A stretch of DNA of 38,091 nt from the NCBI GenBank assembly GCA_900316355.1, contig ONCQ01000023.1, positions 1-38,091 of the forward strand, given 5' to 3'. Origin of the DNA: an uncultured Prevotellaceae bacterium. Its GTDB lineage: Bacteria; Bacteroidota; Bacteroidia; Bacteroidales; Bacteroidaceae. Below, piece after piece: positions 1 through 38,091 of this stretch (within the stretch, counting starts at the first letter, position 1; each line of letters starts with the position of its first letter). The translations under genes were made by a program, and so were the position numbers. The notes below the pieces were generated by a model. The model had not been told where the DNA came from. It was given only the letters and a program-made list of their open reading frames with translations, and did not search any database.

Positions 1-61
1 CATTTATAGAACCGCAGCCTAAAAATGTACCATTACTATGGAAGAGGATGTATTAAGACAA

Positions 62-99
62 AAAGAGGCCGTGTCTGGTACTTTTGACACGACCTCTTT
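62..99 (-). terminator. Intrinsic terminator of the TonB receptor gene
   Basis: An inverted repeat with arms of about 14 bp (62-75 and 86-99, one internal mismatch) encloses a 10-base loop. On the minus strand it is followed by a run of T. It overlaps the TAA stop codon (98-100), so the receptor transcript ends almost at its own stop. The 60 bases to its left hold nothing I recognise. Confidence 0.85.
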
Positions 100-2512
100 A
101 GAACTTGAAGCCCACGGTGACACCTACCTGCAAGGGCCTACAGCGCTGCGCGAATCCGACACCTCGGCTCACGAAGTAGAAAGGTGTGTAGTCTTGGTTC
201 GTGAGATTACTTCCCCACACGTTCGCCGTGAACTTCTTATATTCCACACCCACGTGTGCATTCAGCAGCTGGTAGTATGGCTGTGAAGCGCTATTATCCT
301 CAGTCCAGTAGATACGGCCCATCCCCGTGGTGCCGACACCCACATTCATCGTCACGGCACCTACTGGGAAGAAATAGTCCGCCGTGAAGGACATCGTATG
401 CTGTGGAGCAAAAGGTATGTAGTTACCCGTATAATCCGTCTCCACGCCGTTCACCATACCTGCATCATAATTCGTAAAGGTTGCGTGTGTGTAGCCATAG
501 TTACCACTCAGACGCATGGGGTTGCCGCCCACGGGAAACCAGCCGCTGATACTCAATTCACCTCCATAGCTGGCACTCTCACCTGCATTCAACACCTGAC
601 GGCCAAGACCGCTACCTGCAGCGAAGCGCGTCACCTGCTGATTATAAACCATATTGTAGAAAGCGGCAGCCTGCACACTGAGATGTTGCTCCAAAAATGT
701 CAGATGCGTACCCACCTCGAAGTTCCAGCTCGTCTCAGGGCTGTAGCGTGTGTAATCTTCGGCTGTCGGATTCTCACCAGGCTCATCCGTAAAACGTTTC
801 ATCGAAGGCCCCAGGTAATCATCCTCGCGCATCGTACGCTGCAGATCATTACGCATACTCGCCTGGATAAGGTCGCTGAACATCTGGAAGTTGTAGCCAC
901 CTGAACGCATACCGCTGGCCGCGCTGGCATAAACGAGGTTCGTGTCATCCTCGCGGTCGAAACGATAGCTCACCACCATCTTAGGTAGCACGCGCAGCTG
1001 GTCGTCGCTCATACTCCCGACATAGCTCGACAACGATGTCACGTCCTTCTCAATATTAGGCGCAGGAATGTAAGGGGGGTGAGTCATGGAGAAATGAGCA
1101 TTGAGTGCCGCATCTGTCGCATAGTCCATAGAGCGATGCTCATAATCCAATCGTGCACCGAGGGTGATGTCCAGCCCTCGCGTCAGCAAGTCCTTGAAGC
1201 GCATCTGTCCGAAGGCAGCTACGTTAGTCAGCGGAGTTTCAAAGTCACCATTCACCAACAACTCAGGATCCGTCACCTTCAGCGACAGCCTCATCCCAGC
1301 CCGAGACAGTGCAGGGCTTGCATTAGCAGCATCCATACCCGCATCGATACCAGGCTGTATCAGCTGGCCGATGCCGTCAGCACCGAAGGATACAGGGGCA
1401 TTGGTCTTCAGCCACTGATGTGCCACGTATGCGCCTGCTGTCCAGTCAAGCCACTTCAGTGAGTTGCCTTTAATGACCAGCTCTTCTGAGATGGCAGTGC
1501 TGCGCTGCTTCTGCTGCAACAGGAAAATGTTAGCGGGCGAATAGTCCTGATCCATGTCCATGCGGTCTTTCAAGTACTGGAAAGCAGTCACGGAAGAGAG
1601 GGTGAAATGCTTCTGCTGCGTCTCTAACTTCAGCGAGCTGTTCAACAGCCCGCGCTTATAGACGCCCAGCATACCACTCTCGATGCGACCGTTGGAAGTA
1701 TTCTCATAGTCGTAAGCATTCTCGTCGGAGTATTCTGCCGAGGCTTGGAAGTCAAGCAGGAAACGAGGCGTGCGCGTGTAAGTCAGTCGCACCTTGCCGC
1801 CACCGGCTTCGCTGCCATTGCTGCGCTTATCCAGATAGTCATTGCGGTTGTAGCCAGCATCACCACGGTAAAAGGCACTCACGGAAAGGCCTAAGCCTTG
1901 TGTGAGGATATGGCTGTGGCGGACATAGGCCGTGAGCATCCAGTCGCCCGTAGAGGCACCCACGCGCAGGGTGGTCTGCGTACCCTCCTGCAAGGGTGAG
2001 GGTGTGAACACGCGAAGAATGCCGCCCATTGCATTGCGACCATAGAGGGTGGATTGCGGCCCACGCAACACCTCGACGCGCTCGGCATCAGCCAGCGAGA
2101 AATCGAAGGAGCTCTTTTCCATCAATGCCACGTCATCCACATACAATCCCACCACGGGAGTGTTGGCACGCGAACCCACACCTCTTATATATATCGCGGG
2201 CGTGAGGCGTGAGCCATATTCGGGGTAGAACAGGTTAGGTACGCTCTGCGACAGCGCCTTCAACGTCTCGCATCCGCTCTTGCGCTCTGATGCTATCAGC
2301 AACTTCTGACCGCTAAGGGGTTGCGCCGCCAGCGGCGCAAACTCCTTCATGCCGCCATCCACCACCACCTCATGCAGCTCTGTCATCTGCACCGAGTCAG
2401 CTTCCACTGTCTCATCAGTTCTTTCAGCCACAGGCATCGCCATGGCCATCACACCGGCTGTTGTCAGCATGCCGACGGCCACGACCTGTAATCTCATCAT
2501 GAAAAGTTTCAT
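98..2512 (-). CDS. TonB-dependent outer-membrane receptor
   Basis: An 804-residue outer-membrane beta-barrel predicted to import a ligand with energy from TonB. Residues 1 to about 26 form a signal peptide. A TonB-box-like stretch (HEVVVDGG) follows, then a plug domain with typical motifs (IRGVGSRANTPVVGLYVDDV; RVEVLRGPQSTLYGRNAMGG). The rest reads as a barrel with alternating aromatic strands and ends in GVTVGFKF. I chose the ATG at 2510-2512 because a longer in-frame start at 2572 would lie upstream of the predicted transcription start, and because this one begins directly with the signal peptide. There is no N-terminal carboxypeptidase-regulatory domain and no SusD partner, so a SusC role is unlikely. 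The plug resembles the siderophore/cobalamin-type receptors, but the ligand cannot be read from the sequence. It has its own promoter and terminator. Confidence 0.93.
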   Translation of the reverse strand: MKLFMMRLQVVAVGMLTTAGVMAMAMPVAERTDETVEADSVQMTELHEVVVDGGMKEFAPLAAQPLSGQKLLIASERKSGCETLKALSQSVPNLFYPEYGSRLTPAIYIRGVGSRANTPVVGLYVDDVALMEKSSFDFSLADAERVEVLRGPQSTLYGRNAMGGILRVFTPSPLQEGTQTTLRVGASTGDWMLTAYVRHSHILTQGLGLSVSAFYRGDAGYNRNDYLDKRSNGSEAGGGKVRLTYTRTPRFLLDFQASAEYSDENAYDYENTSNGRIESGMLGVYKRGLLNSSLKLETQQKHFTLSSVTAFQYLKDRMDMDQDYSPANIFLLQQKQRSTAISEELVIKGNSLKWLDWTAGAYVAHQWLKTNAPVSFGADGIGQLIQPGIDAGMDAANASPALSRAGMRLSLKVTDPELLVNGDFETPLTNVAAFGQMRFKDLLTRGLDITLGARLDYEHRSMDYATDAALNAHFSMTHPPYIPAPNIEKDVTSLSSYVGSMSDDQLRVLPKMVVSYRFDREDDTNLVYASAASGMRSGGYNFQMFSDLIQASMRNDLQRTMREDDYLGPSMKRFTDEPGENPTAEDYTRYSPETSWNFEVGTHLTFLEQHLSVQAAAFYNMVYNQQVTRFAAGSGLGRQVLNAGESASYGGELSISGWFPVGGNPMRLSGNYGYTHATFTNYDAGMVNGVETDYTGNYIPFAPQHTMSFTADYFFPVGAVTMNVGVGTTGMGRIYWTEDNSASQPYYQLLNAHVGVEYKKFTANVWGSNLTNQDYTPFYFVSRGVGFAQRCRPLQVGVTVGFKF

Positions 2513-2541
2513 ATATATTTGCAGTTTGTGTTTTGCGGGTG

Positions 2542-2573
2542 CAAAGGTACGACAACAATTCCATTCCTGCAAT
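2542..2573 (-). promoter_or_regulatory. Bacteroidota-type promoter of the TonB receptor
   Basis: On the minus strand TACCTTTG (2542-2549) matches the Bacteroidota -7 element TAnnTTTG. A TTG lies 20 bases upstream (ATTG at 2570-2573), as expected for the -33 element. It predicts a leader of roughly 25 nt before the ATG at 2512. Confidence 0.75.
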
Positions 2574-2613
2574 CCTCATAAATAATGAATTTGTCGTTTC
2601 CGCTCAAAATACA

Positions 2614-2639
2614 GCGGGGCGACCACCTGGCCGCCCCGC
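2614..2639 (-). terminator. Terminator of the 1604-residue secreted protein gene
   Basis: GC-rich hairpin with 11-bp arms (2614-2624 and 2629-2639, one G-U pair) and a 4-base loop. The following T tract is short (TGTATTTT). A second small hairpin (GCGATT/AATCGC, 2660-2672) lies between it and the stop codon. The same two-hairpin arrangement follows the neighbouring giant gene at 7619-7679. Confidence 0.8.
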
Positions 2640-2687
2640 CTTATCGGGATTCATAAAGTGCGATTGAATCGCTACAATACGAACATC

Positions 2688-5600
2688 TTACTTAATCGAA
2701 ACCTTCTTGCCGTTGATGATATAGACACCCTTCACCATCTTCTCCACCTTGCGGCCGGAGAGGTCATAGATAACGGACTTCCTACCGTCAGTCTTGATAC
2801 CTGCAACGCCAGTGGGGATAGACTCAGCAATTGTCCAAACGCCATTGTTGGCAGCAGTCTTATTGGCATAAACTGAGGAACCTGCATCTGTATTATCTGT
2901 ACCCATGAGGCCTTTAGCACCTTGGAGAGTGTAGCCGCCTTCCACTAGATTAACATTGATTACGTATGCCTCACCAATACTCTCTGTGGTAGCCAGTGTC
3001 CAATTATTACTATTCGTCTTAAAGAGATATTTTCCACCAGCGTTAGAGAGCACATAGCCACCCTCCACAGCTGTGAAGAATACCGTAGCGCCAACTTCAA
3101 TAGTAATCGTATTATCATTGATAGAGAGGTTCCCCGTGGCTGTGTTGTTCGTGATTGTATATGCTTTCTCAGCAACAGGAGCATTCGCTGTGGGAGCGAA
3201 GTTCTCAACAGCAGCCAGAAGTGTTTCTCTGGCAGCGATGATGCTTTCTGCCGTAGCCTCACCATCGTTGAGGGCGGCCGTTGCAGTCGCGATGGCATTT
3301 GTCAGAGGAGCCATCTCGCTCTCAGGATACATGAATAGATCCTCGCCGACAATGTACTGTGCTTTCTCAGCCTGAGCATCATCAATTGCCTGCTGAAGGG
3401 CTACCTTAAAGTCAGCGGCCGTGGCACGCATAATACAGAAGTCACCATAGACATACTGACTCTGTACGCTCTCGTTTTTCTTTCGCAGTCCGAGGACATA
3501 GTCACCAGCCTCGCCTGTCTGGAAGATAGCCTCAAAGCTCTTCCACGAATCCTTGTTGCTGTCTGCATCTGTAGCATCCAACGGAAGGTCGGAAGCAGAA
3601 AGCTCGATGTCTGAGCCATCGGGAGCCAGCATGGTCACATAGCCATCCTTCTTGCAGTCGCCCCAACCGCCATAGATGAAGGATACCTTATAATAGGTAT
3701 TTGCCTTCATTGGCATGGTGAAGCCGTCAGCATAGCCATAGAAAGCCGAGTTCTTAGTGAACAGAGCCTTGCCGGATGATGTGGCAGCAAGACCTGCATT
3801 GGCACCACCCATGTAACGTACATTCCAGCCATCAGCTGCCGCATCCTTGACACGCTGCCAACCGATAGGATTCACGTTGCCTTCCTGTCCGCTGTAGTCA
3901 TGCTGGAAGGAAGCATCCCAGATGGCATTGACCTCTGTTCCATTGACGGTCCACGTTGCATCCGAGATAGCCTGAGTGGCAGCCTGTACATCTTCCTGGC
4001 TGTTAGAAGCCTCCGGATCAATGGCCTGTGCAGCTTTCAGGGCAGCGATAGCCTCAATATTGTTGTAGGGGGCATATTCACCTTCATCGAAACCAATCTT
4101 CTTGGCTGCGATGGCCTCGGCGAGTGCTTGGTAGTCCTCAGCGGTGGCAGGTGTGAAGGCCTCCTCGGGAGTCAAATCGCGCACCTTCGTGTACTTCACA
4201 TTCTTGAAGCTCAGCCAGCTGATGTTGGTACCATTGATAGCGAAAGTGATATTGAGGTCACCATTCTTGACAAGGCCCTCAGCGGTCAGTTCCTTGGCAT
4301 AGCCGTCGGAGTACTCGGTGGCATCGGCGAAGGGCACGACCTCACCGCCATTCACTTGCAGCGAGATACCGTCGTAGCCAGCATCGTCGCCAGTCTTGTT
4401 GTTCATGACACGCACGAAGGCTGTGACGCTATACAAGCCATTCTCCAGACCTGTCACTGCAGCGCTGATGGTATTGTCAGCCAACTTCTCATTGTCGGCG
4501 ACCCAGTACTGCAAGAACGGTGTCTTCATGCCGGAAGAACCTACGGCATCACCCTCCACAGACCAGAAGTTGCCGACCAGCACATCATTCGTGCTTGTCC
4601 AAGCGCTGGTGATGAAGGGAATAGAAGCAGGTGCGGGGGTCACACCCCAGCCAGCAATGTTGAGTGTGCGCTCGAGGTCATTGGCTTCTGTGGTTGACAG
4701 TGTGTTCTCATTGTATGCGGTTTGCGCAGTGCTGATGGCGGTGGAGAAAGTCTCAAATGCCTCAGCAGTGTACACATTCGTGCCCTCCAGAATAGCGGCC
4801 GCTGCAGTCAATACCGCCGGCACCTTTGCATAGGCGTCGACAGATGCCTGTGCCTCAGCGATGGCAGCCAACAATGCGTTGTAGGTGTGGATATTCTTAT
4901 CAGCCTGGAAAGCAGCCTCTGCATCAGTCTGTGCTGTTGCTGCTGCAGTGCTCATCTTACCATCGGCAAGCGTATAGAGATAATCCTCAGCCACATAGGT
5001 CAGAGTAACATTATCGTATGCAATCCAGTTACCTGTGCAGTTGTCCTGCAGGAACTTGATGGTCAAAGCCTCTTTGTCTGCAAGCTTAATATAAACTTCA
5101 TAATTGCCCTTAGCACCGATTTCTGTCTGCTCTGCATTGGCGCAAAGGAACAGACCCGTACCAGCAGCACCACCATTGTACTGTTCAATGTTCTGTGCAT
5201 CGGCAGTAATCTTATATATGCCTGCGGGGAGAACGATGGCATCGCGGGTCAGAGAACCAGAACCGAGAGCAACACCATTCTTCCAACGCTCAACGAAGTA
5301 TGTGTTGTTGAAGTTGCCGTTGTTTGCCACGCTACCTCCATCGACGGAAGTCCAACCATTGAGGTTGTTCAGCTGGAAGTCGGCATTAGTGACAAAGCTG
5401 GTCAGGTCAACATTAGTATTCTCACCGATAGCCGCAACAATCTGATTGTATTGTGTGTAGTTTGCAGCAGCAGCTTGGGCTGCCTTAGTAGCAGCATTGA
5501 GGTTAGCTATGGCTGTTTCGTAAGCCGCGATGGTTGCCGTTGAGGGTTCCACAATGTTGGCGTTGATAGCATCGGTCAGGGCATTCTTGTCCGTATCAAA

Positions 5601-7502
5601 CATATCAACGGTAAGATAAGCCTGTGCAGCAGCAAGTGCGTTATTATAGCCGGGAGTCATGTAAGAAGCAGCTACGGTCTCTGAGAAGGTCTCAAGCTTG
5701 AAACCCTTCCACACAGTCCAGTGGTCACCCGTGGTAGCATCAGCGGTCAGACCAATGGTAACGTCAGCGACATCGGTAAGAGTAAAATAGACGGTGTTTA
5801 CGCCATTACCTGCATTAAACCATACGGCGCAATCAGAACGACTATTCACGATGCCATCCTCTGCAATAAGAGTTCTCTTTTCACCTGCGTAAACATTACC
5901 CTGCATGTTTGTACGCTGCACTGCTATAACCGTGAGGCGATAGCTACCGGCAGGGAGATTGGCGAGTGTCTGATGGAAGTCAGCACCTGACTTATTCCAA
6001 TATTCGCACACATCGTCTGAAGCTGAACCGAAATCTGTGCCCTCCCAACCGTCCTTAGTTTGGGCTGTCGGGTTGGTGATGGTGAAATCGGTAATGTCGT
6101 AACAGGCAAGCTCCGCGATAGATTTGTGGAGGGCAGAGATGCAGGTTTCAATAAAGGTCTCCTCGGTCGCAGAGGCAACGGCTTCGTTCTGTGCATTGAT
6201 AATCGCCACATCCACTCCCGCGATAGCAGCATCCTCGGCAGCGACAAGATAGGCAGCGTAGGGAGCGACCAATGTCTTGGCCTCAGCTACAGCATTGGTA
6301 AGATTATTGAAAGCGGCAATCGTTTTGGTACTCTCCAGTGTTGACTGCAAAGCATTAAGGTTCGTGGTCACAGCAGCCGGAATAGTCCCTACCGCTGGAA
6401 TAGTGGCAACAAGCGCTGTGATATCACCATCTTCAACCTGGTCGCTGTAGTATGTGATAGCGAACTGGCCAAAGGGATTCCAAATATAGCCGTTATCACC
6501 CATCCAACCATCAGCAACCACGCCAAGGGCCAATGTGCCGTCGGTGACATAAGTATAGAAACTCTGAGTATAGCCATTCGCTTTAGTGATACCGGAGCGA
6601 GCATTGGCCTTGGCGGGAACGTCAATCCAATGGAGAAATTCTAACTTAGAATCGTTGGCATAAACGAATGCCGGACTACTTGTGTTTTCAGATGCCAGTT
6701 TCTCTGCAACGGTGTTAGACGAAGGACGATATGTACCTACGAATTCGACCTTGTAAAGACCGTTGGGTAAGCTGGTAACAGTCTGGGTCGCATAACCGCA
6801 ACCATTCCAGAACTCAGCGCAACCGCTACCGATACCAGCACCCTCACCACGTTGTGAGATTTTACCATGCGTCCATCCGTCCCAGTTGGAACCTATGGTG
6901 GGGTTCGTGATGCTGGCGGTGTAGTCCTTGCCGATGTAATCCGTTTCTAAGATTGCCTCTAAAGCCGAAACGGTGCTGGCACTATAACCTAGATTAGCGG
7001 CATAAGTGGCAGCTTTGCTGTCCTTGTACGCCTGAATCGCAGCGTCGTATTCGCTTTTGGTGAGGAACCTCCAGATTGTAGCGGCGGCGGCATCCGTCGT
7101 TTTATTAATGGGTTTTTCCTTGTAGGCATTCTCTGCACTATTATTGAGCAGATAATTGCCGCCAGTACTGATGAGATAGCCACCTTCAGCTGCTGTGAGT
7201 GTCCATTCCGCAAGGGCTTGGTCAACGTAAACATCAACTCCAAGGCCCACACTGGCATTCTTAACAGTGTTCCACATGATGTTTTTAAGTTTGTAAACAC
7301 CATCGGACACGAACTCTACCTGGAAGCCGAGTCCGCCGACATCCTGAGCGACAGCCTTGGTTGACCAGTCATCGCCCTGACTAATGAACTGTCCGGAACC
7401 AACATCCTGAATCCAGTACACGGTTCCGTCTGTCAGTTGGGCTTTTGCGCCTAAACTGACCATAGCTGCCAGCGCAGCTATTAAAAACGTTTTTAGTTTC
7501 AT
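2688..7502 (-). CDS. Giant secreted modular protein with type-IX-like C-terminal tail
   Basis: A 1604-residue protein with signal peptide (residues 1-21, cut near AKA|Q). I see no catalytic motif. The body alternates jelly-roll-like modules, each with an NP...GW start and a 'LPxGxY' strand (about residues 200-350, 475-610, 705-840, 970-1110 and 1220-1370), with alanine-rich helical linkers of FIVAR type. Residues about 1446-1558 form a compact repeat-rich module almost duplicated in the next gene upstream. The last 30 residues (IYDLSGRKVEKMVKG then NGKKV) resemble the end of a T9SS type A sorting domain, but the strands that usually precede it are missing. By analogy it may be a cell-surface glycan-binding or adhesin protein; function is inferred only. 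It has its own promoter and terminator. Confidence 0.85.
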   Translation of the reverse strand: MKLKTFLIAALAAMVSLGAKAQLTDGTVYWIQDVGSGQFISQGDDWSTKAVAQDVGGLGFQVEFVSDGVYKLKNIMWNTVKNASVGLGVDVYVDQALAEWTLTAAEGGYLISTGGNYLLNNSAENAYKEKPINKTTDAAAATIWRFLTKSEYDAAIQAYKDSKAATYAANLGYSASTVSALEAILETDYIGKDYTASITNPTIGSNWDGWTHGKISQRGEGAGIGSGCAEFWNGCGYATQTVTSLPNGLYKVEFVGTYRPSSNTVAEKLASENTSSPAFVYANDSKLEFLHWIDVPAKANARSGITKANGYTQSFYTYVTDGTLALGVVADGWMGDNGYIWNPFGQFAITYYSDQVEDGDITALVATIPAVGTIPAAVTTNLNALQSTLESTKTIAAFNNLTNAVAEAKTLVAPYAAYLVAAEDAAIAGVDVAIINAQNEAVASATEETFIETCISALHKSIAELACYDITDFTITNPTAQTKDGWEGTDFGSASDDVCEYWNKSGADFHQTLANLPAGSYRLTVIAVQRTNMQGNVYAGEKRTLIAEDGIVNSRSDCAVWFNAGNGVNTVYFTLTDVADVTIGLTADATTGDHWTVWKGFKLETFSETVAASYMTPGYNNALAAAQAYLTVDMFDTDKNALTDAINANIVEPSTATIAAYETAIANLNAATKAAQAAAANYTQYNQIVAAIGENTNVDLTSFVTNADFQLNNLNGWTSVDGGSVANNGNFNNTYFVERWKNGVALGSGSLTRDAIVLPAGIYKITADAQNIEQYNGGAAGTGLFLCANAEQTEIGAKGNYEVYIKLADKEALTIKFLQDNCTGNWIAYDNVTLTYVAEDYLYTLADGKMSTAAATAQTDAEAAFQADKNIHTYNALLAAIAEAQASVDAYAKVPAVLTAAAAILEGTNVYTAEAFETFSTAISTAQTAYNENTLSTTEANDLERTLNIAGWGVTPAPASIPFITSAWTSTNDVLVGNFWSVEGDAVGSSGMKTPFLQYWVADNEKLADNTISAAVTGLENGLYSVTAFVRVMNNKTGDDAGYDGISLQVNGGEVVPFADATEYSDGYAKELTAEGLVKNGDLNITFAINGTNISWLSFKNVKYTKVRDLTPEEAFTPATAEDYQALAEAIAAKKIGFDEGEYAPYNNIEAIAALKAAQAIDPEASNSQEDVQAATQAISDATWTVNGTEVNAIWDASFQHDYSGQEGNVNPIGWQRVKDAAADGWNVRYMGGANAGLAATSSGKALFTKNSAFYGYADGFTMPMKANTYYKVSFIYGGWGDCKKDGYVTMLAPDGSDIELSASDLPLDATDADSNKDSWKSFEAIFQTGEAGDYVLGLRKKNESVQSQYVYGDFCIMRATAADFKVALQQAIDDAQAEKAQYIVGEDLFMYPESEMAPLTNAIATATAALNDGEATAESIIAARETLLAAVENFAPTANAPVAEKAYTITNNTATGNLSINDNTITIEVGATVFFTAVEGGYVLSNAGGKYLFKTNSNNWTLATTESIGEAYVINVNLVEGGYTLQGAKGLMGTDNTDAGSSVYANKTAANNGVWTIAESIPTGVAGIKTDGRKSVIYDLSGRKVEKMVKGVYIINGKKVSIK

Positions 7503-7550
7503 CTGTTAGTTAATAAATAAAGTTGTTAATAAAAAGCGTAAATTTGGGGG

Positions 7551-7580
7551 CAAAGGTAGTGATTTTTGCTGATGCAACAA
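7551..7580 (-). promoter_or_regulatory. Promoter of the 1604-residue protein gene
   Basis: TACCTTTG (7551-7558, minus) fits the -7 consensus, with TTG (7578-7580) 19 bases upstream as the -33 element. The predicted leader is about 45 nt and AT-rich. Confidence 0.75.
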
Positions 7581-7618
7581 GCATTTTGGTGAAAAAGTGT
7601 AAGATGAACACAAAAAAA

Positions 7619-7645
7619 GCGGGGCGACCTTTTTGGCCGCCCCAC
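7619..7645 (-). terminator. Terminator of the 2447-residue secreted protein gene
   Basis: GC-rich hairpin with 11-base arms (7619-7629, 7635-7645, one mismatch), followed on the minus strand by seven T residues. Its sequence and the small GCGATT/AATCGC hairpin beside it (7667-7679) closely match the terminator region of the downstream paralogue at 2614-2672. Confidence 0.88.
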
Positions 7646-7694
7646 TCTATCGGGAATTCATTTTGTGCGATTTAATCGCGGCAGAACGAACTTT

Positions 7695-10600
7695 TTACTT
7701 AAACGATACCTTTTTGCCATTGACGATGTAGATGCCACCCTTCACCATCTTCTCCACCTTGCGGCCGGAGAGATCGTAGATGGTACCTACATTCTGAGCA
7801 CCCTTGATATCCTTGATGCCGACAGCTTTCTTGTAAGCTGCGATAGCATCTGCGTTAATACCGAAGTAGATGTCGTCAGTCATCCTTGAATTGGAAGTCT
7901 GAGTGATGTGGAAGACAGGAGTGTCATTCTCACTGGCCTGATAGCCACGGAGAGATACCTCATAGCTGAGAGAATACATACCCTGCTGAGCAGTGGCAGT
8001 GCCATCGAAGGTATAGCTCAGCGCACCTGTTTCGTCAGATGTTACGACAACGCCTTTAATCGTGAGCTCAGGAATAGGCATTCCAACAGGCCATGTGAAG
8101 CCGTTCTTGAAGATGATGTCCACCTTGTTCTCACCGGCCTCTGCGATAGCGAGGGTCTGGTCTGTAACTGTGGTCTCACCCATCTGAGCGCCTGCGGCGT
8201 TCGTGACGGTCTGCTCGATGACGCCCTGATACTCTGTAGGAGCAACCTTGAAGACAACGGTGATGGTGACATCGCCAGCAGGCATCGTGAAGGATGCCTG
8301 GTTGCCCTCTTCGGGTTCCTCGAACTCATGCTTCTCTTCGCCGACAGTCCAGTAAGCCTCGTCAACCATGTAGCCTTCGGCAGGTGTTACGGTCACATTC
8401 ACCGTCTCACCTTCGGCTGCAGTGGTCTTATCAGCTTCCACAATACCGTTCTGATGGTCGGCGATATTGACAGCGTACGTTGTAACAGCAGCCTCGAGAC
8501 CAATATTATGGAGTTCTGCACCCATGCCATTAGCAATCACCTCATCAGGTTCGCCATCGCCGGCTCCTGGCTTCACGAGCTGAGCAGCCACGATAGCGAT
8601 GGTCTGGTAGTTATAGCCGGGCTTCAGAGCAACGGGGAACTCAGTCTCGCCGAGCGGGATGTAGAAAATCTCGCCCCTTACGAAATGCTCAGGTATCATG
8701 CCAACGTAACCTGGTGTTGAGCCAGATACCAATACCGTCACCTTCACCTTCAGGTCATCAGCGTTGTAGCCATTAACTTCGAGGTTCTCAGCGCTGTAGT
8801 TGACCATCAGCTTGAAGTCAGAGGGATACATCTTAGGCTCAGCCTGCGTACCGTCCTCAGCATTGAGGGTCGGGCCATTGAGGACGACACCGGGAAGTGC
8901 CCATTCCTCAATTGTCCAGACACCATTGTTGGCAGCAGTCTTATTAGCATAAACTGCAGAACCGGCCGTGGTGTTGTCCGTGCCCATGAGACCGTTAGCG
9001 CCCTGGAGGGTGTAGCCACCCTCTACGAGGTTCGCGTTGATGACGTATGCCTCATTGAGATTCTCAGTGGTAGCCAGCGTCCATGTATTGGCCGTTGTCT
9101 TGAAGACATACTTACCGTCTTCGTTGGAGAGCGCAAAACCACCCTCAACAGCGGTGAAGAATACCTTCGCACCTTCCTCAATGGTCACAGTGCCATCATT
9201 GATGGAGAGGTTACCCTCTGCGCTGTTGTTCTTGATGGCATAAGCCTGGTCAGCTGCAGGAGTATTGAGAGCTGCATCGTAAGCTGCGCTTGCATCAGCA
9301 AGAGCGGCAATAGCAGCCTGCAACTGATCAAGGGTAGCCTCTTCATTATTGGCAACAGCATCCTGCGCTTCGACGACATCAGCGAATGCACGGAACGCAG
9401 CAGAGGGCTTCTGGAACAGCTGGTCGCCTACATTCTCCATAGCATTTATCGTCGCTTGAGCTACACTCAGTGCACCCTTCAGCTCGCTGCGAACAGCTTC
9501 TCTCTGATCGGTGATGATGTTGATGCAGTCGAAGAAGAGGTGAGGAGCATCGCCATTACCATTGTTCGTCATCGTGTAACCCAGTGAGAAGACACCGTTA
9601 GTAGTCTTATCCAAGGTGAAGGTGACGGTCTCAGTGGTCCATGTGTTGACGGCATAAGCCTTGGCAGGAGCCAGATACTCAGTACCATCACTTGCGATGA
9701 AACCAATCAGGCTCTTAGCGGGAACTTTCGTACCGCCTACGGAGTTATAGACAGGAATCTCCAGAGTGTAGGTGCCGGCATCCAATGTGACGGGCTGCGT
9801 GTACTGGACAGTAGACGTCCAGACAGCCACCATGCCGAGGCCCTTACCGTTGGAACCCTCGGGACCTGCAGCAGGAGCAACGTTGGCTGAGCCGCCGATC
9901 CAAGCCGTAGAACCGTATGCTACAACAGCACCGGCACGCTGGTCGAGTTCGCCGCGGCTACCACCTTCTGTCTCGGGAGCTACGTTGTCAGAGGGGGTGA
10001 GAGCCGTCCAACCGTCCACAGCCTGTGCACCGAAGTAAGTGGTGCTGTTCGTGGTCATATCCTTGGCGTATGTGCATACACCATTGTCAATAGCCTCCGT
10101 TTCTGCGAAGTCGAGGTTGGTGGGTGCAGGATTCGTAGGCTCTACCAGTGTGATTGAATTCAACTTGGCAACATACCAGTTAGCACCATCAGCGATGTTC
10201 TGCAAGCCATACTCAAGAACACCATCCTTAACGAAGGTCGTAAGCGTGCGAACATAGTTTGCAGGTGTGCAAGCAGCTTGGTCCTCAACGGTGATATCCT
10301 CAGTTGCCTCATTGGCATAAATCTGAGCAATATTCTCTCCAAATGCAGATGCACCACGAGCATGATTAGCAACAGCTATGAACTCTACCTTGTAGAAGCC
10401 TGCGGGCAGGCCTTCCACCTTCTGATACATCACCTTACCTTTCGTGTATGACCCGTCTGTGTATGTCTCTGTGCAACCTTGATAGTTGCCGGGGCCGTTA
10501 CCTTGCGGACAAGTCCAGGCGAGGTTCTCTGCGAACAATGTCATGTCAGCGCCAGCCTTTGTCTGAGCCTTACCCAGAGCAGGCAGAGCTGCAGCGACAG

Positions 10601-13600
10601 TAGCCTGGGCAGCAGCGAAGTCAGGAATAGCCACATCGGTGAAGGCAGCCTTCACGCCAGCGACAGCAGCCTCATAGGTAGCGATGGCCTCGTTGCCCTC
10701 TGCCACGTGCGCCTTGTACTCTTCGCCCTTAGCCAGCAACTCTGCAATAGGAGCGTAAGCCTTGGCCTTGGCAGCGATAGCGTCGAGGGCAGCAATAGCG
10801 TCGAGATAATCGTTTTCGGTATCGAACTTGTTATCGTAGTCGTTGAGTGCGCCTTCAATGTCAGTATAGAGAGCGGCAGGAACTGTTGATTCCTCAATAG
10901 CGCGAACAGCTGCCACATGAGGAGCCAGAGCATCGTCTGCATCCACAGTAGCAATCACGCTCTTCAACTGTACGAAGTGCCAGTTGGTAAGACCGACTTC
11001 CTTATAGATACCGATCTTTACCTTGCCGTCCTCGCCAACAACGATGCCCTCCAGCTTAGCCGTGGGAACAGCCTCTTCGCCGCCACGGTTATTGAAGTTA
11101 TCCTCAATAAGGCAGGGAATATACTTCTTCACTGTTGAACCATCAGCCGTCATAGCATAGAGATATACGGCCTTCTGGGAAGCCTCATCGCCCTCTGCGA
11201 AGTCTGTGGTCATGTCACTGCGACCTGCGGTCAGGTTTGCCGCACCATAGAGTTCTATGGAATAAGTTCCAGCAGCAAGGCCTGTGACAGTCTGATACAT
11301 CACGTCACCTGTAGCCTGCTTAACAGCCTGGCCTTCTACATAGTTTTCAATCAACTGAACTTTTTTACCGTTAACTGTAACCGCAGGACCAAACTTGCTT
11401 GCTACTACACCACATTTAGCGCTTGTACCGCTAATCCAGTTCGAAACATTTGTCAAGGCCGCGAACTGGCTCGTCAGGTCGGTTTCAATGTAAATCTTAC
11501 CATCGAAGGTTGCGGAAATGGTGACATTGGCAGCGGGCATGACGAAGGTGTTGTCATCAGCCACCTTAACCTCTTCTTCATTCGCCATGACGGTCAGGGT
11601 CTTCATGCGGAAGCCCTCAGCGGGTCGGATGCTGAGGCTGATGTCCTCGGCAGCATAGGCAATGGTCTTGCTGACTTCGATGCTACCATTCACGAGGCCG
11701 TCAGCCACGGTGATGGTGTATGTGGGAACGGCCTCCACCTTGAAGGCGCTACCACCATCGTTAGCAGCATTAGCGCTATTCCAGTAGCCGAGAACGCCCT
11801 TGTTGCTGGCATCATTCATGTAGTTCATGTCGCCGACATGGAGCGTGAAGCCATTAGCGTTCTTACCCAGCGCCCAAGCCTGTTCAGTCTCGGTGAAGGA
11901 AGGATTGCTGGCTGTAGCTGTCAGGAAGAGACCACGACCAGCAGCACGGTTGATGACCTTGACACCATAAGGACTGCCGACGAATGCCCACTGTCCATAG
12001 ACGCTCTCGTCCTTGGTGCTACCATTCAACTTGTAGGGAAGAGCATCACCATAGGAAGCCCACTTGTTGCGGAGGTTCATGTAGTACCACTTGGCCTCGT
12101 CGTAGCTCGTTGAGAACTCGAACGGCATATCGCCTAATGTAGCGGTGACAGTGATTTCCTCGCCATCAGCAGAGATGGTCTCCTTGTCAGGTGTCAAAGA
12201 GGAGATGAAAGCATTCTGCAGAGAGGCAGGTACGTTCACAGAGCCGCCAACCTGTGCCCCAGCAGACTTTGTAGCAATCACGTTGCCGTCGAGGACGACT
12301 TTGTAGGTGACCACGACATCTGTTGCGGGCACAGCCTCGACAGCCCACTTGGAGCCGGCATCGGTAGCGCCAAGGGAACTATTCCAATAGCCCAGGTTGC
12401 CTGCGCCGCTGGCATCGTTGATGTAGAGGGTAGCGCCAGACTCACTGCGAACGCTGAAGCCATCGCCATTAGGAGCAAGAATCCAACGAGCCTTCACATC
12501 GGTAGCGGGGTCAGCCTTCTGCATGACGGGCTGATCGGCAGCATACAGCACCTTAGCCTCGCCTGCCTCCTTATTGATGATGGAGAGCTTGTAGGGGTTA
12601 CCCACGAAGGCCCACTTGTAGGCGTTGGACTTCTCGTTGGTAGCGTTGGTGGAGTAGCGACCGCTGGCATCCTTCACATTCTCGTCTGCACGGACATACT
12701 TGCTGCCACGGAGAGTAGCGTAGTACCACGTAGCATCATTGTAGCTGGCAGAGAGGGTGATGGGCAGGTCGTAGGAGACGGTGACATTGACATCGTTCTT
12801 ACCCTCCTTGACAGTGGTCTCTGTCACATTATAGGTGCAGTAAGCGCGCTTGAGGCTCTCGGGAAGCGCATTGATGACATCACCCTTGAAAGCAGGAGCA
12901 AAGTCGGTGGAGAAGACGACGTCATGCTCATCGGAGATAACATATCTAACGAAGGCCGTTGGATTGTAATATTCCTCCAAGCGTGCGATGGCCTCTGTAG
13001 CATCGAAGTCCTCATCGACAACGGTGATAGCATAGGTGTTGCCACCAGCACCGCCCTCAAAGTTCTTCCAGGTGTTCATGTACAGATTCTTGCCGCCATC
13101 CATGTTCAGCCAGTTGGTCCAGCTGTCCTCGAGGTAGTAGGGATAGGCTTCAATCTCTGTGTTACCAAGCTTCACGCCCTTAACAATTTTCGAGAAGTCA
13201 CGGTCGCTTTCCAAGGCTGCATTTCCGGTCGTACCGGCCATAGCATCCGTTGTGTGGCAGACAAACGCCTTGTTGGTCACGTCGTAGAGATAGGTGTCCT
13301 CGTTGAAGGGAATGATAGCAAACACGGAAGCAGACTCTGCATCGGCCACACCGGCAATCTTAGTGCCATCGCCGGCAACATAGCCGCGGGCGCAGTTGAG
13401 CTTGAAGCTCTGCACGGTGACGGGAGCTGCAACGGGAACGACCTTCAGGCATTTTTCAATCCATGTTTCATCGCCATCGAAGTTCGGACGGCAGTAAACG
13501 ATGTACTCACCATCGGCCTCAACAACGTATTCGTTGCCAGAGCCAGCGGGGAACCAGTTAATCGGCTCAACACCATAGCTGGAAGCCACCTTGATGCCAT

Positions 13601-15038
13601 CATTAGCCTTGAACGACATCGTGAGGGAGAACTCCTTGATGTGTTCAGTCTTTTCCAGCTCTTCATCCATTGTCATCTTGTTGGCCTCGACGATGCCCCA
13701 TTCGGCCATCGAGCCGGTGACATAGAAGCCTAACTCGGGTTCGGGAGTGGGCTCCTTCTCCTCCTCGATAGTGATGGGCCAGAATTGGAGCTGATCGTTG
13801 TACTTACCGATAGCACCAATGATCTGATAGGTCTTGCCCGCTTCTGCAGCGGCAAATGTAAGGCCGAACTGGTTATAGCCGGCTGTGCCGTAGGCTACAG
13901 AGATATCCTTGTCCTCGTTGTTGACAACGGCATACATCTTCTTGCCGTCGAAACTGTAGGAAGTGACATTCTTCAGTGCCACAACTGCATTGAGACTTCT
14001 ACTGGAGAAATCAGGATAGAAGACGGGCTGAGCGGGAGAGTCTTTCACGACGATATTCTCGTCGGGAATGAGTTCCGGCAACTGCTTGTAGATGCTCACA
14101 GTGCCCTGCCAGTTGGCAGAAACATACTTGCCGACCGCAGCAGCGGCGGTCTTTGAGCCTGTAGAGTCATAAATCAAACCGAAGTCTTTGCCGTCATAGA
14201 GATACACATACTTGTCATTGGGTTTGGCAACGATGAACGCATCCTCAGTGTAGATGAAGGGAGTACCACTCTCCAGCGCATTCAGTGCTGAGAAGGAGGA
14301 GTAGCTCTCTCTCTTCGTGAACGTGGCAGTAGCTACTGCACTGACGTCCTCACCCTTGACGGCGATAGCCTTAACCGTACAGGTGTTTTGCACACGGAAA
14401 CCACTAGGCTGGTACTCCATCTGTTTTTCTGCAGGATCACTCCCGTCCAATGTATAGTACATTGTAGCACCATCAGTCTCACAAGAGAGTGTCACTAACT
14501 GAACGTTCTGGAATGTACCACCATTAGGTGAAATCACGGGCGTTGCAACGGCAGCGTCAGCAACTTGCTTCAAGAGATACACATCCGTTTGTTCTGTTGT
14601 ATAGCATGCAAAACGAGGGCTTGAAGCATTCCAACGGATACGGCGAGTGTTGTCAGCTGCATTGAGGATATCAGCTGTTCCATCCGTATCAAACGACACA
14701 TTCCATGATGAATTGGCATCCAAGGTCTCACTGGTATTCAAAGAATTACCAGATGACCAAGCAAGATAGACATCGCCATTCTGCAATGCAAATGTCCCGT
14801 TTTCAGAACCTGCCACTACAGTGAGCGGGTAGAGCGCTTCGGGAGTTGTCGTATAAGCTGCGCCTATGCCATAGGGCGTTTTTGCGTCGGAAATAGATTG
14901 CAACTCATAAGCTGCAGCTTCTTTTTCCATAGCCAGTACAACAACATCACCCACTGCAAGAGTCGTGGCCTTTTCCCATGCGGCCTGAGCATTCAGTACA
15001 CCCAAGAGAGCAAGGAGAGAAAGTAAGAACTTTTTCAT
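7695..15038 (-). CDS. Giant secreted multidomain adhesin-like protein
   Basis: A 2447-residue protein. The ATG at 15036-15038 starts directly with a signal peptide (MKKFLLSLLALLGVLNAQA); an upstream in-frame ATG adds 30 unrelated residues and is rejected. Modules seen in order: an N-terminal lectin-like region; a chitobiase C-terminal-like fold (ATPVISPNGGTF...YYTLDGSDP) near residues 165-240; an OB-like region; a module resembling SusE/SusF starch-binding domains (GFYVTGSMAEWG) near 435-540; two WYY(A/M)xLR repeats; two InlB B-repeat-like units (for example GSIEVSKT...FVMPAANVTISATF); jelly-roll modules with FIVAR-like helices; the module shared with the downstream gene (about 1930-2040); and a tail ending IYDLSGRKVEKMVKG...NGKKVSFK. 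There is no catalytic signature. It is probably surface-exposed and binds polymers, which is inference. It has its own promoter with a long leader. Confidence 0.85.
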   Translation of the reverse strand: MKKFLLSLLALLGVLNAQAAWEKATTLAVGDVVVLAMEKEAAAYELQSISDAKTPYGIGAAYTTTPEALYPLTVVAGSENGTFALQNGDVYLAWSSGNSLNTSETLDANSSWNVSFDTDGTADILNAADNTRRIRWNASSPRFACYTTEQTDVYLLKQVADAAVATPVISPNGGTFQNVQLVTLSCETDGATMYYTLDGSDPAEKQMEYQPSGFRVQNTCTVKAIAVKGEDVSAVATATFTKRESYSSFSALNALESGTPFIYTEDAFIVAKPNDKYVYLYDGKDFGLIYDSTGSKTAAAAVGKYVSANWQGTVSIYKQLPELIPDENIVVKDSPAQPVFYPDFSSRSLNAVVALKNVTSYSFDGKKMYAVVNNEDKDISVAYGTAGYNQFGLTFAAAEAGKTYQIIGAIGKYNDQLQFWPITIEEEKEPTPEPELGFYVTGSMAEWGIVEANKMTMDEELEKTEHIKEFSLTMSFKANDGIKVASSYGVEPINWFPAGSGNEYVVEADGEYIVYCRPNFDGDETWIEKCLKVVPVAAPVTVQSFKLNCARGYVAGDGTKIAGVADAESASVFAIIPFNEDTYLYDVTNKAFVCHTTDAMAGTTGNAALESDRDFSKIVKGVKLGNTEIEAYPYYLEDSWTNWLNMDGGKNLYMNTWKNFEGGAGGNTYAITVVDEDFDATEAIARLEEYYNPTAFVRYVISDEHDVVFSTDFAPAFKGDVINALPESLKRAYCTYNVTETTVKEGKNDVNVTVSYDLPITLSASYNDATWYYATLRGSKYVRADENVKDASGRYSTNATNEKSNAYKWAFVGNPYKLSIINKEAGEAKVLYAADQPVMQKADPATDVKARWILAPNGDGFSVRSESGATLYINDASGAGNLGYWNSSLGATDAGSKWAVEAVPATDVVVTYKVVLDGNVIATKSAGAQVGGSVNVPASLQNAFISSLTPDKETISADGEEITVTATLGDMPFEFSTSYDEAKWYYMNLRNKWASYGDALPYKLNGSTKDESVYGQWAFVGSPYGVKVINRAAGRGLFLTATASNPSFTETEQAWALGKNANGFTLHVGDMNYMNDASNKGVLGYWNSANAANDGGSAFKVEAVPTYTITVADGLVNGSIEVSKTIAYAAEDISLSIRPAEGFRMKTLTVMANEEEVKVADDNTFVMPAANVTISATFDGKIYIETDLTSQFAALTNVSNWISGTSAKCGVVASKFGPAVTVNGKKVQLIENYVEGQAVKQATGDVMYQTVTGLAAGTYSIELYGAANLTAGRSDMTTDFAEGDEASQKAVYLYAMTADGSTVKKYIPCLIEDNFNNRGGEEAVPTAKLEGIVVGEDGKVKIGIYKEVGLTNWHFVQLKSVIATVDADDALAPHVAAVRAIEESTVPAALYTDIEGALNDYDNKFDTENDYLDAIAALDAIAAKAKAYAPIAELLAKGEEYKAHVAEGNEAIATYEAAVAGVKAAFTDVAIPDFAAAQATVAAALPALGKAQTKAGADMTLFAENLAWTCPQGNGPGNYQGCTETYTDGSYTKGKVMYQKVEGLPAGFYKVEFIAVANHARGASAFGENIAQIYANEATEDITVEDQAACTPANYVRTLTTFVKDGVLEYGLQNIADGANWYVAKLNSITLVEPTNPAPTNLDFAETEAIDNGVCTYAKDMTTNSTTYFGAQAVDGWTALTPSDNVAPETEGGSRGELDQRAGAVVAYGSTAWIGGSANVAPAAGPEGSNGKGLGMVAVWTSTVQYTQPVTLDAGTYTLEIPVYNSVGGTKVPAKSLIGFIASDGTEYLAPAKAYAVNTWTTETVTFTLDKTTNGVFSLGYTMTNNGNGDAPHLFFDCINIITDQREAVRSELKGALSVAQATINAMENVGDQLFQKPSAAFRAFADVVEAQDAVANNEEATLDQLQAAIAALADASAAYDAALNTPAADQAYAIKNNSAEGNLSINDGTVTIEEGAKVFFTAVEGGFALSNEDGKYVFKTTANTWTLATTENLNEAYVINANLVEGGYTLQGANGLMGTDNTTAGSAVYANKTAANNGVWTIEEWALPGVVLNGPTLNAEDGTQAEPKMYPSDFKLMVNYSAENLEVNGYNADDLKVKVTVLVSGSTPGYVGMIPEHFVRGEIFYIPLGETEFPVALKPGYNYQTIAIVAAQLVKPGAGDGEPDEVIANGMGAELHNIGLEAAVTTYAVNIADHQNGIVEADKTTAAEGETVNVTVTPAEGYMVDEAYWTVGEEKHEFEEPEEGNQASFTMPAGDVTITVVFKVAPTEYQGVIEQTVTNAAGAQMGETTVTDQTLAIAEAGENKVDIIFKNGFTWPVGMPIPELTIKGVVVTSDETGALSYTFDGTATAQQGMYSLSYEVSLRGYQASENDTPVFHITQTSNSRMTDDIYFGINADAIAAYKKAVGIKDIKGAQNVGTIYDLSGRKVEKMVKGGIYIVNGKKVSFK

Positions 15039-15296
15039 TGTGATTTGTTTTGATTTAGTTGAGTTAATTTTCCTTGCCGCCGGCTTGTGGGCGAGGGGGT
15101 AAGAGAGGTAAATGTGCCGCGGCTGCAAGCCGTTTTCAGTCTTCCCGTCTGAGGGGTAAGGCCAGCCGCGTTGTCTGTGTTTTGTACTTTCCTTTTGGGT
15201 AAATGATTGAATATGTAAGTTTTGAGTGAGTGAATAAATATGGTAAATAAAGTGATATCAACATCAAAACGGGGCACAATGAGCCCATATCCGCGA
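15039..15296 (-). promoter_or_regulatory. Long structured 5' leader of the giant adhesin gene
   Basis: The predicted promoter lies more than 250 nt upstream of the ATG, an unusually long leader for this window. It holds a GC-rich island (15075-15170) with a perfect 7-bp inverted repeat (15119-15125 with 15163-15169). The loop contains purine-rich GGGAA and TGAAAAC stretches, and a cytosine-rich CTTACCCC motif occurs twice. A few of these words recall the cobalamin riboswitch core, but I cannot align the B12 box, so I call it only a possible regulatory leader. Confidence 0.4.
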
Positions 15297-15327
15297 CAAA
15301 GATATTGATTTATTTTTAAACAGCAAA
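15297..15327 (-). promoter_or_regulatory. Promoter of the giant adhesin gene
   Basis: TATCTTTG (15297-15304, minus) with TTTG (15324-15327) exactly 19 bases upstream: both Bacteroidota promoter boxes at the expected spacing. No other match lies closer to the gene. Confidence 0.75.
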
Positions 15328-15417
15328 AAAATTATGGTAAAATTGATTGAGGAAAGGGGAAAACATATAAACAAGAAGGCAATGTCTGCGCGCTGATGGC
15401 GCCGACTAGGGTGACAG

Positions 15418-15500
15418 CCCCTACCCTTGGCCCCCTTTTAAAGGGGGGCCTACGGGTGGGGCTACACCCGACTTTGTGGGGCTGCGCCCGACCTTTTTCG
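15418..15500. repeat. Cluster of GC-rich palindromes in the spacer
   Basis: A long imperfect palindrome (15418-15461) pairs CCCC-ACCC with GGGT-GGGG around GGCCCCC/GGGGGGCC. Two short copies of GTGGGGCT(A/G)C(A/G)CCCGAC follow, each able to fold on itself. There is no coding potential. It resembles, but is not the same as, the paired palindromic elements found further right. The spacer 15039-15670 otherwise holds only the leader, promoter and heptamer tract listed separately. Confidence 0.6.
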
Positions 15501-15507
15501 AGCTGAT

Positions 15508-15587
15508 AACCCTTAGCACTTACGCCCTAAACCCTTAAGCCTTTTGCCACAAACCCTTAACGCTTTTTCTCTTTACCCTTAAGCCTT
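15508..15587. repeat. Imperfect heptanucleotide tandem repeat (AACCCTT type)
   Basis: About eleven units of seven bases, mostly AACCCTT, AAGCCTT or AACGCTT, with occasional one-base slips. It lies just downstream of the MATE gene on the minus strand. It belongs with the other heptad tracts in this window, which share the period of seven but not the sequence. Confidence 0.6.
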
Positions 15588-15670
15588 CATATATTAACCA
15601 TTTCATCTTAAATTTTTGTTCTAACAAGAGCCCCACAAACAACGATGGAATGGTAGTCCTTATTTATTTT

Positions 15671-17203
15671 TCATGAAACGGAACCGGACTTGTCCGACTC
15701 CTCGTCTTCGGGCTGGAACATAGAGAAGAAGGGGAGATAGGGGGCTACGCGGTTAGCGGCAAAGAAAAGGATGCGATGCGGGAGACGGAGGGAAGCGAAG
15801 AGTGAACTGTGAGCAGTGAAAGATGAATGATGAACAGTGGAGGTCTTACCTTGAAACGCCTGGATCTGCAGATAGAGGAGGACGGCAGCATTGAGGGAGG
15901 CGAGGAAGTCGCTGACAGGGAGGCTAAGCCAGATGCCGTCCAGCTCGGCTAGGCCCAGCAGGGGCATGAGTTCCGGCAGCAGGAGCAGACAGGGGACGAG
16001 GAAGATGAGCTGGCGCGTGAGAGAGAGGTAGATGCTCTTGCCGGCCTGCCCGATGCTCTGGAAGAAGTTGCCCGTCACCATTTGGAAGCCAATGATGGGG
16101 AACAGCGCCACGTCGATGCGCATACCGTGGGCGGCGATGGCTATTAGTCCTTCGTCGGTAGTAAAGAAACTCACGATGAATTCGGCAAAAAACTCGCACA
16201 CAAGGAAACCCGTAGTCATCACCACAGTGGCATAACCTATGGTCTTGTAAAGCACCTCCTTCACGCGATTCTGCAGCTGTGCACCGTAGTTATAGCCGGC
16301 GATAGGTTGCATGCCCTGGTTGAAGCCCATAACTATCATGGCGAAGAGGAAGAGAACACGGTTGACAATGCCATAGGCACCCACAGCCAGGTCGCCGCCA
16401 TACGCCACCATGCCGCGATTGATGAGCAGTACGACAAGGCACGAGCAGGCATTCATCAGAAAAGGCGAGAGACCGATGCTCAGGATGCCACCCACAATGC
16501 GGGTCTTCAGTGCAAGCGTATCCCTGCGGATAAAGACCACTTCCACAGGGCGCGAGAAGATCCACAGCTGCCAGCACAGCGACACGCACTGCGAGATGAC
16601 GGTGGCAACGGCGGCACCCTTGATGCCCATATCAAGGCCGTAGATGAAGATGGGGTCAAGGGCTGTATTGAGAAGCACCGTGAGAATTGTAGCCGACATC
16701 GCCGTGCGGGGGTGGCCTGCAGAGCGCAGGACAGCGTTGAGACCGAAATACAGATGCGTGAAGATATTGCCATAGAGAATCCACTCCATGTACTCACGGG
16801 CATAGGGCAGCGTCTGGTCTGAAGCGCCAAAGAAGCGGAGGATAGGGTTCAGGAATGCTAGGAGAGCGACCATAAAGAAGAAACCGATGAGCACATTGAG
16901 CGTCAGGCAGTTTCCGAAATAATGTTGTGCTTCCTCGCGATTTTTCTGGCCCAAACGCACGCTGATCATCGTGGAGGTGCCCACGCCCACCATCGCGCCG
17001 AAAGCAGCACTGAGGTTCATCAGCGGGAAGGTGATGGCGAGACCCGCTATGGCCATCGCTCCCACGCCCTGACCGATGAACACGCTATCGACCATATTGT
17101 ACAATGACGATGCCGTCATCGCGATGATGGCGGGCACTGCATATTGCATCAACAACGAGCCAATCGGCTTGGTGCCCAACTCCAAAGTCCTGTCGTGATT
17201 CAT
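15671..17203 (-). CDS. MATE-family multidrug/Na+ antiporter with extended C-terminus
   Basis: A 510-residue inner-membrane protein with about twelve hydrophobic segments. The start MNHDRTLELGTKPIGSLL and the stretch MTASSLYNMVDSVFIGQGVG are characteristic of the MepA/NorM-like MATE family, which exports cationic compounds in exchange for Na+ or H+. The usual family length is about 450 residues. Here the transporter fold seems to end near residue 450, and about 60 further residues follow. Part of the extension (residues 455-469) is encoded by a heptanucleotide tandem repeat, so the tail looks like read-through into, or insertion of, repeat sequence. The gene is divergent from the glucanotransferase gene. 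Substrate unknown. Confidence 0.92.
   Translation of the reverse strand: MNHDRTLELGTKPIGSLLMQYAVPAIIAMTASSLYNMVDSVFIGQGVGAMAIAGLAITFPLMNLSAAFGAMVGVGTSTMISVRLGQKNREEAQHYFGNCLTLNVLIGFFFMVALLAFLNPILRFFGASDQTLPYAREYMEWILYGNIFTHLYFGLNAVLRSAGHPRTAMSATILTVLLNTALDPIFIYGLDMGIKGAAVATVISQCVSLCWQLWIFSRPVEVVFIRRDTLALKTRIVGGILSIGLSPFLMNACSCLVVLLINRGMVAYGGDLAVGAYGIVNRVLFLFAMIVMGFNQGMQPIAGYNYGAQLQNRVKEVLYKTIGYATVVMTTGFLVCEFFAEFIVSFFTTDEGLIAIAAHGMRIDVALFPIIGFQMVTGNFFQSIGQAGKSIYLSLTRQLIFLVPCLLLLPELMPLLGLAELDGIWLSLPVSDFLASLNAAVLLYLQIQAFQGKTSTVHHSSFTAHSSLFASLRLPHRILFFAANRVAPYLPFFSMFQPEDEESDKSGSVS
15798..15839 (-). repeat. Heptanucleotide repeat inside the MATE reading frame
   Basis: Six consecutive seven-base units on the plus strand (AACTGTG, AGCAGTG, AAAGATG, AATGATG, AACAGTG and a first degenerate AAGAGTG). 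Read in the gene's frame they give the serine/histidine-rich peptide TVHHSSFTAHSSLF. Six units equal 42 bases, so the reading frame is kept. Confidence 0.75.
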
Positions 17204-17223
17204 AATTTATCTTATTTTCGGCG

Positions 17224-17231
17224 CAAAGATA
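17224..17231 (-). promoter_or_regulatory. Possible -7 box for the MATE gene
   Basis: TATCTTTG on the minus strand, about 20 bases upstream of the ATG. No TTG is found at the expected -33 spacing, so this is a one-box match only. Confidence 0.45.
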
Positions 17232-17254
17232 GTAAAAAAAGGACAAGAAGATGC

Positions 17255-17283
17255 TTGGTTATCTAAAAAAAGCACTATCTTTG
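17255..17283 (+). promoter_or_regulatory. Promoter of the glucanotransferase gene
   Basis: TTG (17255-17257) and TATCTTTG (17276-17283) are separated by 18 bases. The leader of about 25 nt holds a three-codon open frame (ATG AAA AAC TGA, 17299-17310) ending four bases before the real start, which may or may not be translated. Confidence 0.7.
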
Positions 17284-17314
17284 TGGCAAGATTAGACAAT
17301 GAAAAACTGAAATA

Positions 17315-19354
17315 ATGAATATCCGCTTTGACATTGAGTACCGCACCATCTACGGCGAGGATCTCTTTCTGAACATTCTGGGACACGACGGCAGCGCATC
17401 GCCCCATGCCATGCACACGCGCGACGGCATCATCTGGAGCATCGAGCTGGATGTGCCGCAAGCCATTGACTATTACTACACCGTAACGTGGGAAGGCCGA
17501 GAGAAGCGGTCGGAATGGATGCTGTGTCCACACAGCTTCGACCCCAAGGAGGTGTCCGACCCCACGGTGCCGGCCGTGCAGCGCGACGCCTGGATGGATG
17601 CCCCCGACAACTTCCGCATTGCAGGCACGCTAATTCCCGTGTTCTCCCTGCGCTCACGCCGCAGCTTCGGTGTCGGTGACTTCGGCGATTTGCGTCAGAT
17701 GGTGGACTGGGTGGCATCCACGGGCCAGCGCATCCTGCAGATCCTGCCCATCAACGATACCACCAACTCGCACACCTGGTCCGACTCCTACCCCTACTCC
17801 TGCATCAGCGTTTTCGCGCTGCACCCGCAGTATGTGGAGCTGAGCGCCCTGCCACCCCTGCACCACGAAGCTGACCGCAAGCGCTTTGAGATGCTACGTC
17901 AGGAGCTCAACGCACTGCCACAGCTCGACTACGAGCGCGTGAACGCGGCCAAGCTGGAGTATCTGCAACTGCTGTATGAGCAGGAGGGGGAGAAGATGCT
18001 GAAGAGCAAAGCCTACCACACCTTCTTCGAGGAGAGCAAGGAGTGGCTGGTGCCTTATGCAGAGTTCTGCGTGAAGAAAAGGCCAGCCAGCGCCCCCATC
18101 CTCAACGGCGGGGTGTCCTTCTACTACTTCGTGCAATTCATCCTCGCCTCTCAGCTTGCCGCCGTCCATTCTTACGCACGCACACGCGGCGTGTTACTAA
18201 AAGGTGACATACCCATCGGCGTGGCGCGCGACGGTTGCGACGTGTGGCAGGAACCGCGTTACTTCAACCTCAACGGCCAGGCGGGCGCGCCGCCAGATGA
18301 CTTCGCCACTGACGGACAGAACTGGGGCTTCCCCACCTATAACTGGGACGAGATGTTGCGCGACGGCTGCGCATGGTGGGAGCGCCGCTTCCGAAATATG
18401 TCACGCTACTTTGATGCCTATCGCATCGACCATGTCCTCGGTTTCTTCCGCATCTGGGAGATTCCCGTGCCCATGCAAAGCGGGCTATGGGGACAGTTCC
18501 AACCTGCACTGGCACTCACGCGCGATGAAATTCATGCCTACGGGCTGCTGGAGAGCACGCTGAAGAAGCATACAGCACCTATCATCAGCCCACATTCTGA
18601 CTCTCCCCGTGGGGAAGCCAACTACCTGTTCCTGCGTGACCATAAGAACCCAGAGCTGTTTCACCCGCGCATCGCGGCACACAAGACAGAGGCATACAAG
18701 AACATGAGCCCGCAGGAGAAGGAAGCCTTCAACCGTCTCTATGAAGAGTTCTTCTACCATCGCAACAACCAGTTCTGGTATGAGGAAGCGATGCTGAAAC
18801 TGCCGAAGTTGGTGAAGGCCACACGCATGCTGTGCTGCGCCGAGGACCTCGGCATGGTACCGGAATGCGTGAAATGGGTGATGGACGAACTGGACATCCT
18901 CAGCCTCGAGATGGAATCTATGCCAAAAGAACCGTGGGTACGCTTCGGACAGGTAGAGCGCAACCCCAAACGCAGCGTAGCCACCATCAGCAGTCACGAC
19001 ACGCCCACCCTGCGCATGTGGTGGGACGAGAACGAGGAACGCACACAGGACTACTACAACAACATCCTCGGCCACGAAGGGCCGGCACCGCATCCGCTGT
19101 CAGGCGCACTGGCAGCAGAGATTATACAACGCCACCTCGACTGCCCGTCGATGCTGTGCATCATCAGCCTACAGGACTGGCTGGCCATCGATGAGATACT
19201 GCGCAACCGCGATGCCAACGCCGAGCGCATCAATGTGCCTGCGGATCCGCACCACTACTGGCGCTACCGCATGCACATCAACATTGAGGACCTGCGCCAC
19301 GACAAAGCCTTTGCCGAACGCATCCGTGAGATGGTGGTGAAGGGGAACAGATAA
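17315..19354 (+). CDS. malQ: 4-alpha-glucanotransferase (GH77, DPE2-like)
   Basis: A 679-residue cytoplasmic enzyme that transfers glucan chains between alpha-1,4-glucans, used in maltodextrin or glycogen turnover. Residues 1 to about 95 look like a starch-binding CBM20-type domain. The GH77 barrel follows (SLRSRRSFGVGDFGDL...; LPINDTTNSHTWSDSYPY). Catalytic residues by motif are Asp372 (YRIDHVLGFFRIWEIP), Glu510 (CCAEDLGMVPECV) and Asp562 (SSHDTPTLRMWW). The 138-residue gap between the first two is far larger than in classical amylomaltases (47 in Thermus). It matches the insertion of DPE2-type enzymes, of which Bacteroidota homologues are members. Those usually carry two N-terminal CBM20 domains and about 890 residues, so this is a short version with one. 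Confidence 0.93.
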   Translation: MNIRFDIEYRTIYGEDLFLNILGHDGSASPHAMHTRDGIIWSIELDVPQAIDYYYTVTWEGREKRSEWMLCPHSFDPKEVSDPTVPAVQRDAWMDAPDNFRIAGTLIPVFSLRSRRSFGVGDFGDLRQMVDWVASTGQRILQILPINDTTNSHTWSDSYPYSCISVFALHPQYVELSALPPLHHEADRKRFEMLRQELNALPQLDYERVNAAKLEYLQLLYEQEGEKMLKSKAYHTFFEESKEWLVPYAEFCVKKRPASAPILNGGVSFYYFVQFILASQLAAVHSYARTRGVLLKGDIPIGVARDGCDVWQEPRYFNLNGQAGAPPDDFATDGQNWGFPTYNWDEMLRDGCAWWERRFRNMSRYFDAYRIDHVLGFFRIWEIPVPMQSGLWGQFQPALALTRDEIHAYGLLESTLKKHTAPIISPHSDSPRGEANYLFLRDHKNPELFHPRIAAHKTEAYKNMSPQEKEAFNRLYEEFFYHRNNQFWYEEAMLKLPKLVKATRMLCCAEDLGMVPECVKWVMDELDILSLEMESMPKEPWVRFGQVERNPKRSVATISSHDTPTLRMWWDENEERTQDYYNNILGHEGPAPHPLSGALAAEIIQRHLDCPSMLCIISLQDWLAIDEILRNRDANAERINVPADPHHYWRYRMHINIEDLRHDKAFAERIREMVVKGNR

Positions 19355-19355
19355 A

Positions 19356-19395
19356 AAACAAATCGCCCGCCAGTTGTCTGGCGGGCGATTTGTTT
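19356..19395. terminator. Bidirectional terminator between malQ and mmdB
   Basis: A perfect 18-bp inverted repeat (19356-19373 and 19378-19395) with a TTGT loop, A-rich on one side and T-rich on the other. It can end transcription of the two convergent genes from both strands. Confidence 0.95.
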
Positions 19396-19410
19396 TATCA
19401 TATTCCCGAT

Positions 19411-20742
19411 TTAACCGAGGAAACTCAGCAGGATACCTGCAGCGACAGCGGAGCCGATTACACCGGCAACGTTCGGCCCCATGGCGTGCATGAGAAGGAA
19501 GTTGCGCGGATTGGCCTTGGCGCCTTCGGCCTGTGAGACACGCGCGGCCATAGGCACGGCACTGACACCGGCAGAGCCGATGAGCGGGTTGATTTTCTCC
19601 TTCACGAACAGGTTCATGAACTTAGCCAGCAGCACGCCACCTGCGGTGCCCACACCGAAGGCGATGATGCCAAAGACCAGAATCTTGATGGTCTGTACGT
19701 TCAGGAAGGCCTCAGCGGTGGCGGTGGCGCCTACGGTGGTGCCGAGGAAGATGACGATGATGTTGTTCAGCTCGTTCTGTGCGGCCTTGCTCAGACGCTC
19801 CACGACACCGCTCTCCTTCATCAGGTTACCCAGCATCAAGCAGCCAATGAGGGTGGCAGCACTCGGCAGGATAAGGCTGACAATAATCGCCACGATGATG
19901 GGGAAGAGAATCTTCTCGCGCTTGCTGACCTCGCGCAGCTGCTTCATCTGGATCTTACGCTCCTTCTCGGTCGTCAGCGCACGCATGATGGGCGGCTGGA
20001 TAACGGGCACGAGTGCCATGTAGGAGTAGGCTGCCACGGCGATGGGGCCGAGGAGATGGGGAGCCAGTTTGGAGGTGAGGAAGATAGCCGTGGGGCCGTC
20101 AGCACCACCGATAATGCCGATGGAAGCGGCTTCTTTCATGTCGAAGCCCATGAAATCGAGCTGCATGAAGAGGAAGGTGGCGAAGATACCCAGCTGTGCG
20201 GCAGCGCCGAGCAGCAGGCTCTTGGGGTTGGCAATCAGCGGACCGAAGTCTGTCATGGCGCCTACGCCCAGGAAGATGAGACAGGGATAGACCCCCATCT
20301 TCACACCGATATACAGGATATCAAGCAAACCACCCTCAGCCACGATATGGCGATAGCTGTGGTAGTAGGGGCTTGAGGCATTCAGAAACTCATTGTTCCA
20401 CATCTCGGTGTGGAAGAGGCCTGCAGAGGGGATGTTGCTGAGCAGCATACCGAAGGCGATAGGCAACAGCAACAGCGGTTCGTACTCCTTCTTGATGGCC
20501 AGATAGAGCAACAGGCAGGCTATGCAGATCATCACTGCATTCTTCCAACCGTCGCCCACGAAGAAGCTTGTCAAGGCCATGTCATTCCAGAACTTCGTCA
20601 TCGCAGAGGCGAAGTCGAAGTCTTGGGCTTGAAGAGAAAGCGGGAGCATGAACAGCATGAGCAGCAGCAGACCCACCCCCCTGCCCCTCCCTTGTAGAGA
20701 GGGGAGTAAATACTCTCGCAGGTTGTTTATTATTCTATTCAT
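19411..20742 (-). CDS. mmdB: Na+-translocating methylmalonyl-CoA decarboxylase, beta subunit
   Basis: A 443-residue polytopic membrane subunit that decarboxylates the carboxybiotin carrier and pumps Na+ outward. The family signature [11 protein letters not shown] is present, with the Na+-pathway aspartate at residue 215; many hydrophobic helices follow and the end is GILLSFLG. It is the last gene of mmdA-mmdD-mmdC-mmdB and ends at a bidirectional terminator. The start is odd: the first 24 residues ([20 protein letters not shown] and on) are encoded by the right half of a palindromic element, fused to a hydrophobic stretch and SLQA|Q that looks like a signal peptide. The same element type gives MNRI...LLPSL to the PorE-like protein at 30882. 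An oxaloacetate decarboxylase beta subunit would look alike; the operon favours methylmalonyl-CoA. Confidence 0.93.
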
Positions 20743-20811
20743 TGTTTATTATTATTTCTGTTATTCAAAAGTAACCACTCCCTCCCTACAAGGGAGGGTG
20801 AGGGGTGGGTC
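20670..20811 (-). repeat. Paired palindromic element A (mmdC/mmdB junction)
   Basis: 142 bp with inverted ends (GACCCACCCC at 20670 and GGGGTGGGTC at 20811). Each half is itself a hairpin: CTCCC-TTGTA-GAGAGGGGAG on the left and CCCTCCC-TACAA-GGGAGGG on the right in plus orientation. It begins two bases after the mmdC stop codon and runs into the mmdB coding region, supplying its ATG and first codons. The interior is AT-rich and shares AATGAATAGAATA with element E. Confidence 0.85.
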
Positions 20812-20812
20812 T

Positions 20813-21571
20813 TTATGCTGTCTCTACCAGCGCTTGACCGCTCTGTACCTGATCGCCTACGGCTACCTTCACAGCGGTGACCTTACCACCGAACTCGGCG
20901 GTGATGTTGTTCTCCATCTTCATGGCTTCCATGACCACGACGGTGTCACCGGCAGCAATCTCCTGACCGACAGCTACACATACCTGCTTGATGGTGCCGG
21001 GCAGAGGAGCATCTACTGTGTGAGCACCAGCGGCAGGAGCTGCGGCAGCAGGAGCTGCAGCGGGTGCAGCCTTGGGGGCGGCTGCAGCGGGGGCGGCTGC
21101 GGGCTTCTGTGCAGGAGCCTGTGCAGGTGCTGTCTGAGGCACTGCCAGACCTTCGAAGTCCACGAGGGCATCGCCCTGGTTGACGCTGGCACCTACACCG
21201 ACGTGTACTTTACGCACGATGCCGTCGGCCTCGGCGGTGATGCTATTCTCCATCTTCATAGCTTCCATGGTGAGGAGCGTGTCGCCCTTCTTCACCTTGT
21301 CGCCTTCGCGAACGAGCACCTTGGTGATGGTGCCGGGCAGGGGAGCGGCTACAACGTTGGAGGCAACGGGAGCAGCAGCGATGGGTTTCGTGGCCACAGG
21401 AGCTGGAGCGGCAGCGTGGCTGATAACAGGACGCGGAGCCTGCTTCACGAGCTCAGGCACCTCCACGGAATACGTGGTGTCGTTGAGGGTGACGGCCAAC
21501 TTTCCGTCTTCCTGAGGAACCACGGTAGCCTTGATTTCTTTGCCGTCGATATTGAATTTGAATTCTTTCAT
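20813..21571 (-). CDS. mmdC: Biotin carboxyl carrier protein with two biotinyl domains
   Basis: A 252-residue biotin carrier of the decarboxylase; the lysine-bound biotin shuttles CO2 from MmdA to MmdB. Residues 1-40 resemble the usual N-terminal domain of this subunit (MKEFKFNIDGKEIKATVVPQ). A first biotinyl domain spans about 72-140, with the motif EAMKMEN and biotinylation Lys106. An Ala/Pro linker (142-183) leads to a second biotinyl domain (184-252), again EAMKMEN, with Lys218. Typical family members are about 120-145 residues with one domain, so this is a tandem duplication; the two copies have diverged in sequence. The ATG lies 6 bases from element B, whose purine-rich end occupies the ribosome-binding region. 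Confidence 0.95.
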   Translation of the reverse strand: MKEFKFNIDGKEIKATVVPQEDGKLAVTLNDTTYSVEVPELVKQAPRPVISHAAAPAPVATKPIAAAPVASNVVAAPLPGTITKVLVREGDKVKKGDTLLTMEAMKMENSITAEADGIVRKVHVGVGASVNQGDALVDFEGLAVPQTAPAQAPAQKPAAAPAAAAPKAAPAAAPAAAAPAAGAHTVDAPLPGTIKQVCVAVGQEIAAGDTVVVMEAMKMENNITAEFGGKVTAVKVAVGDQVQSGQALVETA

Positions 21572-21577
21572 GATTGC

Positions 21578-21717
21578 GGACCCCCTCCCCGCTCCCCCTG
21601 TAGGGGGAGAGTAGAATGTGTCTGACTATTGAGAGGTTATAGGGTCATTCTTTTAGATGTTTACTATTCTTGAATGGTAACCACCCCCTCCCTCACAGGG
21701 AAGGTGAGGGGAGGGCC
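21578..21717 (-). repeat. Paired palindromic element B (mmdD/mmdC junction)
   Basis: 140 bp filling the interval between the mmdD stop (21720) and the mmdC start (21571). Left end GGACCCCCTCCCCGCTCCCC; right end GGTGAGGGGAGGGCC. The halves carry hairpins CTCCCCC-TGTA-GGGGGAG and CCCTCCC-TCACA-GGGAAGG. The interior (21615-21680) is AT-rich and contains GAGTAGAATGT and GGTAACCACCCC, which recur in element C. Confidence 0.88.
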
Positions 21718-21719
21718 TT

Positions 21720-22049
21720 TTACAGGTGCTTGTTCAGCTCGGCATGCCAGAGCGGATGGTCGGAATGGTGAATGGTGATGATGCCACTCTCTTCGTCGTG
21801 GCGGCCCTGCATATAGAGATAGACGGCCGTGGCGATGGCAGCATTGCGTGTGTTCTCGGCAATCTCCTCTTTCTCCACCACGTTCTTCACGGCCTCCACA
21901 CCCGTCAGCACTTTGTCACGCGTCTTGCGCGTCACGGTGCTGAAGATGGAGAGGACGAAGAAGAGCACGATAAGAATTACGAAGACCGTACCGATGCCCA
22001 GTCCTGTCATCAGCCATACAGTGGACCAGTTGGTTGTTAGGATTGTCAT
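21720..22049 (-). CDS. mmdD: Methylmalonyl-CoA decarboxylase small membrane subunit (OadG/MmdD type)
   Basis: A 109-residue protein with one N-terminal transmembrane helix (about residues 14-37, MTGLGIGTVFVILIVLFFVL). A charged region and a C-terminus in which most positions follow the OadG pattern come next. It is thought to hold the alpha and beta subunits together in the pump. It starts 12 bases after the mmdA stop, so it is co-transcribed and probably coupled. Position between mmdA and the biotin carrier is typical for Bacteroidales. Confidence 0.88.
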   Translation of the reverse strand: MTILTTNWSTVWLMTGLGIGTVFVILIVLFFVLSIFSTVTRKTRDKVLTGVEAVKNVVEKEEIAENTRNAAIATAVYLYMQGRHDEESGIITIHHSDHPLWHAELNKHL

Positions 22050-22061
22050 AGGGCGGAAGGT

Positions 22062-23633
22062 TTAAAGAGGAATATTACCGTGCTTCTTTGCGGGATTCGT
22101 CAGACGCTTGTCAGCGAGCTGCGAGAGTGCGCGGATGATGCGGAAACGTGTGTTGCGCGGCTCGATGACATCGTCGATGTAGCCGTACTTGGCAGCGTTG
22201 TAGGGGTTGGCGAAGAGCTTGGTGTATTCGGCCTCCTTCTCGGCGATGAACTCCTTAGCAGCCTCGGGACCTTTCTCCTCCTTGATGGCCTTGGCCTCCT
22301 TGGCATAGAGGACAGCGGCAGCGCCGGCAGCACCCATCACAGCAATCTCAGCTGAGGGCCATGCATAGTTCATGTCGCCACGCAGCTGCTTGCAGCTCAT
22401 CACGATGTGCGAACCGCCGTAGCTCTTGCGCAGCGTCACGGTCACCTTGGGCACTGTGCACTCGCCGTAGGCGTAGAGCAGCTTGGCGCCATGCAGGATG
22501 ACAGCGTTGTACTCCTGACCCGTACCGGGCAGGAAGCCGGGGACATCCACGAGGGTGACGATAGGAATATTGAAGGCGTCGCAGAAGCGCACGAAGCGGG
22601 CACCCTTACGCGAAGCGTTGCAGTCGAGCACACCTGCCAGCTGCTTGGGCTGGTTGGCTACGATACCCACACTTTCACCGTTGAAACGGGCGAAGCCTAC
22701 GATGATGTTCTTGGCGAAGTTAGGCTGCACCTCGAAGAACTCACCGCCGTCCACGATGCTGGCGATGACCTCGTACATGTCGTAAGGCATGTTGGGGTTG
22801 TCGGGGATGATTTCGTTGAGGTAGTCGTCCTTGCGGTCGATGGGGTCTGTGCACTCCACGCGCGGGGTCTTCTCCAGATTGTTCTGGGGGATGTAGCTAA
22901 GCAGCTGCTTAAGCATAGCCATAGCCTCCTCCTCCGTCTTGGCGGTGAAATGGGTCACACCGGACTTGGTGGAGTGTACGCTGGCGCCACCCAGTTCCTC
23001 TTGAGTCACCACTTCGCCCAAGACGGTCTTCACCACGGCGGGGCCAGTGAGGAACATATAGGATGTGCCTTCCATCATCAGCGTGAAGTCGGTGAGAGCG
23101 GGGCTATAGACGGCGCCACCGGCACAGGGACCGAAGATACCGCTAATCTGAGGAATCACACCGCTGGCCATGATGTTACGCTGGAAGATTTCAGAGTAAC
23201 CGGCCAGAGCGTTGATGCCCTCCTGAATGCGAGCGCCACCAGAGTCATTCAAACCGATGACGGGAGCACCCACCTTCATGGCGTCGTCCATCACCTTGCA
23301 AATCTTCTGAGCCATCGTCTCGCTGAGAGAGCCGGCATTGACTGTGAAGTCCTGAGCGAAGACATAGACTAGGCGACCGTCTATCGTACCGTAACCAGTC
23401 ACTACGCCGTCGCCCATGTACTGCTTCTTCTCCATGCCGAAGTTGTGGCAGCGATGTGTTACGAACATGTCCATCTCCTCGAAGCTGCCGGCATCGAGCA
23501 ACATGTCGATGCGCTCACGAGCCGTGTATTTACCACGTTCGTGCTGCTTCTCAATGGCCTTCTCGCCGCCACCCATGCGGGCTTTGGCGCGGAGCTCAAT
23601 CAGCTCCTGGATTCTTTCTGTTTGCTTGCTCAT
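22062..23633 (-). CDS. mmdA: Methylmalonyl-CoA decarboxylase carboxyltransferase subunit (PccB/MmdA family)
   Basis: A 523-residue cytoplasmic carboxyltransferase that moves the carboxyl group of (S)-methylmalonyl-CoA to biotin, leaving propionyl-CoA. Family signatures: [65 protein letters not shown] and a C-terminal [14 protein letters not shown]. The length is normal. The propionyl-CoA carboxylase beta subunit is nearly identical in pattern; the decarboxylase reading rests on the linked OadG- and OadB-type genes and the absence of a biotin carboxylase. First gene of the mmdADCB operon; all downstream junctions except mmdA/mmdD contain palindromic elements. Confidence 0.95.
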
Positions 23634-23676
23634 TGCAATTGCGATTATTGATAATTTGTTGATAATATTGTTTCAC

Positions 23677-23717
23677 AAAAAAGCCGCCTTCGAGCCCCTT
23701 CATGGACTAAAGGCGGC
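23677..23717 (-). promoter_or_regulatory. Terminator-like hairpin in the mmdA leader
   Basis: On the minus strand, 8-bp arms GCCGCCTT/AAGGCGGC (23710-23717 and 23683-23690) are followed by six T residues. It lies between the predicted -7 box and mmdA, so it could be a leader attenuator. It could also be a second terminator for the mutAB transcript. Initiation inside the upstream arm would leave only about five base pairs, weakening the attenuator reading. Confidence 0.55.
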
Positions 23718-23718
23718 G

Positions 23719-23726
23719 CAAAGTTA
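23719..23726 (-). promoter_or_regulatory. Possible -7 box of the mmdADCB operon
   Basis: TAACTTTG on the minus strand, about 85 bases upstream of mmdA. At the -33 position only TTTCG is present, so the match is partial. No better candidate lies between the mutB terminator and mmdA. Confidence 0.5.
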
Positions 23727-23751
23727 CACATTATATATTTATTAACGAAAA

Positions 23752-23772
23752 ATGGAAAGTGAAAAATGAGGT
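23752..23772. repeat. Short heptanucleotide repeat upstream of mmdA
   Basis: Three seven-base units (ATGGAAA, GTGAAAA, ATGAGGT), with a possible slipped fourth, immediately upstream of the presumed promoter. The R-TGAAA pattern resembles the heptads inside the MATE gene. Confidence 0.4.
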
Positions 23773-23780
23773 AATGAAAC

Positions 23781-23820
23781 AAAAAAACAGTTGCAATGAG
23801 CAGCTTGCCCATTGCAACTG
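23781..23820 (-). terminator. Terminator of mutAB
   Basis: Perfect 11-bp hairpin CAGTTGCAATG/CATTGCAACTG (23788-23798, 23810-23820) followed by seven T residues on the minus strand, 28 bases after the mutB stop codon. It separates mutAB from mmdADCB. Confidence 0.92.
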
Positions 23821-23847
23821 AGAATAATGTGGTGTGCAAAAGGATGA

Positions 23848-26013
23848 TTATTCCTTGCCGAGCAAGAGCTTCATCATCTCACAGGCAGCCTTAGCCACGC
23901 TGGTGCCAGGACCGAAGACGGCGGCAACACCAGCCTTGTAGAGGAAGTCGTAGTCCTGAGCGGGGATGACACCGCCGGCGATGACCATGATATCCTCGCG
24001 GCCGAGCTTCTTGAGCTCTTCGATGAGCTGCGGGATGAGGGTCTTGTGACCTGCTGCCAAAGAGGAGGCACCGACGATGTTGACGTCGTTCTCCACAGCT
24101 TCGCGAGCTGCCTCGGCGGGCGTCTGGAACAAGGGGCCCATATCAACGTCGAAGCCGCAATCGGCATAGCCGGTGGCAACGACCTTTGCGCCGCGGTCGT
24201 GACCGTCCTGACCCATCTTGGCAACCATGATACGAGGACGACGGCCCTCCTGCTTTGCGAACTCTTCGGTGAGGCGGCAGGCTTCCTCGAAGTCCTTGTC
24301 GCTCTTGCTTTCTGAACTATACACGCCTGAAATGGTTCTGATGACTGCTTTGTAACGGCCCACGACAGCTTCGCAGGCATCGCTGATTTCGCCGAGGGTG
24401 GCACGGTGGCCGGCGGCGGTGACGGCGAGGTCGAGGAGGTTGTGCTCGCTCTTCTTGCCATCGGCGAACTCCTGCACGCAGGCGGTGATGGCAGCGAGGT
24501 CCTTCTTGACCTGCTCGTTGTCGCGCTTGGCACGGAGTTCCTTCAGGGACTCCTCCTGCTGCAGACGCACGGCGGTGTTGTCCACCTCGAGGATGTCGAT
24601 GGGGTCCTCGTGCTCGAGGCGGTACTTGTTCACACCCACGATGGTCTGCACACCCGAGTCGATGCGCGCCTGGGTGCGGGCAGCAGCCTCCTCGATACGC
24701 ATCTTGGGCAGACCCGTCTCGATGGCCTTGGCCATGCCGCCGAGCTTCTCAATCTCCTGGATGTGCTCCCAAGCCTTGAGGTAGAGTTCCTGCGTCAGCT
24801 TCTCGACGTAGTAGGAACCAGCCCACGGGTCGATGTGCTTGCAGACCTGCGTCTCGTTCTGGATGTAGATCTGGGTGTTACGGGCGATGCGTGCGCTGAA
24901 GTCGGTAGGCAGTGCGATGGCCTCGTCGAGGGCGTTGGTGTGGAGCGACTGGGTGTGACCCAGCACGGCAGCCATCGCCTCGATGCAGGTACGTCCGACG
25001 TTGTTGAAGGGATCCTGCTCGGTCAGCGACCAACCGGAAGTCTGGGAGTGCGTACGCAGAGCCATGGACTTCGGGTTCTTGGCGCCGAAGCTCTTGACAA
25101 TCTTAGCCCAGAGCAGACGGCCTGCACGCATCTTGGCAATCTCCATGAAGTGGTTGACACCAATAGCCCAGAAGAAGCTGAGGCGCGGTGCGAAGGCGTC
25201 CACGTCGATGCCGGCGTTGATACCTGCGCGGAGGTAGTCCATACCATCGGCCAGCGTGTAAGCCAGCTCGATGTCGGCGGTGGCACCTGCTTCCTGCATG
25301 TGGTAGCCAGAGATGGAGATGCTGTTGAACTTAGGCATCTTCTGCGAGGTGTACTCGAAGATGTCGGCGATAATCTTCATGGAGAAGGCGGGCGGGTAAA
25401 TATAGGTGTTGCGCACCATGAACTCCTTGAGGATATCGTTCTGAATGGTACCGGCCATCTCCTCGAGCTTGGCGCCCTGTTCCAGACCTGCGTTGATGTA
25501 GAAGGCCAACACGGGCAGCACGGCACCGTTCATGGTCATGGAGACGGACATCTTGTTCAAGGGAATGCCTGCGAAGAGGACCTTCATGTTCTCTAAGGAG
25601 CAGATGCTCACACCGGCCTTACCTACGTCACCGACCACACGGGCGTTGTCGGGGTCGTAGCCACGGTGTGTGGGCAGGTCGAAGGCCACGGAAAGACCCT
25701 TCTGACCGCTGGCGAGGTTACGACGATAGAAAGCGTTGGACTCCTCGGCGGTGGAGAAACCGGCGTACTGACGGATTGTCCACGGGCGGAACGGGTACAT
25801 CATGCTGTACGGGCCACGGAGGAAGGGAGGAATACCGGCGGCGAAGTTCAGGTGCTCCATGCCTTCGAGGTCTTCCTTCGTATAAACGGGCTGAATATCA
25901 ATCTGCTCAGGAGTCTTCCAGTTGGCAGTGATGCCATTCTCCTTTTGCCAGTCAAGGCCATTCTTGGCGTCTATGCCAGCAAAAATATCAATGTTTGAAA
26001 AGTTATGTTTCAT
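23848..26013 (-). CDS. mutB: Methylmalonyl-CoA mutase, large (catalytic) subunit
   Basis: A 721-residue adenosylcobalamin enzyme that interconverts succinyl-CoA and (R)-methylmalonyl-CoA, cytoplasmic, working as a heterodimer with MutA. The N-terminal CoA-binding barrel holds family motifs ([48 protein letters not shown]). The C-terminal cobalamin domain (about 590-721) has the cobalt-ligand motif DGHDRG with His605, then SSLAAGH and AGGVIP. Length is normal for the family. It follows mutA in the same operon, separated by palindromic element C, and ends at a strong terminator. With mmdADCB it forms the core of succinate-to-propionate fermentation. Confidence 0.97.
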
Positions 26014-26017
26014 AATC

Positions 26018-26162
26018 GGACCCCCTCCCCGCTCCCCCTTGTAGGGGGAGAGTAGAATGTCTTGTGGGGAGGAATTCTACATGTAATGATTCTTAATTAT
26101 AAATAGGTCTATTCTTGTTAAGTAACCACCCCCTCCCTACAAGGGAGGGTGAGGGGAGGGTC
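26018..26162 (-). repeat. Paired palindromic element C (mutA/mutB junction)
   Basis: 145 bp between the mutA stop (26166) and the mutB start (26013), leaving only 3-4 free bases at each side. Left end GGACCCCCTCCCCGCTCCCC, right end GGTGAGGGGAGGGTC. The hairpins are CTCCCCC-TTGTA-GGGGGAG and CCCTCCC-TACAA-GGGAGGG. It is nearly the same as element B at both ends, with a more divergent AT-rich interior. Confidence 0.9.
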
Positions 26163-26165
26163 TTC

Positions 26166-28031
26166 TTATTGGATGCCCAGTTTCGCATTAAGTTCCTTGA
26201 GGGTCTTTAATTGATCCACACGGACGTGGATGAAGTTCTCGATGCCGGCGGCCTTGAGGTCTTCTGAGCAAGCGGGAGCGCCTGCGATGATGAAGATGGC
26301 CTTGGGGTCGGCAGCCTTGAGGGCATTGAAGGCGGGAACGCCATAGTCGGCGTATTCGTCGTCGCTGGAGCAGAGCACCACGATGTCGGCACCGGCCTTG
26401 ACAGCAGCCTCAACACCTTCCTCCACGGTTGGGAAGCCGAGGTTGTCGATGACCTTGTAACCAGCAGCAGCGAGGAAGTTGCAGGAGAACTGTGCGCGAG
26501 CCTGACGCATGGCGAGGTTGCCGATGGTCAGCATGAAGGCAATGGGCTGCTTGGCAGCCTTCTCCGTCGTCAGGCGCAGGGTCTCGAAGTCGGAAGCGAG
26601 ACGGCTGGTCTGCAGAGCGGGCACGTCGGCATCGCCGGAGTGCTTGCAGGTGCAGTCGCAGGCGAGCGGCTCTTTGCCTTCGCTCGTCTCGGTGAAGTTC
26701 GGGAACTGGTTGGTGCCCAGCAGGAACTCCTTACGCTTGCCGGCGTTGGCGTGACGAGCCTTGTCGGTGTCGTTGATGGCCTGCTGGATGGTACCGGCCT
26801 TGACGGCGGCGAGGAAACCACCCTCTTCCTCAACGGCGAGGAACAGCTTCCAGCCTTCCTTGGCGATGGCCACAGTCAGTTCCTCCACGAAGTAGGAACC
26901 GCCACTGACATCGACAATCTTATCGAAGTGGCACTCCTCCTTCAGCAGCAGCTGCTGATTGCGGGCGATGCGCTCGGCGAAGTCCGTGGGCACCTCGTAG
27001 GGAGCGTCAAACGGAGTAACCACCATCGAGTGGATGCCGGCGAGGGCAGCACTCATGGCCTCGGTCTGCGAGCGAAGCATGTTCACGTAGGAGTCGAAGA
27101 CCGTCTGGTTGTAGGTCGTCGTAGCAGCGTTGATGCACATCTGGCAAGCGCAGTCGCACTTGGGCTCATACTGCTTCACAATCTGTGCCCACAGCATACG
27201 GGCAGCGCGGAACTTGGCAATCTCCATGAAGTAGTTGCCGCCGACGCCCATGTAGAACTTGATCTTCTTAGCAGCGAGGTCAACGGGAACGCCAGCCTCC
27301 ACCATCTCGTCAAGGTATTCCTTACCCCAAGCGAGGGCATAGCCGAGCTCCTGATAGACGTAAGCACCGCTGTTGCAGAGCAGGTCGCTGTGCACCATCA
27401 CGCAACGCAGGTTGGGGAAGTCCTTCAGCTTCTCGACCAACTTGGGCATGTCGGGCAGCAGCATGGTGGTGTCCTTGCCCTTCATGAGCATACGCTCGAT
27501 GGGGTCGAAGCCGATGCCGCCGACAATCTTTTCCTTGTCGTAGCCCTTCTTCTCGTAGTAGGCTACCACGATGTCGGCCAGTTCGAGGACGTGGCGCTGA
27601 CAGGTGCGGAAGCTCACCTCGATGCAGTCGCAGCAAATGCCGTCGAGCAGCGTCTCGATGAACTCGGCGCTCACCTTGTCGCCGGGGATGCGGAAACCGA
27701 GGGAGTTGACGCCCTTGTTCAGGATGTCGAGCGCCTTGGCGTTGGCTGCCTTAGCGTCGTCGGCCTTGATGTTCTGACGGACATACCACTGGTTGTTGTC
27801 CTTCTTGTTGCCGCGTACGAAGGGGAATTCGCCAGGCAGCGCGTTGACGGTTGCCAGCTTGTCCACATCTTCCTTCAAATAGAACGGCTGCATGGAGAAA
27901 CCTTCGTTGGTTCTCCAGACCATTTTCTTCTCGTAGTCAGCGCCCTTGAGATCAACTTCGATCTTGTCGCGCCATTCCTGGCGGGTAGGGGCGGTGAAGT
28001 CCGCGAAGAGTTTTTCTTTACTATCTGCCAT
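26166..28031 (-). CDS. mutA: Methylmalonyl-CoA mutase, small subunit
   Basis: A 621-residue non-catalytic partner of MutB. It begins with FADFTAPTRQEWRDKIEVDL and keeps the barrel pattern (YFMEIAKFRAARMLWAQIVK). The C-terminal cobalamin-like domain lacks the DxHxxG cobalt ligand (about residues 525-621, AAAGYKVIDNLGFPTVEEGV), as is normal for small subunits. First gene of the operon, with a clear promoter. The leader just before the ATG consists of AT-rich heptamers. Confidence 0.96.
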   Translation of the reverse strand: MADSKEKLFADFTAPTRQEWRDKIEVDLKGADYEKKMVWRTNEGFSMQPFYLKEDVDKLATVNALPGEFPFVRGNKKDNNQWYVRQNIKADDAKAANAKALDILNKGVNSLGFRIPGDKVSAEFIETLLDGICCDCIEVSFRTCQRHVLELADIVVAYYEKKGYDKEKIVGGIGFDPIERMLMKGKDTTMLLPDMPKLVEKLKDFPNLRCVMVHSDLLCNSGAYVYQELGYALAWGKEYLDEMVEAGVPVDLAAKKIKFYMGVGGNYFMEIAKFRAARMLWAQIVKQYEPKCDCACQMCINAATTTYNQTVFDSYVNMLRSQTEAMSAALAGIHSMVVTPFDAPYEVPTDFAERIARNQQLLLKEECHFDKIVDVSGGSYFVEELTVAIAKEGWKLFLAVEEEGGFLAAVKAGTIQQAINDTDKARHANAGKRKEFLLGTNQFPNFTETSEGKEPLACDCTCKHSGDADVPALQTSRLASDFETLRLTTEKAAKQPIAFMLTIGNLAMRQARAQFSCNFLAAAGYKVIDNLGFPTVEEGVEAAVKAGADIVVLCSSDDEYADYGVPAFNALKAADPKAIFIIAGAPACSEDLKAAGIENFIHVRVDQLKTLKELNAKLGIQ

Positions 28032-28040
28032 AGTAAGTTA

Positions 28041-28075
28041 AATGTTTAATGTTTGAATATTTAAGGTTTTTAATC
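28041..28075. repeat. AT-rich heptanucleotide repeat in the mutA leader
   Basis: On the minus strand four seven-base units, AAACCTT, AAATATT, AAACATT and AAACATT, with one extra base, end nine bases before the mutA ATG. This is the stretch where ribosomes of Bacteroidota prefer A-rich sequence. Confidence 0.5.
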
Positions 28076-28086
28076 TAAAATGCGGA

Positions 28087-28118
28087 CAAAGGTAAGCAAG
28101 TTTGTCGGAGCGGCCAAA
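28087..28118 (-). promoter_or_regulatory. Promoter of mutAB
   Basis: TACCTTTG (28087-28094, minus) with TTTG (28115-28118) 20 bases upstream. The upstream box abuts a GC-rich inverted repeat. Confidence 0.78.
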
Positions 28119-28147
28119 TTTGCGCGCCGAAAACTTCGCGCGCGAAT
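28118..28147. repeat. Inverted repeat overlapping the mutA -33 box
   Basis: Ten-base arms ATTTGCGCGC and GCGCGCGAAT (one G-T pair) with a 10-base loop. It lies downstream of the phosphoesterase gene and touches the mutA promoter. It could be that gene's terminator (but no T run follows) or an operator. Confidence 0.4.
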
Positions 28148-28168
28148 CTCTTTTTCAGTTATTTTATA

Positions 28169-28672
28169 TTATTCGGGCTCACTTCGGGGGATTTCGATGA
28201 CCTCAAGATCACGAAAAACGCCCTCTTCGACCGTTACGCGCACAAGGGTTCGCACCTGATGCCAACCTTGCAGGCCGGCAGCTCCCGGATTGATGTGCAG
28301 CAGGCCAAGTGTTTTGTCATACTGTACCTTGAGGATATGGCTATGCCCACAGACAAACAACTTGGGCGGACGCGCAAATAGTTGATTGCGGATGCTCCAG
28401 TCATAGTGGCCTGGGTAGCCGCCGATATGCGTCATCAAGACATCTGCGCCCTCACAATTCCAACGCAACAGCTTGGGAAACATGCGTCGCAGGTCGCCAC
28501 CGTCGCAGTTGCCAACCACGGCACGCAGAGGCTTGAAGGCGGCGAGGCGGTCAGCCAGCTCCGTGCTGCCGATGTCGCCTGCATGCCATATCTCATCACA
28601 GGATTCAAAATACCGCAGATAGCGGTCATCCCAATAAGCATGGGTGTCTGAAAGGATTCCGATGCGTTTCAT
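28169..28672 (-). CDS. YfcE/MJ0936-type metallophosphoesterase
   Basis: A 167-residue cytoplasmic phosphodiesterase. All metal-binding motifs are present: SDTH (Asp9, His11), HAGD (Asp33), GNCD (Asn55, Asp57), THIGG (His82) and CGHSH (His110, His112), ending with INPGAAG. The physiological substrate of this family is generally unknown. I chose the ATG at 28670-28672 because the conserved fold begins there (MKRIGILSDTH) and an in-frame ATG 27 bases upstream lies beyond the presumed -7 box. It is a single gene, divergent from topB. Confidence 0.9.
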   Translation of the reverse strand: MKRIGILSDTHAYWDDRYLRYFESCDEIWHAGDIGSTELADRLAAFKPLRAVVGNCDGGDLRRMFPKLLRWNCEGADVLMTHIGGYPGHYDWSIRNQLFARPPKLFVCGHSHILKVQYDKTLGLLHINPGAAGLQGWHQVRTLVRVTVEEGVFRDLEVIEIPRSEPE

Positions 28673-28676
28673 GGCG

Positions 28677-28684
28677 CAAAGATA
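28677..28684 (-). promoter_or_regulatory. -7 box of the metallophosphoesterase gene, close to its start codon
   Basis: TATCTTTG on the minus strand ends only four bases before the ATG. Transcription would then start at or within a few bases of the start codon, implying a leaderless or nearly leaderless mRNA. No -33 box is seen at 19-20 bases. Confidence 0.4.
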
Positions 28685-28721
28685 AGGATTATTTGACAAA
28701 AGAGAACGCCGATAGTCAAAA

Positions 28722-28756
28722 ACTTGAAACTTTCAACCCTAAACTCTAAACTTTTT
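28722..28756 (+). repeat. Heptanucleotide repeat upstream of topB
   Basis: Five seven-base units: ACTTGAA, ACTTTCA, ACCCTAA, ACTCTAA, ACTTTTT. The tract ends three bases before the topB -7 box and occupies the place where the -33 box should be. Confidence 0.65.
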
Positions 28757-28759
28757 CAC

Positions 28760-28767
28760 TACCTTTG
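28760..28767 (+). promoter_or_regulatory. -7 box of topB
   Basis: TACCTTTG, 35 bases before the chosen topB ATG. It lies downstream of the first in-frame ATG (28724), which argues against that longer start. No TTG is present at the usual -33 distance. Confidence 0.6.
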
Positions 28768-28801
28768 TCGCCAAATTGAATCTAAAGCACAACGACAGCA
28801 C

Positions 28802-30793
28802 ATGATTGTTTGTATTGCGGAGAAACCCTCTGTGGCGCGTGACATAGCCAAAGTTCTTGGGGCAACCAACGACCGTGGCGGTTTTATTGAGGGGAACGGC
28901 TATCAGGTCACTTGGACCTTCGGTCACCTGTGTGAACTGAAGGAACCCCACGAGTATTCCCCGATGTGGAAGACCTGGAGCTTGTCACAGCTACCGATGA
29001 TCCCGTCACGCTTCGGCATCAAGCTGAAAGAGGACAAAGGCGTGGAAAAACAGTTTGCCATCATCGAGAAACTGATGCAGGCGGCAGACAGCATCATCAA
29101 CTGCGGCGATGCCGGTCAGGAAGGTGAACTCATACAGCGATGGGTCATGCAGAAGGCCGGAGCAAAATGTCCCGTGCAGCGGCTGTGGATTAGCTCGCTG
29201 ACCGAAGAGGCCATCCGCGAAGGCTTTCAAACGCTCAAGGACCAGCGGGAATACCAAAGCCTCTATGAAGCCGGACTCTGCCGCGCCATCGGCGACTGGA
29301 CACTGGGCATGAACGCTACGCGCCTCTACACGCTCAAATATGGACAGCAACGACAGGTGCTCAGCATCGGACGTGTGCAGACGCCAACCCTGGCACTGAT
29401 CGTCAACCGCCAGCATGAGATTGATAATTTCAAGCCTGAAACCTACTGGGTGCTAACCACGAAGTACCGTGACACCGTCTTCACCGCCGTGATGGAAGAA
29501 GGTGATCGCGGCTTCAAGACGCAGGAAGATGGAGAGAAGGCACTGGCCGCCATCCGCGAATTGCCGTTCACCGTCACCAGCGTGGAGAAAAAGGCGGGAA
29601 AGGAGGCCGCACCACGCCTCTTCGACCTCACCTCGCTGCAGGTGGAATGCAACAAGAAGTTCGGCTACACGGCAGAGCAGACGTTGGGGCTCATCCAAAG
29701 CCTTTATGAGAAGAAGGTGGCCACCTACCCTCGTGTCGATACCACCTTCTTGCCTGATGACATCTACCCCAAATGTCCGCAGATACTGGCCTCGATGACG
29801 CCCTATGCCAATTTCATCCAGCCCCTGTTGGCCAACGGTAAGCCCTTGTTGAAGAACAAGAAGAATGTCTTTGACAGCAGCAAGGTCACCGACCACCATG
29901 CCATCATACCCACCTCGGTACCTGTCACGACCGTTCCTCTGACCAATTTCGAGAAGCGCGTCTATGATATCATTGCGCGCCGTTTCATCGGAGTTTTTTA
30001 CCCCGACTGCAAGTTCGAACAGACCACTGTATTGGGAGAAGTTAGACCCACCCCCAACCCCTCCCGTGATGGAGGGGAGCAGGCTGGCGCGCAGCCTTCG
30101 AGCGATAGCGAGGCTCTCCCCCTCACGGGGGAGCGGGGAGAGGGTCTTCTTTTCAAAGCCACCGGCAAACGCATCACCGACCCCGCATGGCGCGTCCTTT
30201 GGGAAAAGAAGAAACCCGCAACACCCACCGACTCTCCCATTACGGTTCCCGAGGGTTCTCCCGAGGGCTCTTCTGAGGGTTCTCCCGAGGGCTCAGAAGA
30301 CGCCCCCGACACCGAACGCTCCTTACCCGCTTTCAAAAAGGGCGAGAGTGGCCCCCATGAACCCAACCTGGCAGAAAAACAAACCACACCACCGAAGCCT
30401 TACACCGAAGCCACCCTCCTGCGTGCCATGGAGACAGCAGGCAAACTCGTTGAGGACGACGAGCTACGCGATGCCCTTAAAGAAAATGGCATCGGGCGCC
30501 CCTCCACGCGAGCGGCTATCATCGAGACGCTCTTCAAACGGCAATACATCCGACGAGTGCGAAAGAGCATAGCCCCCACACCCACTGGCATCGAACTCAT
30601 CGGTCTCATTCACGAGGAACTGCTAAAAAGTGCCGAGCTCACCGGCATTTGGGAGAAGAAACTGCGACAAATCGAACATCACGAATATGATGCCAAGACC
30701 TTCATCGAAGAGCTGAAACAGATGGTGTCCGACATCGTTTTGGCCGTGATGCAGGACAATAGCAACCGCCACGTTGCGGCCTCCGGGCAATAA
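28802..30793 (+). CDS. topB: DNA topoisomerase III with two in-frame repeat insertions
   Basis: A 663-residue type IA topoisomerase that relaxes and decatenates DNA. The Toprim domain begins MIVCIAEKPSVARDI (Glu7) with the acidic motif CGDAGQEGELI (Asp103, Glu107). The active-site tyrosine is Tyr309 in ATYPRVDT. Later conserved stretches are YTEATLLRAMETAGKL and LKENGIGRPSTRAAIIETLF. The start at 28802 is preferred because it begins the Toprim fold and follows the -7 box. Two stretches are foreign to the family: residues about 415-449 (palindromic element D, PTPNPSRDGGEQ...LPLTGERGEG) and about 480-498 (VPEGSPEGSSEGSPEGSE). Both lie in a loop between conserved segments, and the frame is intact, so the enzyme is probably active. 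Confidence 0.95.
   Translation: MIVCIAEKPSVARDIAKVLGATNDRGGFIEGNGYQVTWTFGHLCELKEPHEYSPMWKTWSLSQLPMIPSRFGIKLKEDKGVEKQFAIIEKLMQAADSIINCGDAGQEGELIQRWVMQKAGAKCPVQRLWISSLTEEAIREGFQTLKDQREYQSLYEAGLCRAIGDWTLGMNATRLYTLKYGQQRQVLSIGRVQTPTLALIVNRQHEIDNFKPETYWVLTTKYRDTVFTAVMEEGDRGFKTQEDGEKALAAIRELPFTVTSVEKKAGKEAAPRLFDLTSLQVECNKKFGYTAEQTLGLIQSLYEKKVATYPRVDTTFLPDDIYPKCPQILASMTPYANFIQPLLANGKPLLKNKKNVFDSSKVTDHHAIIPTSVPVTTVPLTNFEKRVYDIIARRFIGVFYPDCKFEQTTVLGEVRPTPNPSRDGGEQAGAQPSSDSEALPLTGERGEGLLFKATGKRITDPAWRVLWEKKKPATPTDSPITVPEGSPEGSSEGSPEGSEDAPDTERSLPAFKKGESGPHEPNLAEKQTTPPKPYTEATLLRAMETAGKLVEDDELRDALKENGIGRPSTRAAIIETLFKRQYIRRVRKSIAPTPTGIELIGLIHEELLKSAELTGIWEKKLRQIEHHEYDAKTFIEELKQMVSDIVLAVMQDNSNRHVAASGQ
30045..30146 (+). 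repeat. Paired palindromic element D, in-frame inside topB
   Basis: 102 bp, exactly 34 codons. Left half GACCCACCCCCAACCCCTCC with hairpin CCCTCC-CGTGAT-GGAGGG; right half with hairpin CTCCCCC-TCAC-GGGGGAG, ending GGGGAGAGGGTC. The centre contains CTTCGAGCGATAGCGAGG, also present beside the half element in cysQ. No stop codon occurs in the topB frame. Confidence 0.92.
30241..30294 (+). repeat. GTTCCCGAGGG repeat inside topB (EGSPEGS coding)
   Basis: A 12-base periodicity (TTCTCCCGAGGG and variants, about four units) encodes VPEGSPEGSSEGSPEGS. The first 26 bases are nearly identical to sequences in the DUF349 gene (34665) and in the spacer before cysQ (36515). Confidence 0.8.
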
Positions 30794-30826
30794 ATAGAGA
30801 GGTGCGTGCGTTATATAAAAGTGAAA

Positions 30827-30950
30827 GGACCCACCCCTCACCCCTCCCGTAATGGAGGGGAAAGTCCTCTATAATTCGCAAATGAATAGAATAGTTGCTA
30901 CTTTTCGCCAGCTGCTCCCCTCCCTAATGGGAGGGGTTTGGGGGTGGGTC
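30827..30950 (+). repeat. Paired palindromic element E (topB/PorE-like junction)
   Basis: 124 bp from GGACCCACCCCTCACCCC to GGGGTTTGGGGGTGGGTC. The hairpins are CCCTCC-CGTAAT-GGAGGG and CTCCC-TAAT-GGGAG. It starts 33 bases after the topB stop. The downstream ATG and first 23 codons lie inside the element, and the interior shares AATGAATAGAATA with element A at the same relative position. Confidence 0.9.
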
Positions 30951-33209
30951 ATCTCTTTTATCCTCCTTTCCTGCAACGCGGAGAGCAGCATGAAGAAGGG
31001 CGACCAGTACTATGCCCTCGGCGAATACTATGATGCTGCCGCCGAGTACAAGGCTGCCTACAGCAAGACACCTACCAAGCAACGTAGCAAACGCGGCGAG
31101 CGGGCCATCAAGTTGGCTGACTGCTACCGCCGCATCAACTACACAGCCAAAGCCATCGGTTCCTACCAGAACGGCATCCGATATACAGAGAAGGCGATGG
31201 CAGACCGCAAGAAGGAGGCTGCACTCGCGGCAGCGGCGAAGGAAGCCGCCAGAAAGGCAACAAAGAAATCTTCCAAGAACACAGACAAGCCCGCACCAGC
31301 CCGAGCCAGCGACAAGCGCAACCGCATAGTTCCCCCTGCAGTTATACCTGACCAAGCCGATGAGTCTTCGGCCTTCGACGACGGTCTCTCTCCTGAGGAC
31401 TCCCTCGCCGAGGCCACCATCCTCGAATCCACCCTGCATCTGGCACGCCTTCAACAGAAAAGCGGCGACTACAAGAACGCTATCAAGAGCTACGAGCGCT
31501 TCCTCGAGGACAGCAAGTCGATGTATTTGCAATATCCGTCCGTCTGCACACCACAGAACGACACGCTGGCCATGAACGGACTTATCGGCTCACGCCAGGC
31601 ACTGCTGATGAAGCAAAAGCCCACACTCCACACCGTCAAGAAGGAGCCCTCGCTGAACTCGCGACGCTCCGACTTCTCCCCCGCCCTCTTCGGCAATGAC
31701 TGGGACCAGCTATACTGGACCTCCACACGTCCGCAGGCCACCGGCGATGACCTCTCCGGCATCACAGGTACCAAGTACGCTGACATCTTCTTCTCCAAGA
31801 AGGATGACAAAGGCAAATGGAGCACACCCGAGAAGGTCGAAGGCGACCTGAACACGCAGCTCGACGAGGGTGCCTGCTGCTTCACATCAGACGGCAAAAC
31901 CATGTACCTCACCTATTGCGCTGCAGACCCTGACTACCCCCGTTATGCACAGATCTACACCTCCAACCGCAGCGATGCCTCATGGTCGAAGCCTCAAGTG
32001 GTGAAGATCAGCAAGGATACGCTTTCCTGCTTCGCACATCCCGCTATCTCACCCACTGGCGACTGGCTGTACTTCGTGAGCGATATGCCTGGGGGGCACG
32101 GCGGAAAGGACATCTGGCGCGTACCCCTGAGTGGCAACAGCATCATTGGAGGTGCCGAGAACGTAGGTGCACCCATCAATACGCCCGGCGATGAGCTCTT
32201 CCCCACCTTCCGCTTCAATGGCGACCTCTATTTTTCAAGCGACGGGCACCCCGGCATGGGAGGTCTTGACCTTTTCGTCGCACAGGAGGACACTGCCACC
32301 CACGTCTGGAAGGTCAAGAATTTGGGCTACCCCATGAACTCCGCCGGCGATGACTTCGGCATGACCTTCGAGGGCATCCGCAACCGCGGCTTCTTCAGCA
32401 CAAACAGGGGCGACGCACGAGGATGGGACCATCTCATGAGCTTCGAGTGCCCAGAGGTGTTACAGATGGTCAAAGGATGGGTCTATGAGAAAGACGGCTA
32501 TGAGCTGCCAGCAGGACTCGTCTATATGATTGGCAACGATGGTACCAACCAAAAGCTCAGCGTGCGTGGCGATGGCTCCTTCACAGCCGCCATCCAGCCT
32601 CATGTGGAGTATATCTTCTTGGGAACCTGCAAGGGCTATCTCAACCATGTTGAACAGCTCTCCATCGACACCTCCAGTGTCAGTCGCGAGTATGTCCTGC
32701 AATTCCCCCTCGCCTCCATCACGGCCCCTGTGCTTATCCGCAATGTGTTCTACGAGTTCGACAGCGCCTCCCTCACCGAAAACAGCACCGAAGCGCTCGA
32801 CAGCCTCGTGGCACTGCTCAATGAGAACCCCAATGTGACCATCGAGCTTAGCGCCCATTGCGACTACCGCGGCAACGACCAGTACAACGAACGCCTCTCG
32901 CAGCGGCGCGCTGAGAGCGTCGTCAACTACCTCATCGCTCACGGCATTGCTGCCGACCGCCTTACGCCTAAGGGTTACGGCGAGAACCGCCCGAAGATTG
33001 TCAAGCGCCGCATCGCTGAACAATATCCCTTCCTGCACGAAGGTGACACGCTCACCGAGGCATTCATCCTCACCCTGCCCGAAGAAAAGCGCGAGGACTG
33101 CAACGCCCTCAACCGCCGCACCGAGTTCCGTGTGCTTCGCACCACCTATGGTCTCTTCGATGCTGTACGCTCAAAAGAGCCAGCTGCTGAAGCCACGAAA
33201 GAGGACTAA
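30882..33209 (+). CDS. PorE-like lipoprotein (TPR, PD40 propeller, OmpA-like C-terminus)
   Basis: A 775-residue predicted lipoprotein with lipobox ILLSC (Cys31). Domain order: TPR-like helices (about 40-205, interrupted by an Ala/Lys-rich linker), WD40/PD40-type propeller blades (about 240-490), a small carboxypeptidase-regulatory-like domain (VKGWVYEKDGYELPAGLVYM, about 525-600), and an OmpA-like peptidoglycan-binding domain (620-750) with the diaminopimelate-binding Asp in SAHCDYRG and Arg in LSQRRAESV. This order is that of PorE, which anchors the type IX secretion system to peptidoglycan. Other Bacteroidota OmpA lipoproteins look similar. The start at 30882 gives a compact signal sequence; ATG 30852 is an alternative. 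The signal sequence is largely encoded by palindromic element E. Confidence 0.82.
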   Translation: MNRIVATFRQLLPSLMGGVWGWVISFILLSCNAESSMKKGDQYYALGEYYDAAAEYKAAYSKTPTKQRSKRGERAIKLADCYRRINYTAKAIGSYQNGIRYTEKAMADRKKEAALAAAAKEAARKATKKSSKNTDKPAPARASDKRNRIVPPAVIPDQADESSAFDDGLSPEDSLAEATILESTLHLARLQQKSGDYKNAIKSYERFLEDSKSMYLQYPSVCTPQNDTLAMNGLIGSRQALLMKQKPTLHTVKKEPSLNSRRSDFSPALFGNDWDQLYWTSTRPQATGDDLSGITGTKYADIFFSKKDDKGKWSTPEKVEGDLNTQLDEGACCFTSDGKTMYLTYCAADPDYPRYAQIYTSNRSDASWSKPQVVKISKDTLSCFAHPAISPTGDWLYFVSDMPGGHGGKDIWRVPLSGNSIIGGAENVGAPINTPGDELFPTFRFNGDLYFSSDGHPGMGGLDLFVAQEDTATHVWKVKNLGYPMNSAGDDFGMTFEGIRNRGFFSTNRGDARGWDHLMSFECPEVLQMVKGWVYEKDGYELPAGLVYMIGNDGTNQKLSVRGDGSFTAAIQPHVEYIFLGTCKGYLNHVEQLSIDTSSVSREYVLQFPLASITAPVLIRNVFYEFDSASLTENSTEALDSLVALLNENPNVTIELSAHCDYRGNDQYNERLSQRRAESVVNYLIAHGIAADRLTPKGYGENRPKIVKRRIAEQYPFLHEGDTLTEAFILTLPEEKREDCNALNRRTEFRVLRTTYGLFDAVRSKEPAAEATKED

Positions 33210-33278
33210 TACACGCAATTCTCATTTTCTTTTTTGAAAAAATCCGTGTTTTATGCATGCTGTTCGACAAAAAAGCTG

Positions 33279-33286
33279 TACTTTTG
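33279..33286 (+). promoter_or_regulatory. -7 box and long leader of corA
   Basis: TACTTTTG fits TAnnTTTG and predicts a leader of about 145 nt before corA. The leader holds a small GC hairpin (GGGCC/GGCCC, 33376-33388) followed by five T residues, then a heptamer tract. I do not recognise a known Mg2+ riboswitch. Confidence 0.45.
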
Positions 33287-33401
33287 TCGCGCTTAACCAT
33301 TCTTTCAACGAAAAATGGACGATTATCACCAACGTAACAACATGAATTGAGGACCTGGGTTCGCATTCGCATGGCGGGCCACGGGCCCAAAGCATTTTTC
33401 A

Positions 33402-33429
33402 ACGTCAAACGTTAAACGCTAAACGACAA
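33402..33429 (+). repeat. Heptanucleotide repeat in the corA leader
   Basis: Four exact seven-base periods: ACGTCAA, ACGTTAA, ACGCTAA, ACGACAA. The tract ends seven bases before the corA ATG. Confidence 0.7.
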
Positions 33430-33436
33430 CCAGGCA

Positions 33437-34363
33437 ATGCGAACATTCTGGAACACAAATCATGGTCTGCATACGCTGGACCAATGGCAGCCGAATTGCT
33501 GGGTACAAGTGACGTGCCCCACAGCTGACGACTCACACTACCTGCAAAACGAACTGGGCATCCCTGATTACTTCCTCGACGACATCGCCGACACGGAAGA
33601 ACGTGCTCGCTATGACTACGATGACGGATGGATTCTCATCATCCTGCGTATCCCCTATGTCAAGGAGGTGAAATCCCGCACGCCCTACACGACCATCCCA
33701 TTAGGTATCATCCTCAAGGGAGATGTCTGCATCACCGTGTGCTACTTCGAGACCAACCTGATGATAGACTTCGTCACCTATCAGCAGAAACGCGGGGTCG
33801 GCTTTACCGACTCCGTTGATATGGTCTTCCGCCTCTTCCTGAGCACCGCGGTGTGGTTCCTGAAGCGCCTGAAGCAAATCAACGCACGCATTGAGGGCGC
33901 TAAGCAGCATCTGGACCGTAAGGTGGACAACGCCGACCTCATCGCTCTCTCACGCCTGCAGGACTCGCTCACATACTTTGCCACTTCCATTCGCGGCAAT
34001 GAGACACTACTCTCCAAGCTGAAATTCAAACTGCCGGTCGATGAGCTGGATGCCGACCTGATTGAGGACGTCAGCATCGAGATGAACCAGGCGCGGGAGA
34101 CCACGGGTATCTACTCCAACATCCTGGAATCGACGATGGACACCTACGCGAACATTATTAATAATAACATGTCCACCGTGATGAAGACGCTCACCATCAT
34201 CTCCATGTTCCTGATGGTGCCCACGCTGGTGGCAAGCCTCTTTGGCATGAACCTGCGCAATGGCATGGAGGCCAGTCCCTTGGGCTTCTTCCTCGCCATC
34301 GTCCTGGCCATCATGCTCACGGCTTTGTTCTGGTGGTACGCCAAACATAAGTCCTGGTTATAA
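33437..34363 (+). CDS. corA: CorA-family Mg2+ transporter
   Basis: A 308-residue divalent-cation channel, homopentameric in known members. A cytoplasmic alpha/beta domain and long helices are followed by two C-terminal transmembrane helices. The pore signature GMN is at residues 270-272 (SLFGMNLRNGME), after a first helix rich in Met/Leu/Val. Here the usual YGMNF is FGMNL, a common variation. Transport of Co2+ or Ni2+ is possible; Mg2+ is the default family assignment. Single gene with its own leader and a long 3' hairpin. Confidence 0.95.
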   Translation: MRTFWNTNHGLHTLDQWQPNCWVQVTCPTADDSHYLQNELGIPDYFLDDIADTEERARYDYDDGWILIILRIPYVKEVKSRTPYTTIPLGIILKGDVCITVCYFETNLMIDFVTYQQKRGVGFTDSVDMVFRLFLSTAVWFLKRLKQINARIEGAKQHLDRKVDNADLIALSRLQDSLTYFATSIRGNETLLSKLKFKLPVDELDADLIEDVSIEMNQARETTGIYSNILESTMDTYANIINNNMSTVMKTLTIISMFLMVPTLVASLFGMNLRNGMEASPLGFFLAIVLAIMLTALFWWYAKHKSWL

Positions 34364-34377
34364 CAGGGGCGGAGCCA

Positions 34378-34427
34378 CAAGAAAGACGAAAAATAACGCA
34401 CGTAGCGCAACTTTTTCGTCTTTCTTG
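34378..34427. terminator. Long inverted repeat after corA
   Basis: A perfect 16-bp stem (CAAGAAAGACGAAAAA with its complement at 34412-34427) encloses an 18-base loop. It is AT-rich, with an A tract and a T tract inside the stem, and could end transcription of corA. No promoter matching the consensus was found between it and the DUF349 gene. Confidence 0.65.
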
Positions 34428-34508
34428 CTCCTATTCTCAATTATTTTACGTTTATTTGCAGGCCTTTTAGGCATTTATGAACCTTTTAGCTACTAAATTG
34501 TAAGCACA

Positions 34509-36509
34509 ATGACTGAAACCAACGAGCTGCAGCCTATCCCCGAAGTGGAAGCTGCAGAAGTAGAAGCAACGCAGGCGCCCGTCGCAGAAGCAGAACCCCC
34601 AACCGAGACGCCAGCCGTAGAAGAAAACATTTCCGTTCCCGAGGGTTCCCCCGTTACCATTCCCGAGGGTTCTCCCGAGGGCTCCCCCGAGGACTCCCAA
34701 CCCGTTCACCCCCTCTATGAGACCAAGGAACAGGTCGTGGACCGCCTCCGCGAGATACAAGCCGAGGACAATGGCGGTGACCGCAGTGAATTAGACTTGC
34801 TCAAGCAAGCTTTCTATAAATTACACAAAGCAGCGCAGATAGCAGCGCGCAATGCTTTCTTAGAGGCTGGCGGACAGCCGGAAGACTGGCATGCCGAAGT
34901 GGATGGCGCCGAAGAGAACTTCAAGGCCATCATGGCCTCCATACGTCAGCGCCGTGCACAACTCGCCGAGGAGGCTGAGAAGTTGAAGGCGGCCAACCTC
35001 AGCCGCAAGCTCGATATCATCGAGCGTATCAAGGAGCTCGCCACGTCACCAGAGGAAGCCAACGCACATTTCGATGAATTCAAGCAGCTGCAGGCCGCGT
35101 GGAAAGAGACGGGCGCCGTACCCGCAGAACGTGCTACCGAGGTGTGGAAGAACTATCAGCTCTATGTGGAGCAGTTCTATGACCTTCTGAAACTCAACAG
35201 TGAAGCACGCGAGTACGACTTCAAGAAGAACCTCACCGCTAAAGAACGACTCATCGAGCTTGCCGAGAAACTCGTTGATGAGGAGGACATCATCGCTGCC
35301 TTCAACAAGTTGCAGGCGCTGCACGCCGAATACAAAGAAATAGGGCCCGTGGCTAAGGAGTTACGTGAGGATGTCTGGAACCGCTTCAAGGCTGCCAGCA
35401 CTGTCATCAACAAGCGCCATCAGGAGCACTTCGAGGCCATCAAGGCTCGTGAAGATGAATGTCTGCAACAGAAGACAGCTCTCTGCGAACAGGCTGAAAG
35501 CATACAGACAGATGACATCACCACCTTCGCTGCTTGGGAAGAAAAGACCAAGGAAGTAATTGAGCTCCAAGCCCAATGGAAAGAGATAGGATTCGCCGGC
35601 CACAAGCAGAACAATATCATCTTTGACCGCTTCCGCTCGGCTTGCGACCGCTTCTTCTCTGCCAAGGCAGAATATTTCCGGAATATCAAGGATGAGCAGA
35701 ACGGAAACCTCGAAGCCAAGCGCAAACTGGCAGAGGAGGCTGAGGCTCTGAAAGACAGCACTGAATGGAGCAAGACTGCTAAGAAACTCATAGAGCTGCA
35801 AAAGCGTTGGAAAGAGGTAGGCCCCGTTCCCCGCAAGTACAGCGAGCAGTTGTGGAAGCGCTTCACAGAGGCTTGCGACCATTTCTTTGAAGCTAAGAAT
35901 GCTGCAGGTGCAGACCAGCGCGCTGAAGAGACCGCAAACATGGAGGCAAAGAGAGCAATTATTGAACAGCTCAAGGAGCTGGCTACTGATGCTGCTAATG
36001 CCACTATCGATAAGGTCAAGGAACTGCAGGCACAGTGGAATGAAATCGGGCATGTACCCTTCCGCGATAAAGACAAGCTCTATAAGGAATACCGTGCAGT
36101 GGCAGACGAGCTCTACAAACAGTTCGGCGCAAGTCAGGCACGCCGTCGCCTCGAAGGCTTCCAGAAGAGCGTGCGCCAAGCTGTGGCCAAGGGTGAGAGC
36201 ACACTGGGCCGCGAGCGCGAGCGCCTCATGCGCATCTTCGAAGCACGCAAGGCTGAGGTGCAGACCTATGAGAACAACCTTAATTTCCTCAATGCCACCA
36301 GCAAGAGTGGCAACAGCCTCGTTGCGGAGATGAACCACAAGGTGGAGAAGCTGCGCGAGGAACTCGATCTCCTGAGCCAGAAGATTAAGGCCGTCGAAGC
36401 CGAGATGCGTGCCCCTAAAGCCAGCCCCGAAGCTCCTGCAACTCCTGCGGCTCCCGAAGCTCCTTCTGCTCCCACTACCGCCGACGAAGCCGCTCCCGCT
36501 GACAACTAA
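34509..36509 (+). CDS. DUF349-repeat coiled-coil protein
   Basis: A 666-residue, highly charged, mostly helical soluble protein without signal peptide. Five DUF349 signatures are visible: LQAAWKETGAVP, LHAEYKEIGPVA, LQAQWKEIGFAG, LQKRWKEVGPVP and LQAQWNEIGHVP, between about residues 195 and 520. A C-terminal coiled coil (about 560-640) and an Ala/Pro tail follow. The function of the family in Bacteroidota is unknown. The N-terminal 75 residues are acidic and low-complexity; residues 41-64 are encoded by the GTTCCCGAGGG repeat and read VPEGSPVTIPEGSPEGSPED, matching the insert in TopB. Confidence 0.9.
   Translation: MTETNELQPIPEVEAAEVEATQAPVAEAEPPTETPAVEENISVPEGSPVTIPEGSPEGSPEDSQPVHPLYETKEQVVDRLREIQAEDNGGDRSELDLLKQAFYKLHKAAQIAARNAFLEAGGQPEDWHAEVDGAEENFKAIMASIRQRRAQLAEEAEKLKAANLSRKLDIIERIKELATSPEEANAHFDEFKQLQAAWKETGAVPAERATEVWKNYQLYVEQFYDLLKLNSEAREYDFKKNLTAKERLIELAEKLVDEEDIIAAFNKLQALHAEYKEIGPVAKELREDVWNRFKAASTVINKRHQEHFEAIKAREDECLQQKTALCEQAESIQTDDITTFAAWEEKTKEVIELQAQWKEIGFAGHKQNNIIFDRFRSACDRFFSAKAEYFRNIKDEQNGNLEAKRKLAEEAEALKDSTEWSKTAKKLIELQKRWKEVGPVPRKYSEQLWKRFTEACDHFFEAKNAAGADQRAEETANMEAKRAIIEQLKELATDAANATIDKVKELQAQWNEIGHVPFRDKDKLYKEYRAVADELYKQFGASQARRRLEGFQKSVRQAVAKGESTLGRERERLMRIFEARKAEVQTYENNLNFLNATSKSGNSLVAEMNHKVEKLREELDLLSQKIKAVEAEMRAPKASPEAPATPAAPEAPSAPTTADEAAPADN
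34631..34700 (+). repeat. GTTCCCGAGGG repeat inside the DUF349 gene
   Basis: Two starts of the unit (CCGTTCCCGAGGGTTC at 34633 and ATTCCCGAGGGTTCTCCCGA at 34659), followed by further CCCGAGG copies. The reading frame is the same as in topB, giving (V/I)PEGSPEGSP. Confidence 0.8.
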
Positions 36510-36510
36510 T

Positions 36511-36537
36511 TACCGTTCCCGAGGGTTCTCCCTCGGG
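36511..36537. repeat. GTTCCCGAGGG repeat between the DUF349 gene and cysQ
   Basis: Non-coding copy TACCGTTCCCGAGGGTTCTC that ends in CCCTCGGG, making a perfect 8-bp hairpin with a 4-base loop (36518-36525, 36530-36537). It starts at the DUF349 stop codon and ends about 14 bases before cysQ. Confidence 0.75.
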
Positions 36538-36551
36538 CAATCCTCCCCACC

Positions 36552-37328
36552 ATGATGAAAGATTTACTGGATATCGCTATTCGCGCCTCGCTCGCCGCGG
36601 GGCGCGATATTCTTTCTATCTATAACGATCCCGCTGCCGACTTCGGCATCGAACGGAAGGCCGACAACTCACCCCTCACACGCGCTGACAAAGCCGCCCA
36701 TCAGCGCATCATGAGCTTCCTGGAGCCTACAGGCATACCAGTCCTCAGTGAGGAGGGCGCCCACCTACCCTATGAGGAACGTCGCCACTGGCAACGCCTC
36801 TGGATTGTTGACCCCTTAGACGGCACCAAGGAGTTCATTAAGCGTAACGGTGAGTTCACCGTTAACATCGCTCTCGTAGAGAACGGCACCCCTGTCCTCG
36901 GCGTCATCTATGTGCCCGTCACAGGCACTATCTACTACGGCGAAACCGGCGAAGGGGCATGGAAAAAGGTCCTTTCGAGCGATAGCGAGGCCCTCCCCCT
37001 AACAGGGGAGCGGGGAGAGGGTCTTCCCTTCACCGTTGTAGCCTCCCGCAGCCACCTCTCACCCGAGACCGAAGCCTTCATCAACGACCTGCGTCGTGAG
37101 CACCCGGACCTCGAGTTGGTATCATCAGGCAGCAGTCTCAAGATTTGCCTCGTTGCCGAGGGGAAGGCCGACATATATCCGCGACATGCCCCCACCATGG
37201 AATGGGACACTGCAGCAGGACATGCCATCGCCATCGCTGCAGGCCATGAGATGGTGGATGCCACAACGGGGAAGACCCTCACCTACAACAAGGAAGACCT
37301 CCACAATCCCTGGTTCATCGTCCGCTGA
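36552..37328 (+). CDS. cysQ: 3'(2'),5'-bisphosphate nucleotidase CysQ with in-frame repeat insertion
   Basis: A 258-residue inositol-monophosphatase-fold enzyme that hydrolyses 3'-phosphoadenosine 5'-phosphate. The metal-binding motifs are intact: LSEEG, WIVDPLDGTKEFI and MEWDTAAGHAIA. Residues about 141-158 (SSDSEALPLTGERGEGLP) are encoded by a half copy of the palindromic element. They lie in a surface loop between the GEGAWK strand and VVASRSHL, where relatives have a short variable loop. The ATG at 36552 or the next codon (36555) may be the start. It probably shares a transcript with the downstream gene, 12 bases away. Confidence 0.94.
   Translation: MMKDLLDIAIRASLAAGRDILSIYNDPAADFGIERKADNSPLTRADKAAHQRIMSFLEPTGIPVLSEEGAHLPYEERRHWQRLWIVDPLDGTKEFIKRNGEFTVNIALVENGTPVLGVIYVPVTGTIYYGETGEGAWKKVLSSDSEALPLTGERGEGLPFTVVASRSHLSPETEAFINDLRREHPDLELVSSGSSLKICLVAEGKADIYPRHAPTMEWDTAAGHAIAIAAGHEMVDATTGKTLTYNKEDLHNPWFIVR
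36973..37023 (+). repeat. Half palindromic element F, in-frame inside cysQ
   Basis: 51 bp, exactly 17 codons: TTCGAGCGATAGCGAGG followed by hairpin CTCCCCC-TAACA-GGGGAG and the end GGGGAGAGGGTC. It matches the right half of element D in topB almost base for base and is read in the same frame (SSDSEALPLTGERGEG in both). Confidence 0.9.
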
Positions 37329-37340
37329 TAAAAACTATTC

Positions 37341-37964
37341 ATGGTTTCTTTTCTCAACGTTAAGAACATAGAGCGAAGCACGGATGGTGTGGAGTACCAT
37401 CCCCTGCGACCATTCCTGCCCGTTAACGCATCTGTATTATTTCTGGGTAGCTTTCCACCCCAACGCAAGCGATGGTGCATGGATTTCTTCTATCCCAATT
37501 TCATCAATGACTTCTGGCGCTTGATTGGGCAAATATTTTTTGATGATCGCAACCACTTTGTTGATTCTACTGCCAAGCAATTTCGTATCAATGAAATCGT
37601 TGAGTTTTGCACAGAATACGGACTCGCGTTCTTTGACACATCAACTGCTGTGCGACGACTACAAGGCAATGCTTCAGACAAATACTTAGAAGTGGTCATA
37701 CCAACAGATATTCACATGCTCCTACAGCAACTACCACATTGTAGAGCTATCGTAACAACAGGCGAAAAAGCTACAGAGACCATCTGTGCCACACTCGGTA
37801 TAGCAGAAATTCCGAAAGTAAATTCTTCAGTCATTCTACCTCTGAAAAACTCGGACAATGCCAACCTTGTCCTCTATCGCCTACCCTCATCATCACGTGC
37901 CTACCCTTTAGCCTTTGACAAGAAAGTAGAAGCATATAAGAACATGCTTAGCTCTATCCAATAA
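37341..37964 (+). CDS. Uracil-DNA glycosylase-like family protein
   Basis: A 207-residue soluble protein. The stretch VLFLGSFPPQRKRW with FFYPN...NDFWRLIG, and the late LPSSSRAY, resemble the two active-site motifs of the uracil/mismatch DNA glycosylase superfamily (GxxP near the N-terminus, LPSPSxxN near the C-terminus). The second is altered here. The activity is therefore only suggested. It follows cysQ by 12 bases and looks more AT-rich than its neighbours. Confidence 0.65.
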   Translation: MVSFLNVKNIERSTDGVEYHPLRPFLPVNASVLFLGSFPPQRKRWCMDFFYPNFINDFWRLIGQIFFDDRNHFVDSTAKQFRINEIVEFCTEYGLAFFDTSTAVRRLQGNASDKYLEVVIPTDIHMLLQQLPHCRAIVTTGEKATETICATLGIAEIPKVNSSVILPLKNSDNANLVLYRLPSSSRAYPLAFDKKVEAYKNMLSSIQ

Positions 37965-38006
37965 GAAAACCCTCGGGCTACAGCGTAGTCGGGGAGGGCA
38001 TTATAG

Positions 38007-38069
38007 GTGTCCACGCGCAGACACTACTAGTCCCTCGCCTTACCCTCTATAGTGTCTGCGCGCAGACAC
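38007..38069. repeat. Two copies of an 18-bp palindrome at the window edge
   Basis: GTGTCTGCGCGCAGACAC (38052-38069) is a perfect palindrome. GTGTCCACGCGCAGACAC (38007-38024) is a near copy 45 bases before it, and both are preceded by TATAG. The stretch 37965-38091 has no gene; it also contains a CCCTCGGG fragment. Confidence 0.65.
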
Positions 38070-38091
38070 TGCAGTGGGTCGGACAGGCCTC

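Follow-up and report, generated by a model that had tools for sequence, protein, structure and literature searches.

The paired palindromes found in this 38,091-nt contig of an uncultured Prevotellaceae bacterium (hereafter the window, i.e., the whole stretch that we analyzed) are probably members of a new family of mobile palindromes that is REPIN-like, non-autonomous, and carried by a rumen Bacteroidota genus, a reading to which we give a probability of roughly 0.6 on the basis of sequence comparisons. The enzyme that spreads these palindromes would act in trans and may be one of the HUH (TnpA-REP-like) transposases of the genome. Copies would persist where translation crosses the palindrome or ends just before it, ribosomes then covering the strong hairpin in a way that may leave operon expression uncut, and the inserts within genes would act as Pro/Gly/Ser-rich protein linkers that are mostly tolerated and not needed. 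If this reading is right, there is a mobile palindrome family beyond the two described REP superfamilies, one that hugs stop codons and gives core proteins (TopB, PyrG, and UvrA) extra linkers. A caution would also follow, namely that a Pro/Gly-rich insert in a Bacteroidota protein may be a repeat instead of a domain.

A Dispersed Family with Empty Sites in Relatives

The original prediction held that these elements form a dispersed family as opposed to a local conserved sequence, and this is borne out by many further copies and by empty orthologous sites in relatives. The 1.24 Mb that we sampled from the 3.16-Mb genome held 51 pairs, and a single element used as query returned 107 matched pieces. 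A model of the half gave 153 matches from the best 150 of 1587 candidates, which points to a high copy number, and a profile of the half gave 188 hits at E ≤ 5 in 838 kb (overlaps included), versus 0 in reversed sequence; a refined profile at E ≤ 10 yielded 141 non-overlapping halves. Counts of detected halves range from 0 to at least 149 across 25 congeneric genomes, and within the host's taxonomic family, 9 of the 81 genomes, from 5 of the 30 genera, carry the repeat. As judged from these genome sequences, the family is high in copy number and patchy among close relatives. The plasmid set gave no match for the 102-nt form described below, nor did the phage set for element E5.

Regarding orthologous sites, the mutase junction that holds element E3 is empty in 11 of the 13 congeners examined (one of the 11 was read by eye), in a comparison that covered 15 of 30 loci, with G007 read by eye and G026 left without a call. 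The comparison with congeners also indicates that E3 arrived together with its interior. For four junction copies, the matching sites in relatives are empty, with target gaps of 7–16 nt, the flank comparisons numbering 24 and including several that were not clean (the target held another insert or was of similar length). Since several sites are empty in relatives, we take the elements to be insertions, and this, together with the copy number, led us to reject the conservation of a local sequence by descent. That congeners range from 0 to more than 140 detected halves makes filled and empty sites comparable, which would render testable what a hairpin past a stop codon costs, how well protein loops tolerate inserts, and how the repeat spreads.

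Elements of the Window

The five elements of the original prediction exist essentially where it had placed them. E1 (20670–20811), an inverted pair, lies between a biotin-carrier gene and an oadB-like gene (assigned by Pfam/NCBIfam), both on the minus strand; E2 (21579–21717), also an inverted pair, fills the junction of an oadG-like gene (an assignment whose match scores fall under the curated cut-off) and the biotin-carrier gene, its upstream end lying 2 nt past the stop codon; and the inverted pair E3 (26019–26162) fills the junction between the genes for the small and large subunits of methylmalonyl-CoA mutase. The inverted pair E5 (30828–30950) separates topB from a PorE-type lipoprotein gene. 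E1 and E5 both extend into the N-terminal end of the following gene's ORF: the second arm of E5 reads as part of the lipoprotein N-terminus, and, should the oadB-like protein start at the upstream ATG, the second arm of E1 (in mRNA sense) would lie in its N-terminal ORF.

E4 (30045–30146) is of the 102-nt form and lies in frame within topB (RPTPNPSRDGGEQAGAQPSSDSEALPLTGERGEGL); five copies of this form were found inside genes in the sample of the own genome. Of the loci named topB, 22 of 80 were examined, alignment A4 comprising 18 topB sequences, and the structural model of TopB, poor overall (mean pLDDT 57.2), was used locally only. A half copy, E6 (about 36974–37023), related to the right-hand portion of E4, lies in frame within cysQ, with 92% identity between 36974–37032 and 30097–30155; at this stretch, the loop of the cysQ homologue 3b8b is a different one, with no sign of a net insertion. 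The names TopB, CysQ, UvrA, and mutase come from searches.

The outer end, predicted to read GACCC[A/T]CCCC, does so exactly in 6 of 10 arms, and the rest differ from it (e.g., GACCCCCTCCCC, GACCCTCTCC, and GGCCCTCC); with one mismatch allowed, the motif has 13 matches, against a shuffle mean of 4.57, and 0 of 100 shuffles reach 13. As for the idea that the elements fill junctions, stop-to-start gaps are indeed filled, but 27 of 88 pairs placed in three genomes are intragenic, E4 included. A known structured RNA family was also considered for these elements and rejected, an Rfam search of the window having returned 0 matches at the gathering score.

Architecture of the Repeat

The half is a C-rich/G-rich hairpin of roughly 35–48 nt whose outer end reads GACCC or GACTC, and the element is made of two inverted halves over about 90–240 bp. 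In 40 listed pairs inspected by eye, the outer ends are GACCC, GACTC, or close variants, and neither a GTAG nor a CGTC tag marks the foot of the palindrome. As in REPINs and REPs, the palindromic unit forms inverted doublets at short spacing: 77 of 82 neighbouring halves within 300 nt have their ends outward, and a single pair is inward.

The terminal inverted repeats (GACCC...GGGTC) are those by which a MITE, derived by deletion from an ordinary DDE-type insertion sequence, would be known. The sizes would also suit a MITE, as would the several copies with common, diverged interiors (72–77% over the full length) and the 102-nt form, which has one interior common to its copies. We nonetheless consider this origin improbable: no direct repeat of 2–9 nt beyond the element's own ends, and hence no target-site duplication, was found in the flanks of 40 pairs (44 minus the four weakest), many other interiors are dissimilar among copies and native sequence in at least two genes, and a search confined to HUH genes returned no parent element.

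The halves had moreover been expected to fold alone or to pair mutually, and both foldings turned out to be favourable, with energies of −53 to −77 kcal/mol under long-range pairing versus −41 to −48 kcal/mol with pairs of at most 45 nt (raw values, compared only between the two pairing regimes).

Relation to Known Repeats and Candidate Motor

Enterobacterial BIMEs are inverted palindromes with a linker found in operons; they are extragenic and frequent at convergent ends. The elements described here share with them the inverted palindromes, the linker, and the presence in operons, whereas their sequence is other and they are intragenic or co-directional, with convergent copies being rare; their placement is unlike that of enterobacterial REPs and BIMEs.

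Pseudomonas REPINs are high-copy inverted REP doublets with a less conserved spacer and a hairpin that spans the pair, singlets occurring too (PMC3116915). All of these traits have their likeness in the present family, which differs from REPINs in its sequence, in the many copies that lie in coding sequence, so that its location is not mainly extragenic, and in that no closely flanking RAYT gene was found. GTAG- and CGTC-tagged REPs are opposite-orientation palindromes close together, lying mainly between unidirectional and convergent genes, with some intragenic cases (uvrA is hit twice in some species), and CGTC repeats are reported from Bacteroidetes (PMC3733652). The close opposite orientation and the copies within genes recur here, whereas the ends are GACCC/GACTC and convergent gaps hold only 1 of 60 classified junction copies. 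Finally, Rickettsia palindromic elements are palindromic repeats lying in frame in protein genes (PMC3733652), a feature that the 27 pairs within called genes share. The difference is that the repeats here are mostly inverted pairs that are also packed against operon stop codons, and the sequence would be unrelated, judging from the reported CGTC ends.

With regard to the motor, the number of TnpA-REP-like (HUH) genes, themselves recognized through weak family matches, rises with the number of halves across the 25 congeners (rho 0.66, p = 3e-4), in a correlation that ignores kinship and includes half counts that are partly lower bounds and genomes that are incomplete. The repeat lies within 500 nt of 2 of 21 TnpA-REP-like loci and within 300 nt of 0 of 21, and none of these loci showed the arrangement known from REPINs, in which the repeat flanks its RAYT (TnpA-REP) gene. 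High-copy 14-mers sought in the 400-nt flanks of six own-genome loci were found at one locus, where they belong to a different repeat. Given a correlation without close flanking, a TnpA-REP-like protein was rejected as the proven motor.

Copies Inside Genes

In PyrG and in a lyase-like gene, the two arms occupy distinct positions that bracket native coding sequence, an arrangement that a simple one-unit insertion leaves unexplained and that counts against our preferred reading. The PyrG arms are identical over their first 35 nt and about 160 nt apart, with native sequence between them, and none of the 18 genomes compared had a PyrG with a single arm. PyrG was identified by eye through sequence conserved among its orthologs, and the hosts MutL, IleS, FeoB, the lyase-like gene, and others were likewise named by eye. 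The interior in UvrA had also been suggested by eye to be native; a search against solved structures gave nothing, and a native UvrA interior is therefore not counted as established.

The PyrG arms would be accounted for by stepwise growth, in which a single half inserts and an inverted partner appears later nearby through template switching or homogenisation of a second half, a scenario also in line with the abundance of solo halves (41 at E ≤ 0.01 in the own-genome sample) and with arms that are more alike within pairs than permuted arms in G000 and G003. However, template switching predicts inward pairs too, and these were seen once versus 77 times for outward ones; in addition, E3 came with its interior, arm likeness in G015 is within the permuted range, and one-armed PyrG genes are missing from the 18 genomes, all of which makes stepwise growth very unlikely. 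It is also conceivable, if doubtful, that entry of the palindrome is coupled to translated RNA, with one event placing two identical inverted hairpins apart and leaving coding sequence of the host between them, as in PyrG. The sites on which this idea is based are in-frame loops, N-termini, and positions a few nucleotides from TAA/TAG.

Placement Relative to Stops and Starts

Besides the 27 pairs that lie in frame within genes, the 88 pairs comprise 58 between co-directional genes, 1 in a convergent gap, 1 in a divergent gap, and 1 at a contig edge, so that nearly all pairs lie in, or directly adjoin, translated operon DNA. At the co-directional junctions, the distance from the stop codon to the upstream end of the element is −1 to +6 nt in 38 of 58 cases, the element's 5′ end precedes the stop codon in 13 of 58, and residual gaps are below 50 nt in 46 of 58, start codons and residual gaps being uncertain because the genes were called with a purpose-built hexamer caller. 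That so few copies occupy convergent or divergent gaps also speaks against our preferred reading in its present form, as ribosome cover alone would be insufficient to explain this.

This proximity to stop codons, together with the two favourable foldings, may suggest that the elements are kept at junctions because they set how strongly the adjacent genes are expressed, the arm-to-arm stem and the local hairpins being alternative mRNA structures and a hairpin just past the stop codon slowing termination or re-initiation. In E. coli, REPs just past stop codons reportedly reduce translation, which would fit such a role. We hold this role to be unlikely, given that sites are empty in most congeners examined, that the 27 intragenic pairs lie where ribosomes would melt hairpins, and that the asymmetric subtype has no orientation bias at junctions (4 copies one way and 4 the other relative to transcription). 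Within genes, 6 of 6 asymmetric copies point one way. A fixed orientation to transcription had been suspected from eight early asymmetric copies and was abandoned once the junction copies proved evenly divided (4 and 4).

As a side observation, none of the 29 copies that start 0–6 nt past a stop codon follows a TGA (P = 0.003 given 18% TGA at non-overlapping gaps of 0–29 nt), on which we build no conclusion.

Architecture and Copy Number of the Palindrome Family

Each of the five elements of the window (E1–E5) lies where the original prediction had placed it and consists of two inverted halves. Read inward from its outer end, a half has GACCC or GACTC followed by a run rich in C and a hairpin of CCCTCCC-loop-GGGAGGG type, its inner end being, for example, GAGTAATTACC or GGCTGGCGCG; the outer motif first proposed is exact in 6 of the 10 arms and the other four deviate from it. 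Computed folding allows both the local hairpins and the long arm-to-arm stem that had been envisaged; the proposed switch between the two is a possibility. The proposed placement at gene junctions has to be amended, as the element at 30045 (E4) lies in frame within topB rather than between genes, and the second arms of those at 20670 (E1, before an oadB-like gene) and 30828 (E5, before a PorE-type lipoprotein gene) run into the N-terminal part of the downstream ORF. An extra half is present in cysQ. Pairing is a property of the family: the ends-outward arrangement was found in 77 of 82 neighbouring halves at most 300 nt apart, and arm likeness within pairs exceeded all 2000 permutations in genomes G000 and G003 and fell inside the permuted range in G015.

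The family is dispersed through the source genome, where a single element used as query matched at least 107 pieces (among the best 40 of 86 candidates) and a model of the half gave at least 153 matches (among the best 150 of 1587 candidates), which is a floor. Over 838 kb, a refined profile returned 207 hits at E ≤ 10 versus 2 in the reversed control, and 188 versus 0 at E ≤ 5; removing overlaps left 141 halves. A 1.24-Mb sample of the same genome held 51 pairs and 41 solo halves (the latter at E ≤ 0.01), and its five commonest 14-mers are, by eye, members of the family.

Confinement to Translated Operon DNA

Among 88 pairs from three genomes, 27 lie inside called genes and 58 in co-directional gaps, with one each in a divergent gap, in a convergent gap and at an edge. 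Pairs favour co-directional gaps beyond the share that these have among junctions (78.6%; P = 8e-5) and among intergenic bases (68%; P = 4e-8); the deficits also hold separately for convergent gaps (P = 0.011 by junction count, 0.003 by bases) and divergent ones (P = 0.008 and 3e-5). At these 58 junctions the upstream end falls −1 to +6 nt from the stop codon in 38 cases, the stop codon lies further inside the element in 13 and is more than 6 nt away in 7, and the downstream end is looser (0–16 nt before the called start in 15, past the start in 20, further away in 23). In 46 of the 58 the residual gap is shorter than 50 nt. Tightness of the gaps partly forces the closeness to the stop codon; it leaves unexplained, however, the scarcity of pairs in wide gaps, since 493 co-directional gaps of at least 100 nt lack a pair versus 5 pairs found there. 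Unlike REPs, the family is thus rare in untranslated DNA and confined to translated operon DNA.

In a relative (L104) too, the junction behind topB carries a pair whose second arm is read as the N-terminus of the PorE-type lipoprotein (MNLINPSTRQQLPSLYGRGWGWV...), matching the arrangement in the window. In the source genome, a diverged pair with AGCCCC ends (L002, 2530–2680), upstream of a methionyl-tRNA-synthetase-like gene named by eye, is read as the N-terminus MNNQQSPKVTSNPLPLGGG... and hints at older subfamilies.

Copies within genes encode Pro/Gly/Ser-rich linkers, for instance RPTPNPSRDGGE...ALPLTGERGEGL, and five in-gene copies of the 102-nt form in the source-genome sample share a common interior. 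The TopB insert, modelled at pLDDT < 50, falls between two predicted strands, the model as a whole being poor; its site coincides with a break in the alignment to solved topoisomerases. In PyrG, two arms with identical first 35 nt occupy two separate loops flanking the conserved NVIDLMSEQK...GGTMRLG; neither arm was found in any of the 17 other genomes aligned, and other extra residues stand at both sites in G015 and at one in G001. The PyrG proteins of G000, G015 and G003 (L323, L324 and L327) also carry different inserts in two further loops, near residues 131 and 300, which are short in most other genomes. For a lyase-like gene, a relative's protein aligns to the stretch between the arms, with two gaps of 17 and 18 residues; at further in-gene copies, the relatives' loop is of roughly similar length. 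UvrA of the source genome holds two pairs plus one or more solo halves, which parallels the double REP inserts reported in uvrA elsewhere (PMC3733652).

Distribution among Genomes and Empty Sites

The distribution is patchy. Across 25 genomes of the genus, halves number from 0 (four genomes) to at least 149; a family-wide draw gave hits in 9 of 81 genomes and 5 of 30 genera, and in other families of the order 1 of 16 genomes had halves, namely 4. Empty orthologous sites, as expected of a dispersed element, do exist: the junction between the mutase small and large subunits measures 152 nt with E3 in the source genome, and in 11 of 13 congeners examined the element is absent and the junction spans 2 to 28 nt. 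In the remaining two, L196 of G014 and L197 of G002, the junction contains 642 and 503 nt of unrelated sequence with seemingly small complete genes, of GxxExxY and four-helix-bundle type by eye. For four more junction copies, the matching gap in a relative measures 7 to 16 nt. Others of the 24 flank comparisons were unclean, some targets holding a different element or sequence about as long. The site of one copy is empty in G015 and bears a different palindromic sequence in G003. No target duplication was seen at element flanks.

In topB, most of the 80 named relatives have a short loop at the place of E4. Of 22 loci scanned, L104, L105 and L123 have halves in the topB region; as the near relatives L104 and L105 carry inserts of another subtype in that same loop and L103 and L106 have none, the loop has probably been entered more than once.

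Known Systems and a Possible Route of Spread

In architecture the family resembles REPINs (PMC3116915). It differs from REPs in lacking their extragenic location and, at the 21 TnpA-REP-like loci scanned, a closely flanked RAYT gene (a TnpA-REP-type HUH transposase), and also the GTAG or CGTC tag (PMC3733652). Rickettsia and intragenic REPs already provide examples of in-frame palindromes. Among the titles and abstracts listed in our literature search none describes the family, which is weak evidence of absence.

Genes of the TnpA-REP-like HUH type occur at 8 places in the source genome (12 profile matches), the family matches being weak and mostly under curated cut-offs. The number of such matches correlates with that of halves across the genus (25 genomes; rho 0.66, p = 3e-4, uncorrected for kinship). 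A half lay within 500 nt of 2 of 21 of these loci and within 300 nt of 0 of 21. A survey of HUH proteins (PMC6006769) mentions a subclass, mostly from Bacteroidetes and perhaps related, in which atypical structures flank the genes and recur at other places of the genome. Sequence comparison shows the pairing, dispersal, patchiness, empty sites and confinement to translated operon DNA of the family; a motor of spread and a filter on placement are inferred. The filter that we favour would be ribosome cover, a strong hairpin being tolerated where ribosomes traverse the element or stop just ahead of it; because such cover alone leaves the scarcity in non-transcribed gaps unexplained, a preference for certain targets may also contribute. 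One TnpA-REP-like protein (L031, 1255–2589) has in-frame repeats of its own, in GDESKAR units, another sign that repeats are tolerated in coding sequence.

Other Repeats in the Window

A second repeat, CCCGAGGG with GGTTCTCCCGAGGGCTC, occupies coding tails and junctions at 30238–30294, 34628–34708 and 36508–36564, and three tandem copies of a repeat with 22-nt spacing, starting AACCCTTA, lie at 15508–15587.
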